Translations under genes and position numbers: made by a program
Notes under the pieces: model-generated
The model's input: the letters and a program-made list of their open reading frames with translations, nothing else
The model's database searches: none
Told to the model about the DNA's origin: nothing
Shown: one piece after another, positions 1-64,000 of the stretch
Layout: the number at the start of each line of letters is the position of its first letter
How positions within the stretch are numbered: the first letter of the stretch is position 1
From: Phycisphaerae bacterium
Lineage (GTDB): Bacteria; Planctomycetota; Phycisphaerae; Phycisphaerales; UBA1924
Length of the DNA stretch: 64,000 nt
Direction: 5' to 3'
Assembly (NCBI GenBank): GCA_016873295.1
Contig: VGXM01000005.1
Location: forward strand, 1-64,000

Positions 1-3000
1 GCTGGGCACCCGTCGGGGCCTGCGCCGCCCCCTGCGGTCCACCACCGGTGGGTCCGCGCCCGCCGCCCGGCCCGCCGCGGCGTTCGAGCGCGATCCGGTG
101 CAGGCCCGCGGACTTGGGCGGCGACGCCGGCTCATCGACAACCCGCCCGTCCAGCGTCGTCACCTTGAGCGCCACCTCGCCTGCGGCGGCGCCCAGCGAA
201 TAGAAGATCTGCGGCGTGCCGCTGGGGTTCTGCCCGCGGAAGCCGAGCATGCCCACGCTCCCGCGGCTCAGATCGCCGCGGAGCACCGTGACGTCGTTGG
301 GCTTGTAGAGGTGGGCGGGGGCCGCGATCGTGGTCGGCGTCATCTGCCGCAGGGCCGTGATGTCGAGGACCCAGAGGCTGCGGCCGTGCGTGCCGGCCAC
401 GATCTCGCCCGTCGTCGGGTGCTGCGCAAAGTCATGGACCGCGACCGTGGGCAGGTTGTTGTTGAGCCTGGTCCAGTCCTGCCCGCGGTTGATGGACACG
501 AACGCCGCGAACTCCGTGCCCAGGTACAGAATGTCCGCGTTCCTGAGGTCCTCGCGGATCGCCTTGGCCGACCCGTTGCCCGGCAGATTCGCGGTGATGG
601 ACCGCCATGTACGCCCGTAGTCCTCGGACGCGAACACATGGGGCCTGTCGTCGTCGGAGCGGTGCCCGTCGAGCGTGAGGTACACCCGCCCGCGCTCGGC
701 CCGAGACGCCTCCAGCGAGCTCACCCACAAGGGGTCGGCGACCAGCTCGGCGATGGGCTTGCCGGCGACGCGGGGCTCGGACCGCTCGCGCGAGCGGCGT
801 GCGCGCTCGCCGTCCTGGCGCCGACCGGCGAATGAGAAGCTGAAGGTGGCTTCCTTGCCGGCGCTGCGCCCGGTCATGCGGTCGCCCTCGACCTTGCCCT
901 CGATGATCATCGGGCCCAGGGGCCCGTCGTACTCGAACTTGAACTCGCCCGTGTCCTTGTCGAAGGTGCCGCCGGCGAGCGTGGCCCCCTCGCCGCGACC
1001 GGCCATGCGGCCCGTGAGCTTGCCGTCGCTCCCGAGCGCGAGTTCGATGTCGAAGCCCGTGCCGCCGCCGCCGGGCAGTTCGCCCACGGGCTCGACGCGC
1101 CACGTGCCGGTGAAGGGATCGGCGGGCGGCGCCGGGGCCTCGCGCCGCTCGGGCTGAGCGGGCGGTTGGGCCTGAGGCTCGGAGGCCTCCTCCCCGCCCT
1201 GGCTCTCGACGGCCTCCTCGCCCGCCGCCGCCGTCCGCCCGCCCCGCCCCTCGCGACCGCCGGGGATGCGCGACGCGAGCGCCTCCATCTCGGCGGCGTC
1301 GATCACGCCGTCGCCGTTGCCGTCCGCCTGGTCGAAGAACGCCGCCATGCGCTCGGGGACCTCGGATCGCTCGATCTTCCCGTCGCCGTTGGCGTCGAGG
1401 CGGGCGATGAACCCGCCGCCGCGCCCGCCGCCCCCCGCCGCGGGCGGCCCGTCGCCGCCGTTGCGGGCCGCGATGGTCGGGCGTCTGGGCTCGGGGCTGT
1501 CGGCGGGCGCCTCGGGCGTGACCTTGAAGAGGTCGACCCACTCCTTGCCGCCGTCGCGGGTCATCCAGAGCGCGCCGTCGTCGGTGCCGACGTAAAGGAC
1601 GTCGGCGTCGAGGGACGATTCGGCCAGGGCCGTCGCGCTGCCTCGCTCGGTCCGCGTGATCTCGGGCGAGATCCGCTTGATCTCCTTGCCCGCGGTGAGC
1701 GTGCGGAAGACGTAGTTCCCCGCGTTGTAGTAGATGCCCGGGTTGTGGTGCGACAGCACGAACGGGGTCTTCCAGTTGAAGCGGAAGCGCAGGCCCCGCT
1801 CGGCGGGCGGGCGGAGGCTCCCGCCGCGACCCGTGCGCACGTTCCGCCACGCCGTCGCCCCGTTCTGGCTCTCGTAGTAGAGCTGGTCGGAATCGTCGGG
1901 GTCGACGGCGCAGACGAAGCCGTCGCCCGACCCGATGCGGAACCAGTCGCTGTTGATGATGGAGCCCCGGCGCGTGCGCGTGGGCCCGCCCCACGAGCCG
2001 TTGTCCTGCAGCCCGCCGTAGGCGTTGTACGTCACGGGCCTGCTGTCGACCGCGACGTGGTAGAACTGCCCCAGGGCCATGCTGTTGAGGTGCTCCCAGG
2101 TCTTGCCGCGGTCGTGGGTGAGGTACAGCCCGCCGTCGTTGCCGAGCAGCATGTGCCGCCCGTCGGCGGGATTGATCCACATGGTGTGGTGGTCGGCGTG
2201 GGTGCCCGCGCCGACCTCCTCGGTGAACTTCTTGCCGTTGTCCGTCGACCCGTGCAGCGAGACGCCCAGCACGTAGATGTGGTTCTCGTCGGTGGGATCG
2301 ACGCGGACCTTGCTGAAGTACATGGGGCGGGGCGCGATGCTGTTGATCCGCGTCCAGCTCTCGCCCGTATCCGTCGACTTGTACAGCCCGCCCGTCCTCC
2401 ACCCGTCGGCGCCCTGCTGGTCGTGGATGTTGGGGTTCTGCCCGCCCAGGCGCGTGCCGAAGGGACGGTCGTTGGCGTTGCCGGGGCGGGCCGCGAGCGT
2501 GATCTCGACGTCCACCGGCTTGCCCTCGCGGGCCACCTGAAGCGTCACCTTGTCCCCCGGGGCCTTGTCGCGGATCGAATCGAGCAGGGCCTGGTACGTC
2601 ACGATGGGGCTGCCGTCAACGGCGACCACGATCTCGTTCACCTTCAGCCCGCCGGCCCCCGCCGGGCCCCCCTCCACCACGCGCGTGATCTTGGCGCCCG
2701 CGTCGGCGTTCTCGCCCGTCACGCCCAGGTACGGCGCGTTGGCCGAGGACATCCCCGCCCTGTCGCTCTCCATGATCGCGTAGACGTGCGTGGGGTCCTT
2801 GAGGTAGAAGCTCAGGCCGATCCGGCCCAGGTTCGTGTCGGGCAGGCCCCCGGTCAGCCGCTTGAACGTCTGACCGCCGTCGCTCGTCTTGTGCAGCCCC
2901 GAGCCCGGCCCCCACTTCTTGGCCGGGTCGTTGGTGTCGAAGCCGTCGCGCTGCCGCTCCCAGGTGGCCACGAGCAGCGTGTCGGGCTCGGTGGGGTGCA

Positions 3001-3655
3001 TCGCGGCGTCGATGACGCCGGTCTTGTCGTCGACGTACAGGATCTTGCTCCAGGTCTTCCCGCCGTCGCTCGTCTTGAAGAGCCCGCGTTCCTCGTTCGT
3101 GCCCCAGCAGCGCCCCATGGCGCCGACGTAGACCACGTCGTGGTTGGTCGGGTGGATGATCACGCGCGAGACCTGGAACGTCTCGCGGAGCCCCATGTGG
3201 GTCCACGTCTTTCCGCCGTCGGTCGACTTGTAGACGCCGTCGCCCCACGTCACGCTGTTGCGCGGGTTGGCCTCGCCCGTGCCGACCCAGACGATGTTGG
3301 GGTCTGTGGCGGCGACCGCGACGGCCCCGACCGACGCCGTCCCCTCGTGCTCGAACTGGTGCTCGAAGGTCTGCCCGCCGTTGACGGTCTTGATGAGCCC
3401 CGCCGACGCCGTCGCCACCCAGAAGGTCATCGGGTCCTTGGGGTAGACGGCCATGTCGGTCATGCGTCCGCCCATGTTGGCCGGCCCGATCGATCGCCAC
3501 TGGAACGACTTGACCCACTCCGGGCTGAGCGTGGGGGCCTTGTCCGCGGGCTCCTGGGCCGCGTGCCCGGCGCCCACCACGCCGACCGACACCAACGCCG
3601 CCACGAACGTCCTGGACCGCAGGAGAATCGAAACCACGCGGAACTCCTTCCTCAT
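1..3655 (-). CDS. Exported VPS10/BNR-type beta-propeller protein with internal PDZ-like and EF-hand segments (C-terminus beyond window)
   Basis: The gene starts at the ATG at 3655 and stays open to the window edge (about 1,218 codons), so its C-terminus is missing. A hydrophobic N-terminal segment ending near GAGHAAQEP suggests export. The body is filled with BNR/Asp-box-like blades such as STDTGESWTR and THDRGKTWEH, typical of sortilin/VPS10-like and photosystem-II-assembly-like propellers. Around residues 333-388 there is a PDZ-like insert (GLKVNEIVVAVDG, then GDKVTLQVAREGK). Near residues 750-790 two EF-hand loops follow (DANGDGKIERSE and DGNGDGVIDAAE). Such proteins are common in planctomycetes and mostly of unknown substrate; a role as an outer surface or periplasmic binding or glycan-active protein is inferred only. 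Long overlapping frames here are Arg/His-rich shadows. Confidence 0.85.
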   Translation of the reverse strand, partial: MRKEFRVVSILLRSRTFVAALVSVGVVGAGHAAQEPADKAPTLSPEWVKSFQWRSIGPANMGGRMTDMAVYPKDPMTFWVATASAGLIKTVNGGQTFEHQFEHEGTASVGAVAVAATDPNIVWVGTGEANPRNSVTWGDGVYKSTDGGKTWTHMGLRETFQVSRVIIHPTNHDVVYVGAMGRCWGTNEERGLFKTSDGGKTWSKILYVDDKTGVIDAAMHPTEPDTLLVATWERQRDGFDTNDPAKKWGPGSGLHKTSDGGQTFKRLTGGLPDTNLGRIGLSFYLKDPTHVYAIMESDRAGMSSANAPYLGVTGENADAGAKITRVVEGGPAGAGGLKVNEIVVAVDGSPIVTYQALLDSIRDKAPGDKVTLQVAREGKPVDVEITLAARPGNANDRPFGTRLGGQNPNIHDQQGADGWRTGGLYKSTDTGESWTRINSIAPRPMYFSKVRVDPTDENHIYVLGVSLHGSTDNGKKFTEEVGAGTHADHHTMWINPADGRHMLLGNDGGLYLTHDRGKTWEHLNSMALGQFYHVAVDSRPVTYNAYGGLQDNGSWGGPTRTRRGSIINSDWFRIGSGDGFVCAVDPDDSDQLYYESQNGATAWRNVRTGRGGSLRPPAERGLRFRFNWKTPFVLSHHNPGIYYNAGNYVFRTLTAGKEIKRISPEITRTERGSATALAESSLDADVLYVGTDDGALWMTRDGGKEWVDLFKVTPEAPADSPEPRRPTIAARNGGDGPPAAGGGGRGGGFIARLDANGDGKIERSEVPERMAAFFDQADGNGDGVIDAAEMEALASRIPGGREGRGGRTAAAGEEAVESQGGEEASEPQAQPPAQPERREAPAPPADPFTGTWRVEPVGELPGGGGTGFDIELALGSDGKLTGRMAGRGEGATLAGGTFDKDTGEFKFEYDGPLGPMIIEGKVEGDRMTGRSAGKEATFSFSFAGRRQDGERARRSRERSEPRVAGKPIAELVADPLWVSSLEASRAERGRVYLTLDGHRSDDDRPHVFASEDYGRTWRSITANLPGNGSAKAIREDLRNADILYLGTEFAAFVSINRGQDWTRLNNNLPTVAVHDFAQHPTTGEIVAGTHGRSLWVLDITALRQMTPTTIAAPAHLYKPNDVTVLRGDLSRGSVGMLGFRGQNPSGTPQIFYSLGAAAGEVALKVTTLDGRVVDEPASPPKSAGLHRIALERRGGPGGGRGPTGGGPQGAAQAPTGAQ

Positions 3656-3823
3656 CGCTCGGCCACCGGCGCGCACCCCAACCGCGGGACGAACGCCCGC
3701 TGCCATCGTAACCGAAACCGCCCCCGCCGATCACCCCATCTCCACACGATCAGGTAATCCCCGCAGACCACCCGGCCACCGTGCCACCGAGATCGGCCCC
3801 GCGGTCTCGGTGGCGCGACCCCC

Positions 3824-5482
3824 TCAGTCGTTCCGACTCCGCATCATCCGCCTCAGGAACGGCGTGATCACCAGCACCACGACCCCCGCCGCCGCGCTCG
3901 TGACCACGAACAGCATGAAGAAGTCGGCCTGCCCGCCGAACTTCCAGGGAAGGTCGATCTCGCCCCTCTCGACCCGTTCGACCTGGGCCGCCACCAGCCC
4001 CCCGCCCAGGTTGGCGATGAACGACGAGATGAACCAGATGCCCATGAGCACCGAGACGAAGCGGACGGGTGCGGCCTTGGTCACGTACGACAGCCCCGTG
4101 GGCGACAGGCACAGCTCGCCCACCGTGTGGAAGAAGTAGGTCGCGAGGATGAACAGCATCGACGCCTTGGCGGTCGCCACCGCCGCCGACTCCAGCCCGG
4201 TCTGCACCCCGGCCCTGGCGATGTTCGCCCCCCACACCATGAACAGGTACCCGATCCCGAGGAACAGCAGCCCCATGGCGATCTTGACCGGCATGGGCGG
4301 GTTCATCCGCCGCCGACCCAGCGCCGTCCACCCCCACCCGAAGATCGGCGCCAACAGGATGATGAGCAGCGGGTTCACCGACTGGAACCACGTCGTCGGC
4401 ACGACGAAGGTGCCGATGTTGCGGTTGGCGTAGGTGTCCGTGAACAGGTTGATCGACGAGCCCGCCTGCTCGAAGGCGATCCAGAAGAACGCGTTGAAGA
4501 ACATGAAGATGAAGATCGTGGCGACGGGCGCGCGGTCGCCCTTGGGCTGGCTGGCGCTGAACACCACCGCCGCCAGCACCGCCCCGAAGAAGAGCGTCAT
4601 CCCCAGTCCGAACGCCGTCCCGGGCCGCTTGGACGTGAACTCCGCCAGCACGTCCTGCAGCCACCCGAACGCGCCGGCGTGCTTGAGCAGCCCCACCACC
4701 GCCGCCAGCCCCAGCCCGACCACCATGAACATCACGGGCCACGCGCGCCGGGCGCCCTCGGGCGCGGCGCCGATCCCGCCCAGGTACCGCGGCTTGCCCC
4801 ACAGGTACAGCCCCAGCCCCGCGAGCATCCCCACCGCCGCCGACCCGAACCCCCAGTGCCACCCCACGCGCTCGCCCAGCGTGCCGCAGACATAGGCGCA
4901 CAGGAACGCGCCCAGGTTGATCCCCATGTAGAAGATCGTGAACCCGCCGTCGCGTCGCGGGTCGCCCGGCGGGTACAACTGCCCCACCATGACCGAGACC
5001 GTCGGCTTGAAGTGCCCCGTCCCCAGCACGATCAGCGCCAGCCCCCCGATGAACGCCGACATGCCCACTTCGCTTTGGGCCATGTCCCCCAGCCCGGAGA
5101 TCGCCAGCGCGATGTGCCCCATTGCGATCAGCAGACCCCCCACCACCATCGAGCGGTGCGTGCCGATCAGCCTGTCCGCGATGATCCCCCCCAACACCGG
5201 CAGCAGGTACGCCAGCCCCGTGTACCACCCGTACAGCGTTGCCGCGTCCGCGCGACTCCACCCGCGACCGGGATTGATGATCGTGTCGCCGAACAGCCCC
5301 GGGTCCGCGCCCGGCGCCGTGCTCTTCACCAGGTACAGGATCAGCAGCGCCCGCATCCCGTAGTAGCTGAACCGCTCCCACATCTCCACCAGGAAGAGCA
5401 GGAAGAGCCCCACCGGGTGCCCCATCAGCGTCCCGCGTGCGTTCACCGTCATCTCACCGGGCTGGTTTGGCGCCGTCGGCAT
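3824..5482 (-). CDS. POT/PTR family proton-coupled peptide transporter
   Basis: This 552-residue integral membrane protein belongs to the proton-dependent oligopeptide transporter branch of the MFS. The family motif ExxERFxYYG is present near residues 33-42 (EMWERFSYYG), and the PTR2 signature FYMGINLGAF lies in the first half. About 14 hydrophobic segments can be picked out, the usual number for bacterial POTs. It should import di- and tripeptides across the inner membrane using the proton gradient. The substrate range cannot be told from sequence. It stands alone, with about 170 bases to the propeller gene downstream and 66 to truD upstream on the same strand. Confidence 0.92.
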   Translation of the reverse strand: MPTAPNQPGEMTVNARGTLMGHPVGLFLLFLVEMWERFSYYGMRALLILYLVKSTAPGADPGLFGDTIINPGRGWSRADAATLYGWYTGLAYLLPVLGGIIADRLIGTHRSMVVGGLLIAMGHIALAISGLGDMAQSEVGMSAFIGGLALIVLGTGHFKPTVSVMVGQLYPPGDPRRDGGFTIFYMGINLGAFLCAYVCGTLGERVGWHWGFGSAAVGMLAGLGLYLWGKPRYLGGIGAAPEGARRAWPVMFMVVGLGLAAVVGLLKHAGAFGWLQDVLAEFTSKRPGTAFGLGMTLFFGAVLAAVVFSASQPKGDRAPVATIFIFMFFNAFFWIAFEQAGSSINLFTDTYANRNIGTFVVPTTWFQSVNPLLIILLAPIFGWGWTALGRRRMNPPMPVKIAMGLLFLGIGYLFMVWGANIARAGVQTGLESAAVATAKASMLFILATYFFHTVGELCLSPTGLSYVTKAAPVRFVSVLMGIWFISSFIANLGGGLVAAQVERVERGEIDLPWKFGGQADFFMLFVVTSAAAGVVVLVITPFLRRMMRSRND

Positions 5483-5548
5483 GAATCCTCCTGGCCCGCG
5501 TCGGCCGTGAGGCGAACAGCATACCGCCCGCCGCCCACCCCCGCCTCC

Positions 5549-6766
5549 CTATTGCCCCAACGCCCGCAGCAGCACCGTCGCGTACGCCCCTCGCGGCAGG
5601 TCGAACGCCACGCTCCGCTTCAGCCGCCTGCCCCCGGCGTCCAACTCGTCCGCCCCGGGGAGGCCGAGCACAAACCCCATGGCCTCCGCCACCAGCGCCC
5701 GCTCCCCCGCCCCGAACTCGGGTCTCCGCAGCCCCGGGATGCGGAGGTCCCCCGGCGACAGCCCCTCCGCCGACAGCACGCCCAGCATGGTCCGCCCCCA
5801 GAGGGTCCCCGTCGCCATCCCGGGGGAGGGCAACACAGCCCCCATCTCCCGCACGGCCGCCGGCATCCCCCGACACCCCGCGAAGACCATCGACCGGTCC
5901 GCCGACGACAGGCGGGCCCCCGGCTCCACCAGGCTCTCGACCACCCGCCCCGCGGCGGCGTTCCAGAGGTGCGACTGGTAGGCGTCCACCGGCATCTCCT
6001 GCTGGAAGTAGGGCAGGGCTTCGAACGCCCGCCGCGCGTCCCCCGTCCGCGCCAGGACCTCGACCGCGGCCCGCTCGGGGCAGCGGGGCCATTCCCGCGC
6101 CAGCCGCGCCCAGTCGCCCCAGTGCGTCGCCGCCAGCCTCGTGAACACCCGCCTCACCCCCGTGTCCTTGCGCGCGGGCGTGCCGATCGACAGCCGCAGG
6201 GCCTCCTCGAACCGCCCGGCGATCAGCTCGCGGGCGATCCAGCCCTTCCCGTGCCGCGCCGACCCGAACCGCTGCTCGCCGAAGTAGTTCACGAAGAGCA
6301 GGGTCGACGGCCCCTCCTTCGTCCCCTCCGACCGCAGCAGCGACGCCCGCCGGCCCATCTCGCGCACGTCCCGCATCGTCAGGCCCCGCACGACGATGCG
6401 GAACCGGTTGCCGTCGATCGCACAGGCGGTCACCGCCTCCAGCCCCGCCCCCAGCAGCCGAGCCGACCACCGTTCCCCCTCGATGCGCTCGGGGGGGCCC
6501 GCCGTGAGAGCCCCGGCTGGGACGCTCATCACCTGCGTGGTCGTCGCGTGCTTGTCCTTGAGCCCGCCGTACGCGACCTGCCCGGGGCGGAGGCTCAGGG
6601 CCCTGGCGAGCGCGGCCGCCGCCTCCGGCGTCGTCACCGACATCTTCGACACTTCGTAGACGACGTGCCCCTCGCGGCCACCCGCCAGAGCCGTCAGCCC
6701 CGCGAGGAATCGCTCGCTGACCTTCTCTCTCACCTCAAAGTCGGCGGGCTGACGCCGGATCGTCAT
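5549..6766 (-). CDS. truD: tRNA pseudouridine(13) synthase TruD
   Basis: TruD converts uridine 13 of tRNA (classically tRNA-Glu) to pseudouridine. The catalytic motif GGLKDKHATT is present, with the essential Asp at about residue 71. NYFGEQRFG and YQSHLWN, which are typical of the family, are further along. The reading frame can be extended upstream to 6850, but that part is Gly/Arg-rich and would run into the end of the protease gene. The ATG at 6766 gives MTIRRQPADFEV, which matches the usual TruD N-terminus, and a normal length of 405 residues. The enzyme is cytosolic and acts alone. Confidence 0.93.
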   Translation of the reverse strand: MTIRRQPADFEVREKVSERFLAGLTALAGGREGHVVYEVSKMSVTTPEAAAALARALSLRPGQVAYGGLKDKHATTTQVMSVPAGALTAGPPERIEGERWSARLLGAGLEAVTACAIDGNRFRIVVRGLTMRDVREMGRRASLLRSEGTKEGPSTLLFVNYFGEQRFGSARHGKGWIARELIAGRFEEALRLSIGTPARKDTGVRRVFTRLAATHWGDWARLAREWPRCPERAAVEVLARTGDARRAFEALPYFQQEMPVDAYQSHLWNAAAGRVVESLVEPGARLSSADRSMVFAGCRGMPAAVREMGAVLPSPGMATGTLWGRTMLGVLSAEGLSPGDLRIPGLRRPEFGAGERALVAEAMGFVLGLPGADELDAGGRRLKRSVAFDLPRGAYATVLLRALGQ

Positions 6767-6843
6767 GGCGGGAGCGTACGAGCGCACAACCGCCGCACGC
6801 CCCCGCGCGGGGCGCCTCCGCCTGCGAGACCCGCCCCCTCCCC

Positions 6844-7878
6844 TCAGCACCCGGCGTTGTAGAGGTTCAGGAACTCCAGCAGGTCGTTGAAGTCAACCAC
6901 GCCGTCGCCGTTCAGGTCCGCCGCGATCGCGCCCGCGTTGTAGTCGTTCAGGTACATGAGGAAGTCGTTGAAGTCGACGACGCCGTCGCCGTTCCAGTCC
7001 GCCCGGCAGGGCGGAGCGCACAGGGCCATGTTGAACTGGGCCAGGCGGATGTTGACGAGCGTCGCGTACGCGCGGGTCCGCTGCCCCGGGCTGAAGAGGT
7101 CGCGGCACTCCTTGCGGCTGTAACTCATGTAGTTCCGCGGGTCCGGGGCGTAGGGGCCGTCGCCGGCGCAGGGGCCCTGGTTGGTCCCGATCCACAGGCA
7201 CGCCGTGCTGATGTTGCTCGTCGAGAGCGTCGGGTCCGCCGCGGTATCGCAGAGCAGGTCGCCCCGCGTGGTGCAGTTGGTGCGCGCCACGCACTCGGTC
7301 CCGAACGCCGTCTCGTGCGTGTGGTACAAGTCGAAGTAGTGCCCGATCTCGTGCGGGAACGTCGAGCGGTTGGTGGGCAACGCCGTGCACGAGTTGTTCA
7401 TCACGATGCCCTGCTGCGAGCTGGTCGTGAACGAGCTGATCCCGCAGTAGGGCGCCGAGTTGACGAACCAGATGTTGATGGTGCCTGGCACGACGTCGGT
7501 GTTGCGCAGGGCGGTGGTCTCGTTGCCGGAGATGTCGTAGAGCGCGTCGGAGTCGATGTAGCGGATGGCCCCGGCCCGGCAGAACTGGATGTTCGCCCCC
7601 CGCCACGCGTCGTTGGCATCCACCAGGGCCTGCGCCACGCGCTCGGGCGGCAGCCCCCCAGTCCCGTTGCTCCGCCTCACCACGTGCATCGTCAGCGGCA
7701 CCACGTACAGCGGCGTGGGGCCCTCCGGCACGCCGTACACCCCCGCCGCCTGACGCTGAAGGTGGATCGCCGCCTCCTCCGGCGTGATCCGCAGCCCGCA
7801 CTCCTGGCCCGCCGGCTCCTGCCCCAACGCCAGACCGCACGCCCCCGCCAGCACCGCGGCCAATCCCATCGCCTTCAT
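6844..7878 (-). CDS. Secreted pappalysin-like (M43) zinc metalloprotease with EF-hand/dockerin-like tail
   Basis: A signal peptide (residues 1-20) precedes a protease domain. The zinc motif is HEIGHYFDLYH, with His176, Glu177, His180 and His186. The usual Gly of the metzincin consensus HExxHxxGxxH is Asp here. Upstream elements such as NIWFVNSAPYCG and conserved Cys residues fit the pappalysin/cytophagalysin family. The last ~50 residues hold two calcium-loop repeats (WNGDGVVDFNDFLMYLN and LNGDGVVDFNDLLEFLN) and end in Cys. This tail is widespread in Phycisphaerae secreted proteins. The enzyme probably works outside the cytoplasm in protein breakdown. The Asp substitution makes full activity slightly uncertain. 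Confidence 0.85.
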   Translation of the reverse strand: MKAMGLAAVLAGACGLALGQEPAGQECGLRITPEEAAIHLQRQAAGVYGVPEGPTPLYVVPLTMHVVRRSNGTGGLPPERVAQALVDANDAWRGANIQFCRAGAIRYIDSDALYDISGNETTALRNTDVVPGTINIWFVNSAPYCGISSFTTSSQQGIVMNNSCTALPTNRSTFPHEIGHYFDLYHTHETAFGTECVARTNCTTRGDLLCDTAADPTLSTSNISTACLWIGTNQGPCAGDGPYAPDPRNYMSYSRKECRDLFSPGQRTRAYATLVNIRLAQFNMALCAPPCRADWNGDGVVDFNDFLMYLNDYNAGAIAADLNGDGVVDFNDLLEFLNLYNAGC

Positions 7879-7962
7879 GCCGACCTCCTCAGCCCCACCG
7901 TCAACAGCATACCGCCGGAGCCCCCGGCGGCCAAGAGCCTTCGCGCCTTTCCGGACCCCCCG

Positions 7963-9273
7963 TCAATCCAGCGGCACGATCCGGATGTTCCGGAAGTGGA
8001 TCTCCGCCCCCTCCGATTGCAGCCCGATCGACCCCGCGATCGCCTCCGCCTCCCATGCCCGGTTCACTTCCTCGCCGTTGACCCGCAGGACGACGTCGCC
8101 CCCATTCACCACGATCTCGTACTCGTTCCATTCCCCAACGGGGCGCTCCGCCCCGGCGTGCGTCTTCTTCGTGTTCCGCCCGCGCGTCCGCCCGGCCTCC
8201 GTCTTCATCGCGAACTCGTCGATGTTCCAGAAGTCCCCCGCGTTCCCGCTGTGCAGCTGCGCCTCGATGCTCCGCGGCCAGACCTTGTCCGGGCCCATCA
8301 TCCGCAGCAGCACCCCGCTGTTGCCCGCCTTCCTGGTCACCGGGTTGAAACGCCACTCCAGGCGCAGCACGAAGTTCGTGTACGAGCCCGCGGTCTTGAT
8401 GTACCCGGCGGGCGTGCCCTTGCACACCAGCACCCCGCCCTCAACGCTCCACACGCTCTCGGGGGCGATGCCCGCCTTCTCCGCCTCCGGCACCACCGCC
8501 ACCCAGCCCGACAGGTCCTTCCCGTTGAACAGGCTCACTTCGCCGGGCCGCCCCGCGCCCAGCTCGCGCACACGGATGTTCCGATACTCCACCCGGTCGC
8601 CGTGCTCCTGCAGCGCCAGGTGCCCGCGAGCCTGCACGCCGAATCCTTCATACGCCTTGAACTTGCTCCCGGCGATCCTCGCGGCCCACTCCGCCGTCGG
8701 CGTCGCGGCACCCTCCTCGAACAGCCGCGCCTCGACCACCTTCCCCCCGTTGAGGAAGTGCTGCACCACGCCGCTGCGCAGGCGCACCCGCGCGTCGTTC
8801 CACTCACCCGCCGCCCTCACGATCTTCCCCTCGGGCCCCGCGTACAGGTCGTACATCGCCCCCGCCGAGTGCGGCTCCGTCGGCTTGAGCCCGTGCCCGG
8901 CGTCGTCGAGCACCTGGAACTCCGGACCCGTCTGCCACGACGCCCCGTGCTTCTCCGTCACGCCGTACATGATCCCGCTGTTGGCCTTCGGCGCCACCCG
9001 GAACTGCAACGCCAGTTCAAACTCACCGAACTGATCGTTGGTGATGATGTCGCCCCCGCCGCCCCCCGCCAGCACCCGCAGCACGCCCCCGTCCACCTCC
9101 CAGCCCTTCTCGGGGAATCCCGGCCTGCGGTAGCCACGCCACCCCGACGTGCTCGTGCCGTCGAACAGCAGCCTCCACCCCTCGGCCCGCTCCAGAACCG
9201 TCAGCGTGTTGGGCTCCGGCTCGACGCCCGTCGCCCCCAGGGTCGCACAGACAATCATCGCGGCGGTCAGCAT
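7963..9273 (-). CDS. Secreted protein with two DUF1080 (3-keto-disaccharide hydrolase-like) domains
   Basis: The 436-residue protein starts with a short signal sequence (MLTAAMIVCATLGATG). It carries two copies of the DUF1080 concanavalin-like fold. The first runs from WRLLFDGTSTSGWRG to about residue 230; the second restarts at SLFNGKDLSGW near residue 245. Each copy has the family features GxLxxxxGG or an equivalent, F-x-L-x-x-x-F/WR and NSG (ANSGIMYG, GNSGVLLR). DUF1080 proteins are abundant in planctomycetes, and some members have been linked to 3-keto-glucoside hydrolysis. The exact substrate is unknown. The gene is divergent from the helicase gene, with 176 bases between them. Confidence 0.87.
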   Translation of the reverse strand: MLTAAMIVCATLGATGVEPEPNTLTVLERAEGWRLLFDGTSTSGWRGYRRPGFPEKGWEVDGGVLRVLAGGGGGDIITNDQFGEFELALQFRVAPKANSGIMYGVTEKHGASWQTGPEFQVLDDAGHGLKPTEPHSAGAMYDLYAGPEGKIVRAAGEWNDARVRLRSGVVQHFLNGGKVVEARLFEEGAATPTAEWAARIAGSKFKAYEGFGVQARGHLALQEHGDRVEYRNIRVRELGAGRPGEVSLFNGKDLSGWVAVVPEAEKAGIAPESVWSVEGGVLVCKGTPAGYIKTAGSYTNFVLRLEWRFNPVTRKAGNSGVLLRMMGPDKVWPRSIEAQLHSGNAGDFWNIDEFAMKTEAGRTRGRNTKKTHAGAERPVGEWNEYEIVVNGGDVVLRVNGEEVNRAWEAEAIAGSIGLQSEGAEIHFRNIRIVPLD

Positions 9274-9390
9274 GGGACTCTCCTTCTCGGCGCAACCAAC
9301 AGCGCCGTCACACCCCAGTCTACCTCACCCTCGCTTCAGGGGGGCAAGGGGGGGTTGGCGGCCTTGGCCCCCGAAGTGGGCCCCGCCAGC

Positions 9391-9413
9391 GGGACCGCCC
9401 GGAGGGCGGTCCC
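9391..9413. repeat. Perfect 9-bp stem-loop between divergent genes
   Basis: GGGACCGCC and GGCGGTCCC flank a five-base loop in the spacer between the DUF1080 and helicase genes. It lies upstream of both genes, so it is not a terminator for either. Just before it, at about 9330-9375, is a G-rich stretch (CTTCAGGGGGGCAAGGGG) resembling a string found inside the gene at 31944-34466. A short dispersed repeat is the likeliest explanation; an operator is possible. Confidence 0.4.
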
Positions 9414-9449
9414 ACTGGAAACACCAATGCCCATACGCTCGCCCCGGCG

Positions 9450-11984
9450 ATGATCGGCCCCGCGCCACAACCCAAGGGCCTCGACCGCGTGCTCCGCTGG
9501 TTCGACGACCAGGGCTGGACGCCCTGGCCCTTCCAGCTCGACGCCTGGCACGCCCACGCCCAAGGCCGCTCCGGGCTCGTCAACGTTCCCACCGGCGCCG
9601 GCAAGACCTATGCCGCCTTCATGGGCCCGCTCGCCTCCATGCTCGACGAGCATGCGGAACGTCGCCCGCTCGCCGGCATCCGCCTGCTCTACGTCACCCC
9701 CCTCCGGGCCGTCGCCCGCGACATCGAAGCGGCGCTCCGTCGGCCGCTGACCGACCTGGCCCCGCGCCTCACGGCCGAGGGCCGCACGGGCGACACCCGC
9801 CCCTCCCTCCGCGCCAAGCAGCGCGAGCGCCTCCCCAACGTCCTCATCACCACGCCCGAATCACTCTCGCTTCTCCTCACCCGCGACGACGCCGCGACCC
9901 TCTTCGCCCCTCTCTCCTCCGTCGTCCTCGACGAGTGGCACGAACTCGTCGCCTCCAAGCGCGGCACGCAGTGCGAGCTGGCCCTGGCCCGCCTCCGGCG
10001 CATCGCCCCGGCGCTGCGCACGTGGGCCCTCTCCGCGACGCTCGCCAACCTCGACGTCGCCGCCAGCGCCGCCGTCGGCACGGGCCGCGACCCCGCCGTC
10101 ATCCGCGGCCGCATGGACCGCCCGCTGACCATCCGCTCGCTCCTGCCGCCCGAGATCGCCCGGTTCCCCTGGGCCGGGCACCTGGGGCTGGCGATGCTGC
10201 CGCAGGTCCTGGACGCGATCGACACGATGCGCAGCACGCTGATCTTCACCAACACGCGCTCGCAGGCGGAGTTGTGGCACAGCGCCCTCCTCGCCGCCCG
10301 CCCCGCCTGGGCCGGCTTCACGGGCCTGCACCACGGCTCGATCGACCGGGGCGCCCGCGAGCGGGTCGAGCGCGGGCTCAAGGACGGCTCCGTGCGCCTC
10401 GTCGTCGCCACCAGCTCGCTGGACCTGGGCGTCGACTTCGCGCCCGTCGAGGTCGTCTTCCAAGTCGGGTCGCCCAAGGGCGTCGCGCGCCTCTTGCAGC
10501 GGGCGGGGCGATCGGCCCACCGTCCCAACGCCCCCTGCGCCGTCACCTGCGTGCCCACCAACGCCCTCGAGCTGGTCGAGATCGCCGCCGTCCGCCGCGC
10601 CGTCGCCGCCGGCGAGATCGAGCCCCGCCTCCCGCCCCCCAAACCCCTCGACGTGCTCGCCCAGCACATGGTCACCCGCGCGCTCGGCGGCGGGTTCACC
10701 CCCGACGGCCTCTTCCACGAGGTCCGCGACGCCTGGAGCTACCGCGACCTCTCCCGTGCCGACTTCGACTGGACCCTCGAACTGGTCCGCGACGGCGGGG
10801 CCTGTCTCCACGCCTACCCCGAGCACCACCGCATCGAGTCCGACCGCGGCCTCCACCGCGTCCCCTCACGCCGCACCGCCCAGCTCCACCGCCTCAACGT
10901 CGGCACCATCACCGCCGAGGCCACGCTCGAACTCCGCCTCGTCTCGGGGCGACGACTCGGCACCATCGAGGACCACTTCATCGCCTCGCTCGCCCCGGGC
11001 GACCGCTTCCTCTTCGCCGGCAAGACCCTCCGCTACGTCGGCCTGCACGACCTCACCGCCCTTGTCCGCCCGGACCGCGGCAAGACCCGCCTCACGCCCC
11101 ACTGGGCCGGAACCCGCCTCCCCATCAGCGAGTCGCTGGCGCAGCGCGTCCGCTCGACCCTCGCCTCTCCCGCCTCGGCCGACGAGCCCGAACTCCGCGC
11201 CGCCGCCCCCGTCCTCGACGCCCAGCGCCAGATGAGCCACCTCCCCGACGCCGGCGAGCTCCTCGTCGAGACCACCAACACCCGCGAGGGCGCGCACCTG
11301 TTCCTCTACCCCTTCGACGGTCGCCTGGTCCACGGCGGGCTCGCCGCCATTCTCGCCCTCCGCCTCACTCGCCTCCGCAAGACCACCTTCGCCCTCGCCG
11401 TCAACGACTACGGCCTCGAACTCCTCACCACCGACGACTACCCCTTCGCCGAGCTCTTCACACCCTCCATCCTCGCCCCCGACCATCTCGCCGAGGACGC
11501 CATCGAGAGCATGAACCTCTCCGACCTGGCCCGCCTCCAGTTCCGCGAGATCGCCCGCGTCGCGGGCCTGGTCCATCCATCGCACCCCGGCGCCCGCAAG
11601 ACCTCGCGCCACCTCCAGGCCTCCGCCGGCCTGATCTACGACGTCTTCAGGGAGTTCGACCCGGGAAACCTCCTGCTCGAACAGGCCCGGCGCGAGGTCC
11701 TCGACCGCCAGTTCGAACACGCCCGGCTCGCGCGTACGCTCGAACGCCTGGCCCAGGCCCGCATCGTCCTGCGCAGGGTCGAACGACCCACGCCGCTGGC
11801 GTTCCCGCTCGTCGTCCAGCGCAGCGGCGTCCAGATCACCGCCGAGACCCTCGCCGAACGCGTCGAGAAGATGAGGCTGCTTTGGGAGAACGGAGTCCAA
11901 CCCACGCCGCCCCCATCCAACGCGAGCTCACGCCGGCGCCGCCCGCGCTCCCGACGCTCGTTCGGGGCCAGCTGGTCCTCCTGA
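9450..11984 (+). CDS. Ligase-associated DNA damage response DEXH-box helicase (Lhr-like)
   Basis: The 844-residue superfamily 2 helicase has Walker A at residues 47-53 (PTGAGKT), motif II near residue 160 (DEWH) and motif III SATLAN. Motif IV-VI elements follow (TNTRSQAE, ATSSLDLGVDF, LLQRAGRSAHRP), and then the long C-terminal domain characteristic of Lhr-like proteins. This length and order match the helicase found next to PdeM, a 3' exonuclease and an ATP-dependent DNA ligase in many bacteria. Here PdeM follows with overlap, which supports the assignment. The protein should unwind or remodel DNA during repair. No ligase or exonuclease gene lies within this window. Confidence 0.92.
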   Translation: MIGPAPQPKGLDRVLRWFDDQGWTPWPFQLDAWHAHAQGRSGLVNVPTGAGKTYAAFMGPLASMLDEHAERRPLAGIRLLYVTPLRAVARDIEAALRRPLTDLAPRLTAEGRTGDTRPSLRAKQRERLPNVLITTPESLSLLLTRDDAATLFAPLSSVVLDEWHELVASKRGTQCELALARLRRIAPALRTWALSATLANLDVAASAAVGTGRDPAVIRGRMDRPLTIRSLLPPEIARFPWAGHLGLAMLPQVLDAIDTMRSTLIFTNTRSQAELWHSALLAARPAWAGFTGLHHGSIDRGARERVERGLKDGSVRLVVATSSLDLGVDFAPVEVVFQVGSPKGVARLLQRAGRSAHRPNAPCAVTCVPTNALELVEIAAVRRAVAAGEIEPRLPPPKPLDVLAQHMVTRALGGGFTPDGLFHEVRDAWSYRDLSRADFDWTLELVRDGGACLHAYPEHHRIESDRGLHRVPSRRTAQLHRLNVGTITAEATLELRLVSGRRLGTIEDHFIASLAPGDRFLFAGKTLRYVGLHDLTALVRPDRGKTRLTPHWAGTRLPISESLAQRVRSTLASPASADEPELRAAAPVLDAQRQMSHLPDAGELLVETTNTREGAHLFLYPFDGRLVHGGLAAILALRLTRLRKTTFALAVNDYGLELLTTDDYPFAELFTPSILAPDHLAEDAIESMNLSDLARLQFREIARVAGLVHPSHPGARKTSRHLQASAGLIYDVFREFDPGNLLLEQARREVLDRQFEHARLARTLERLAQARIVLRRVERPTPLAFPLVVQRSGVQITAETLAERVEKMRLLWENGVQPTPPPSNASSRRRRPRSRRSFGASWSS

Positions 11985-12631
11985 TGCCCCAGCGCTGCGC
12001 CTTCTGGTCCGCGCGCCGGACCCTCATCCTCGCCGACCTCCACCTCGGCAAGACCAACGCCCTCCGCGCCCGCGGCTCACGCCTCCCCGCCTCGCTCCCC
12101 CAGCGCCTCCTCGACCGCCAGCTCGACCACCTCGACCAAGCGATCCGCCTCACCCGCGCCGAACGCGTCCTCATCGTCGGCGACCTCCTCCACGCCGGCA
12201 TCGGTCTCGACGCCCCCCTCGTCGATGCCGTAGCCCGGCGCTTCGCCCGGTGGCGCGCGCGCATCGAACTCATACCCGGCAACCACGACCGCGCCATCGA
12301 CGCCGTCGCCCAGCGCTGGGGCATCCGCGTCCTCCCCACGGCACTGGTCGACGGACCCTTCGCCTTTGCGCACAACCCCGTCGATGCCCCACCCGGCGTG
12401 TTCACCTGGGCCGGGCACGTCCACCCCGTCCTCGCGATGCACTCCGGGGCCGACTCGGCCCGCCTCCCCTGCTTCCACCTCTCCGACGGCCTCGGGCTCC
12501 TGCCCGCGTTCAGCACCTTCACGGGCGGCTCGCCCGTCCGCCCCGCCGCCGCCGACCGCGTCTTCGCCATCGTCGACAACCGCGTCCGTCAGCTTCTGGG
12601 ACCGGCAACCGACCCCCCGCCCCAGGCTTGA
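11882..12631 (+). CDS. pdeM: Ligase-associated DNA damage response phosphoesterase PdeM
   Basis: This is a calcineurin-like metallophosphoesterase. Metal-binding motifs are in order: ADLHLGK, VGDLLHAG, GNHDR and WAGHVHP. The ATG at 11984 overlaps the helicase stop, but it would remove the conserved first strand GQLVLLMPQRCAFW. The only standard start codon upstream in this frame before the conserved region is TTG at 11882, preceded by purine-rich GAGAAGATGAGG, so that start is given. If 11984 is the true start, the product is 216 residues. The protein is the usual partner of the helicase in the ligase-associated repair set and probably acts as a nuclease or phosphodiesterase on DNA ends. Confidence 0.85.
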   Translation: MGERSPTHAAPIQRELTPAPPALPTLVRGQLVLLMPQRCAFWSARRTLILADLHLGKTNALRARGSRLPASLPQRLLDRQLDHLDQAIRLTRAERVLIVGDLLHAGIGLDAPLVDAVARRFARWRARIELIPGNHDRAIDAVAQRWGIRVLPTALVDGPFAFAHNPVDAPPGVFTWAGHVHPVLAMHSGADSARLPCFHLSDGLGLLPAFSTFTGGSPVRPAAADRVFAIVDNRVRQLLGPATDPPPQA

Positions 12632-12702
12632 CCCCCCGCCCCCGCCTGATACCGTTCCCTCCCCGTCCGGGCCCCCCGGTCGGTCACAACCGAGCCTCTA
12701 CC

Positions 12703-12775
12703 GGGCAGATAGCTCAATTGGTAGAGCACGGCACTGAAAATGCCGGGGTTGCCGGTTCAAGTCCGGCTCTGCCCA
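12703..12775 (+). tRNA. tRNA-Phe (GAA)
   Basis: A full cloverleaf can be drawn. The acceptor stem GGGCAGA pairs with TCTGCCC and the discriminator is A. The anticodon stem CGGCA/TGCCG encloses the loop CTGAAAA, giving anticodon GAA. The T-arm contains GTTCAAGTC. CCA is not encoded. A decayed integrase tail and a KAP-LRR gene follow directly, so this tRNA is a likely integration site for a mobile element. Confidence 0.96.
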
Positions 12776-12779
12776 CTGG

Positions 12780-13045
12780 CCCGCTTTGCGCCGCTTCGCG
12801 CTTGCCCGCGTCGGGTCGCAACACCCCGGCAAAGCAAGGGCTTCCCGACGATTCCCGCGAACGCCCGCGATCCGGCGCGGACGGATGCCGCGCCGCACCT
12901 TGCGCCGCAAGTGCGCCGCTCTTTGCGCCGCTTTCTTCACTTCCTTCGACGCCGCCGTGGCGCGGGTCCCATCGGCGTCGGTGACGTGCAGATAGTGCCC
13001 CGCCGCGATCGCCTTTTCGCCCCGCGTGTTGACCCAGCGGGCCAT
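12780..13045 (-). pseudogene. Decayed 3' end of a tyrosine recombinase/integrase
   Basis: On the minus strand, 13045 downward reads ARWVNTRGEKAIAAGHYLHV followed by TDADG. This resembles the conserved end of planctomycete tyrosine integrases around the catalytic Tyr (of the type AAxHYLQVTDAD). About 50 bases on, the typical tail continues in another frame (EGSEESGAKSGALAAQ), so there is at least one frameshift. The upstream catalytic His-x-x-Arg box was not found, so most of the gene is gone. Its 3' end points into the 3' end of tRNA-Phe, as for integrases at tRNA attachment sites. The call rests on short similarity recalled from the family and is tentative. Confidence 0.4.
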
Positions 13046-13448
13046 GGAGACGGCGGCCCACCCGCACGCAGGAAGTTGGGGCCGCCCTCGCCGGGGTTGA
13101 ACTCGGCTTCTTGCTGGAGGGGCGGGAACTCGGGCGGGTGGTCATGGTCAGGAACGTGCAACGACTCGGAACACGGGCGTGGTCGCCCAGCGAAGCGCCG
13201 GGAGTCGAGCCCGCGGCGGCGTCGGCATTCGGGGGGGCCACGAGTCTCACCCACACCTCGGCCCCGAGCACCCCCGCGGGCCGTGCGCGGCCCCCCCCAC
13301 GGCTCGGCGTGGGTCCGCTCCTGAGCCGAAGGCCACACAGCCGCGCCGTCTCCATAGGCGTGCGTGCCGAGTGCCTTGAGCGGAGGTTGTGCTCGGCGCA
13401 CGGACGGAAAGGGGGGCGGCCGCTCCGGCATCGGCTACGCTTGGCATC
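13046..13448. other. Non-coding stretch upstream of the KAP-LRR gene
   Basis: No convincing gene is seen in these ~400 bases. The frames crossing it are Arg/Pro/Gly-rich and lack family motifs. It probably holds eroded mobile-element DNA and the promoter of the KAP-LRR gene. Confidence 0.5.
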
Positions 13449-16097
13449 ATGTCCGCCGCTTCAGAGCCCCCGGCACCGACCGAACGCGAGTTGGCCTTGC
13501 GTGCGCCGGTCATGACGATCTTGTCGGACCACCCGATCCTGCGCGATCAGGCGGATGAGAAGACCGGCTCCGCCCGCGAGGGCGACTCCTTCGAGCTGCA
13601 CACGCGCCTCGGAGCGGTCTACGACATCATCCGCCACCAGAACACCCGCGCCCCGCTGGCCATCGGCATCTTCGGCGACTGGGGCACGGGCAAGAGCTCG
13701 GCGATGCGCTGGCTCGCCGACCAGCTCAAGGTCTGGAGCGATCAGGGGGACACGTGCAAGCCGCACTTCCGCACCCGCTGCGTCTGGTTCGAGCCGTGGA
13801 AGTACCAGACCCGCGACGACGTCTGGCGGGGCCTCATCGCCGAGGTCGTGATCAACTCCATCGACCCCTCGAAGGCCTCGGTCGCCACGGTGGTCAACGC
13901 CGTGAAGAAGTTCGGCGGCGCGCTGGGACGCTGGTTCATCCACACGGTCTCGTCGCTCCAGCTCTCGGGGGGCGTGCCGGGCGTGGGCGAGGCCAGCGTG
14001 AATCTCGAAGCCCTCGCCAAGATCGCCGAGGACTACAAGCAGAGCACGCACCCAGAAAGGGCCTTCCTCAACGAGTTCGAGAGCACGCTCAAGTCCTGGG
14101 TGAAGGGCTCGCTCGGCGGCGACGAGCGGATGGTCCTCCTGATTGACGACCTGGACCGCTGCCTGCCCGCCGTCGTGCTCGAGGTGCTCGAGGCCCTCAA
14201 GCTCTACCTGAACATCCCGCAACTGGTCTTCGTCATCGGCCTCGACCGCGACGTGGTCAAGGCCGTGATCCGCAAGCAGTACAGGGACGCCGGGCTCGCC
14301 GAGGTCAAGGCCGACAGCTACCTCGACAAGATGTTCCAGGTCGAGGTCGAGGTGCCCCCCAGCGAGGAGCAGATGGACGGGTACTTCGAGGCCCAGGTGA
14401 AAGAACTCGACAAGGCCACGAACAACTTCTGGACCGGCCGACTCAACGCGGGCGGCACGGGCTGGAAGGGCATCATCGAGGGGGCGATCAGGAAGATCGC
14501 CGAGCACAACCCGCGCGAGGTGAAGCGCCTCCTCAACAGCACGCTCATGGGCGGCACGGCGGCGGTCCGCAAGGCCGCAGGCGATCAAGACGCCGCCAAG
14601 CGCTTCGGGCAGGGGTGCCAGGCCTACCTCATCGCCCGCGCTCTGCGCGACATGGACGGCAACCCGGCGGCGACGCTGCGCCTCAAGGAGACGTGGACCT
14701 TCCTAAAGAAGTGGTCGGAGTTCAGAGAGGTCTACAAGGACTACCGCCCGGACCGCGCCCTCGCGCCCGATTCCAAGGTGCCGGGCGAGCGCGGGCCGGA
14801 GAAGGACGATCCGCAGCGGAAGAGCGCCGAGGAAGAGGTGCGCCGGCTCATGCCCTGCACGCGCGACATCAAGCGCGAGCCCTTCCCGCTCTGGGACATG
14901 TCGATCCTGTGGGACCTTTTGGCGATCGAGTGCTCCCCCGAGGTCGGGCAGGCCGTGGCCAGCCGGGCGGCGGAGGCCAAGGCGGAGCCGGCCCCACCGC
15001 CTCCGGGCATCGCGCCCGCGAGCGCCCCCGCGCCCAGCGGCGGTGGAACCGCGGCGGACGCCGGGGCGGACGCGGTGAATCGGCTGCCGCTGATCGTCCG
15101 CAGCCGCGTGGCCAAGCACCTCGGCAAGGACGCCAAGGCCCTCACGCCCAGCGACCTCGCATCGGTTACGGCGTTGGACCTGTCTGGCTCCGACATCAAA
15201 GACGAAGGACTTCGTGAACTCGCCCGTGCGGAGACCGGCCTCAAGGCCCTGACCACGCTGATCCTCTTTAACACGAAGGTGACGGACGCGGGGGTGAAGA
15301 AACTCGCCCGGGTGGAGACCGGCCTCAAGGCCCTGACCACGCTGGACCTCGGCGCCACGAAGGTGACGGACGCGGGGGTGAAGGAACTCGCCCGCGCGGA
15401 GACCGGTCTCAAGGCCCTGACCGCGCTGTACCTGCACGACACGCAGGTGACGGACGAGGGGGTGAAGGAACTCGCCCGCGAGGGGAGGGGTCTCAAGGCC
15501 TTGACCACGCTGGACCTCGCCTTCACGCAGGTGACGGACGAGGGGGTGAAGGAACTCGCCCGGGCGGACACCGGCCTCAAGGCCCTGACCACGCTGATTC
15601 TCTGGAACACGCAGGTGACGGACGCGGGGGTGAAGGAACTCGCCCGGGCGGAGACCGGCCTCAAGGCCCTGACCACGCTGGACCTTTGGAATACGAAGGT
15701 GACGGACGCGGGGGTGAAGGAACTCGCCCGCGCGGAGACCGGCCTCAAGGCCCTGACCACGCTGGACCTCGCCGGGACGCAGGTGACGGACGCGGGGGTG
15801 AAGGAACTCGCCCGGGCGGAGACCGGCCTCAAGGCCCTTACCACGCTGAACCTCGCCGGCACGAAGGTGACGGACGCGGGGGTGAAAGAACTCGCCCGCG
15901 CGGAGACCGGCCTCAAGGCCCTGACCACGCTGAACCTCGCCGCGACGCAGGTGACGGACGCGGGGGTGAAGGAACTCGCCCGCGCGGAGACCGGCCTCAA
16001 GGCCCTGACCACGCTGAACTTCGGCGGCACGCGGGTGACGGACGCGGGGATGGCGGCGGTCAAGGCCCGGTGGCCGGGGATCACGGTCATCCGCTAA
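13449..16097 (+). CDS. KAP family P-loop NTPase fused to leucine-rich repeats
   Basis: The 882-residue protein has three parts. Residues ~40-450 form a KAP NTPase domain with Walker A FGDWGTGKSS (76-84) and Walker B MVLLIDDLDRCLP (~228-240). The family-typical WFEPWKYQ lies between them, and IPQLVFVIGLDRDVV follows. Residues ~515-570 are an Ala/Pro-rich linker. From ~575 to the end there are leucine-rich repeats of exactly 28 residues (TDAGVKELARAETGLKALTT). KAP NTPases include phage-exclusion proteins such as PifA, and an NTPase followed by LRRs has the layout of NLR-like immune sensors. No clear transmembrane segments interrupt the NTPase domain. A defence or sensing role is inferred from architecture and from the tRNA/integrase context. 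ATG 13449 is chosen because the domain begins soon after; an in-frame start at 13389 adds only low-complexity residues. Confidence 0.9.
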   Translation: MSAASEPPAPTERELALRAPVMTILSDHPILRDQADEKTGSAREGDSFELHTRLGAVYDIIRHQNTRAPLAIGIFGDWGTGKSSAMRWLADQLKVWSDQGDTCKPHFRTRCVWFEPWKYQTRDDVWRGLIAEVVINSIDPSKASVATVVNAVKKFGGALGRWFIHTVSSLQLSGGVPGVGEASVNLEALAKIAEDYKQSTHPERAFLNEFESTLKSWVKGSLGGDERMVLLIDDLDRCLPAVVLEVLEALKLYLNIPQLVFVIGLDRDVVKAVIRKQYRDAGLAEVKADSYLDKMFQVEVEVPPSEEQMDGYFEAQVKELDKATNNFWTGRLNAGGTGWKGIIEGAIRKIAEHNPREVKRLLNSTLMGGTAAVRKAAGDQDAAKRFGQGCQAYLIARALRDMDGNPAATLRLKETWTFLKKWSEFREVYKDYRPDRALAPDSKVPGERGPEKDDPQRKSAEEEVRRLMPCTRDIKREPFPLWDMSILWDLLAIECSPEVGQAVASRAAEAKAEPAPPPPGIAPASAPAPSGGGTAADAGADAVNRLPLIVRSRVAKHLGKDAKALTPSDLASVTALDLSGSDIKDEGLRELARAETGLKALTTLILFNTKVTDAGVKKLARVETGLKALTTLDLGATKVTDAGVKELARAETGLKALTALYLHDTQVTDEGVKELAREGRGLKALTTLDLAFTQVTDEGVKELARADTGLKALTTLILWNTQVTDAGVKELARAETGLKALTTLDLWNTKVTDAGVKELARAETGLKALTTLDLAGTQVTDAGVKELARAETGLKALTTLNLAGTKVTDAGVKELARAETGLKALTTLNLAATQVTDAGVKELARAETGLKALTTLNFGGTRVTDAGMAAVKARWPGITVIR
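15195..16034 (+). repeat. Ten tandem 84-bp units encoding leucine-rich repeats
   Basis: Ten in-register units of 84 bases each encode a 28-residue repeat. The scaffold codons are almost identical from unit to unit, including third positions. Differences concentrate in the six codons at the LxLxxT strand. In order these read ILFNTK, DLGATK, YLHDTQ, DLAFTQ, ILWNTQ, DLWNTK, DLAGTQ, NLAGTK, NLAATQ and NFGGTR. This suggests recent expansion or gene conversion with diversity kept at the concave face. Confidence 0.93.
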
Positions 16098-16207
16098 GCC
16101 GCGACCGTCGCGCTGGCCGTGTCGCTCCAAGGCCCGAGCCCGCCGCGACCGGTTCTCCGCGTGCCCGCGCAGGTGCGGCCCGATGGACCTCGCCCAGCCG
16201 GGCAGGG

Positions 16208-16342
16208 TCATGTGCGGCGTGCCGGCGGGTCGCTCTTGCCCCGGATCGGCTCGAGCGTGTCGCCCAGGCCGATCGGCCTGGGCGGATCGCCCCACGCGGG
16301 CAGGGAGGCCGCGAGAAGGCACGCGAACGCGACGTTGCGCAC
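16208..16342 (-). CDS. Possible small exported peptide or truncated gene remnant
   Basis: From a GTG at 16342 the frame encodes 44 residues beginning MRNVAFACLLAASLPAWGDP, which looks like a signal peptide, and then stops. I do not recognise the short mature part. It may be the N-terminal stub of a secreted protein cut off when the KAP-LRR segment was inserted, or it may not be expressed. It lies just downstream of pyrD on the same strand. Confidence 0.25.
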   Translation of the reverse strand: MRNVAFACLLAASLPAWGDPPRPIGLGDTLEPIRGKSDPPARRT

Positions 16343-16362
16343 GGGCTCGGCACCTCGGGGCG

Positions 16363-17388
16363 TCAGGCCTCGCGTTCCAGGGCGCCGACCAGCCCGGCGA
16401 GGCTCGACCGGCCCTGCCGGCGCACCCACGCCGACAGCCCCTCCGCGACCCGCACCGGCAACCTCGGGTCGACGAACAGGGCCGTGCCCATCTGGACGGC
16501 GCAGGCCCCGGCGAGAATGAACTCCGCGGCGTCCTCCCAGCGCATCACGCCGCCGATGCCCACGATCGGAACGCCGGCCCCCTTGCAGACCTGCGTGTAG
16601 GCGTCGTGAACGAGCTTGACGGCGACGGGGTGGATGGCGGGGCCCGAGAGCCCGCCCGATCCCCGCGACAGCCTCGGCCTGCGGGCCTCGACGTCGATCG
16701 CCATGGCCGGCATGGTGTTGGCGATGCAGAGGGCGTCGGCCCCCCGCCGCCGCGCCCCGGTTGCGCGGGCCTCCCCCCCGGCCCCGTGGACCGAACCGGG
16801 GTCGATCGCCGCTCTCGCCAGCGGCGCGATGCCGGTCTCGCCCGTCGCCGCGTCGCGGTAGCCGACCGCCGTGGGGCTGAGCTTCACCAGCAGGGGCTTG
16901 CGGGTCACCGCGCCCCGCACGCGGCGGACGAGGTCGGCCAGGAGCGCGGCGTCCGAGGAGAACTCGCACCCGCCGTGGACGTTGGGGCAGGACACGTTGA
17001 GCTCGATCCCCGCGAGCCCCTCGACGGCGTCCATGGCCCCGCCGACACGCTCGTACTCGTCGGGGCTGAACCCGGCGACCGACCCGATGACGGCGCAGGG
17101 CACGGAGCCGACCCGTGGGGCGATGTCCTTCAGGAAAGCGTCGAGCCCGACGTTGGCCAGCCCGATGGCGTTGAGCATCCCGCCGTGGCGCGATTCGACG
17201 ATCCGCCAGGTCTTGTTGCCCTCGCGCGGCTGGAGCGTGATGGACTTGGTGACGACGGCGCCGACCTTGGAAAGGTCCAGCACGTCGCCCATTTCGTCGA
17301 GTGACCCGGCGGTGCCCGCCGCGAGGATCACGGGGTTCCGCAGGCGGATGCCGGCGAGGTCGACGGAAGTGGCGTCAGCGATGGGCAC
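16363..17388 (-). CDS. pyrD: Dihydroorotate dehydrogenase, class 1B-type catalytic subunit
   Basis: PyrD oxidises dihydroorotate to orotate in pyrimidine synthesis, using FMN. The sequence shows the class 1 core: RNPVILAAGTAG, TKSITLQPREGN, the catalytic segment ELNVSCPNVHGG with Cys as the base, KLSPTAV, and the C-terminal FMN phosphate loop GVPIVGIGGVMRWEDA. At 341 residues it is about 30 longer than usual. The excess is an Ala/Gly/Arg-rich insert (around residues 196-222) between the KLSPTAV strand and GADALCIANT. No PyrK (the electron-transfer partner of class 1B enzymes) is encoded nearby, so the electron acceptor cannot be told from context. Confidence 0.92.
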   Translation of the reverse strand: MPIADATSVDLAGIRLRNPVILAAGTAGSLDEMGDVLDLSKVGAVVTKSITLQPREGNKTWRIVESRHGGMLNAIGLANVGLDAFLKDIAPRVGSVPCAVIGSVAGFSPDEYERVGGAMDAVEGLAGIELNVSCPNVHGGCEFSSDAALLADLVRRVRGAVTRKPLLVKLSPTAVGYRDAATGETGIAPLARAAIDPGSVHGAGGEARATGARRRGADALCIANTMPAMAIDVEARRPRLSRGSGGLSGPAIHPVAVKLVHDAYTQVCKGAGVPIVGIGGVMRWEDAAEFILAGACAVQMGTALFVDPRLPVRVAEGLSAWVRRQGRSSLAGLVGALEREA

Positions 17389-17436
17389 GGCTGGCTCCTG
17401 GCCTGCCCGCGAGGGTACACCGCCTTACGCTTGGGC

Positions 17437-18084
17437 ATGACGACGAGCGAGATCGAGAAGCGGATCGCCCAGTTCGAGACGATGGTGAGGCCCGGGGCCG
17501 ACCCGGACAACGACATGGCGTGGTTCAGCCTGGCGGGGGCCTACGGGCAGGCGGGGCGTCACGCCGACGCCGCCAATGCCTATCTCAAGTGCGTGGAACT
17601 GAACCCGCGGATGTCCAAGGCCTACCAGCTCGCGGGAGCCGCGCTCATGGCCTCGGGCGACAAGCCCCGGGCCATCGAGGTGCTGACCCGCGGCTACGGG
17701 GTCGCGGCCAAGCGCGGCGACCGCATGCCCATGGCCGCGATGGGCGACCTGCTCGAGCAGTTCGGGGCCCCCGTCCCCAGGGTGGAGGCCGGGCCCGCCC
17801 CCGCCGCGACGCCCGCCCCGTCGGGCTCGTTCGTGGACCGCAAGACGGGCCGCCCCGGCACGAAGATGGCGTCGCCCCCCTTCCGGGGCCCGGTGGGCGA
17901 GTGGATCCGCGACCACATCTCGCGCGAGACCTTCGAGGAGTGGATCCGCCAGGGCACCAAGGTCATCAACGAGATGCGCCTGGACCTCTCCCGCGACGAC
18001 CACGCCGAGGTCTACGACCAGCACATGCACGACTACCTGGGCATCGACGACGACCTCTACCGCTCGCTCATCGGCAAGCGGTGA
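17437..18084 (+). CDS. TPR protein fused to a YggX-like Fe(II)-trafficking domain
   Basis: The N-terminal half (residues ~1-110) carries tetratricopeptide-like helices (WFSLAGAYGQAGRHADAANA, AYQLAGAALMASGDKPRAIE). After an Ala/Pro-rich linker, the C-terminal ~70 residues match the small YggX family: FRGPVGEWIRDHISRETFEE, then WIRQGTKVINEMRLDL. YggX proteins usually stand alone at ~90 residues and protect Fe-S clusters from oxidative damage or carry Fe(II). The fusion suggests a partner-binding module on that domain. YggX's N-terminal Cys is not obvious here. ATG 17437 is preferred over an in-frame TTG two codons upstream. The similarity is recalled, not searched. Confidence 0.75.
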   Translation: MTTSEIEKRIAQFETMVRPGADPDNDMAWFSLAGAYGQAGRHADAANAYLKCVELNPRMSKAYQLAGAALMASGDKPRAIEVLTRGYGVAAKRGDRMPMAAMGDLLEQFGAPVPRVEAGPAPAATPAPSGSFVDRKTGRPGTKMASPPFRGPVGEWIRDHISRETFEEWIRQGTKVINEMRLDLSRDDHAEVYDQHMHDYLGIDDDLYRSLIGKR

Positions 18085-18125
18085 GCGGCGGCCGCCCCAG
18101 GCCGCCAGCCCTGCTGTCTTCGGAG

Positions 18126-18198
18126 TGGAGCGGAGGAGAATCGAACTCCCGACCTCATCATTGCGAACGATGCGCTCTACCAGCTGAGCTACCGCCCC
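18126..18198 (-). tRNA. tRNA-Ala (CGC)
   Basis: The minus strand folds into a 73-base cloverleaf. Acceptor GGGGCGG pairs with CCGCTCC through a G3-U70 wobble, the hallmark of alanine tRNAs. The anticodon loop TTCGCAA gives CGC, reading GCG. The T-loop is TTCGATT and the discriminator is A. CCA is not encoded. Confidence 0.95.
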
Positions 18199-18378
18199 GA
18201 ATCCGTCGCCGGCGCGACCCCCGGCACCGCGGCGCCAAGCGCCCGTCGGCGACAAGGACGCGAGTATAGGCGTCCGACCGCTCGCCTCGTCCCGGCACGA
18301 CGAGGCGCCGCCGCCGCGAGCCCCGGTGGCGCCGCCGGTCCGGGCTCAGCCGGCGATCGACCAGGCCCCCTATGCTTC

Positions 18379-18396
18379 TTGAGATTGTTGTCTCAT
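18379..18396. promoter_or_regulatory. Putative Zur operator upstream of znuA
   Basis: TTGAGA-N6-TCTCAT lies 29 bases before the znuA start codon. It contains the perfect inverted repeat TGAGA/TCTCA. The same pattern, TTGAGA-N6-TATCAA read on the opposite strand, occurs at 52069-52086 in front of a second zinc-linked gene set. A zinc-uptake repressor of the Fur family is the expected binder; no such gene is in the window. Confidence 0.6.
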
Positions 18397-18425
18397 TAAC
18401 CACTCGGCGCGGATTGCGGGGTGTC

Positions 18426-19367
18426 ATGGTGTTCCGATCGCTCGTTCTGATCGCGGCCCTGGGGTTCATGGCGCTCGCCGGGTGCTGGAGGAACGACGCG
18501 GCCCCGCGCGCCCAGGGGCCGGTGCGCATCGTGGTCACGATCCCGCCGCTGCGGGGGCTGGCGCAGGCCCTGGCGCCCGAGGGCGCGAGCGTGCGCGCGC
18601 TCATGCCTCCCGGGCGGAGCGAGCACGGCTACGAGTTCACGCCGTCGGACATCGCCGCGGTCGGGAAGGCCGACGTGGTGGTGTGCGTCGGGCTGGGGCT
18701 GGAGCCGGCGATCGACAGGTTCGTGCGCCAGAACAAGTCGAACCGTCGGCGCGTGGTCGTGCTGGGGGAGGCGCTGGGGATCAAGGGCGACGACCACGCC
18801 CACCACGACCACGGGCCCGACGAGCCCTGCGACCACGCCGTCGACGTCCACGTGTGGCTCGACCCGGTGCTCGTGCGCCGGGCGGTGCCGGCGCTGCGGA
18901 GCGCGATCGAGGGGGCGTTGGGCTCGGCGGGCGCACTGACGGACGCGGAGCGATCCCGGCTCGACGCCGCCGAGGCGGCGCTGCTGGCGTCCCTCGACGA
19001 ACTGGACGCCGAGCACCGCGCGGCCCTCGGGCCGCTCAAGGGGGCGGCGATCGTGACCCACCACGCCGCCTTCAACCGGCTCGCCGAGCGCTACGGCCTG
19101 AAGGTCGCGGCGGTCATCCGCCCCATCGAGGGGAACGACCCGACGCCGGACCAGATCGCCCAGGTCGTGGAGGCGATCCGGCGGGACAAGATCGCGGTGA
19201 TCTTCGTGGAGCCCCAGTTCAGCCCGGCGGCGGCGGGGCGCATCGCCGAGCGCACGGGCACGAAGATCGCGCGGCTGGACCCGTTGGGCTCGGGCGACTA
19301 CTTCGCGTTCATGCGCGCCAACCTGAAGGAGCTGGTCGATCACCTGGCCCCGCCCGGCCCGCCCTGA
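18426..19367 (+). CDS. znuA: Zinc ABC transporter, substrate-binding lipoprotein ZnuA
   Basis: The protein begins with a lipoprotein signal ending LAGC, so it should be anchored in a membrane facing the periplasm. It has the cluster A-I metal-binding protein fold, with EHGYEFTPSD near the first metal ligand and VDVHVWLDP supplying the second His. HHAAFNRLAERYGL carries the third. A His/Asp-rich loop typical of ZnuA (DDHAHHDHGPDEPCDH) sits around residues 120-137. It is the first gene of znuABC and lies behind a putative Zur box. The ATG at 18426 is used because an upstream in-frame ATG at 18372 would place charged residues ahead of the signal peptide and overlap the operator. Confidence 0.93.
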   Translation: MVFRSLVLIAALGFMALAGCWRNDAAPRAQGPVRIVVTIPPLRGLAQALAPEGASVRALMPPGRSEHGYEFTPSDIAAVGKADVVVCVGLGLEPAIDRFVRQNKSNRRRVVVLGEALGIKGDDHAHHDHGPDEPCDHAVDVHVWLDPVLVRRAVPALRSAIEGALGSAGALTDAERSRLDAAEAALLASLDELDAEHRAALGPLKGAAIVTHHAAFNRLAERYGLKVAAVIRPIEGNDPTPDQIAQVVEAIRRDKIAVIFVEPQFSPAAAGRIAERTGTKIARLDPLGSGDYFAFMRANLKELVDHLAPPGPP

Positions 19368-19392
19368 GGCCGGCCCGGTATCCTGCCACTCC

Positions 19393-20250
19393 ATGCCGCC
19401 GGCGCCCCCGTCAAGCCAGACCTGCGCACCGGACATTGAGTACCGGTCGGTGTCGTTCGCGTACAACGGGAGCGAGCGCCGCCCCGTGCTCGAGAACGTC
19501 TCGCTCACGGTCCGGCACGGGGAGCGGCTGGGGATCCTGGGACCCAACGGCGGGGGGAAGAGCACGCTGCTCAAGCTCACGCTCGGGCTCCTGCGCGGGC
19601 ACACCGGCACGATCCTCGTCGGGGGCGTCGACCCCGTGGAGGCGCAGCGACGGCGGCTGATGGGGTACGTCCCACAGCGCGTCGAGGCGGAACTGGCCTT
19701 CCCGATCTCGGTGCGCCAGGTGGTGTCGTTGGCGGCGGCGATCGGCGTGCCGGCGTGGCGCCGGGACGGGGCCGACTCGCGGGCCCGCGCCGAGGAGTGC
19801 CTGCGGCTGGTCGGGGCGGACGAGTTCGCCCAACGCCCGGTGGGGCGCCTCTCGGGCGGGCAGTTGCAGCGGGTGCTGATCGCGCGGGCGATCGCGTGCC
19901 GGCCGCGCGTGCTGCTGCTCGATGAACCGACCGTCGGCATCGACGTGGTGGGACAGAAGCAGTTCGCGGAGCTCCTGGGGCGGCTTGGGGCAGAGCTGGA
20001 CCTGACGATCGTGGTGGTGAGCCACGACATCCGCACGGTGGTGGCGGGGTGCGACCGCATCGCGTGCCTGTCGCGGACGCTGCACTTCCACGCGGCCCCG
20101 GAGGGGCTCACCCCGGCCGTGCTCGCCGAGGTCTTCCGGCACGACGTGGCGGCGATCTACGGCGACGTCCACGTCGATGCGCACGCGGCCAGCCAGTGCA
20201 CCGACCCGTCGCACCGCCACGCCCGCCCGGGGCGGGGAGACGCCAAGTGA
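19393..20250 (+). CDS. znuC: Zinc ABC transporter ATP-binding protein ZnuC
   Basis: This is a 285-residue ABC ATPase with Walker A GPNGGGKST, Q-loop GYVPQ, signature LSGGQLQR, Walker B VLLLDEPT and switch His in VVSHD. The C-terminal tail is rich in His and Asp, common among ATPases of metal importers. Its stop overlaps the GTG start of the permease gene (GTGA), which implies translational coupling. It energises zinc import through ZnuB. Confidence 0.93.
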   Translation: MPPAPPSSQTCAPDIEYRSVSFAYNGSERRPVLENVSLTVRHGERLGILGPNGGGKSTLLKLTLGLLRGHTGTILVGGVDPVEAQRRRLMGYVPQRVEAELAFPISVRQVVSLAAAIGVPAWRRDGADSRARAEECLRLVGADEFAQRPVGRLSGGQLQRVLIARAIACRPRVLLLDEPTVGIDVVGQKQFAELLGRLGAELDLTIVVVSHDIRTVVAGCDRIACLSRTLHFHAAPEGLTPAVLAEVFRHDVAAIYGDVHVDAHAASQCTDPSHRHARPGRGDAK

Positions 20251-21122
20251 GGACGCTGGACTACCTGCTCGACCCCGTGCTCGGGCCCCTGTACTGGCCC
20301 GGCGTGCTGGCGGGGCTGGCGATCGCCGTGCTGTGCGGGGCCCTCTCCGGGCTGGTCGTGGTCAAGCGCCTGGCGTTCATCGGTCAGGGGATCAGCCACG
20401 CGGCGTTTGGGGGCATCGGGCTGGCGGCGATCCTCGGGCTGACCGCCCGCCTGACCGCCGACGGACTGGCCGACGCGCCGCTGGGCGGCGTCCCGCAGTT
20501 CCTGGTGGTCGCGTCGTTCTGCCTGGCGTCGGGGCTGCTCGTGGGGGTGCTGGCCGACCGGGGCGCGACGCGGGAGGACACCGCGATCGGCATCGTGCTC
20601 GTCGCGTCGATGGCCTTGGGCGCCATCCTCCTCTCCTGGGCGGGCACGGGCCTGGCGTGGGAGTCGTTCCTCTTCGGCACGCTCTACAACGTGCCGCTGG
20701 GGGAGGCGGTGGTCGCCATGCTGATGGCCCCGGCCCTGCTGGCGGTGCTGTGGGCGATCCGGCGCCCCCTGGTCTTCTGGGCCTTCGACGAGCCCGTCGC
20801 CGCGACCCTGGGCGTGCGCACCGGCACGATGAAGATGACCCTCCTGGTGCTGCTGGCCCTGGCCACGGTGGTCGCCATGCGCCTGGCGGGCGTGGTGCTC
20901 GCGACCGCAATGCTCGTGCTCCCCGGCGCCGTCGCACTCCGCCTGTCGTCCAGGATGTGGGCGGTCCTCGGGGTGAGCGTCGGCGTGGGACTGCTGGGCG
21001 TGCTGGCGGGGGTCGTGCTCAGTTTCGAGCTGGACCTGGCTCCGGGCCCGGCGATCGTCGCGGTGCTCGCGACCCTGTTCGCGGGGGTCCGACTCCTGGG
21101 CCCGCGCCAGGACCGGGGGTAG
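20247..21122 (+). CDS. znuB: Zinc ABC transporter permease ZnuB
   Basis: The 291-residue membrane protein of the ABC-3 family has about eight hydrophobic helices. It contains the conserved segment VVKRLAFIGQGISHAAFGG near the N-terminus and VVLATAMLVLPGAVAL later, both typical of ZnuB/MntB proteins. The GTG at 20247 sits four bases before the end of znuC and gives the standard N-terminus; longer readings of the frame overlap znuC. It forms the membrane channel of the importer. Confidence 0.93.
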   Translation: MRTLDYLLDPVLGPLYWPGVLAGLAIAVLCGALSGLVVVKRLAFIGQGISHAAFGGIGLAAILGLTARLTADGLADAPLGGVPQFLVVASFCLASGLLVGVLADRGATREDTAIGIVLVASMALGAILLSWAGTGLAWESFLFGTLYNVPLGEAVVAMLMAPALLAVLWAIRRPLVFWAFDEPVAATLGVRTGTMKMTLLVLLALATVVAMRLAGVVLATAMLVLPGAVALRLSSRMWAVLGVSVGVGLLGVLAGVVLSFELDLAPGPAIVAVLATLFAGVRLLGPRQDRG

Positions 21123-21250
21123 GCACTGCGGCGCCGCCCGGGGGCACTGTCGTGGCGTCGGGGTCCCCCCGGGCTCGACTGTCGGTCAGGGCACCGGCAG
21201 TCGTGGCACTTGGGCGCGGGCTCCGTACCATCGCGCCGGGAGGCCCACGA

Positions 21251-21436
21251 ATGAAGCCCGAGACCCTGCTGGCCGAACTCAACCGCCTGAGGCAGGACGT
21301 CCCCAAGGACCCGTCGGACCTGGAGTGGCTGACGCTGCACCACGTCTTCTGCTTCGTGTCGTACAAGATGGGGGACTTCCAGAAGTACGTCGACGAGCAG
21401 GCCAAGGCGGGGGCGTTCGACGCCTTCGAGGGGTGA
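21251..21436 (+). CDS. Small conserved-looking protein of unknown function
   Basis: A 61-residue acidic protein starts at ATG 21251. It contains DPSDLEWLTLHHVFCFVSYK and ends DAFEG. There is no signal peptide, membrane helix or metal motif. I do not recognise the family. The compact helical composition and in-frame start support a real gene. It lies 128 bases after znuB on the same strand but probably has its own promoter. Confidence 0.55.
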   Translation: MKPETLLAELNRLRQDVPKDPSDLEWLTLHHVFCFVSYKMGDFQKYVDEQAKAGAFDAFEG

Positions 21437-21759
21437 CGGGGCCGATCCCCCTCCGATCAGGGCATGAACGGGCCCACCCAGCTTGCCGGGCGGGGTGTCG
21501 GGGGTGGTGGATAACCCGTGGTTGGACGGGGCGCGGGCGGAATTGGTGGATCCCGGGGGGGCTCCGACGATAATCTATGGGTATCGCGGCGGGCGCCGGA
21601 CGCCGGGGGGTGAGAACCACCCAACCCGCTCCCGGGCAGCCCCGCGACGACCGAGCGCCGAGTCCTCCTCGGCCTCGGGCGGTGTGCCGCGGGCGACGGT
21701 CCGCGGGGAAAGAGGGCGGCGGAACGTGTACAGCGATCCGGCCGCCGAGGCTCTTTCGG
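21437..21759. other. Intergenic stretch before the candidate RNA
   Basis: No gene is supported here. GATAAT at 21569-21574 could be a -10 element for the downstream RNA, but the nearest -35-like TTGGTG is 20 bases away, so the promoter is uncertain. Confidence 0.35.
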
Positions 21760-21901
21760 AAGGAGGTGGTCCAGTGATCGCAAGCGACTGTACGAAGGGG
21801 CTGCGCGGGTAACTCGCGGCTCGACGGAGCTGCTGAAAAGCGCAGCCCGCCAGGACATAGCTCCTACGGCCGACCGCCCCCAAGGCGGTCGGTTGTTTTT
21901 C
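21760..21901 (+). ncRNA. Candidate structured RNA or leader with 12-codon ORF and terminator
   Basis: AAGGAGGTGGTCCA (21760-21773) matches the complement of the usual 3' end of 16S rRNA at 13 of 14 positions. It is followed directly by GTG at 21774, opening a 12-residue frame (VIASDCTKGLRG) that stops at 21812. GGGCTGC inside the frame pairs with GCAGCCC at 21842-21848. A strong intrinsic terminator closes the unit. No long gene follows on the transcript. It could be a small RNA, an attenuator-like leader or a micro-protein gene; I cannot name the family. Confidence 0.45.
21870..21901 (+). terminator. Intrinsic terminator
   Basis: CCGACCGCC and GGCGGTCGG form a perfect 9-bp stem with a 5-base loop, followed by TTGTTTTT. 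It ends the short transcript described at 21760-21901. Confidence 0.85.
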
Positions 21902-22092
21902 TGGCTCCTCTGGGCCCCGACCCGCACGCCGAGCCTCAGCGCGCCTCGCAGCGAATGCTCGGGGTCGTGAGGCTCCGATCCGAGCCTCCGTCGCCCAGCC
22001 CCCTCGGGCTCGGCGTGGTTGGAGGGCGGATGGCGCAGGGCCTGGTTCTTCCCGGCGCCCACCGTCGCCGTACGCTCGCGGCGGAGAACCGC

Positions 22093-22956
22093 ATGGACCT
22101 TGTCACGCCGGTGCTGATCGTCGGGTTGGGGGTCGCCGTGGGCGTCGCCGCGCGGCAGTCGTCGCTGCGTCGCCGGTTCAAGCGTCGCCTGAAGAACACG
22201 CGGGCGCAACTCGCGTTCGCGCTGTCGGTGATCGGGCGGGCCGCGGAGGAGGAGGCTCGCCGGGAGGGGCGGGGCGTGCCCTGGCCCGTCGACTTCCGCG
22301 GGATGCACCTGGAAGACCTGGTGATCCACGAACTGGCGCGGGGGATGGGGCCCGGGACGTTCTTCGAGGCCGGGGCCCACGACGGCACAACGTCGTCCAT
22401 CACCCGGGCGCTGGAGGCCCAGGGCTGGCGCGGGCTGCTGGTGGAGGCGATCCCCGAGCGGGCCGAGGAATGCCGGGCGGCGCGCCCGGGGTCGGTGGTC
22501 GAGCACGCCGCGCTCGGCCCGCCGGGCAGCTCGGGCACGACCTCGTTCACCGTCGTGGAGGGGAGCGACACCAAGAGCTTCCGGGACGAGTCGCTGCTGC
22601 AGCGTGAGCACCGGGCCCGACGCCGGCGGTCCGCGTGGCGGCGGGTCACGGTGCCGTACACGACCGCGGGGGAACTGCTCTCCCGGCACGGGTTCGATCG
22701 CCTGGACGTCGCGGTCGTCGACGTGGAAGGGGCCGAGCTGGGGCTGCTGGAGGGCATGGACCTCCCCCGCCACCGCCCCCGCCTGCTGCTGGTCGAGGAC
22801 GTCGGCAAGGGACGGGACGACAAGGTGCGGCTGTTGCTCGAGGGGCAGGGCTACGAGTTGGCGCTGCGGGTGGCCAACAACGCGCTCTTCGTGCCGCGCG
22901 ACGAGGGCGAGCTGCCGGCCCGGGCCAGGGCCCTGGGCGAGCGGATCAAGTTCTGA
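22093..22956 (+). CDS. FkbM family methyltransferase
   Basis: After a hydrophobic N-terminal segment (VTPVLIVGLGVAVGVAA) the protein has a SAM-dependent methyltransferase fold. The SAM loop FFEAGAHDGTTSS and LLVEAIPE follow the FkbM pattern, and DVAVVDVEGAELGLLEGM is its characteristic C-terminal motif. Members O-methylate sugars or other small molecules; the substrate is unknown. ATG 22093 is used because further upstream the frame is low-complexity. No sugar-biosynthesis genes lie alongside. Confidence 0.85.
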   Translation: MDLVTPVLIVGLGVAVGVAARQSSLRRRFKRRLKNTRAQLAFALSVIGRAAEEEARREGRGVPWPVDFRGMHLEDLVIHELARGMGPGTFFEAGAHDGTTSSITRALEAQGWRGLLVEAIPERAEECRAARPGSVVEHAALGPPGSSGTTSFTVVEGSDTKSFRDESLLQREHRARRRRSAWRRVTVPYTTAGELLSRHGFDRLDVAVVDVEGAELGLLEGMDLPRHRPRLLLVEDVGKGRDDKVRLLLEGQGYELALRVANNALFVPRDEGELPARARALGERIKF

Positions 22957-23108
22957 CGCCCGCGCGGGGGAGGTGAACGGGGAGGGCGCAGAGGTCGCGG
23001 AGGGTTGCGGACCAGACCAACAGGGAGTTCGAGAGGCGGGGCGTCGATCACGGAAGCCCCCTCCGACGCCTCCTGGCTCCTCCGCGCGCTCCGCGTTCAC
23101 TTCCCTCC

Positions 23109-25886
<2,778 letters not shown>

Positions 25887-26015
25887 CTCGGAACCCCTGG
25901 GAGAGCGGGCGCCACGCGGGCGCGGATCGGAGCGGGGAGGGTACGGCTCGGCCCCGCTCGGCATCCCGACGGGCCCCGGACACGAGCCCGGAGTGAACGG
26001 CGCCGGTCGCCGGCA

Positions 26016-26037
26016 CCCCCCGCTCGCGCGGGGGGCT
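26016..26037 (-). terminator. GC-rich hairpin after the second pyrophosphatase gene
   Basis: CCCCCCGC and GCGGGGGG pair around a short loop just downstream of the stop of the gene at 26052-28664. There is no T-tract, so it may be a weak terminator or simply a structural repeat. Confidence 0.4.
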
Positions 26038-26051
26038 CGTCGCCCCCCGGG

Positions 26052-28664
<2,613 letters not shown>

Positions 28665-28830
28665 CGGGTTCGTTCCTGGGTCCGTCGCCGAGCAGGCCGG
28701 ATCGGCCCCACCCGGACGGATGGCGTTGGGACGGTGTCCGGGGGCGTTCCGCGCCGATCGCGGGCCCCGGGTGCCGGTAAATGGCCCACTAACGTAGCGG
28801 TTCAAACGCCGTTCCGCCACCCGGAAGCGA

Positions 28831-28860
28831 CAACCCCGCCCGGTCGGCCGGGCGGGGTTG
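28831..28860 (-). terminator. Strong hairpin downstream of the TlpA-like gene
   Basis: A perfect 13-bp stem with loop TCGG lies 25 bases after the stop of the gene at 28886-30202. The arms contain CAACCCCGCCCGG and its complement. No long T-tract follows, but the stability and position fit a terminator separating this gene from the pyrophosphatase downstream. Confidence 0.7.
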
Positions 28861-28885
28861 CGCGTGGATCGGGCCGTGCGGCAGC

Positions 28886-30202
<1,317 letters not shown>

Positions 30203-30331
30203 GACCATCTCCTTGATTCCGCGCAGCCTCACCGACGAGCGAACGCCCGATCGACCGGGGGCGGCGAGCAGCCCTCAAGTGTACAGATCCCCAGGCCCCC
30301 GGGACATACCGAACCGCAACCGTCCCCCTGG

Positions 30332-30564
30332 TGGCGCGGGTCGGAAGTCCGTGGACGGAGCGCTCCGGATGCCACGGGTCATCGGGCGCTCCGCCCGTGA
30401 CCCGTGCGGATCGGGTGCCACGGGTCATCGGGCGCTTCGCCCGATGACCCGTGCGGCTGTTCGAGGCCCGTCCTGACTCCGGCACGGGCGATCCGCAAGG
30501 CGGCTCGCCCGTGGCACCCGCGGCGCCCGCCGGCGCCTTGGTGCACGTTCTTCCGACTCGCGAC
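30332..30564. repeat. Dispersed element with terminal inverted repeats, copy 1
   Basis: The left end GGCGCGGGTCGGAAG and right end CTTCCGACTCGCG form terminal inverted repeats. Inside are large hairpins built on CACGGGTCATCGGGCG and its complement, and GGGCGATCCGC-type arms. Two related copies are at 56227-56645. It encodes no protein. The layout fits a miniature inverted-repeat element or large REP-type palindrome. It fills the gap between the TlpA-like and hydrolase genes. Confidence 0.8.
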
Positions 30565-30565
30565 A

Positions 30566-31399
30566 CTAGATCGGGGCGGTCGGCGGCGTCGCCCCGAGGT
30601 GCCGGGCAAGGAACCCCACCTGCAGGTTCTTGGCGTCGTTCCCGAACCTCCCGAACCCCGCGTGCTCCTGCGGGGCCCCGGTCTGGGGCCAAGTCCTCAG
30701 CTCGACCAGGCCTGGGTCGGCCCCGGCGGACCGGTACCGCTCCCGCAACGCGTCGAGGAACTCCCGCTGGCTGGCGATTGGGACCATCCGGTCGGCTTCG
30801 CTGTGCAACGCGAGCAACGGCACGGGCCGCCAACCGTCCAGGTGCCGCATGGGATCGAGGGCCTCGAGGCGCGCCATGTCCAGGCCGGAACGCCCCCCGG
30901 AACCTCCCGGCGGCATGAGCAGCCCCGTCAGCCAGCCGGCCGCGGCCTCGACCACGGCGCACCGGAACGGGTGAGGGTCGCAGAGCCGTCGCATCGTGAT
31001 CATGCCGCCCGCGGACATGCCGCACAGGGCCGCGTTCGATCGGTCGAACACCGAGCCGTACTCGCCCCCTCCCAGCGCCGCCAGCACCTCGTCAACCTCG
31101 GCGACGCCCTGCTCCACGAGGTCGAGCACGTGGGCCGGGGAGTGCAGGTCCTCGTCGAGCCGCTCGCCGTGGCCCGGCAGGTCCACGGCGCAGGCGCCGA
31201 TCCCGGCCCGGATCCACCGGAGGTACCGCCCCGGGTCGAGTTCCTTGTGCACGGTGCGCCCGTGCATCCAGATGGCGACCGGCCTGCGGCTGGCCCAGTC
31301 CGGGTGGGCCAGCAGGGCCGGCACGCCGGTCGGTCCCAGGCGCACCGATCGCGCCCGGGCGCGGAGGGCCGCCGGGAACTGTCGGAACAGCTCGACCAT
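30566..31399 (-). CDS. Alpha/beta hydrolase (dienelactone hydrolase/peptidase-like)
   Basis: The 277-residue protein shows the alpha/beta hydrolase order. VAIWMHGRT is the oxyanion strand and CGMSAGGMI the nucleophile elbow. LHSEADRMVPI carries the acid residue and PQEHAGFG the catalytic His. No signal peptide is evident, so it is probably cytosolic. The substrate is unknown. It ends two bases from the repeat element and lies nine bases downstream of the DUF3467 gene on the same strand, so the two may be cotranscribed. Confidence 0.83.
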   Translation of the reverse strand: MVELFRQFPAALRARARSVRLGPTGVPALLAHPDWASRRPVAIWMHGRTVHKELDPGRYLRWIRAGIGACAVDLPGHGERLDEDLHSPAHVLDLVEQGVAEVDEVLAALGGGEYGSVFDRSNAALCGMSAGGMITMRRLCDPHPFRCAVVEAAAGWLTGLLMPPGGSGGRSGLDMARLEALDPMRHLDGWRPVPLLALHSEADRMVPIASQREFLDALRERYRSAGADPGLVELRTWPQTGAPQEHAGFGRFGNDAKNLQVGFLARHLGATPPTAPI

Positions 31400-31408
31400 G
31401 CCGGGGGC

Positions 31409-31768
31409 TTACTGCGAGAGCTTGGGGGCCTGCCCGGCGGCGCCGGCGGGGCGGCGCTGCTGGGCCTGCTGGATCTGGATCTCGCCGTTCTGCTCCTCGT
31501 ATTGGCGGATGATCTGCCCGAGCGAGATCGCCAGGCGCTTGGCGCCCTGCCAGTTCATGACAACGCGAGAGCCGACGCTGAAGAGGAGCATGGGCTGGTT
31601 GTCCGGGCCGGGGACGGGCATGTTGAGCCCGAAGTCCATCACGACCTCGTCCTGCGTCGTCGAGGTGCGGATGGTGTTGGCGTAGGCCGTCGCCATCTTG
31701 CTCTCGTCGATGCGGAGCTGGATCTGCTGCTGGTTGTCCTTTCCGGCGCCGGCATTGGTCTCGGTCAT
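31409..31768 (-). CDS. DUF3467 family protein
   Basis: The 119-residue protein carries the DUF3467 pattern. It starts with a strand segment (ATAYANTIRTSTTQDEVVMD), then GSRVVMNWQGAKRLAISLGQ, then IIRQYEEQNGEI. The C-terminal tail is rich in Gln and Ala. The function of the family is unknown. It is likely cytosolic. The close spacing to the hydrolase gene downstream suggests a two-gene operon. Confidence 0.8.
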   Translation of the reverse strand: MTETNAGAGKDNQQQIQLRIDESKMATAYANTIRTSTTQDEVVMDFGLNMPVPGPDNQPMLLFSVGSRVVMNWQGAKRLAISLGQIIRQYEEQNGEIQIQQAQQRRPAGAAGQAPKLSQ

Positions 31769-31943
31769 GGGAACCTCGTGCGTGTTGGGTGCGTGTGCGG
31801 GTACTCTCCGCGCGGGCCGCCGCCGACCCTGCCGTTGAGTCTAACGGGCTGGGCCCGAGTGTCCAGCCTTCCCCCGGCCCGGGTCGGGCGCACTTAGAGT
31901 GGTCGAGCGCCGAAATCGGCGCGCGCAAGGGGCGATCGCGGGC

Positions 31944-34466
31944 ATGGCAGGGCGTTGGCTCAAGGGGCTGGGGGGCGCGGTCTCCGTCGCCGACGCGGCG
32001 CGCCTGGCAGCCGATGCGCGTTTGACCGACGTCGCCAAGGCCGCCCGGGCCCTAGACAAGGCCGGGCCGGCGAGCAGGCGTGTCCGGGCGGTCCACTCCC
32101 TCCGTGTGGCCACGCGCCGCGCCGACGCCGCCCTCCGCGCCTTCGAGCCGCTGTGGGCGCCCGACGGGTTCGCGCGGGCCCGCAAGGCCCTGCGCAAGCT
32201 CCGGCGTGCCGCGGCGGCCGCCCGCGACGCCGATGTCCAGGCGGACCTCATCGGGGCCCGCGCGTCGGGCCTCGGCGGGGCGGCGCTCAAGGCCGCCCGG
32301 GTCCTTCTCCGCCGGGTGCGCGCGGTGCGCAAGCGGGAGTCGCGGGCCCTCGACAAGGCGATCCACGGGCGGGCCCTGCCGCGCCTGGAGCGGGCCGTCG
32401 AGGCGCTCCGTCCCCGGGCGCTCGACCCGGCGCCGACGCCTCGGGAGCTGGCCCGGTCGGTCCTGGCGGCGCGGGCGTCCGACGCCGCGGCGCTCGCGGA
32501 CGCGGACCTCTCGGCCCTCCCGGCCCTGCACGCGCTGCGCATCGCGCTCAAGCGCCTCCGCTACGCCATCGAGGTCTTCGCCGAACTGCTGGACCCCGAG
32601 GTCCGCCGCGTGACCTACCCCGCTCTCGAACGGTTGCAGGCCAGGCTGGGGCGCCTGAACGACGCGGCGGTGCTGCTCGACCTGGCCCGCACGACGCCGG
32701 GCGCCGCGGCCCTGACGCCGATCCTCGAACGCGAGATCGAACGCGGCCGCACCGCCGCCCTCCGCGCCGTCCGCGCCCCCGGCTTCCGCGCCGCGCTGAC
32801 CCCCTCCCCTCCAGGGGAGGGCCGGGGCGGGGTTGGCCCGGCCTCCGGCGATGCCACTCCCACGCCCATCGGCCCCGTCACCCTCGCCGCGATCGACGCG
32901 GGCTCCAACGCCGTGCGCATGCGGGTGGAGCGGTGGGACGGCGGGCGCCGGATCCTCGCCGACGAACGCCGCACCACGCGCCTCGGGCGCGGGCTGGCCT
33001 CGACGCGGCGCCTGGACGCCGAATCGGTGGAGGCGACGGCGGGGGTGCTCGCGGCGTTCGCGGACCGGGCCCGCGAGCTGGGCGCGACGCGGATCGCCGC
33101 CGTCGCCACCGCCGCCGTCCGCGAAGCGGAGAACGGCGCCGCCCTGGTCGCCCTGGCGCGAACCCGCGCGGGCCTCGACCTGCGCGTGATCGACGGCGAC
33201 GAGGAGGCCCGCCTGGGGCTGCGGGCCGCGGGCGCCTCGCTCGACCTCGGGCCGGGGCAGCGCCTCGCCCTCGTCGACGTCGGCGGCGGGAGCGTCGAGG
33301 TCGTCATCAGCATCGACGGCGTCATCGTGCGCCTCGTGTCCATGCCCCTGGGCGCCGTCCGCCTCACCGAGGCCTTCGGCGGCCCGGAGGCGTCGTCGAC
33401 CACCCGCTTCGACGAGCTGCTCGCCCACGTCGAGTCCCGCCTCGACGCCGCGCTCGGGGCGGGCCCCATCCGGGCGGCGCTCAGGCCCGACGCCGTCGTG
33501 GGCGTGGGCGGCACGTTCACGACTCTGGGTTTCGTGAAGCGCCGGGGCGTGGCCCGGGCCCCGGCCCCCGGGCTCGAGCGCGTCACGCTCGGGTCGCTCT
33601 CCGGACTCCTGGAGCGCGTCCGCCGCACCCCGATCGGCGAGCGGGCCGCTCGCTTCCCGGGCATCCCGCCCGACCGCGCCGACATCATCGCCGCGGGGCT
33701 CGCCGTCATCCGCGCCGTGCTGGCGCGCTTGTCGGCCAGGGCGTGCTTCGTGCAGGAGGGCGGCGTGCGCGAGGGGATGATCCTGGCCATGGCGCGGGGC
33801 GAGACGCCCGGCGCGCCCCCCACCGCCCGGGGCACGGGGGCGGCGGTGCTCGAAGGCGTGCGCGCCTTCGCCGCCCGCGCGTCCTGCGAGCAGCCCCACA
33901 GCGCCCATGTCGCCGCCCTGGCCCTGCGCCTCTTCGATCGCCTGCGCCGGGTGGAGCGCTTCGGCGCGGCGCTCTCGACCCCTCGCGACTCGCGCCTGCT
34001 GCTGGAGTGCGCCGCGCACCTGCACGACGCCGGGATCCTGGTCGAGTACGCCGCCCACCACAAGCACAGCCAGGCGATGATCCTGCACGCCCGCCTCCCC
34101 GGGCTGGAGGGGGAGCGCCGGCTTGTCGTGGCCGCCGTCGCCCGCTACCACCGGCGCTCGGGGCCGCCGGATTCGCCCAGGCCCGGGCACGAGGCGTACC
34201 TGGCGTTGCCGCCGCATCGGCGCGCGCAGGTGTCGGCCCTGTCGGCGGTGCTCCGCGTCGCCGATGGCCTCGATCGTGCGCACGCGCAGGCGTTTCGCGA
34301 CGTGCGGATCGCGCACGCCGCCGACTCCCTGACGGTCCGGGGCGTGGTCGCCCCCGGCGCCGCGGCCGCCGCGGTCGCGGCGGGGCTCGCCACGGCGCGC
34401 AAGAAGGGCGACCTCTTCGAATCCGTGTTCGGTGTCCGGTTGACCGTCGAGTCGGTCCCGCCCTGA
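31944..34466 (+). CDS. CHAD - Ppx/GppA phosphatase - HD domain fusion protein
   Basis: Three domains are joined in 840 residues. A CHAD domain comes first (VRAVHSLRVATRRADAAL, ALKRLRYAIEVFAELL), with the conserved His and basic residues that bind polyphosphate. A Ppx/GppA domain follows (AAIDAGSNAVRMRVE, VDVGGGSVEVV, VGGTFTTL). An HD-type C-terminal domain ends the protein (HSAHVAALALRLFDRL, AAHLHDAGILVEYAAH). Exopolyphosphatases are commonly Ppx-HD; an attached CHAD module suggests direct polyphosphate docking. Between CHAD and Ppx is a low-complexity segment encoded by repeat-like DNA (about 32810-32850). ATG 31944 is used; a GTG at 31899 is in frame. Confidence 0.88.
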   Translation: MAGRWLKGLGGAVSVADAARLAADARLTDVAKAARALDKAGPASRRVRAVHSLRVATRRADAALRAFEPLWAPDGFARARKALRKLRRAAAAARDADVQADLIGARASGLGGAALKAARVLLRRVRAVRKRESRALDKAIHGRALPRLERAVEALRPRALDPAPTPRELARSVLAARASDAAALADADLSALPALHALRIALKRLRYAIEVFAELLDPEVRRVTYPALERLQARLGRLNDAAVLLDLARTTPGAAALTPILEREIERGRTAALRAVRAPGFRAALTPSPPGEGRGGVGPASGDATPTPIGPVTLAAIDAGSNAVRMRVERWDGGRRILADERRTTRLGRGLASTRRLDAESVEATAGVLAAFADRARELGATRIAAVATAAVREAENGAALVALARTRAGLDLRVIDGDEEARLGLRAAGASLDLGPGQRLALVDVGGGSVEVVISIDGVIVRLVSMPLGAVRLTEAFGGPEASSTTRFDELLAHVESRLDAALGAGPIRAALRPDAVVGVGGTFTTLGFVKRRGVARAPAPGLERVTLGSLSGLLERVRRTPIGERAARFPGIPPDRADIIAAGLAVIRAVLARLSARACFVQEGGVREGMILAMARGETPGAPPTARGTGAAVLEGVRAFAARASCEQPHSAHVAALALRLFDRLRRVERFGAALSTPRDSRLLLECAAHLHDAGILVEYAAHHKHSQAMILHARLPGLEGERRLVVAAVARYHRRSGPPDSPRPGHEAYLALPPHRRAQVSALSAVLRVADGLDRAHAQAFRDVRIAHAADSLTVRGVVAPGAAAAAVAAGLATARKKGDLFESVFGVRLTVESVPP

Positions 34467-34526
34467 CCATCGCGGGTCCGGGTAAGCTCTGCGGCCTTGC
34501 GCCAAGGGGCGCCGGAGATCCACGCG

Positions 34527-36230
34527 ATGGGCAAGAGGTCAGACGGGCCGGGACACGCACGCAAGCCCCTGAGCTGGCGCGACCCGCTGGGCGTCATCGA
34601 GTGGCTGGGGAACATGCTCCCTGATCCCGTGATGCTGTTCATCCTGGCGGCGGTCGCGGTCGTGCTGCTCTCGGCCCTCGGCACCGCGGCGGGGTGGGAG
34701 GTCACGCCCGTGCGGCCCGTCGTCGTCACCGAGCCGGTGCTCGACGCCGCCGGGCTGCCGGTCCTCGACGCCGCGGGCAAGCCGCGGGTGGCGCCGGTGC
34801 TCAACGCCCGGGGGTTGCCCGTGGTGACGCTGGAGCGCGGCGAGAAGCCCATCACGCCGCGGAGCCTGCTCAGTTCCGAGGGCGTGTACTGGGCCATCAC
34901 CAACGCCGTGCGCAACTTCATCAACTTCCCGCCGCTGGGGCTGGTGCTGGTGGGGATGCTGGGCATCGGGGTGGCGGAGAAGGTGGGGTTCTTCGGGGCG
35001 TCGATGAAGTGGCTGGCGGGGATCGTGCCGGGCGTACTGCTGACGCCGACGATCGTCTTCCTGGGCGTGATGTCGAGCGTGGCCAGCGACGCGGGGTACA
35101 TCGTGCTGCCGCCCCTGGCGGGAGCGCTCTACCTGGCGGTGGGCAGGCCGCCGGCGGCGGGCGTGGCGGCGGCGTTCGCGGGGGTCGCGGGCGGGTTCAG
35201 CGCCAACCTGCTGCCGTCGGCGGGCGACGCGCTCATCGCCGGGCTGACCACCGCCGCGGCCCAGATCCTCGAACCCAGGCACAACGTCAACCCGCTGTGC
35301 AACTGGTACTTCATGGTCGCCTCGACGTTCCTGCTCACGGCCATGGGCTGGTTCGTGACCGCCCGGATCGTCGAGCCCCGCCTGCGGGCCAAGCCGCCCG
35401 ACGAAGGCGGGCCAGCGAAGGGGAGCGCGGCGGCGGAGCACCACCGCCTGAGCGGGGCCGAGCGGCGCGGGCTGGGGCTGGCGGGGCTGGCGATGCTCGG
35501 GGCCCTGGGGCTGGTGCTCGCGGCGTCGCTGATCCCGGACGCGCCGCTCCATGGACGGGTGGACGCGGCCAACCCGCGCTCCGCGCCCCGCTACACCCAG
35601 GGCATCGTGCCCATCATCTTCGTGGTGTTCCTGGCCCCGGGGCTGGCGTACGGCTTCGCGACCGGGGCGCTCAAGGGCGCCACCGACGTCTCCAAGGCGT
35701 TCATCCACGCCATGGTCACCATGGCCCCCATCATCGTACTGGCCTTCTTCGCCGCCCAGTTCATCGAGTACCTCAAGTACTCCAACCTCGACCGCATGCT
35801 GGCGTTCGTGGGGGGCTCGGCCCTGGTGGAGGCGGCGTTGCCGCGGCCGCTGCTCATGGTGGGCCTCATCCTCCTGTCGCTCACGGTGAACATGCTCATC
35901 GGGTCCATGAGCGCCAAGTGGGCCATGCTCTCGCCCATCATCGTGCCCATGCTCATGATCGTGGGCATGAGCCCGGAACTGGCCCAGATGACCTACCGCG
36001 TGGGCGACAGCGTGACCAACATCGTCACGCCCCTGAACAGCTACATCCTGGTCGTGCTCGTGGTGCTGCAGCGCTACTGGAAGGCGGCGGGGCTGGGCTC
36101 GCTCATCGCCACCATGCTCCCCTACTCCATCGTGTTCACGATCGTCTGGGGAGCCTCCCTGCTCATCTGGACGTCCTTCGGGCTGCCGCTGGGCCCCGAG
36201 GGCCCGCTCGACTACGTGCCGGCGCACTGA
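34527..36230 (+). CDS. AbgT family transporter
   Basis: The 567-residue membrane protein belongs to the AbgT/MtrF family, which imports p-aminobenzoyl-glutamate or exports sulfonamides. Family features include WLGNMLPDPVMLF at the start, SSVASDAGYIVLPPLAG, and FSANLLPSAGDALIAGLTT in the first hairpin region. SMSAKWAMLSPIIVPM and DSVTNIVTPLNSY lie in the second. The extracytoplasmic loop after the first helix contains a short repeat (LDAAGLPVLDAAGKP). It starts 60 bases after the CHAD-Ppx-HD gene, so the two may share a transcript. The true substrate is unknown. Confidence 0.9.
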   Translation: MGKRSDGPGHARKPLSWRDPLGVIEWLGNMLPDPVMLFILAAVAVVLLSALGTAAGWEVTPVRPVVVTEPVLDAAGLPVLDAAGKPRVAPVLNARGLPVVTLERGEKPITPRSLLSSEGVYWAITNAVRNFINFPPLGLVLVGMLGIGVAEKVGFFGASMKWLAGIVPGVLLTPTIVFLGVMSSVASDAGYIVLPPLAGALYLAVGRPPAAGVAAAFAGVAGGFSANLLPSAGDALIAGLTTAAAQILEPRHNVNPLCNWYFMVASTFLLTAMGWFVTARIVEPRLRAKPPDEGGPAKGSAAAEHHRLSGAERRGLGLAGLAMLGALGLVLAASLIPDAPLHGRVDAANPRSAPRYTQGIVPIIFVVFLAPGLAYGFATGALKGATDVSKAFIHAMVTMAPIIVLAFFAAQFIEYLKYSNLDRMLAFVGGSALVEAALPRPLLMVGLILLSLTVNMLIGSMSAKWAMLSPIIVPMLMIVGMSPELAQMTYRVGDSVTNIVTPLNSYILVVLVVLQRYWKAAGLGSLIATMLPYSIVFTIVWGASLLIWTSFGLPLGPEGPLDYVPAH

Positions 36231-36253
36231 CGGGGTGGCACGCCACCCCCAAG

Positions 36254-36338
36254 TGCCGGAGGAGGGACTTGAACCCACACCTGGTTTCACCCAGAACGGA
36301 TTTTGAATCCGTCGCGTCTGCCATTCCGCCACTCCGGC
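36254..36338 (-). tRNA. tRNA-Leu (CAA)
   Basis: The minus strand forms an 85-base class II tRNA. The acceptor is GCCGGAG/CTCCGGC. The anticodon stem ACGGA/TCCGT holds loop TTCAAAA, giving anticodon CAA. A long variable arm (CTGGGTGAAACCAG) and T-loop TTCAAGT follow. The discriminator is A, as required for leucine. CCA is not encoded. Confidence 0.96.
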
Positions 36339-36363
36339 CGGAGCGGCTCGATCGTAGCGGCGG

Positions 36364-37674
36364 TCACGCGGCGTCGATGCCGTGCCGGCAGGCGTGGCGC
36401 ATGGCGTCGATGAAGCGTCCCAGCTCGCCCATGGTGGAGTAGACGCTGGGGGTGATGCGCAGGCCGTCGACCTCCGGGTGCTGGATGGCGGTGACGAAGA
36501 TGCGGTGCCTGCTCCAGAGCCAGTCGAGGAGCTTGAGCGTGTCGAGGCCCTCGAGGCGGACGGTGCCGATGCCGCCGGAGAAGCGCGGGTCGAGGCTGGT
36601 GAGGAGGCGGACGCGGTCCTCGCCGCGCAGGGCGTTGGCCCAGGTGTCGCGGAGATAGCGCATCCGCGCCTCCTTGCGCGCGCCGCCGATCTGCTCGTGG
36701 AAGGTCACGGCGTCGGCGATGCCCAGCGACAGGGCCGCGGGGTGCGTGCCGATCTCCTCGAACTTGCGGATGTCGTCGTCCTGCTCGGGCTTGGCGGCCA
36801 TGAGGGGCCACAGGCCCCTGACCTTGTCCTTGCGCACGTAAAGGAGCCCGGTGCCGATGGGGGCGAAGAGCCACTTGTGGAGGCTGACGCCGTAGTAGTC
36901 GCACCCGAGGTCGGCGATGGAGAAGTGGAGGTGGGCCAGGGCGTGGGCGCCGTCGACGACGACGGGTACGCCGCGCGTGCGGGCCATCTCCACGACCTTG
37001 CGCACGGGGAGGACCTGGCCCGTGATGTTGATGACGTGGCTCATCAGGATCATGCGCGTGCGGTCGGTGATGCGGGTTTCGAAGGCCCGAACCACCGCGT
37101 CGTCGTCCTCGCAGGGGACGGGGAGCGGAAACTGGACGAGCCGAATGCCCTCGCGGCGCTGGCGCTGCTGGAACGCCGTGATCATGCGCGGGTAGTCCTG
37201 CGTGGTCGTCAGGACCTCGTCCCCCGGCTTGAGGTCGAGGCCCATCTGGCAGATCTGCAGGCTCTCGCTGGCGTTGCGCGTGAACGCCACCTCCTCGGGA
37301 TCGACGCCCCAGGCGCGCGCGAAGCCCTGGCGGACGGCCTCCTTCTGCGGCACCAGGTGCTTCCACATGGTGTAGGCGGGGGCCTGGTTGGTGTGCTCCA
37401 TGTGCCGGCGGACGGCCTCGCTGACCACCACGGGCGCCGGGCTCACGCCGCCGTTGTTGAAGTTGATCATGCTCCGATCGACCTGGAACGCCCGCTGGAC
37501 CTGGGCCCAGTACGACTCGTCGCGGGCGATCGACTCCGGGTCGCCCGGCGTCCGCGCGAGGTCGCGCAGGCGCCGCCGGCTCGAGGGGCGGGCCAGCGCC
37601 GGCGCGGGGAAACCCGCCGCGAGCACACCGGCGGGGATCACGATGGAGCCCAGGAACGATCGGCGGTCGAGCAT
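36364..37674 (-). CDS. Tat-exported class V aminotransferase (isopenicillin-N epimerase-like)
   Basis: The N-terminus MLDRRSFLGS followed by a hydrophobic stretch ending ALARPS is a twin-arginine signal, so the folded PLP enzyme is probably exported. The rest is a class V aminotransferase: INFNNGGVSPAP, AFTRNASESL, the PLP-binding VVVDGAHALAHLHF, and SLHKWLFAPIG with the Schiff-base Lys near residue 268. Similar proteins are annotated as isopenicillin-N epimerase or cysteine desulfurase relatives; the reaction here is unknown. An aminotransferase with a Tat leader is unusual but recurs in planctomycetes. Confidence 0.88.
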   Translation of the reverse strand: MLDRRSFLGSIVIPAGVLAAGFPAPALARPSSRRRLRDLARTPGDPESIARDESYWAQVQRAFQVDRSMINFNNGGVSPAPVVVSEAVRRHMEHTNQAPAYTMWKHLVPQKEAVRQGFARAWGVDPEEVAFTRNASESLQICQMGLDLKPGDEVLTTTQDYPRMITAFQQRQRREGIRLVQFPLPVPCEDDDAVVRAFETRITDRTRMILMSHVINITGQVLPVRKVVEMARTRGVPVVVDGAHALAHLHFSIADLGCDYYGVSLHKWLFAPIGTGLLYVRKDKVRGLWPLMAAKPEQDDDIRKFEEIGTHPAALSLGIADAVTFHEQIGGARKEARMRYLRDTWANALRGEDRVRLLTSLDPRFSGGIGTVRLEGLDTLKLLDWLWSRHRIFVTAIQHPEVDGLRITPSVYSTMGELGRFIDAMRHACRHGIDAA

Positions 37675-37729
37675 CGGCGCGTCCCTCCTCAGTCGGCGCA
37701 GCGTACCCGATGCCGTGGCGCGCGGGGGG

Positions 37730-38206
37730 TCAGCGGGCGGCCGGGGCGTGCCCGCCTCCGACGCCCGCGATCAGGACGACCCCGCCCAGCACCATGACGA
37801 CACCCAGCGCCTTGAGGGGTGCGACCTCCTCCTTGAGGACCAGGAACGCCAGCACCACGGCGACGGCGGGCCCGACCGTGAAGGCGATGGGCTTGACGGT
37901 GCTCACGGCCCCGTGCGACAGCCCGAGGTAGAAGAAGAACACGCCCCCGAACCCGGCGAGAAGGGCCGAGCCCAGCGCGAGCTTGGCGAGGACGGCGGCG
38001 TCGGCCCGCCACCAGGCCTGCGGCTCGGTCTTGAGGACGTGGTAGGCGACGACGTAGGCGAGGAGGGCGGGCGGCAGGGCCAGGGCCGTGCGCACGAGGA
38101 GGACGGTCATCGGCCCCACCTTGCCGCTGCCCAGGACCGCCTTGGTGAACAGCTCGCCGATGCCCCAGCAGAGGCCCGCGAGCACGGCGAACACGATCGC
38201 TTTCAT
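37730..38206 (-). CDS. Half-size EamA/DMT family membrane transporter
   Basis: The 158-residue protein has about five hydrophobic segments and one EamA domain, starting MKAIVFAVLAGLCWGIGELF and including KPIAFTVGPAVAVVLAFLVL. Full-length DMT carriers have two such domains, so this one should act as a dimer like small multidrug-resistance proteins. The substrate is unknown. ATG 38206 is used because the frame upstream is Arg/Pro-rich. It is divergent from the nos operon. Confidence 0.82.
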   Translation of the reverse strand: MKAIVFAVLAGLCWGIGELFTKAVLGSGKVGPMTVLLVRTALALPPALLAYVVAYHVLKTEPQAWWRADAAVLAKLALGSALLAGFGGVFFFYLGLSHGAVSTVKPIAFTVGPAVAVVLAFLVLKEEVAPLKALGVVMVLGGVVLIAGVGGGHAPAAR

Positions 38207-38419
38207 GGGGCGGATGGTAACGCGGCCTCCTTGGACCACCGAGGCGGCGCGCGGGGGGGGATGGGGCGCGCCCGCGTGTCGCCGCACGCGGAGATGCCCA
38301 CGGCGCGTCCGAGAAGCAGCGATCCGGGTCGCAAAGCCCGGCGCCCGACAGACCACACGTATCCCGAACACGGCGCCACAGGCGGGCGTGGCGGCGTTGA
38401 AAGTCGCTCGGTTGAGTCG

Positions 38420-38459
38420 TTGACTTGGCGTTGATCGCTGATATCCTGATCTAGATATC
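38420..38459 (+). promoter_or_regulatory. nos operon promoter with overlapping palindromic operator
   Basis: TTGACT (38420-38425) and TATCCT (38442-38447) are spaced by 16 bases and form a plausible sigma-70 promoter in an otherwise GC-rich gap. The -10 lies inside a 20-base imperfect palindrome, GATATC-N8-GATATC (38440-38459, 16 of 20 positions symmetric, centre GATC). A site covering the -10 fits repression. The Rrf2 protein encoded at the end of the operon is the obvious candidate. The rest of 38207-38511 holds no gene. Confidence 0.55.
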
Positions 38460-38511
38460 CTCTGCTAATCGCCTGCGAACGAGGGATCGAGTGATGGGAG
38501 GAGTCGAGCGG

Positions 38512-39411
38512 ATGGCACAGAGCGGCACAGTCGGGACCGTGGCTTGGCGGCCTCCGACGGCTCACGGGCTGGAGCAACTGGGTCGCGCGTTGCTGACGGC
38601 GGTGGTGATCGGTGGCGTGATCTACGGGGGCGGCGTGGGGCTGGTGTTGCTGTCGCGTGCGGCGCGTGCGGAGGCGGAGCGCCGCTTGGCCGCGGCGCAT
38701 GAGACGCTGCTGGCGTCCCCCCCCCTTCCGGTGCTGCCGGTCGGGGCGACGGCGCATGGGCGGGACCTGTTCCTGGGGACGTGCGCCGCGTGCCACGGGC
38801 CGGACGGGAAGGGGATGCCCGGGCTCGGGAAGGACCTAACGACAAGCGCGCTGGTGGCGTCGATGAGCGACGTCGAGTTCGTGGAGTTGGTGATGGCAGG
38901 GCAGCCCCTGGGCAAGCCCTTGCCGATGCCTCCCAAGGGCGGCAACGACGCGTTCACGGAGGCGGACCTGAGGGACATCGAGCTGTTCGTGCGGGGGCTG
39001 CAGGACCCGCGTCGGATGCCGGAGTTGCCGGCGCCGACGCTGGCGCTGGGGGCGCCGAGCGAGGAGGAGAAGGCCAAGGCCCTGGCGGCGGCGGGCGGCG
39101 ACGCGGAACTGGCGGGGTACATCGCGCACGGGTCGCGGGTGTTCGCGATGACGTGCAGCGCGTGCCACGGCAAGGACGCGCGGGGGATCGCGGCGAACGG
39201 GAAGGACCTGCTGGTCAGCGAGTTTGCGTGGAAGCTGAGCGAGGACGACCTGCTGGCGTTCCTGAGGAAGGGGCGGGACCCGGGCGACCCGGCGAACACG
39301 ACGGGGATAGGGATGCCTCCCAAGGGGGGCAACCCGGCGTTGAACGACGACGACCTGTTGGACGTGATCGAATACCTGCGGTCCCTTCGGACCGCGGCGG
39401 GGGTGAAATAG
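38512..39411 (+). CDS. Membrane-anchored diheme cytochrome c of the nos operon
   Basis: An N-terminal helix (LLTAVVIGGVIYGGGVGLVL) anchors the protein, with two cytochrome c domains outside. The heme motifs are CAACH and CSACH. Distal methionines appear in similar loops (LPMPPKGGND, IGMPPKGGNP). The first domain covers roughly residues 85-165 and the second 200-295. It is the first gene of the nos operon and should pass electrons from the quinol pool to NosZ. ATG 38512 is chosen because GGGAGGAG lies eight bases upstream; in-frame starts at 38491 and 38494 are less well placed. Confidence 0.9.
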   Translation: MAQSGTVGTVAWRPPTAHGLEQLGRALLTAVVIGGVIYGGGVGLVLLSRAARAEAERRLAAAHETLLASPPLPVLPVGATAHGRDLFLGTCAACHGPDGKGMPGLGKDLTTSALVASMSDVEFVELVMAGQPLGKPLPMPPKGGNDAFTEADLRDIELFVRGLQDPRRMPELPAPTLALGAPSEEEKAKALAAAGGDAELAGYIAHGSRVFAMTCSACHGKDARGIAANGKDLLVSEFAWKLSEDDLLAFLRKGRDPGDPANTTGIGMPPKGGNPALNDDDLLDVIEYLRSLRTAAGVK

Positions 39412-39479
39412 GCGCACAACGCGCCCGAGCGGTTCGCCGTGTGCGCGGTCCGATCGGGGCGACAACATGGGAATGAGCC

Positions 39480-41579
39480 ATGAAGACGGAGCAGAAACAT
39501 CCGAGGCTGGCGCATGCGGCGGTGGCGGTGCTCCTTGCGGGGCTGGCGATGGGGCTGGTCGCTCCCGAGGCGTCGGCGCAGGAATCGCGTCGGCGGCGGA
39601 CGACCCAGGACGCCAAGCCGATCGAGCTGTCGCCGGCGCAGGTGGCGGACCTGACGAAGATCGCCAACGAGCGCAAGCTGAACGTGGACGACCTGGTCGC
39701 GGCGGCGAAGACGTTCCAGCCCAGCGGGCGTCACGACGAGTACATCACGTTCGCCTCGGGCGGGCAATCGGGGCAGGTGTTCGTGATCGGCGTGCCGTCG
39801 ATGCGGCACCTGCGCACGATCTCGGTCTTCACGACCGAGCCCTGGCAGGGGTACGGGTACAGCGGCGACCAGGACCCGGTCCGCGAGATGCTCAAGGTGA
39901 ACGGGCGCGAGGTCACCTGGGGCGACACGCACCACCCGGCCCTGAGCGAGACCAGCGCGGAGTATGACGGGCAGTTCCTGTTCATCGGCGACAAGGCCAA
40001 CGCGCGGCTGGCGGTGATCGACCTCCGCGACTTCGAGACCAAGCAGATCGTGAAGAACCCGCTGACGGTGAGCGATCACGGGTGCGCCTTCGTGACGCCC
40101 AACTCCGAGTACATCATCGAGGGCGGGCAGTACGCCACGGTGCTGGGGTACGGGTACGCGCCGCCCGAGGACTACGAGAAGAGCTACCGCGGCATGATGA
40201 CGCTGTGGAAGTTCGACCGGGCCAAGGGGCGGGTGGACGTGGCCAACTCCTTCGCGGTGGAGTTCCCGCCGTACTTCCAGGACCTGTCGGACGCGGGCAA
40301 GCTGGCGAGCGACGGGCTGATCTTCGTGAACTCGTTCAACGCCGAGATGGCGTCGGGCGGCGTGGAGAAGGGCAACCCGCCCTTCGAGGCCGGGGCCAGC
40401 AAGCGCGACACGGACTACCTGCACATCGTGGACTGGAAGAAGGCCGAGGCCGCGTTCAAGGCGGGCAAGGCGGAGAAGATCAACGGGTTCCCGGTGCTGA
40501 CGATCAAGACGACGGTCGCGGAGGGGATCCTGCACCTGGCGCCGGAGCCCAAGAGCCCGCACGGGGTGGACGTGACTCCGGACGGGAAGTACATCGTGGT
40601 GAGCGGGAAGCTCGACCCGCACGTGACGGTGTTCTCGGCGGACAAGATCCGCAAGGCGATCGCCGCCAAGACCTACAGCGGCAGCGACCCCTACGGCATC
40701 CCGATCCTGGACTTCGACGCGGTCAAGGAAGTCCAGCTGGAGCTGGGCCTCGGGCCGCTGCACACGCAGTACGACGACAAGGGGTACGCCTACACGTCGC
40801 TCTTCCTGGATTCGGCGGTGGCGCGTTGGACGCTGGGGGGCGAGACGGCGGCGAAGCCCGCCGAGGGCCCGTGGAAGCTCGTCCAGAAGACGCCGGTGCA
40901 GTACAACATCGGGCACCTGGTCGCCGCCGAGGGCGACACGGCCAGCCCGGACGGGAAGTACCTGATCTCGATGTCGAAGTGGTCGGTGGACCGGTTCTTC
41001 CCGACGGGCCCGCTGCTCCCGCAGAACTTCCAGCTGCTGGACATCGGCGCGCCCGGGACGACGATGCCCGTGATCTTCGACATGCCGATCGGCGTGGGCG
41101 AGCCGCACTACGCGGTGATGATCAAGGCCGACAAGCTCAAGCCCTGGCTGGTCTACCCCGAGATCGGGTGGAACCCGCACACGCAGGCGCTCGATCCCAA
41201 CGCGCCCAAGCAGGGCAAGGAGGGCGTGATCCGCAACGGCAACAAGGTGCTGATCAACATGACCGCCATCCGCAGCCACTTCAACCCCGAGCACGTCTAC
41301 CTTGAGGAGGGCGACGAAGTCACCTGGCGCATCACCGCCATCGAGACCACGCAGGACGCGACCCACGGGTTCTGCATCGGCGGGTACAACATCAACCTGA
41401 GCCTCGAGCCCGGCGAGTACGCGGAGATGAAGTTCACCGCGGACAAGCCCGGGACCTACCCGTTCTACTGCACCGAGTTCTGCTCGGCGCTCCACCTGGA
41501 GATGATGGGCTACGTGCACATCAAGCCCCGGACCAAGACGGCGCAGGCCGACGGGGACGCCCCGCAGCCCGGGCGCTGA
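39480..41579 (+). CDS. nosZ: Nitrous-oxide reductase, clade II (Sec-type) NosZ
   Basis: NosZ reduces N2O to N2 in the periplasm. The 699-residue precursor has a Sec signal peptide (cleavage near APEASAQ) with no twin-arginine motif, as in clade II enzymes. His ligands of the CuZ cluster are seen in DTHHPALSE, DHGCAF, SPHGVDVT, GLGPLHTQ, YNIGHL and GEPHYAV. The C-terminal cupredoxin domain carries the CuA site YCTEFCSALHLEMMGY near residues 663-678. The gene follows the diheme cytochrome by 68 bases and precedes the accessory genes, all on one strand. Confidence 0.97.
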   Translation: MKTEQKHPRLAHAAVAVLLAGLAMGLVAPEASAQESRRRRTTQDAKPIELSPAQVADLTKIANERKLNVDDLVAAAKTFQPSGRHDEYITFASGGQSGQVFVIGVPSMRHLRTISVFTTEPWQGYGYSGDQDPVREMLKVNGREVTWGDTHHPALSETSAEYDGQFLFIGDKANARLAVIDLRDFETKQIVKNPLTVSDHGCAFVTPNSEYIIEGGQYATVLGYGYAPPEDYEKSYRGMMTLWKFDRAKGRVDVANSFAVEFPPYFQDLSDAGKLASDGLIFVNSFNAEMASGGVEKGNPPFEAGASKRDTDYLHIVDWKKAEAAFKAGKAEKINGFPVLTIKTTVAEGILHLAPEPKSPHGVDVTPDGKYIVVSGKLDPHVTVFSADKIRKAIAAKTYSGSDPYGIPILDFDAVKEVQLELGLGPLHTQYDDKGYAYTSLFLDSAVARWTLGGETAAKPAEGPWKLVQKTPVQYNIGHLVAAEGDTASPDGKYLISMSKWSVDRFFPTGPLLPQNFQLLDIGAPGTTMPVIFDMPIGVGEPHYAVMIKADKLKPWLVYPEIGWNPHTQALDPNAPKQGKEGVIRNGNKVLINMTAIRSHFNPEHVYLEEGDEVTWRITAIETTQDATHGFCIGGYNINLSLEPGEYAEMKFTADKPGTYPFYCTEFCSALHLEMMGYVHIKPRTKTAQADGDAPQPGR

Positions 41580-41665
41580 CCGATCGTTCGTCCCCGCCGC
41601 GCGGAAGCGTGGCGGGGGCATTCGCGCGGCGCAACGGGGCGCCGGCCGAACAGAAGGAACCGGGG

Positions 41666-42331
41666 ATGTCCGAGCTTCTGCTGAGCGTCTTTGGGCCGAG
41701 GGTTCCCGCCGAGGAGCTGCGGCGTCACCCCGTCCGGTATGGAACGCCCACGCTGCTCCTGTCGATCGCGCGCGTGCTGCTGCTCTGCTCGGTCTTCCTG
41801 CCGTACTGGCACATGGAGCTCGAGGCGCCGCAGTACCCCGACGGGCTCTTCCTGTCGGCGTACGTCAACCACCTCACGGGCGACGTCAAGGAGATCGACG
41901 GGCTGAACCACTACATCGGGATGCGCCCGCTCCACGAGGCGGCCCACTTCGAGAAGACGCTGGCGGTCTGGGCGGTGATCGCGATGTTCCTGATGGTGGA
42001 GGGCGCGATGTTCATCCACTCCCGGTGGGCGGTGCTGCTGGCGCTGCCGACGGTGCTGTTCCCCTTCGGATTCCTGGCGGATCTCCAGTACTGGATGTCC
42101 GAGTTCGGTCAGAACCTCGATCCGTCGGCGCCGCTGTCGGCGTCGATCAAGCCCTTCACCCCGACGGTGCTGGGGGAGGGCGGGATCGGGCAGTTCCGGA
42201 CCTATTCCGAGGTCGGGCTGGGGCTGTGGCTGGCGTTCGCGGCGGCGGGCGTGACGATCGTCGCGTTCTGCTTTCACCGGCGCGCGTACCGCCCGCTGTA
42301 CCGGCGGGCCAAGGCGTCCCTGTCCACGTAG
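41666..42331 (+). CDS. NosB-like membrane protein of clade II nos clusters
   Basis: The 221-residue protein has about four hydrophobic segments (LLLSIARVLLLCSVFLPYW, WAVIAMFLMVEGAMFI, WAVLLALPTVLFPFGF and one near the C-terminus). It lies between nosZ and nosD, the usual place of a conserved membrane protein found in clade II nos operons and sometimes called NosB. HYIGMRPLHEAAHFEK contains two His and a Met that might bind metal or heme. ATG 41666 has AAGGA upstream. Its exact role in N2O reduction is not established. Confidence 0.75.
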   Translation: MSELLLSVFGPRVPAEELRRHPVRYGTPTLLLSIARVLLLCSVFLPYWHMELEAPQYPDGLFLSAYVNHLTGDVKEIDGLNHYIGMRPLHEAAHFEKTLAVWAVIAMFLMVEGAMFIHSRWAVLLALPTVLFPFGFLADLQYWMSEFGQNLDPSAPLSASIKPFTPTVLGEGGIGQFRTYSEVGLGLWLAFAAAGVTIVAFCFHRRAYRPLYRRAKASLST

Positions 42332-42356
42332 AGCGCCCCACCGGCGCCGGCAAGCC

Positions 42357-43793
42357 ATGCGAGGTCACCTTGCCATTCTCGCCGCTCTCGCCTGGGCCCG
42401 GGTCGGGCTCGGGCAGGGGCCGAACGACATGTCGGCGCCCGCGGCCCGTGCCTCGGCGGCGCAGACGGACGTGAACACGGGCGTGATCGGCTCCCGGATC
42501 CGCTCGGCGTCGGCGGGCGACACGATCCGCGTCCCGGCGGGGGTCTACCGCGAGCACCTCCGCATCGACAAGCCGCTGACGCTTATCGGAGAGCCCGGGG
42601 CGGTGCTCGACGGCGGGGGGCGCGGGGACATCGTCGAGGTGGCGGCGCCGGACGTCACGCTCTCGGGGTTCGTCATCCGCAACACGGGGATCGACCTGGA
42701 CCACGAGAACGCGGGGGTGAGGGTCATGGCCCCGCGGGCGCGGATCGAGAACAACACGCTCGACGACACTCTCTTCGGCATCGACCTGCGCGACGCGTCC
42801 GACAGCGTGGTCCGCGGGAACCGGGTGGGCGGGAAGGACCTGGACGTGGCCCGGCGGGGCGACGGGATCCGCCTGTGGCGCTCGGACCGCACGCTGGTCG
42901 AGGGCAACACCATCCACGACGGGCGCGACGCGGTGCTGTGGTACTCGAAGGGCATCACGGTGCGCGGCAACACCGCCGAACGCTGCCGCTACGGCTTCCA
43001 CCTCATGTACAGCGACGAGGTGACGCTGGAGGACAACGAGGTGGTCGAGAACTCCGTGGGCATCTACCTGATGTACTCGACGGGGATCGAGGTTCGGCGG
43101 AACCGCATGATCCGCAACCGCGGGCCCAGCGGGTACGGGCTGGGCCTCAAGGAGACGGACCGCTTCGTGGTCGAGAACAACCTGTTCGTGGGCAACCGCG
43201 CGGGCATCTACCTCGACGGGTCGCCCTTCTCGCCGCGGATCCCCGGCGTCTTCGCCCGCAACACGATCGCCTACAACGACGTGGGGGCGGTGTTCCTCCC
43301 GGCGGTGCGCGGCAACCGGTTCACGCTCAACAACTTCGTGGACAACATCGAGCAGGTCGCGGTGCTGGGTCGCGGGTCGCTCGCGGGCAACGAGTTCTGG
43401 GTCGGGGAGACGGGCAACTTCTGGACCGACTACCAGGGGTACGACCAGAACCGCGACGGCGTGGGCGACTTCGTTCACGAGTCGTTCACGCTCTTTGAGA
43501 ACCTGGTCGACCGGCACCCCAAGCTCCGCCTCCTGCTGTTCAGCCCGGCCCAGCAGGCCATCGAGTTCGTCGGACGGGCGATCCCCGCGGTGCGCCCCGA
43601 GCCCAAGTTCATCGACGAAGTGCCCCTCGTGAGGCCCGTGCCAGTGGACGCGGGCCGGCCCGCGCAGAGGCCGGACCGCGCCGGGCTTTCCCTGGTCGCG
43701 TTGGCGATGGGCGGGGGGGGGCTGGCGCTGGTGTTCGTGGCCCGCCCGCGGGGGATGGCGCGGCGTCGGCGAAACAACGGAGGTGCCGCGTGA
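42357..43793 (+). CDS. nosD: Copper-site maturation protein NosD
   Basis: NosD is a periplasmic right-handed beta-helix protein needed to assemble the CuZ cluster of NosZ. After a signal peptide come parallel beta-helix repeats (IENNTLDDTLFGIDLRDASD, VVRGNRVGG, VRGNTAERCRYGFHLMYSDE, VENNLFVGNRAGIYLDGSPF). The CASH-type order and NFWTDYQGYDQNRDGVGD near the C-terminus are typical of NosD. A last hydrophobic segment (LSLVALAMGGGGLALVFVA) may anchor it. Its stop overlaps the GTG start of nosF. Confidence 0.94.
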   Translation: MRGHLAILAALAWARVGLGQGPNDMSAPAARASAAQTDVNTGVIGSRIRSASAGDTIRVPAGVYREHLRIDKPLTLIGEPGAVLDGGGRGDIVEVAAPDVTLSGFVIRNTGIDLDHENAGVRVMAPRARIENNTLDDTLFGIDLRDASDSVVRGNRVGGKDLDVARRGDGIRLWRSDRTLVEGNTIHDGRDAVLWYSKGITVRGNTAERCRYGFHLMYSDEVTLEDNEVVENSVGIYLMYSTGIEVRRNRMIRNRGPSGYGLGLKETDRFVVENNLFVGNRAGIYLDGSPFSPRIPGVFARNTIAYNDVGAVFLPAVRGNRFTLNNFVDNIEQVAVLGRGSLAGNEFWVGETGNFWTDYQGYDQNRDGVGDFVHESFTLFENLVDRHPKLRLLLFSPAQQAIEFVGRAIPAVRPEPKFIDEVPLVRPVPVDAGRPAQRPDRAGLSLVALAMGGGGLALVFVARPRGMARRRRNNGGAA

Positions 43794-44680
43794 TCACCAT
43801 CCGCAACGTCACCAAGCGCTTCGGGCGGACGGCCGCCGTGAACGACGTGTCGCTTGCCGTCGGCGACGGCGACGCGGTCGCGCTCTGGGGCACGAACGGC
43901 GCCGGCAAGACCACGCTCATCCGGTGCGTGCTGGGCCTGCTGCGGTTCCGCGGGTCGATCGACGTCGGCGGGGTGGACGTCGCCCGGCACGGCAAGCGGG
44001 CCCGCGCCCTCATCGGGTACGTGCCGCAGGAGCTGGGCTTCTACGACGACCTGGGCGTCGCCGAGGCCATCGGGTTCTTCGGGCGGCTCAAGGGGCTGCG
44101 TGCCCTCGGCGTGGGCGGCGTGCTCGAGGGCGTGGGCCTGGTCGGGGCCGAACGGAAGCGCATCCGCGAGCTCTCGGGCGGCATGAAGCAGCGCCTGGCG
44201 CTGGCGGTCGCGCTGCTGGGCGACCCGCCCGTGCTGGTGCTCGACGAGGTCACGGCGAGCCTTGACGCGTGCGGGCGCGACGAGTTCGTGTCGCTGCTCT
44301 CGCGGCTGGCGGCGGGGGGCCGCTCGCTCCTGTTCGCGTCGCACCGCGTCGAAGAGGTCACGGCGCTCGCCCGGCGGGTGGTGCTGCTGGAGCGGGGCGT
44401 GATGACCGGCGAGGTGCCGGCGCGCGACCTGGTGCCGCACCTGGGCCTGCAGGCGACGCTGCACCTCCGCATCGCCGCGGCGTCGCGCGAGCGGGCGGCC
44501 CGCCTGCTGCGCGAGGGCGGGTTCGAGCCGGAGAACAACGGCGTGGGCCTGCTCGTCTCGGTGCCCACGACGCAGAAGGCGGCGCCGTTCCGGATCCTGG
44601 CGGAGGGGCGCATCGCGGTGGACGACTTCGACCTGCACGCGCACGGGGAGCAGGCTCACGAGCCGGAGGCCCGCCCATGA
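43790..44680 (+). CDS. nosF: ABC transporter ATP-binding protein NosF
   Basis: This ABC ATPase has Walker A GTNGAGKTT, Q-loop YVPQE, signature LSGGMKQR, Walker B VLVLDEV and switch FASHR. With NosY and NosD it forms the NosDFY complex that drives copper/sulfur handling for CuZ assembly. It starts at GTG 43790, overlapping the nosD stop (GTGA), and its own stop overlaps the nosY start (ATGA). The C-terminal ~80 residues form a small extra domain. Confidence 0.94.
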   Translation: MITIRNVTKRFGRTAAVNDVSLAVGDGDAVALWGTNGAGKTTLIRCVLGLLRFRGSIDVGGVDVARHGKRARALIGYVPQELGFYDDLGVAEAIGFFGRLKGLRALGVGGVLEGVGLVGAERKRIRELSGGMKQRLALAVALLGDPPVLVLDEVTASLDACGRDEFVSLLSRLAAGGRSLLFASHRVEEVTALARRVVLLERGVMTGEVPARDLVPHLGLQATLHLRIAAASRERAARLLREGGFEPENNGVGLLVSVPTTQKAAPFRILAEGRIAVDDFDLHAHGEQAHEPEARP

Positions 44681-45570
44681 CCACGCTCGGCACCATCGCC
44701 GGGGTTGCGGGGGAGGGGCGCCGCGCCCACCAGACGCCGGGCATTCCGTCGAACATCGCGACGGTGGCGCGGCGCGAGATGCGTGAGGCCATGCGCAGCC
44801 GGTGGTTCCTGCTCTACTCGCTGGCCTTCGCGGCGCTGGGCCTGAGCCTGTCGTTCGTGTCCGCCGCCGCCGCGGGGGGGATGGGCCTGGCCGGGTTCGG
44901 TCGCACCACCGCGGGACTGGTGAACCTGGTGCTGCTGGTGGTCCCGCTCATGGGGCTGACGGCGGGGGCGGGGTCGATCGCGGGGGACCGCGAGCGCGGC
45001 ATGCTCACGTACCTGCTCTCGCAGCCCGTCTCGCGGACCGAGGTCTTGCTGGGCAAGTACCTGGGCCTGGCGGGTGCCCTGGTGGCGTGCATCACGCTGG
45101 GGCTGGGGGCGTGCGCGGCGATCATGGCGTGGAAGGGAGACGCCACGCGACCGGGGAGCCTGGTGTGGCTCGGGGGCCTGTCGCTGGCCCTGGCGATGGG
45201 CATGCTCAGCGTCGGGATGCTGCTCTCGGTGCTGGCGCGCAAGGCGTCGGTCGCCGTGGGAACCGCCGTGTTCCTGTGGCTGGTGCTGGTCTTCGCGACG
45301 GACCTGGCCCTGATGGCCGGGGCGATCGCGATGAAGCTGCGGATCGAGGAGCTGTTCTCCCTGGCCCTGCTGAACCCGCTGCAGGTGTTCAAGATGTGGT
45401 CGTTGCACGCCGCCGATGCCTCGCTCGACGTGCTGGGCCCCGCCGGGCTCTACGCCACGGAGGAATACGGGCGGTGGCTGCACGCGATCTTCGGGGGATG
45501 CCTGGCGGCGTGGATCGTGCTGCCGCTGACGGCGGCGGCGGTGGTCTTCGCCCGGAGGTCGCCGGTATGA
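44677..45570 (+). CDS. nosY: ABC transporter permease NosY
   Basis: The 297-residue permease has about six membrane helices of the ABC-2 type. ATVARREMREAMRSRWFLLY and DRERGMLTYLLSQPVSRTEV are characteristic of NosY. It is translationally coupled to nosF upstream and nosL downstream by ATGA overlaps. It forms the membrane part of NosDFY. Confidence 0.93.
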   Translation: MTTLGTIAGVAGEGRRAHQTPGIPSNIATVARREMREAMRSRWFLLYSLAFAALGLSLSFVSAAAAGGMGLAGFGRTTAGLVNLVLLVVPLMGLTAGAGSIAGDRERGMLTYLLSQPVSRTEVLLGKYLGLAGALVACITLGLGACAAIMAWKGDATRPGSLVWLGGLSLALAMGMLSVGMLLSVLARKASVAVGTAVFLWLVLVFATDLALMAGAIAMKLRIEELFSLALLNPLQVFKMWSLHAADASLDVLGPAGLYATEEYGRWLHAIFGGCLAAWIVLPLTAAAVVFARRSPV

Positions 45571-46091
45571 GCCCCCGCCCCCTCGCGCCGGTCGGGCTCC
45601 TGGCGGTGATCGCGGCCCTTGCCGGGTGCGCGAGGCAGCCGCTGACCGGCCCGCCCGAGCTGCGCGTGGGGCGCGACGAGTGCGCCGAGTGCGGCATGCT
45701 CGTTGCCGAGGACCGCTATTCGAGCGCCTCACTGGTCGAGCGCGAGGGGGAGCGGCTGTACGTCTTCTTCGACGACATCGGGTGCATGGTCGACTTCGAG
45801 TACGAGCAGGGCGAGGGGACGCGGGTGCTGGAGCGGTACGTGCACGACCACGAATCGCGGGCCTGGGTGCCCGGGCTGGAGGCGGCGTACGTGTTCGCCG
45901 ATCGCGAATCGCTGCGCACGCCCATGGGATCGGGGATCGCGGCCCTGGCGCGGCGCGACGCGGCGGAGGCGCTCGCCGCGGCGCACGCCGGCGCGGTCCA
46001 CGACTTCAAGTCGCTGAGCGTGGCGCGGCGGGAGTGGATGTGGGCCCGGTACGGCAAGCCCCCCGACGCCAGGCCGGTGGAGCCCCGCTGA
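45567..46091 (+). CDS. nosL: Copper chaperone lipoprotein NosL
   Basis: NosL delivers Cu(I) for NosZ maturation. The protein has a lipobox (ALAGC) at residues ~17-21 and the copper-binding motif CAECGM near residue 40. VFFDDIGCMVDFE and GSGIAALARRDAAEALAAAH also match the family. The start overlaps the nosY stop. Length (174 residues) is normal. Confidence 0.93.
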   Translation: MSPRPLAPVGLLAVIAALAGCARQPLTGPPELRVGRDECAECGMLVAEDRYSSASLVEREGERLYVFFDDIGCMVDFEYEQGEGTRVLERYVHDHESRAWVPGLEAAYVFADRESLRTPMGSGIAALARRDAAEALAAAHAGAVHDFKSLSVARREWMWARYGKPPDARPVEPR

Positions 46092-46110
46092 CCGCGGCAG
46101 GAGGCCGTGC

Positions 46111-46539
46111 GTGCTGTCGCAGACCGTCGATTACGCCCTCCGCGCGATGCTCCACCTGGCGGGGCAGGGAGGGGTCGCGGCGAGCACGGACCGCATCGCG
46201 GGGCGGACGAGCGTGCCGGCGGGCTACCTCGCCAAGATCATGCGGGACCTGGTGGTGGCGGGGCTGGTCTCGTCGTTCCGCGGCCCCCGGGGGGGGTTCG
46301 CGCTGGCCCGAGAGGCGTCCGCCATCACGCTGCTGGACGTGGTCAACGCGGTGGAGCCCATCGCCCGGATCGACCGGTGTCCGCGCCGCGAGCCATGCCT
46401 GGGCGGGCTGTGCGCGCTCCATCGTCGGATCGACGAGATCGCGGCCCACATGGAGGCGGCGTTCGCGGCGACTTCGCTGGCGGACCTGCTGGCCAGCGAC
46501 GCGGAGCGGAGCGCTCGCGACACGCGCGACGCGGGGTAG
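46111..46539 (+). CDS. Rrf2 family transcriptional regulator (NsrR/IscR-like)
   Basis: The 142-residue protein has an N-terminal winged helix (TVDYALRAMLHLA, VPAGYLAKIMRDLVVAG, SFRGPRGGFALAR). Three cysteines follow in CPRREPCLGGLC (C-x5-C-x4-C), the position that holds an Fe-S cluster in NsrR and IscR. It starts at GTG 46111 with AGGAGG upstream. As the last gene of the nos operon it probably senses nitric oxide or oxygen and controls the operon through the palindrome at 38440-38459. The signal is an inference. Confidence 0.88.
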   Translation: MLSQTVDYALRAMLHLAGQGGVAASTDRIAGRTSVPAGYLAKIMRDLVVAGLVSSFRGPRGGFALAREASAITLLDVVNAVEPIARIDRCPRREPCLGGLCALHRRIDEIAAHMEAAFAATSLADLLASDAERSARDTRDAG

Positions 46540-46557
46540 GGACAGTCCGGACCGGGG

Positions 46558-47283
46558 CTACTCGAACCGCACGCGGTTGGTCAGGGTGCCGATGGGCTCG
46601 ATCTGGACCTCGACGACGTCGCCGTGCTTCAGGAAGAGAGGGGGTTTCCGCGACATGCCGACGCCGGCGGGGGTTCCGGTCATGATGACGGTGCCCGGCG
46701 GCAGCGTCGCGCCGCGCGAGAGGTCGGCGACCAGGGCGCGGACGCTGAAGACCATCGAGCCGGTGGAGGCGTCCTGCGTGACCCGCCCGTTGACGCGGCA
46801 GAGGATGCGCAGGGCCTGGGGGTCGGGGACCTCCGCGGCGGGGAGGACGCGCGGTCCCAGCGGGCAGAAGGTGTCGAAGCTCTTGCCGCGGTTGAACTGC
46901 CCGCCGGAGCCCTCCTTCTGCCACCAGCGGGCCGAGACGTCGTTGCCGCAGGTGTAGCCGAGGACGTACGAGAGCGCGTCGGGCTCGGGGACGTCGCGGC
47001 AGGGGCGCCCGCCGGGGCCCGTGCCGATGATGACGGCCAGCTCGGCCTCCCAGTCGACCTGCTCGCGGTCCTGGCAGACGGCGGGCACGACGATCTCCTC
47101 GCCCGAGAGGCACGCCGACCGGGGCGACTTGCCGAAGACCATGGGTCGCGTGGGGAGTTCGGCCCCCTGCTCCCTGGCGTGGTCGGCGTAGTTGCGTCCG
47201 ATGCCGAGGATGTACCCGAGTGCGACGGGCGGGGCGCGCCCCGTGTCGACGGCGAGACCCGCGTCGGTCCTGATGAGCTCCAT
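46558..47283 (-). CDS. Fumarylacetoacetate hydrolase family protein
   Basis: The 241-residue protein has the FAH C-terminal fold. GYILGIGRNYADHARE opens the domain, and metal-binding acidic residues lie in QVDWEAELAVIIG. YTCGNDVSARWWQ, GKSFDTFCPLGP and TGTPAGVGM are also typical. Members cleave C-C bonds or decarboxylate 2-oxo acids. The substrate cannot be named. It converges on the Rrf2 gene and lies 22 bases downstream of mqnD on the same strand. Confidence 0.88.
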   Translation of the reverse strand: MELIRTDAGLAVDTGRAPPVALGYILGIGRNYADHAREQGAELPTRPMVFGKSPRSACLSGEEIVVPAVCQDREQVDWEAELAVIIGTGPGGRPCRDVPEPDALSYVLGYTCGNDVSARWWQKEGSGGQFNRGKSFDTFCPLGPRVLPAAEVPDPQALRILCRVNGRVTQDASTGSMVFSVRALVADLSRGATLPPGTVIMTGTPAGVGMSRKPPLFLKHGDVVEVQIEPIGTLTNRVRFE

Positions 47284-47305
47284 GGGGGAGCGTACGCGCG
47301 AGCGT

Positions 47306-48307
47306 TCACGCCGAGACGACGTCGATCGGGCCGGGATCGGGGCACAGGCCGGCCCGGGCGCCCTCCTCGAGCAATCGACGGACCGCCTCGCGCCCCGCGC
47401 CGCCCATGTCGAGGGTCCAGCGGTTGACGTACATGGAGACGTAGCGGTCGACGCGTTCGCGGTCCGGGGCCACGCCCCCGGAAGTCCGGGCGTTGGCGAG
47501 GGCGAAGCCGATCGCGTAGTCGATGGATTCGTCGCGATGGGCCAGGGCGTGCTCGATGGAGCGGTGGAGCGTGGCCCCGACTTCGCGCCGCGTGCCCGCC
47601 CCGAAGCGATCGTCCAGGTCGCGCCGCAGCGCGTTGCCGCCCAGGGGCAGGGGCAGGCCCGTTCGCTCCTTCCACCACGCCCCCACGTCGAGCACGAGCC
47701 TCAGCCCGGCCTGTTCGAAGAGCAACTGCCCCTCGTGGATGACCAGTCCTGCGTCGGCCCGGCCCGAGGCCACCGCGGGGATCACGCGATCGAAGGGCAA
47801 CTCGATGAACCGCCCGCGGGCGCCCATCGCCTCGGGCCCGAGCACGAGCCCGAGCATGAGGAACGCGGTGGTCTTCACGCCGGGCACGGCGATCCGCACG
47901 TGCGGCGGCTTGAGGCATCCCTCGCATCCGATCTTCACGCGGTCCCGGGCCTGGTCCTTGCGGCAGACGATCCTGGGGCCGAAGCCCTCGCCGAAGGACG
48001 ACCCGCACGCGGTGAGCGCGTACCGCCCCGCCGCCTCGGGGTAGGCCCGGAACGACAGAGCGGTGACGTCGAGGTCCGCCACGCCGATCGCGCGGCGGTT
48101 GAGGGCCTCGATGTCGGCGGGGACGGCGCGGAAGCGGAATCGCCCCGTGTCGAGGACGGGTGGCGCGAGCACGGGAAGGTCGGGCGGCGTCCCGTCGCCG
48201 AGGGCGACCGAGCCGGGCGCGACCTTGCCGGTGATGGGCCACCACATGAACGCGTCGTCGGGGTCGGGCGAGTGGGCGAGCGTCAACGTCGGCCGTTCGT
48301 CGGGCAT
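47306..48307 (-). CDS. mqnD: 1,4-dihydroxy-6-naphthoate synthase MqnD
   Basis: MqnD releases 1,4-dihydroxy-6-naphthoate from cyclic dehypoxanthinyl futalosine in the futalosine route to menaquinone. Typical motifs are AHSPDPDDAFMWWP at the N-terminus, DLDVTALSFRAYP, GSSFGEGFGPRIV, VPGVKTTAFLML and VIHEGQLLF with the catalytic His. Length is slightly above the usual ~280-300. An unusual short segment with two Cys (KIGCEGCLKPP) precedes VRIAVPG. No other mqn genes are in the window. Confidence 0.92.
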   Translation of the reverse strand: MPDERPTLTLAHSPDPDDAFMWWPITGKVAPGSVALGDGTPPDLPVLAPPVLDTGRFRFRAVPADIEALNRRAIGVADLDVTALSFRAYPEAAGRYALTACGSSFGEGFGPRIVCRKDQARDRVKIGCEGCLKPPHVRIAVPGVKTTAFLMLGLVLGPEAMGARGRFIELPFDRVIPAVASGRADAGLVIHEGQLLFEQAGLRLVLDVGAWWKERTGLPLPLGGNALRRDLDDRFGAGTRREVGATLHRSIEHALAHRDESIDYAIGFALANARTSGGVAPDRERVDRYVSMYVNRWTLDMGGAGREAVRRLLEEGARAGLCPDPGPIDVVSA

Positions 48308-48362
48308 GGGGCAGTCTACGGGCGGGGGCGGGCCGCGCCTCGGTGGCGCCGGGGGGCGGGAA

Positions 48363-50126
48363 TCAGGGGGCGGCGGGCGGGAGGTCGGCGAGTTCCTTGA
48401 GGGCGGCCTGGCGGGTCTCGTCGGATTCCGCCGCCCGCGACAGCATTCGCCTGGCGCCGTCGAGGTCGCCGGTATGGCGCAGGGCCACGCCCAGGGCGAG
48501 GTAGGGGACGGTGGAGAGCGGGCGCCTTCCCCCGGCCTCGACGTCGGCGACCGCGAGGCGGTACTGCTCGATCGCGTCCGCGGCGCGATCGAGGTTGAAA
48601 AGGTAGAGGTTGCCGAGGTTGACGCGGGCCATGTAGGCCTGCGGGAGGGTGCGGGCGGCCTCCCGCAGCGCCTCCTCCGCCCGCGGCCACTCGCCGGCGC
48701 GGCGGAGGAGGTTCCCCAATGAGAACCAAGACCGACCCAGGTCGGGATCGACTTCGAGGGCCCGCGCGTGCGCCCGGATCGCCTCGCCGGTCCGCCCCTG
48801 GCGTTCGAGCTCGCTGCCCAGGTAGCTGAAGACCAGCCCGCCCGTCGGCCCGGTCCGCTCCTCGACGGCCGCGGCGTGCCGCCACAGCGACTCGGTGTCG
48901 GCCCACGCGCCCGACTGCCTGACCGTCGCGCGGACGAGCAGGGCGGCGAGGAGCACGGCGGGCAGCGCCAGCAGGAGACCCCGACCGGCCGCGGCCGAGG
49001 CGGATCGCCAGGCCCGGGAGGCGAGCCACCCGAGCACGATCATCCACCCGATCAGCGCGACGTAGGAGTAGCGGTCGGCCACGAACTGCTCGCCGCTCTG
49101 GAGCACGCCGAGCACGGGGGCGAGGGTCACGGCGTAGGCGAGCGCGGCGGCGGAGAACGCCGGGGCGCGCCGGAGGCCCCAGAGCGCGACGCCGATCAGC
49201 GCGGCGACGAAGACGTAGGAAAGCAGGAAGAGCGGCGCGCCCGGATCGAGCCCCTTCGGGAGCTCGTAGAGCGGGGAGAGGTCCGCCGGGGCGAGTGTCT
49301 TGAGCACGTAGAAGAGCAGCCCGTAGCAGGCCTGCACGGCGCGCTCGATCACCCCCCACTGCTCAAGGGACTTGGTGGCGAGCGCGGTGTGCTGGGAGAG
49401 GGCGGCGCCGACCGCGGCCGCGGCGCCCAGGGCCGCGAAGGGCCACTTCTGGACCACCACGCGCCGGGCCGGGCCCGCGAGCCATCGTCGTGGATGGTCG
49501 GCGATGCGTCGCAGCGGGGCGAAGTCGAGGATCAGGAGGAGGACAAAGAAGCTCATGCCCCAGGCCTTGGCCAGGAGAGAGAGGGCCAGGAGCGCCACCG
49601 CCGCCCGGTGCCAGGGGCGGGAGCGGAGCGCCGCTTCGCCGGGCGTGACGGCGCGGAGGTAGGCCGAGGCGGCCAGGAGCATGAACAGGACGCTGAGCAC
49701 GTCGCGGCGCTCGGTGACCCACGCCACGCTCTCGACGCGGAGCGGGTGGAGGCCCCAGGCGCCGGCGGCGACGAGCCCGCCGAAGAGCGCGGCCCAACCG
49801 CCCGCCCGCGGCCACGGCGCGATCAGACGCCGCGCCAGCGCGAAGACCAGGGCCGTGTTGGCGGCGTGGATGAGGACGTTGGTGAGGTGGAACCCGCGCG
49901 GGTCGAGCCCCCAGACCATCCAGTCGAGGGCGTAGGAGATCCAGGTGAGCGGCTGGTAGTGCCCCATGACCGGCGTGGTGAACATCCACGCGAGGTTGTC
50001 GGCGGTCAGCCCGCGGATGCGCGGGTTCTCCGTCACCAGCGTCGGATCGTCCCAGCGCACGAAGTCCGCGCCCAGCGCGGGCCAGAACGCCAGCACCACG
50101 AGCGCCGCCGGGGCGACGCAGGCCAC
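48363..50126 (-). CDS. Polytopic membrane protein with C-terminal TPRs (TMTC/glycosyltransferase-like)
   Basis: The first ~390 residues contain about ten hydrophobic segments. The N-terminal signature FVRWDDPTLVTENPRIRGLT and PLTWISYALDWMVWGLDPRG resembles TMTC-type and PMT-like O-glycosyltransferase relatives in planctomycetes. VESVAWVTERRDVLSVLFML is also typical. The C-terminal ~190 residues are TPR units (GRSWFSLGNLLRRAGEWPRA, YLALGVALRHTGDLDGARR). The start is GTG at 50126; no better start lies upstream in frame. Transferase activity is possible but unproven for this group. Confidence 0.83.
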   Translation of the reverse strand: MACVAPAALVVLAFWPALGADFVRWDDPTLVTENPRIRGLTADNLAWMFTTPVMGHYQPLTWISYALDWMVWGLDPRGFHLTNVLIHAANTALVFALARRLIAPWPRAGGWAALFGGLVAAGAWGLHPLRVESVAWVTERRDVLSVLFMLLAASAYLRAVTPGEAALRSRPWHRAAVALLALSLLAKAWGMSFFVLLLILDFAPLRRIADHPRRWLAGPARRVVVQKWPFAALGAAAAVGAALSQHTALATKSLEQWGVIERAVQACYGLLFYVLKTLAPADLSPLYELPKGLDPGAPLFLLSYVFVAALIGVALWGLRRAPAFSAAALAYAVTLAPVLGVLQSGEQFVADRYSYVALIGWMIVLGWLASRAWRSASAAAGRGLLLALPAVLLAALLVRATVRQSGAWADTESLWRHAAAVEERTGPTGGLVFSYLGSELERQGRTGEAIRAHARALEVDPDLGRSWFSLGNLLRRAGEWPRAEEALREAARTLPQAYMARVNLGNLYLFNLDRAADAIEQYRLAVADVEAGGRRPLSTVPYLALGVALRHTGDLDGARRMLSRAAESDETRQAALKELADLPPAAP

Positions 50127-50216
50127 CGTCGCGGCCCACCGGGGCGGTTGATCGGCGGGGCTTGTCGCGGCGGGCGTGGGCAGGCGGGGTCCTCGGGGGG
50201 CGATGGTACCGCGGGG

Positions 50217-51029
50217 TCAGACCCGCCCGGCGCCGGCGATCTCCCGCTCGCCCAGCACCGCGAGCGGCCGCGGGCGCCTCCTGAAGGCGCCGGAGGCCTC
50301 GCACCCGCAACGGATGATGTGGGCGGCCTCGTCGGGATCGTCGGTGAGCGGGAGCAGGGCGGCGTCGTCGGGCGAGATGGTGCCGGCGGCGATCATGTCG
50401 TTGAGGACGAAGTCCATGAGGGGGCGCCAATAGTCGCGCCCCATGAGGACGATGGGGAACTGGCGGATCTTGCCGGTCTGAACGAGGGTCGCGGTCTCGA
50501 AGAGCTCGTCCATGGTGCCGAACCCGCCGGGCAAGATGACGAAGGCGTAGCTGTACTTCACGAGCATGACCTTGCGCACGAAGAAGTACCTGAACTCGAT
50601 CATGCGGTCGAGGTAGGGGTTCGGGGCCTGCTCCATGGGCAGCTCGATGTTGCAGCCGACGCTGCGCCCGCCGGCGTCGCGGGCGCCGCGGTTGGCGGCC
50701 TCCATGATGCCGGGCCCGCCGCCGGTCATGACGGTGAGCCCCATGGAGGCGATCCGGCGCCCCATCTCCCGGGCCATCCCGTAGTAGGGGTTGGACTCCT
50801 CGAACCGGGCCGACCCGAAAACCGTCACGCAGGGTCCCACGAAGTGGAGTTGGCGGAATCCCCGAACGAACTCCAAAAGGATGCGGCAGGCCCGAAGCAA
50901 CTCCGTACCGCGCCAGAGCGGACCGGCCAGGAAGTGACGGACATCGTCGGACCCGGCCCAGTGGCCCCAGACCTCCCCGTGGGTCGGGGGCCAAGAGGGT
51001 CTGGGCGGTCGTCCGTCGTCGCTGGTCAC
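50217..51029 (-). CDS. LOG family protein (TIGR00730 type)
   Basis: The Rossmann-like protein has the LOG motif PGGFGTMDELFE and the preceding TGGGPGIMEAANRGA. VTVFGSARFEESNPYY marks the start of the domain. Characterised relatives cleave nucleoside 5'-monophosphates, including cytokinin precursors, to base and ribose phosphate. GTG 51029 with AGGA upstream gives 270 residues, including an ~55-residue N-terminal extension. Earlier starts would run far into the divergent promoter region. The physiological role is unknown. Confidence 0.85.
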   Translation of the reverse strand: MTSDDGRPPRPSWPPTHGEVWGHWAGSDDVRHFLAGPLWRGTELLRACRILLEFVRGFRQLHFVGPCVTVFGSARFEESNPYYGMAREMGRRIASMGLTVMTGGGPGIMEAANRGARDAGGRSVGCNIELPMEQAPNPYLDRMIEFRYFFVRKVMLVKYSYAFVILPGGFGTMDELFETATLVQTGKIRQFPIVLMGRDYWRPLMDFVLNDMIAAGTISPDDAALLPLTDDPDEAAHIIRCGCEASGAFRRRPRPLAVLGEREIAGAGRV

Positions 51030-51375
51030 GCGGGCGTCCTGAACCTCGGGGAGGAGCCCGAGTGCCGACGCGGCCCCGGGTAAACACACTATTCTTGGCC
51101 CGCCGCCGGAGATGAGGGTGGCGCATGGGGCCAAGTTTCGATACAAATGTACTCGGTTCCTCCGGTGATCCGCTCGGTCACCGGCGGGCACTGGGACCGG
51201 TTGCCGGCAACCGTACGATGAGCGGCCCGGCCTCCGATCGCGGGGGAGGCCCTTGGCGCGGCGTTCTGCTTCCGCCAGGGTGCCCGGGACAAGGGCTCGG
51301 GCGCGGTCCGGGCGGCGGGGGAATCTGGTTCTAGCGGCGCCGGGTCGGCGTGGTCGGTTCGATCTCAGGGTCAGC
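51030..51375. other. Divergent intergenic region with two palindromes
   Basis: No gene is seen. CCGGTGA (51162-51168) pairs with TCACCGG (51178-51184), and CGGTTGCCGGCAACCG at 51198-51213 is a perfect 16-base palindrome. Both lie between the divergent LOG and PAS-LuxR genes. They could be operators or 5'-UTR hairpins of the regulator gene. Confidence 0.45.
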
Positions 51376-52029
51376 ATGGTCATGACAGACACCGGACGTA
51401 GCCCCCCCTTGGCGCCTCCCATCGATCCCGGTGCCGTCTGGCAGGCGCTGGTCTTGGACAGCGGGAGCGCGGTGGCGATCGTTGACGTGGACGGGGTTGT
51501 GCGGTTCGGCAATGCCGCGTTCGACCGCATGCTCGGGCTGGACTCGGGGTCGTCGGTGGGGCGCCGGCTCCACGAGGTGTTCCCCCCCACGATCGCCGAG
51601 GAGCGGGCGGCGATCGTCCGTGAGGTCGCGACGCAGGGTCAGCAGCGGACGCTGCAGGGCATGGTCGGCGCGACCTGGCGGCATACGACGTTCCGGCCTC
51701 TGGGGACGGGGCCCGATGGCAAGGCGACGGTGCTCATCGTGTGCACGAGCGGCGCCGAGGACGCGCGCTCCGAGGACGGAGCGCCCGTCGCCACGGCCCG
51801 CACGCACGACCTGGGCGACCTCAGCATGCTCACGACCCGCGAGCTGGAGATCCTCAAGCTCATCGCCAGGGGCCTCTCGACGGCGGACATCGGCAAGAGC
51901 CTCCATCGATCGGTCAAGACCATCGAGTGGCACCGCGTGGCCTTGGGCAACAAGCTGGGCGTGAGCAACCGCGTCGAGCTGGCCCGGATCGCCATCCGCG
52001 CCGGGCTGGTGCGCCTTGACAAGGCCTGA
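51376..52029 (+). CDS. PAS-domain LuxR-type transcriptional regulator
   Basis: An N-terminal PAS fold (residues ~20-130) starts at ALVLDSGSAVAIVDVDGVV and includes GNAAFDRMLG. After a linker, a LuxR/FixJ-type helix-turn-helix follows: LTTRELEILKLIARGLSTAD, IGKSLHRSVKTIEWHR, NKLGVSNRVELARIAIRAGL. There is no receiver domain, so it may sense a small ligand or redox state directly. Two ATGs (51376 and 51382) are close together; the first is given. Targets are unknown. A perfect palindrome lies ~160 bases upstream. Confidence 0.87.
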   Translation: MVMTDTGRSPPLAPPIDPGAVWQALVLDSGSAVAIVDVDGVVRFGNAAFDRMLGLDSGSSVGRRLHEVFPPTIAEERAAIVREVATQGQQRTLQGMVGATWRHTTFRPLGTGPDGKATVLIVCTSGAEDARSEDGAPVATARTHDLGDLSMLTTRELEILKLIARGLSTADIGKSLHRSVKTIEWHRVALGNKLGVSNRVELARIAIRAGLVRLDKA

Positions 52030-52068
52030 GCCGACCGCGACCGGCGCGCCTGAGCGGCCTAGGATTTG

Positions 52069-52086
52069 TTGATAAGCGTTTCTCAA
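52069..52086. promoter_or_regulatory. Putative Zur operator of the second zinc locus
   Basis: TTGATAAGCGTTTCTCAA is an 18-base imperfect palindrome (14 of 18 positions symmetric). Read on the minus strand it is TTGAGA-N6-TATCAA, almost the same as the element before znuA (18379-18396). It overlaps the first base of the start codon at 52086, so binding would block transcription or the start of translation. Confidence 0.6.
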
Positions 52087-52466
52087 TGACGCTCCCTCGC
52101 CGTCATCGTCGCGGCTCTCTCGTCGGCCCCTGCGTGGTCGCGGCGGTGGTGATGCTGTGGTCGTCGCTGGGGTTCGTGGCGGGTTGGCACGCCGGCGTGC
52201 ACCGGCACGCGCGCGTCGCGGCGTCCGGCGACTGCTGCCACCACGAGCGCGGGCCTGAGCCCGGGCACGCGCCGGGCGATCGGCGTGATGACTGCGGTAC
52301 CTGCGTGCAGTTGCTCGTGGCCCGCCCGCAGGCGCCCGCGGCGGCGCCGCCGGCGCTCCTCGTCGCGGCCGCGCCGATCGGCGTCGTCGCGGCGGCTCGG
52401 GCCGTCCCGGGCGAGCGGGTCGATGCGCGGTTCATCCGCACCAGCCGCGGGCCGCCCCGGGCCTGA
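52086..52466 (+). CDS. Small His/Cys-rich membrane protein at the head of the zinc locus
   Basis: The 126-residue protein has one N-terminal hydrophobic segment (GPCVVAAVVMLWSSLGFVAG). A His/Cys cluster follows: HAGVHRHARV, GDCCHHERGPEPGHAPGD and DDCGTCVQLL. A second weakly hydrophobic stretch is Ala-rich. The layout recalls DUF2946-like small metal-linked proteins, but the match is not certain. The palindrome at the start codon and the downstream genes suggest a role in zinc handling at the membrane. The ATG lacks a clear ribosome binding site, so the message may be leaderless or start at an internal GTG. Confidence 0.6.
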   Translation: MTLPRRHRRGSLVGPCVVAAVVMLWSSLGFVAGWHAGVHRHARVAASGDCCHHERGPEPGHAPGDRRDDCGTCVQLLVARPQAPAAAPPALLVAAAPIGVVAAARAVPGERVDARFIRTSRGPPRA

Positions 52467-52567
52467 CCGGCGTCGGCGCGCCCCGCGCGCTCCCCCACTG
52501 CTCCCGCGTCATCCCTTGTCCGCCGGCGCTCCCGCGCGCCGGGCATTCCCCCGTTGAGGAGCGTCCC

Positions 52568-53386
52568 ATGCGTTCCAACGGTTTGCGTCCGCGGGCCTTC
52601 ACGCTCATCGAGCTGCTCGTGGTCATCGCGATCGTGGCCCTGCTGATCTCGGTCCTGCTCCCCGCGCTGGGGAAGAGCCGGCGCGCGGCCCAGGCCCTCC
52701 GCTGCCTCTCCAACATCCGCCAGCTCGAGACCGCCCACCAGCTCTACCTCAACGACCACAAGGAGTGGTTCGTCGACGCGGGCCTCGCGCACGGCGGCGT
52801 CACGACGCTCGCGGGCGTCCGGCGGGCCTGGCCCCTCCAGCTCGAACCCTACATCGGCACCACCCCCTCGCTCCGCTCGCCCGTCGACCGGAGCCCCGCC
52901 TGGCCCGTGTCGCAGGGCGGGCGCTTCGACGGCATCACCCTCCGGGAACTGGTCGACCTCCTCGAGAGCGGGCAGCCCGCGGACCTCTCGCGCCTGGGGC
53001 GGTGGACCAGCTACGGGCTCAACAACTGGACCTCGCGGAGCAGGACACCCGGGCTCGATCCGGCCCGCGAGCCCTTCGATCGACTCTCCAAGGTTCCGTC
53101 GCCCAGCGGCACGGTCCACTTCCTGATGATGACGCAGGGGCCCGACGGCAGCACCTACGCCAGGGCCGACCACGTCCATGCCGAATCCTGGAGCGACGCG
53201 GGCGATCCCCTGGCGCCGCGGCTGGCCTCGCGGCAGGTGGACCTCTCGGCCCACGGGGGCAGGCCCCAGGACGCCTCGGGGCTCTCCAACTTCGCCTTCC
53301 TCGACGGGCACGCGGCGACGCTGCCCTTCGGGAGGGTGTACCGCACGTTCAACGACAACCAGTTCGACCCAAGAGTGGCCCATTGA
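52568..53386 (+). CDS. Type II secretion-like pseudopilin with C-terminal DG motif
   Basis: A prepilin leader is clear: AFTLIELLVVIAIVALLISV, cleaved before the Phe, with the +5 Glu. The C-terminal part ends with SNFAFLDGHAATLPFGRVY, typical of planctomycete pseudopilins of the DUF1559/H-X9-DG kind. It has GAGG of TTGAGGAGCG as ribosome binding site. These proteins are abundant in planctomycetes, and their role is mostly unknown. It lies 101 bases after the His/Cys-rich gene and 33 before the all3515-like gene, so it is probably part of the same operon. Confidence 0.83.
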   Translation: MRSNGLRPRAFTLIELLVVIAIVALLISVLLPALGKSRRAAQALRCLSNIRQLETAHQLYLNDHKEWFVDAGLAHGGVTTLAGVRRAWPLQLEPYIGTTPSLRSPVDRSPAWPVSQGGRFDGITLRELVDLLESGQPADLSRLGRWTSYGLNNWTSRSRTPGLDPAREPFDRLSKVPSPSGTVHFLMMTQGPDGSTYARADHVHAESWSDAGDPLAPRLASRQVDLSAHGGRPQDASGLSNFAFLDGHAATLPFGRVYRTFNDNQFDPRVAH

Positions 53387-53419
53387 ACCGCGCCTCGGCG
53401 CGGAGAAGAAGGAACCAGC

Positions 53420-54199
53420 ATGGCACGCATTCGCGGTCTTTCCCTCATCGCGGCGGCGACGGTCGCCCCCGCGGCGTTGGCCCAGGTCCATGGCGGGGAC
53501 GTCATCCTCGCCCTCCAGGACGGCAGGATCGTCACCGGGGCCGTCGCCCTCGGACAGACCGAGCCCTACTTCCCCGAGCAGGTCTTCGGGGGCGAGTTGG
53601 ACCCCGTCACGCACTTCGGCGACGAGCCCGGGTTTGACTCGGCGCCCGGTACCTTCCCACCCTTCTCTCAGGTGGGGTTCACGATCCGCCGGGCGCTCCG
53701 GGCGTGGGACGGCGCGGGATTCGAGTCGATCCCGGCGGAGCGGATCGAGGTGCGGCGGGGCACGCTGGGGCCGGTGCTCACGCCGACGGGCGACGACCCG
53801 GTCGTCGGGTTCGCCCTGACCGTCAACGCGCTGGGCGAGCTGCACGGGCACCTGGGGTTCTTGCTGCTGGCGCCGGCGGGCGCGGGGGTCTACCTGCTGG
53901 AACTGGAGCTCTGGCACGATGCGCCCGCCTCGGCGGTCTCGCGGCCCTTCTGGATCGTCTTCAACCACGACCGGACCGAGCCCGAGCACGAGGCCGCGGT
54001 GGAGCACGTCTACCTCACGCGCGTCTGCCCGGCGGACCGCAACCTCGACCGCACCGTCGACTTCAACGACGTGCTGGGGTATCTCAACGAGTTCAACGAG
54101 GGGCTGCCCCGCGCCGACCTGACCGGCGACGGCGTGGTGGACTTCAACGACTTCCTGGCGTTCCTCAACTACTTCAACGGGCCCTGCCCCATTCTCTGA
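53420..54199 (+). CDS. Secreted all3515-like (Zur-repressed type) protein with EF-hand/dockerin-like tail
   Basis: A signal peptide ends at ALAQ. The middle part has FGDEPGFDSAPGTFPP, GFALTVNALGELHGHLGF and RPFWIVFNHDRTEPEHE. From memory these match in outline the all3515-type proteins of cyanobacteria and others, which are repressed by Zur. The C-terminus carries two calcium-loop repeats (DRTVDFNDVLGYLNEFNEG and DGVVDFNDFLAFLNYFNG) in place of the PEP-CTERM tail often seen on such proteins. Several His residues may bind zinc. It lies directly before the ABC genes. Confidence 0.72.
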   Translation: MARIRGLSLIAAATVAPAALAQVHGGDVILALQDGRIVTGAVALGQTEPYFPEQVFGGELDPVTHFGDEPGFDSAPGTFPPFSQVGFTIRRALRAWDGAGFESIPAERIEVRRGTLGPVLTPTGDDPVVGFALTVNALGELHGHLGFLLLAPAGAGVYLLELELWHDAPASAVSRPFWIVFNHDRTEPEHEAAVEHVYLTRVCPADRNLDRTVDFNDVLGYLNEFNEGLPRADLTGDGVVDFNDFLAFLNYFNGPCPIL

Positions 54200-54255
54200 C
54201 GTCACCGCGAGGGGGGGTCGGCGTGTATGCTCTGTGCCCCCGAGGACGGCTCCTC

Positions 54256-54930
54256 TTGACGACCCCGATCCCGCTGTCGATCCGCGACCTGAAGTTCCGG
54301 TACGAGCCCGCCGGGCCCTGGACCGTGGAGATCGCGCAGCTCGACGTGCGCGCGGGGGAGCAGGTGCTGCTGACGGGCGGGTCGGGGTCGGGCAAGAGCA
54401 CGCTGCTGCACCTGGTGAGCGGCCTGGTGGACCCGGCGGAGGGCTCGGTCTTGATCGCCGGGCACAACATCCACGACCTGCGCGGGGCCCGTCGCGACCT
54501 CTTCCGCGGGCGTCACGTGGGCGTGATCTTCCAGACCTTCAACCTGCTGCACGGGTTCAGCGCGCTGGAGAACGTGATGGCGGCGATGATGTTCGGGACG
54601 ATCCCGCGCGCCGAGCACGCCGGGCGGGCCCGGCGCCTGCTCGAACACCTCGGGATCGAGCGGGTCGACGCCCCGGCCGACCGCCTGAGCGTGGGGCAGC
54701 AGCAGCGCGTGGCGGTGGCGCGGGCCCTGGCGTGCGACCCGGTGCTGGTGCTCGCCGACGAGCCGACCGCGAGCCTGGACCCGGAGAACAGCGACGCGGC
54801 GATCCGGCTGATCCAGGAGGCGTGCCGGGAGAAGAGCGCGGCCCTGGTGTGCGTGAGCCACGACCCGGCGATGACCGAGCGATTCGAACGCCGCGTGAGA
54901 CTGGCGGACCTGGCCCGCCCGCTGGGATGA
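54256..54930 (+). CDS. LolD/MacB-type ABC transporter ATP-binding protein
   Basis: The ATPase has Walker A GGSGSGKST, Q-loop IFQTFNLL, signature LSVGQQQR, Walker B VLVLADEPTASLD and switch VSHD. These features fit the LolD/MacB branch that works with FtsX-like permeases. TTG 54256 is used, with GAGGA upstream; an in-frame GTG at 54223 is the alternative. The permease starts four bases after the stop. By context it belongs to the zinc locus; similar ATPase-permease-DUF3299 sets occur in zinc-responsive operons of other bacteria. Confidence 0.88.
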   Translation: MTTPIPLSIRDLKFRYEPAGPWTVEIAQLDVRAGEQVLLTGGSGSGKSTLLHLVSGLVDPAEGSVLIAGHNIHDLRGARRDLFRGRHVGVIFQTFNLLHGFSALENVMAAMMFGTIPRAEHAGRARRLLEHLGIERVDAPADRLSVGQQQRVAVARALACDPVLVLADEPTASLDPENSDAAIRLIQEACREKSAALVCVSHDPAMTERFERRVRLADLARPLG

Positions 54931-54934
54931 ACCC

Positions 54935-56227
54935 ATGACCGACTGGACGATCATCCTGCGGAGCATGACCTCGAGGCTCTTCTCGACGCTGGTCACGGTG
55001 CTGACGGTCGCGATCGCGGTGGGGCTGCTGGTGGTGCTGGCGTCGATGCGCGACGCGGGGCGCCGGGCGTTCGAGCGCGGCAGCGGGGACATGCACCTGC
55101 TCGTCAGCGCCGACGCCAGCCCGCTCGTGAGCGTGCTGAACGGGGTCTTCTACGCCAACGCCCCCCGCCGCCCCATCACCTGGGAACGGTACGAGCAACT
55201 GGTCAAAGGCACGCCGGCGGAGTGGGCCATCCCGACGCAACTCGGCGACAGTTACATGGGGCTGCCGGTGCTGGCGACGACGCCGGAGTTCTTCACGCGC
55301 TTCCGCCCCGACGCGGAACACCCGTGGAAGGCCGCGAGCGGGCGGTTCTTCGACAAGCCGTTCGAGGTGGTGGTCGGGGCCCGGGCGGCGAAGGCGACGG
55401 GGCTGCGCGTGGGGGAGCGGGTCTTCCTGACCCACGGCATCGCGCAGTCGCGCCAGGCGGGCGACGCCGGGGCCCCCGAGGCCCACGTCCACTACGACTT
55501 CAGCTACGAGGTCGTCGGCGTGCTCGAACCCACGGGATCGAGCCACGACCGGGCGGTCTTCACCGACCTGGCCAGTTCGTGGGTCATCCACGCCCACGAC
55601 CGCCGCACGCGCCAGGACCCGGCGATCAAGACCACGACGGAGGCGGACCTGGTCGCGGCGGACCGGCTGATCACGGGCGTGTACCTTCGGCTGTTCACCA
55701 GGCCGGGCTCGAACACGCCGGCGAACCTGCCCCAGGTCTTCGACGCGCTCCGGCGGGACGCGACGCTGACGGTGGCGCAGCCCAAACAGGAGATCGACCG
55801 CCTGTTCGTCATCGTGTCGGACCTGAACCAGATCTTCCTGGCGATCGGGGCGTGCGTGCTGCTGGCCAGCGGCGTGGGCATCATGCTCGCGCTGTACAAC
55901 TCCATGGAGAGCCGTCGCCGCCAGGTGGCGGTGCTCCGGGTGCTGGGGGCGAGCAAGGGTCGCGTGTTCGGGCTGGTGCTCACCGAGTCGGCGCTGATCG
56001 GGGTGATGGGTGCGATCGTGGGCGCGGGCGGGGCGGCGATCGGCGCGCGGCTGGTCGCGGCGGCGCTCAAGTCGCGCGTGGGCGTCGTCGTCACACCCGA
56101 CCTCTCGCCGACGGTCGTGGTGGTGCTGCTGGCGGGCACGGTGGTGCTCGCGGCCCTGGCGGGGGTCGTGCCGGCGGTCATGGCCTACCGCACGAGCGTG
56201 GCACGCAACCTGCGCCCGATCGGCTAG
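54935..56227 (+). CDS. FtsX/MacB-like ABC transporter permease
   Basis: The 430-residue protein has one N-terminal helix (LFSTLVTVLTVAIAVGLLVV), a ~250-residue extracytoplasmic MacB-like domain, and three C-terminal helices. The last part includes NSMESRRRQVAVLRVLGASK, the usual FtsX-domain signature. Its partner ATPase is immediately upstream. Proteins of this class do not make a classical channel but transmit ATP hydrolysis to periplasmic partners. A terminal inverted-repeat element begins at its stop codon. Confidence 0.88.
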   Translation: MTDWTIILRSMTSRLFSTLVTVLTVAIAVGLLVVLASMRDAGRRAFERGSGDMHLLVSADASPLVSVLNGVFYANAPRRPITWERYEQLVKGTPAEWAIPTQLGDSYMGLPVLATTPEFFTRFRPDAEHPWKAASGRFFDKPFEVVVGARAAKATGLRVGERVFLTHGIAQSRQAGDAGAPEAHVHYDFSYEVVGVLEPTGSSHDRAVFTDLASSWVIHAHDRRTRQDPAIKTTTEADLVAADRLITGVYLRLFTRPGSNTPANLPQVFDALRRDATLTVAQPKQEIDRLFVIVSDLNQIFLAIGACVLLASGVGIMLALYNSMESRRRQVAVLRVLGASKGRVFGLVLTESALIGVMGAIVGAGGAAIGARLVAAALKSRVGVVVTPDLSPTVVVVLLAGTVVLAALAGVVPAVMAYRTSVARNLRPIG

Positions 56228-56405
56228 GCGCGAGTCGGAAGAACGCGCACCAAGGCGCCAGCGGGTGCCACGGGCGAGCCGCCCGGCGGCTCGCCCGTGC
56301 CGGCGTCCCGACCGGCCTCGAACAGCCGCACGGGTCATCGGGCGAAGCGCCCGATGACCCGTGGCACCCGGAGCGCATCCCTCCACGGACGTCCGACACA
56401 CACCA
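56227..56405. repeat. Dispersed terminal-inverted-repeat element, copy 2 (degenerate right end)
   Basis: The left end GGCGCGAGTCGGAAGAACG matches the other copies. Internal hairpins use CACGGGTCATCGGGCG and its complement around AAGC. The right end (ACGTCCGACACACACCAC) has drifted from the consensus. It abuts the stop codon of the permease gene. Confidence 0.75.
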
Positions 56406-56408
56406 CTC

Positions 56409-56645
56409 GTGGCGTGAGTCGGAAGAACGCGCCCAAAGGCGCCGGCGGGCGCCGCGGGTGCCACGGGCGATCCGCCTTGCGGATCGCCCGTGCCGGCGTC
56501 AGGGCGGGCCTTGAACAGCCGCACGGGTCATCGGGCGAAGCGCCCGATGACCCGTGGCACCCGACCCGCGCGGGTCACGGGCGAAGCGCCCGATGACCCG
56601 TGGCACCCGGAGCGCATCCGTCCACGGACTTCCGACTCGCGCCAC
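56409..56645. repeat. Dispersed terminal-inverted-repeat element, copy 3
   Basis: GTGGCGTGAGTCGGAAG at the left and CTTCCGACTCGCGCCAC at the right form ~17-base terminal inverted repeats with two mismatches. Inside are three hairpins, including CACGGGCGATCCGC/GCGGATCGCCCGTG and two copies of the GGGTCATCGGGCG palindrome. It separates the ABC permease from the DUF3299 gene, which starts 30 bases later. No protein is encoded. Confidence 0.8.
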
Positions 56646-56675
56646 GAGCGCACCCACGCGGGGTACGATCCGGGT

Positions 56676-57551
56676 ATGAAGATCTTCTGGGCGCTGATCG
56701 CGCTGCTGACGGCCGCCGCGGCGGCCGTGCTGGTCTTGGAGCGTCCCGGCGGGGCGTCGGCGCCGCCGGCGGGCGCGCGAATCGCCGCCCCCGCGCCGGT
56801 CGCGGCGCCCCCCGTGGCCTCGCCCGTCGCGCCGGCGCCGGTTGTCGTGGCGGCGGCCGAGATCGCCGTCGAAGTGCCGACGCCCACCGTGCCCGCCGCC
56901 GTTGAGGCGGTGGCGTCCGTCGAGCCCGAGGCCATCGTCTCCGTTCCAGATCCGGCGACCCCCGAAGCCAAGCCCGCGGAGGCGATGAACCCGATCAACC
57001 GGCCGCTCATTCCGGAGGGCGAGGCGGCGGTCCCGGCGCCCGCCCCCGCGAAGCCCGCGCCGTCGGCGATGACCAAGGTCGTGCGCGACGACGGCACGAT
57101 CCTGATCAACGACCGGTGGGTGATAAAGGGAGAAGGCACGAGCGCCAAGCCCTACGAGGTGACGTGGGAGTACCTCATCTCCGCCGGCGAGACCTACGAC
57201 CCCAAGGCCGGGCAGAACGTCGTTCCCGAGCACATCGCCATGCTCGACGGCGCGCACGTGCGCATCACGGGCTGGATCGCCTTCCCGCTGTACGTGCAGT
57301 CGGCGACCGAGCTCCTGGCGATGCTCAACCAGTGGGACGGGTGCTGCATCGGGGTGCCTCCCACGCCCTACGACGCCATCGAGGTGCGCCTCAAGGCCCC
57401 GGCCGAGGGGGACGATCGCCTGGCGACCTTCGGCACCATCGAAGGGCTCTTCGGCGTCAAGCCCTATGTCGTGGGCGGCTGGCTCGTCGGGCTCTACGTG
57501 ATGGAGCAGGCCCGGATCGTGCCCGGGCGGTTCAACGACGGCGGGTCGTGA
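56676..57551 (+). CDS. DUF3299 domain protein
   Basis: An N-terminal hydrophobic segment (FWALIALLTAAAAAVLVL) is followed by ~120 residues rich in Ala, Pro and Val, probably a flexible spacer. The C-terminal DUF3299-like domain has HVRITGWIAFPLYVQSATEL, NQWDGCCIGVPPTPYDAIEV and the tail VVGGWLVGLYVME. The family occurs beside ABC transporters in metal-responsive operons and is periplasmic. The Cys pair (DGCCIG) could bind metal. The ATG at 56676 lies just beyond the repeat element, so the gene may have its own promoter there. Confidence 0.78.
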   Translation: MKIFWALIALLTAAAAAVLVLERPGGASAPPAGARIAAPAPVAAPPVASPVAPAPVVVAAAEIAVEVPTPTVPAAVEAVASVEPEAIVSVPDPATPEAKPAEAMNPINRPLIPEGEAAVPAPAPAKPAPSAMTKVVRDDGTILINDRWVIKGEGTSAKPYEVTWEYLISAGETYDPKAGQNVVPEHIAMLDGAHVRITGWIAFPLYVQSATELLAMLNQWDGCCIGVPPTPYDAIEVRLKAPAEGDDRLATFGTIEGLFGVKPYVVGGWLVGLYVMEQARIVPGRFNDGGS

Positions 57552-57552
57552 C

Positions 57553-57855
57553 TCAGTCGTCGGCGGAGATGCTCTTGGGGCCCCGCGTTCCCGCGACGCG
57601 CTCCATGTAGCCCTTGCCCTTGCGCTCGTACTTGGTGAAGCCCAGGCGCTCCAGGTTCTTGTTGGAGAGGGCGCCCTTGCCCTTGGTGTCGCTCCACTTG
57701 CCGGCGATCATCGGGGCGACGATGGCGCGCCGGACGGGCCTGCCCGTCTCCGGGTGCTTCGTGAGCGCCTCGTCCTTCATGGACTGGACCACTTCGAGGG
57801 TCTCGCCGGTGGGCGTGCCGTCCTTGCCGAGGACCTCGTAGACGTAGATGGGCAT
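57553..57855 (-). CDS. FmdB-like small protein lacking the zinc-ribbon cysteines
   Basis: The 100-residue protein opens MPIYVYEV and continues GRPVRRAIVAPMIAGKWSD and NLERLGFTKYERKGKGYMER, the plan of FmdB/putative regulatory zinc-ribbon proteins. The usual CxxC pairs after MPIYEY are absent, so it cannot form the zinc ribbon. The stop lies one base from the stop of the DUF3299 gene on the other strand. It precedes no other gene on its strand within 300 bases. Function unknown. Confidence 0.75.
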   Translation of the reverse strand: MPIYVYEVLGKDGTPTGETLEVVQSMKDEALTKHPETGRPVRRAIVAPMIAGKWSDTKGKGALSNKNLERLGFTKYERKGKGYMERVAGTRGPKSISADD

Positions 57856-57872
57856 GGCGATCTCGCGGGGCG

Positions 57873-58187
57873 TCAGCCGAACATGCGACCGGTCTCGACG
57901 TCCATCATCTTCCACTTCTCGGCCTTGCAGAGGCGGCTGAGGACGGGCCAGGCGATGTCCTCGTCGAGGAGGCTGACGAGGACCTGCTGCACAACGGGCT
58001 GGGCGGTGGCGACCTCGCAGGTGAAGCCCGGGCCGTGGAGGATCTCGACACCGCCGGCGTCGGGCCCTGTGCCGTCGCCGCCGGTGTTGTAGCGGCCGAG
58101 GGTGGCGCGGAGGTCCTTGAGCGCGCCGAGCGTGGCGGGACCGCCGTCGCTTGGGTTCATGAGCACGAGTTGTCGCCGCCTGGGCAT
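57873..58187 (-). CDS. Conserved-looking hypothetical protein
   Basis: The 104-residue protein starts MPRRRQLVLMNPSDGGPATL and ends MMDVETGRMFG. It is predicted cytosolic, with no motif I recognise. It lies 17 bases upstream of the FmdB-like gene and 16 downstream of the response regulator gene on the same strand, so the three probably form an operon. Confidence 0.65.
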   Translation of the reverse strand: MPRRRQLVLMNPSDGGPATLGALKDLRATLGRYNTGGDGTGPDAGGVEILHGPGFTCEVATAQPVVQQVLVSLLDEDIAWPVLSRLCKAEKWKMMDVETGRMFG

Positions 58188-58203
58188 GAACGCTCCTGTG
58201 GGG

Positions 58204-58632
58204 CTACCCGGCGCCGCCGTCCAGGGCCTCGTCGCGGGCGTCGACCAGTTCGACGGCCAGGTCGAGGAGACGGGCCAGGGGCACGGGCTTGAGGAGGTAA
58301 CGGTCCACCCCGAGACTCTCGGCGTAGGCCTGATGGCGCCGGCCCTCGTTGGCGGTGACCATGATGACGGCGGGGCTCTCCTCGCGCCCCTTGATCTTCT
58401 CGAGAACGAGGAAGCCGGAGCGCCTGGGGAGCATCATGTCCAGGACGACCAGGTCGGGCTCCTCGTCGGTGCAGAGGCGGACGGCCTCGTTGCCGTCCAT
58501 GCACGTCCAAGTAGCGGCGCCCTCGGACTTGAAGGCGGCGTCGAAGGACTCGAGGACGTCGCGGTCGTCATCGACGATGAGCACCCGCACGTCTTCGAGC
58601 CGACCGCTGCCCTGTGGCTGGTTCTGGTCCAT
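58204..58632 (-). CDS. Single-domain response regulator
   Basis: The 142-residue protein is a receiver domain only. The acidic pocket is IVDDD (residues 19-23), the phospho-acceptor is Asp65 in VVLDMMLP, the switch Thr is in VIMVTANEG and the conserved Lys is in YLLKPVP. There is no output domain, so it acts through protein contacts or as a phosphate relay. No histidine kinase is nearby. ATG 58632 begins MDQNQPQGSG; an upstream in-frame start adds only basic residues. Confidence 0.88.
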   Translation of the reverse strand: MDQNQPQGSGRLEDVRVLIVDDDRDVLESFDAAFKSEGAATWTCMDGNEAVRLCTDEEPDLVVLDMMLPRRSGFLVLEKIKGREESPAVIMVTANEGRRHQAYAESLGVDRYLLKPVPLARLLDLAVELVDARDEALDGGAG

Positions 58633-58725
58633 GGGTTCCCGTCCGCGACCCGCCTGCGAGCGGGAGTGTATTCGCAAGACGGGCGGGGGCTGTTCGCTGG
58701 CACGGGACGAGTGCGGCCCGGAGGG

Positions 58726-58783
58726 GCAAAAAAGAAGGCGGGCGGACGGCGTAGCACCCTGTGGGGTGAAGCACCGCCCGCCC
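58726..58783 (-). terminator. Intrinsic terminator of the PEP-CTERM gene
   Basis: On the minus strand GGCGGGCGG pairs with CCGCCCGCC across a ~27-base loop, and TTCTTTTTTG follows. It lies ~45 bases after the stop at 58827, so it should end that transcript before the response regulator gene. Confidence 0.8.
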
Positions 58784-58826
58784 AGTCTCCCTCTCCCGCC
58801 GGGGCCGCCCCCGCCGGTCTCCCACC

Positions 58827-59579
58827 CTACCGCCGCCGACGGGCGACCATGATCGACGCCAGGCCGAGCAACGCCACCGTGCCGGGCGCCGGGGTGATCA
58901 CGAAGGCCAGGTCCAGCGACTCATGCGTGATCGGGTCGCGCAGTTCATTCCAGGACCAGGGCGGCGGCTCGCCCCGGTGCTGCCAGACCGCGTCGTCGTT
59001 GAAGTGGTCGCGGCTGGTCTTCCAGCCGATTCGCCGGTTGATGCCGTCCGGAAGCTTGATGGAAAGGTCCAGCCAGTAGATCGTGCCCTGCTGCTGGATG
59101 AAGGGGTTATCGATGTGATCGATGTTGGCCTGGTAGAAGGCGAGGTGATCGGGACGGCGCCACAGCCCCGTCTTGGGGTCGTACCACCCCTGCGGGCCCT
59201 GCCCGTAGGGACGGAACCGGACGTTGGGCATCGACGGCATGAACCGCCGCGCCCACAGCAGGTCACCCGGCCTGCTGTGGGATCCGGGCGTCGCGGGAAT
59301 GTCCGAGTGGATGCTCACGTCGATCCACTCGATCGGCGCCGGCTGGTCATACTCCCACGAGAACCAGAAGTGGATGTCGCTGACCGGCCCCGTCTGGCTG
59401 CACCGCCAGTCGTCGGCCAGCACCTTGGGCCACGTCATGTTCACGTCCCACCCCTGCGGGTCGGGCAACTGCGGCCAGTGCATCTTGTGCGGGTCGCCGG
59501 GGTTCCAGTCGGCGTGCGCGAACGGAACCAACGCGCACCCCGCCCCGACGACGATCCATGCGATCGTGCGAGCCCTCAT
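58827..59579 (-). CDS. PEP-CTERM sorting-domain secreted protein
   Basis: A signal peptide (MRARTIAWIVVGAGCALVPF) precedes a ~200-residue domain with several Trp and WDVNMTWPKVLADDW. The C-terminus PAPGTVALLGLASIMVARRRR has the Pro-x-Pro/Ala start, one hydrophobic helix and basic end of PEP-CTERM signals, with PAPG in place of PEP. Such proteins are processed by an exosortase and sent to the surface; no exosortase gene is in the window. ATG 59579 has a strong GAGGAGGAGG upstream. The body is not a family I recognise. Confidence 0.82.
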   Translation of the reverse strand: MRARTIAWIVVGAGCALVPFAHADWNPGDPHKMHWPQLPDPQGWDVNMTWPKVLADDWRCSQTGPVSDIHFWFSWEYDQPAPIEWIDVSIHSDIPATPGSHSRPGDLLWARRFMPSMPNVRFRPYGQGPQGWYDPKTGLWRRPDHLAFYQANIDHIDNPFIQQQGTIYWLDLSIKLPDGINRRIGWKTSRDHFNDDAVWQHRGEPPPWSWNELRDPITHESLDLAFVITPAPGTVALLGLASIMVARRRR

Positions 59580-59894
59580 ACCGAGCCTCCTCCTCTGAAC
59601 AAACCCGGCCTTCACGTCAGACGCCCGACGTGTCGGCTCGACCCCAGGGGCCGAACCACACAAAGCGTGCGGCCGGAGTTCAGAAGAGGCGAGTGAGCCG
59701 CCAGGCGCCAACCGCCCGAGTGCGTGCGCCCGTAGTGTGCGCGATGGAGCGACGGAATGCAATGGCCTCGATGGGGGGAGAATACCCCGATTTCGACGGC
59801 GGTCTCTCCGCGTCGGCTGGGCAGGCGAAACCCGCGCATGCCGCCGCGACTCAGGCACTTGCGAATGCGGGCTCGGAAGGTGATAGTTACGACC
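59580..59894. other. Divergent intergenic region
   Basis: About 315 bases separate the divergent PEP-CTERM and phosphatase lipoprotein genes. Frames crossing it lack motifs. It must hold both promoters, but I see no convincing -35/-10 pair. Confidence 0.4.
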
Positions 59895-61355
59895 ATGCTG
59901 CGAACACTCCTTCGAGCGCCCCTCCTGGCCGCGATCCTGGCTCCCCTCTCCCTCCTGGCCGCGGGTTGTGCACCGGCTCCGCGCGGCGACCCCGCGGACT
60001 CGCCGGCCCGCGCCGGCCCGCCGGTTCTTGACGGCGACATCTCGGAGTGGGGCGACGCGAGCGTGCTCGCGGACGGGCAGTACCTGTACGTCCGCTGGAG
60101 CACGGGTCGGGCCGACTATCCGCCCCAGGCCGCGCCGTACACCACCGCAATCCTGCTCGACCTGGACGACAGCGCCGCGACGGGGCTCATGCGTTCGGCG
60201 GGGGGTGAGGTGCTGGGGGTGGATCTTGAGGTGCTCCTCTCGCCGGGGGGCAACGAGGGAACACAGGCGGGCGTGCGGATCGCGGCCGTCAGCGCCGCGG
60301 GCGAGCGGACGCCGATCCCGCACGCGGAGGCCGGCTTCTCATTCTGCCCGACGTACGCGGCGACGTGGTTCGAGGGGCGGCTGTCGCGTTCGTTGCCCAC
60401 GGGCGCGATCAGCGGCCCGGCCGTCGTCGGCGTCGTCGCGATCGTGGACCACGAGGGCCGGGTGCTGGGCGAGAGCGAGGCGTTCCGTCGCCGGCTGCCC
60501 GCGCGGATGGCGTCGGTTCCATCGGGGCAGATCCCCGCGCCGGGCGCCGAGACCCTGCGTGTCGTCAGCTACAACGTGCTCAAGTCGGGCCCCGTGGCAC
60601 GCCCCGAGCCCTTCGAGCGCATCCTGCGCGCCCTCGCGCCTGACGTGGTGCTGCTTCAGGAGTGGGACGACCGGGCGTCGATCGATCCGTGGTTCAACAC
60701 GCGCCTGGGCGACCTGGGGCGGTGGTACGTTCGCGCGGGCGAGGGCGGCGTCGCGATCGCCAGCCGGCACCCGCTCGAGGAGGCGGGCCCGGACGCGGTC
60801 GTGATCGCGCCCGAGGGGCCCGAGGGTCGGGGCTACCGCCCGGTGCGCGTCGTGGCGGGGCTGGCCCGGACGCCGATCGGAGACGTGCTGGTCTCGAGCC
60901 TGCACCTCAAGTGCTGCGGGACGGCGGGGGGCGTGGAGGACCGCGCGCGGCTGGCGGAGGCGCGGGCCGTGAATGCGGCGGTGCTCAAGGGCATCGACGA
61001 CCAGCGCGTGTCGCACGTCGTGATCGGGGGCGACTTCAACCTGGTGGGGTCGAGGCCGCCGCTGGACCTGGCCCGGGCGGCGCTGGACGCCGACGGGAGC
61101 GACCTGGCCATCGCCGACGCCCGCGTGCTGGGGGATCGTGCGTACGACACGTGGTCGGACGCGCGGAGCGCCTTTGGGCCCGGGCGGCTGGACTTCCTGG
61201 CGTTCAGCGACGCGTCGGCGCAGGCGGCGCGGGCGTTCGTGGTGGACACGGCGAGGCTGGGGCGGGCCGCGCTGGGCGCCTCGGGGCTCCTCCCCGGCGA
61301 CAGCGCCGCCGCCAGCGATCACCTGCCCGTGGTGGTTGACCTTCGCTCGCGGTGA
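59895..61355 (+). CDS. Endonuclease/exonuclease/phosphatase family lipoprotein
   Basis: The precursor has a lipobox (LLAAGC) at residues ~20-25. An N-terminal domain (to ~residue 210) resembles a carbohydrate-binding-like fold starting VLDGDISEWGDAS. The EEP domain follows: RVVSYNVLKSG, DVVLLQEWDD, VLVSSLHLKCCG, VIGGDFNLVG and SDHLPVVVDLRSR. These contain the Asn, Glu, His, Asp-Asn and C-terminal Asp-His residues of the catalytic site. It probably hydrolyses a phosphodiester or phosphomonoester outside the cytoplasm. ATG 59895 is preceded by GGAAGG. Confidence 0.88.
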   Translation: MLRTLLRAPLLAAILAPLSLLAAGCAPAPRGDPADSPARAGPPVLDGDISEWGDASVLADGQYLYVRWSTGRADYPPQAAPYTTAILLDLDDSAATGLMRSAGGEVLGVDLEVLLSPGGNEGTQAGVRIAAVSAAGERTPIPHAEAGFSFCPTYAATWFEGRLSRSLPTGAISGPAVVGVVAIVDHEGRVLGESEAFRRRLPARMASVPSGQIPAPGAETLRVVSYNVLKSGPVARPEPFERILRALAPDVVLLQEWDDRASIDPWFNTRLGDLGRWYVRAGEGGVAIASRHPLEEAGPDAVVIAPEGPEGRGYRPVRVVAGLARTPIGDVLVSSLHLKCCGTAGGVEDRARLAEARAVNAAVLKGIDDQRVSHVVIGGDFNLVGSRPPLDLARAALDADGSDLAIADARVLGDRAYDTWSDARSAFGPGRLDFLAFSDASAQAARAFVVDTARLGRAALGASGLLPGDSAAASDHLPVVVDLRSR

Positions 61356-61357
61356 GG

Positions 61358-62104
61358 CTACTTGCCGCCGGTCGCCGCCCCGGCCTTGGCGACGAAGCGG
61401 ATCATGCCGGCGGCGTCGGACTCGATGAGGTCGAGCTCGCGCAGGGCGTTGAGGGCGGCCATCTGCTCGGCCCGCTTCTTGCTCTGCCCCCAGCACGAGG
61501 GGAACTGCCGTCCACCGATCTCGACGCAGATCTTGAAGCACTTGGCGTGGTCGGGGCCCTGCTCGTCGAGCACGCGGTAGAGGGGCGTTGTGCTCAGGTT
61601 CTGCTGGGCGTACTGCTGGAGGACGCTCTTGAAGTTCTGCTGGTGCCCGGACAGGGCGGCCTCCTCGATGAGGGCGTCGAGGTGGGGCTCGAGGAAGGCG
61701 CGGGCGGCGTCGAGCCCGCCGTCGAGGTAAACGGCGGCGATCACGGACTCGAGCACCGCCGCCGCCAGGGACGTGGGCGGCTCCCCGGAGTGACGCATGC
61801 CCTTGCCCAGGACCAGGAGGGTGTGGAGCCCGGTGGCCCGCGCGATGGTGGCGCAGGTGGCCCGCGACACGACCATGGACTTGATCTTGGTCATGTCGCC
61901 CTCGAGCATGTCGGGGAAACGGCGGAAGACCCGCTCGCAGGCGATGAGCCCGAGCACGGAATCGCCCAGGAACTCGAGGCGCTCGTTGCTGGTCAGGCGG
62001 TCCTCGGTGACGGACGCGTGGGTCAGCGCCAGCGCCAGCAGGGCGCCGTCCTTGAAGCGGTGCCCGACCACCTTCTCGATCGTCTCGCGAACCGTTGGGT
62101 CCAT
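61358..62104 (-). CDS. rnc: Ribonuclease III
   Basis: RNase III cleaves double-stranded RNA in rRNA processing. The signature NERLEFLGDSVLGL lies at residues ~40-53, with the second catalytic cluster VLESVIAAVYLDGG. A dsRNA-binding domain follows from ~residue 165 (NFKSVLQQYAQQ, GQSKKRAEQMAALNALREL). The ATG at 62104 gives MDPTVRETIEKVVGHRFKD, the usual N-terminus. Its stop is two bases from the stop of the EEP lipoprotein gene on the other strand. Confidence 0.95.
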   Translation of the reverse strand: MDPTVRETIEKVVGHRFKDGALLALALTHASVTEDRLTSNERLEFLGDSVLGLIACERVFRRFPDMLEGDMTKIKSMVVSRATCATIARATGLHTLLVLGKGMRHSGEPPTSLAAAVLESVIAAVYLDGGLDAARAFLEPHLDALIEEAALSGHQQNFKSVLQQYAQQNLSTTPLYRVLDEQGPDHAKCFKICVEIGGRQFPSCWGQSKKRAEQMAALNALRELDLIESDAAGMIRFVAKAGAATGGK

Positions 62105-62442
62105 CGCCGGCTCCGATCGCGAGCGCCGGGCGCTCGTGAACCATCGCCGCCGATGCGCCCCATCGTTCACGGACGGATCGGCGGCCGCGATGGACACGGA
62201 AGCTCGGTGGCCGTGTCGGTCCGCCGGGTACGCCCCGACGCCCACGGCCCGCGAGCCACCGCGTCCATGCCCGGCGCGGCGGGGCGACCGCCGCTCCGGA
62301 CCACGCGATTATCGTCGAAACGACGGCGCGATCCAAGCCCAACTTGGGGTTGGGAAGGCGCTGGCCCGCGATCGCCGCCCGACCTATCGTTGAGGCCCTC
62401 GGGCTCCCTAGCGAGACCCGAACGCGATCAGGGAGCCGGTGC
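62105..62442. other. Divergent intergenic region before rpmH
   Basis: The 338 bases between rnc and rpmH hold no recognised gene. CGTCG-AAA-CGACG near 62307-62319 is a short hairpin. The rpmH promoter must lie here but cannot be named with confidence. Confidence 0.4.
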
Positions 62443-62586
62443 ATGCACTATCCGCACAAGGTCAGCAACCGCCGCCGCAAGCGTGCCCTGGGGTTCCGGG
62501 CCCGCATGAAGACCCGGAACGGGCGCAAGATGCTGAACCGCAAGCGCCGCGTGGGGCGGTCGCTCAACGTCGCCGACAAGCGCTGA
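62443..62586 (+). CDS. rpmH: 50S ribosomal protein L34
   Basis: The 47-residue basic protein contains the L34 core ALGFRARMKTRNGRKMLNRK, followed by RRVGRS. The N-terminus MHYPHKVSNRRRKR differs from the common MKRTYQPS but keeps the pattern. ATG 62443 has GGGAG upstream. The usual neighbour rnpA is missing: the next gene downstream is on the opposite strand and overlaps the rpmH end by 23 bases. Confidence 0.93.
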   Translation: MHYPHKVSNRRRKRALGFRARMKTRNGRKMLNRKRRVGRSLNVADKR

Positions 62587-62995
62587 CGCCTCGGTCCTGG
62601 ATCCGGGCCTCGAAGGCATACCCGTTGGGGACGCCGTAGTGCGCGCGGACGACGGTGTCGGCCGCGGATGCCATCGCCGCGCCGTCGGCGAGGGGGACGT
62701 CGTACAGCGCCGTCTCGACGCGCCGGGCACCGATCCTCGTGGCGAGGTCCACGCGCAGTTCGTCCAGAAGCGTGTTGAGCTGCCCCGCCTTGCCCTCGAT
62801 GACCAGCGGCTCGCCGGAGGGGCGCCTGTGCCCGTTGACCGTCACGGTCACCCGCGCGACCTCGTTCAAGCGGGCCAGCATGGTGAACGCCTCTTCGAGC
62901 GCATCGGCGGGGGACGCGGACCGTTCGTCGGGGTCGATCTCGCGCCGATCCCCCGGTTCTGAACCGCGATCGAACAGCTTGCCGAAGAGAGGCAT
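62564..62995 (-). CDS. Hypothetical protein overlapping the end of rpmH
   Basis: The 143-residue protein begins MPLFGKLFDRG and has an alpha-beta middle part (VARVTVTVNGHRRPSGEPLV, LLDELRVDLATRIGARRVET). I do not recognise the family. It is predicted cytosolic. Its 3' end overlaps rpmH by 23 bases in a convergent arrangement, and it is divergent from the UMF1-type gene, whose start is only six bases away. Confidence 0.6.
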   Translation of the reverse strand: MPLFGKLFDRGSEPGDRREIDPDERSASPADALEEAFTMLARLNEVARVTVTVNGHRRPSGEPLVIEGKAGQLNTLLDELRVDLATRIGARRVETALYDVPLADGAAMASAADTVVRAHYGVPNGYAFEARIQDRGVSACRRR

Positions 62996-63000
62996 GCCCG

Positions 63001-64000
63001 ATGGTCCCCCGGGAGCGCCCCCTGCTCAAGCGGCTCAACCCATTCGCCCGCCTCCCCAACCCGAGGGCCGTCTGGGCCTGGGGCATGTACGACCTGGCCA
63101 ACCAGTCGTTCCAACTGCTCATCAACACGCTGCTCTTCGCGGTCTTCGTGCAGAACGTCGTGTTCGCCGACCCGGCGTCGGGCAAGCGCGGCTGGTCGTA
63201 CATGGTCGCCGCCTCCATGATCCTGGTCATCGTCCTCTCCCCCGTGCTGGGCGCCATGGCGGACCAGCGGGCGTGGAAGCGCGAGCTGCTGCTGACCACC
63301 GGCTTCGTGTGCGCCGCCCTCACCGTGGGGCTGGCGGTGCTCCAGCCCGGATGGGTCTGGGTCGCGGCGGCCCTCTACGTCGTCGCTGCCCTCGCCTGCG
63401 GGTTGGGCGAGAACTTCCTGGGCTCCTTCCTCCCCGAGATCTCCACCCCCGCCAACGTCGGCTTCGTGTCCGCCCTGGGGTGGACGATGAGTTACGTCGG
63501 AGCCCTGATGCTGCTGGGGATCACGGCGATCTTCGCGTTCGTGCTCGGGCGCGACGACGTGTCGCAGATGCGCCCCATGTTCGTGCTCGCGGGCCTCTGG
63601 TTCCTGGCGGGCATGGCGCCCGCCTTGCTCTTCCTGCGCGAGAAGGCGACGCCCCGCCCCAGCGCCCGCGGCGTGCCCGTCGTCCTGGGGGCCCTGCGCC
63701 GCCTGCTCGCCAGCGCCGCCCAGACGGCCCGCTTCAGGCACCTCTTCCGCTTCCTCCTCATCTTCTTCGTCTACAGCATGGGCACCAAGATCGTGATCGT
63801 GTTCCTGGGGATCATCGGCGACCGCATGGGCTTCGGGCTCAAGCAGCTCGTGCTCTTCGCCCTGCTGCTGGCGCTCACCGCGGGCGTGGCCTCGGCGCTC
63901 GCCGCGCGGTTCCAGGACCGGTTCGGGCACCGACGCACCATCCGCGTCTTCCTCGCCCTGTGGGCCCTGGCGACGGCGTCGCTGGCGACGGCCCACCAGG
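63001..64000 (+). CDS. UMF1 (Atg22-like) family MFS transporter, C-terminus beyond window
   Basis: The first 333 residues are present. The segment AVWAWGMYDLANQSFQLLIN is the hallmark of UMF1/Atg22-like transporters. At least eight hydrophobic helices follow, including MILVIVLSPVLGAMADQRAW with the MFS loop motif between helices 2 and 3, and FLGSFLPEISTPANVGFVSA. Members are thought to export amino acids or other small solutes. The start ATG at 63001 is only six bases from the divergent start of the preceding gene. Confidence 0.9.
   Translation, partial: MVPRERPLLKRLNPFARLPNPRAVWAWGMYDLANQSFQLLINTLLFAVFVQNVVFADPASGKRGWSYMVAASMILVIVLSPVLGAMADQRAWKRELLLTTGFVCAALTVGLAVLQPGWVWVAAALYVVAALACGLGENFLGSFLPEISTPANVGFVSALGWTMSYVGALMLLGITAIFAFVLGRDDVSQMRPMFVLAGLWFLAGMAPALLFLREKATPRPSARGVPVVLGALRRLLASAAQTARFRHLFRFLLIFFVYSMGTKIVIVFLGIIGDRMGFGLKQLVLFALLLALTAGVASALAARFQDRFGHRRTIRVFLALWALATASLATAHQ

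Follow-up and report, generated by a model that had tools for sequence, protein, structure and literature searches.

A KAP NTPase fused to a leucine-rich repeat array beside tRNA-Phe in a Phycisphaerae bacterium: a rare protein family with an NLR-like plan

Does a bacterial gene that joins a KAP NTPase to an array of leucine-rich repeats (LRRs), beside a tRNA gene and the remains of an integrase, encode an immune receptor? The question is raised by a stretch of 64,000 nucleotides from a Phycisphaerae bacterium (contig VGXM01000005.1, positions 1 to 64,000), hereafter the window. A first-pass annotation had described there an intact KAP P-loop module followed by a regular LRR array, and had proposed a single-gene defence or sensing system on the plan of the NLR immune receptors. 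The coordinates of the features are collected in Table 1.

Table 1. Features of the tRNA-Phe and KAP-LRR region (window coordinates)
Feature	Position	Strand	Basis
tRNA-Phe (gaa), where a former element probably integrated	12703..12776	+	ARAGORN; same arrangement in G024
Tyrosine recombinase C-terminal remnant (AIAAGHYLHVTDADGTRA), remainder of gene lost	12890..13045	-	match to L067 integrase
KAP-LRR gene	13449..16097	+	882 aa; ATG 13449 to stop 16097; family alignment
KAP NTPase domain	13614..14540	+	Pfam; residues invariant in 27 aligned heads; head model
Helical region and hinge with family motif LWxLMxIPFSxEVA, then low-complexity linker	14541..15152	+	family alignment; pLDDT <50 at residues 509-534
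LRR array: N-cap, ten 28-aa units, C-cap	15156..16094	+	repeat analysis; modelled beta/alpha horseshoe
Nine internal near-identical units; codons 8, 10 and 11 of the unit, on the concave face, hypervariable	15240..15995	+	unit comparison

The gene is an unbroken open reading frame of 882 codons. Pfam KAP_NTPase (PF07693) covers residues 56-364 of the product (E 5e-32; score 111.7 bits, cutoff 20) and its C-terminal third matches LRR_6 (E 6e-37) and LRR_4 (E 8e-25), with no other convincing Pfam domain in the protein. Tandem Repeats Finder reports an 84-bp period in 9.9 copies (15216-16049), so that the array is far beyond chance. Both the module and the array of the first-pass annotation are thereby borne out. 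The KAP domain carries a Walker A motif GDWGTGKSS (K82), a Walker B motif with LLIDDLDRC (D233/D234) and the motif NPREVKR (R356). The catalytic residues are invariant across 27 aligned KAP heads, and in the family alignments Walker A, Walker B with DDLDR and the NPR-type C-terminal motif are invariant or nearly so. By its Pfam match and motifs the protein is assigned to the KAP NTPase family. The genome, of 3.1 Mb and 95% complete, yielded no other KAP domain.

KAP NTPases often, but not always, have transmembrane segments within the NTPase domain, and the absence of such segments from the window protein (highest 19-residue hydropathy 1.51) is therefore not decisive for family membership. The N-terminus, inspected by eye, does not have the look of a signal peptide, and the protein is cytosolic-looking. 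The first-pass annotation had recognised no effector domain, and we find none at the N-terminus either: the ~55 residues that precede the KAP domain have no Pfam match and are mostly modelled with low confidence.

The full-length structure model has a mean pLDDT of 80.8, mostly above 90 in the LRR, and a pTM of 0.51, which leaves the relative placement of the domains unsure. Its top Foldseek matches are NLRP3 and NOD2. The full-length superpositions have an rmsd of 12-25, versus ~3 when the LRR is superposed on ribonuclease inhibitor; thus it is the LRR that drives the match to NLRP3 and NOD2. The head modelled alone (pLDDT 82.9, pTM 0.80) has as its nearest solved fold RdrA of the RADAR system (Z 17.5 over 354 residues, rmsd 5.3), followed by Orc/Cdc6 (Z 14.7) and the plant NLR resistosomes (~12).

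Like NLRP3, NOD2 and the plant resistosomes, the window protein has an NTPase head followed by an LRR horseshoe, i.e. C-terminal superstructure-forming repeats after the NTPase, and a variable recognition surface. Unlike them, its P-loop is of the KAP clade and not STAND, and it has no N-terminal effector. At E <= 1 the window protein has no Pfam match to NACHT, NB-ARC or any other STAND signature, and its homologue P0005 has sub-cutoff STAND-type hits only. Since the STAND signature was sought and not found, the window protein is not an NLR: the order of domains claimed at first stands, membership of STAND does not. KAP-LRR proteins are NLR-like by analogy of plan and are not descended from the animal or plant receptors.

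Known or candidate defence proteins of the KAP family share the head and differ in the rest. The best PADLOC matches of the window protein are QatA, PDC-S20 and PifA, all of which cover the head only and none of which reaches the LRR. For QatA the score is 123.1 bits against an equivalog cutoff of 600; where a Qat locus would have QatB, QatC and QatD, the window gene is flanked by a helicase and a dihydroorotate dehydrogenase. Tmn, a phage-defence system with the same type of head, has two transmembrane domains (PMC11846954) that are absent here. RdrA, the nearest fold, also joins a KAP/AAA+-type ATPase to a C-terminal non-ATPase part, but this part is a helical lobe and RdrA has a deaminase partner, RdrB, on which its heptamer docks (PMC9994260); the window protein has an LRR array, and no partner is apparent. 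The NCBIfam RdrA equivalog does not match the window protein (P0001) and gives its relative P0003 21.8 against a cutoff of 600, and no recurrent family appears among the neighbours listed for 22 homologue loci. Judged by score or by feature, the window protein is none of QatA, RdrA or Tmn. We found no earlier description of KAP-LRR proteins in the literature searched, which missed most subscription papers.

To compare the repeats we aligned the units of the array. The nine internal units share a mean DNA identity of 88%, and 60 of the 84 nucleotide columns are invariant. Half of the non-synonymous codon differences between pairs of units (88/176) fall in codons 8, 10 and 11, i.e. in 3 codons of 28, and a further 20/176 in codon 13. 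The usual LRR convention places these codons at exposed sites of the strand motif LxLxxT, on the concave face; the modelled strands span unit positions 6-8. At the xxLxLxx positions of the window array pN/pS is 2.9, versus 0.36 elsewhere (column bootstrap 0.026, permutation 0.001), a ratio between paralogous repeats and as such an approximation only, calculated on 84-bp repeats whose short-read assembly may be wrong in detail. When the two end units are included the concave ratio drops to 1.7. Within the family, concave pN/pS exceeds 1 in nine of the nine arrays with reasonably recent units (sign test p = 0.004) and does not in four older, saturated arrays.

This pattern might be taken as proof of immunity, an argument that we reject because LRR proteins of relatives that have no KAP domain behave in the same way: in two of them, at L055 538-2136 and L062 988-2070, the repeat units differ chiefly at concave codons, and the concave pN/pS of the two ranges from 1.5 to 2.15. 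Concave variation thus points to a surface that binds and is not by itself a sign of immunity. It is consistent with ligand binding, as a property general to such arrays and not specific to this family. One of these two control proteins has a lipoprotein-like start.

A few hypervariable binding-face codons within near-identical repeats are also found in fungal HET-D and HET-E (PMC12222747, PMC4986451). There the repeats are WD40 and the NTPase is NACHT, whereas here an LRR is joined to a KAP head. Another likeness is with the KAP or STAND antigen sensors of multicellular bacteria that are diversified by diversity-generating retroelements (DGRs), KAP NTPases having been reported with such a sensor (PMC10907252), but these sensors are C-type-lectin folds mutated by a retroelement. 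DGR diversification of the array was rejected: the one reverse transcriptase match found in the genome is to DRT4/6 and not to a DGR enzyme, and no second copy of the LRR array was found, negatives that at 95% completeness are not absolute. The reverse transcriptase itself, a protein of 561 aa encoded outside the window (G000:C8:19219-19650; L025 1123-2808), matches the DRT4/DRT6 models at E 4e-150, and the genome thus has at least one recognisable anti-phage reverse transcriptase.

The KAP-LRR architecture was then sought in other genomes, as the first-pass annotation had advised for the planctomycetes. A single-sequence search of genome contigs returned nothing, and a search of GTDB genome contigs with a KAP-head profile built from the first four heads succeeded, with 27 loci that are mostly KAP-LRR fusions. 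These amount to ~20 distinct KAP-LRR proteins, the window protein included. Most hosts are Planctomycetota; the others are Verrucomicrobiota, Desulfobacterales and an older ‘Deltaproteobacteria’ bin, Caenarcanales and Alphaproteobacteria, with one truncated head in Hydrogenedentes, single phylum assignments being treated with care because many of these relatives lie on MAG contigs. Most members share in the alignment an N-terminal PPxMTxLSDxP motif, the KAP core, the hinge, the LRR N-cap and the C-cap. Of 397 genomes of the class, 9 (~2%) carry a close relative, and within one genus the gene is present in 1 of 6 listed genomes. No close relative was found in IMG/VR, and phage and plasmid collections gave only distant KAPs, with at most ~31% identity among the matches listed. 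KAP-LRR is a rare, patchily spread family, with the distribution of an accessory gene.

In the tree of heads, KAP-LRR heads cluster with a support of 97/98, apart from four outgroups that lack an LRR; the window head falls, with five others from planctomycetes, in a group supported at 97/99. The head of the LRR-less protein P0004 nests inside the KAP-LRR group. In this close relative (L014 781-2703, minus strand) a C-terminal domain of ~160 residues replaces the LRR; it matches no Pfam model, and a PDB sequence search gave nothing convincing for it. On the same tree the LRR type changes between 22-aa and 24/28-aa units at least 5 times, and the arrays also vary in length among relatives. The heads evolve under purifying selection (pN/pS ~0.3 in the closest pairs) and the LRR diverges faster: in the closest set identity is 39-58% for the LRR versus 71-79% for the KAP core.

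We then considered the surroundings of the gene. The KAP-LRR gene starts ~0.7 kb from tRNA-Phe and is flanked upstream by a helicase and downstream by a dihydroorotate dehydrogenase, which confirms its position alone between housekeeping genes; a phosphoesterase-like ORF, seen by eye, also lies upstream. The adjacent tRNA and integrase remnant are confirmed as well, although the latter is tiny: a stump of ~50 aa on the minus strand, between tRNA-Phe and the KAP-LRR gene. The stump itself has no HMM match. Over ~42 aa it shares 59% identity with the C-terminal end of an intact 436-aa tyrosine integrase (phrog_1 integrase, E 6e-33) of a genome of the same family (L067 157-1467; G024:C160), whose 3' end overlaps tRNA-Phe. 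This overlap indicates that tRNA-Phe is an integration site in the family of the host; the L067 contig holds too little sequence past the integrase to show cargo. On these matches the region is read as starting at an old integration site whose element has degraded. A search of the window for a second att copy, in the form of a repeated tRNA 3' end, gave none. In relatives where both were placed, tRNA-Phe and pyrD are not adjacent, and with no conserved tRNA-Phe/pyrD neighbourhood there is no clean empty site.

The expectation that homologues would be enriched in defence islands was not upheld. Of the 127 neighbours listed for 22 homologues most are housekeeping genes; no partner family recurs, and the commonest families at these loci do not include an integrase. 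PADLOC matched 60 models on these neighbours, versus 5 on 127 control genes from arbitrary regions. However, the likely sources, traced for part of the 60 models, are one Ser/Thr kinase (33 models), one ATPase (7) and one DinG-like helicase (7). Because most of the models are redundant on single proteins, and because there is no recurrent partner, enrichment is not claimed. Equally, homologues do not share one conserved housekeeping context, which would have spoken against defence: their surroundings differ. At one locus (L045 1285-1656) an ORF resembling a RelE/HigB toxin by eye, without a PADLOC match, lies ~0.8 kb upstream of the KAP-LRR gene.

What, then, does the protein do? In conflict systems a KAP domain can stand in for the STAND NTPase (PMC8195603), and sensors diversified by DGRs have been reported together with KAP heads (PMC10907252). 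Together with what is published on RdrA and Tmn, this makes defence the likeliest role, to which we give about an even chance: KAP-LRR would be a cytosolic single-gene sensor-ATPase of the biological-conflict type, probably directed against phages or mobile elements. The concave face of the LRR would bind a protein of the invader, or a host protein that has been altered. This would release the KAP head to bind ATP and to assemble a ring like that of RdrA. The assembled ring would halt growth or infection directly, or recruit a host protein, these two outputs being proposed because neither an effector domain nor a partner gene is present.

KAP NTPases occur outside defence too, e.g. Kidins220, for which a role in organising complexes has been proposed in eukaryotes. 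KAP-LRR might likewise be a non-immune signalling or regulatory switch in which the LRR binds a host protein or part of the cell envelope, with the KAP head as organiser of a complex. This alternative, which we judge unlikely though well worth weighing, agrees with the housekeeping neighbours outside any defence island, and with the LRR proteins of the same order, possibly of the envelope, that show the same repeat evolution. But the neighbours are not conserved, the gene is absent from ~98% of the genomes of the class and from most congeners, and sensor arrays are swapped, all of which is more to be expected of an accessory gene of conflict than of a regulator. In its variability the concave surface is like recognition surfaces of any kind, and diversified sensors of multicellular bacteria have been proposed to see varied antigens (PMC10907252). 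The trigger could thus be non-self other than phage, e.g. other mobile elements, or proteins that competitors or predators inject, and the output an arrest of the cell; this is not separable from phage sensing by sequence, and we consider it improbable.

The integrase stump and tRNA-Phe within 0.7 kb, and the separation of tRNA-Phe from pyrD in relatives, would also suit a cargo gene that served the former element, by superinfection exclusion or stabilisation, and was stranded when the integrase was lost. Given that no other cargo and no att repeat were found, and that the commonest neighbour families of the 22 other loci do not include an integrase, we hold this to be quite improbable. A decaying or functionless gene, as its decayed neighbour might suggest, is scarcely credible in view of the intact reading frame, the presence of all catalytic residues and the purifying selection on the heads of relatives.

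For the sensor-ATPase of conflict type a more specific proposal may be made, which we regard as possible but rather doubtful: that KAP-LRR proteins are bacterial immune receptors in which the NLR plan was reached independently, from a RADAR-like KAP ATPase, and whose specificity would be renewed by duplication of near-identical LRR units and by selection on three or four concave codons, as an LRR counterpart of fungal HET-E. If this is right, the receptor plan of an NTPase with an LRR arose at least one more time, from a different ATPase clade, and in the form of one gene, small enough for direct testing. The repeat array would then be a testable map of the residues that contact the trigger. 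And as the family lies outside defence islands, searches by guilt-by-association would miss KAP-LRR.
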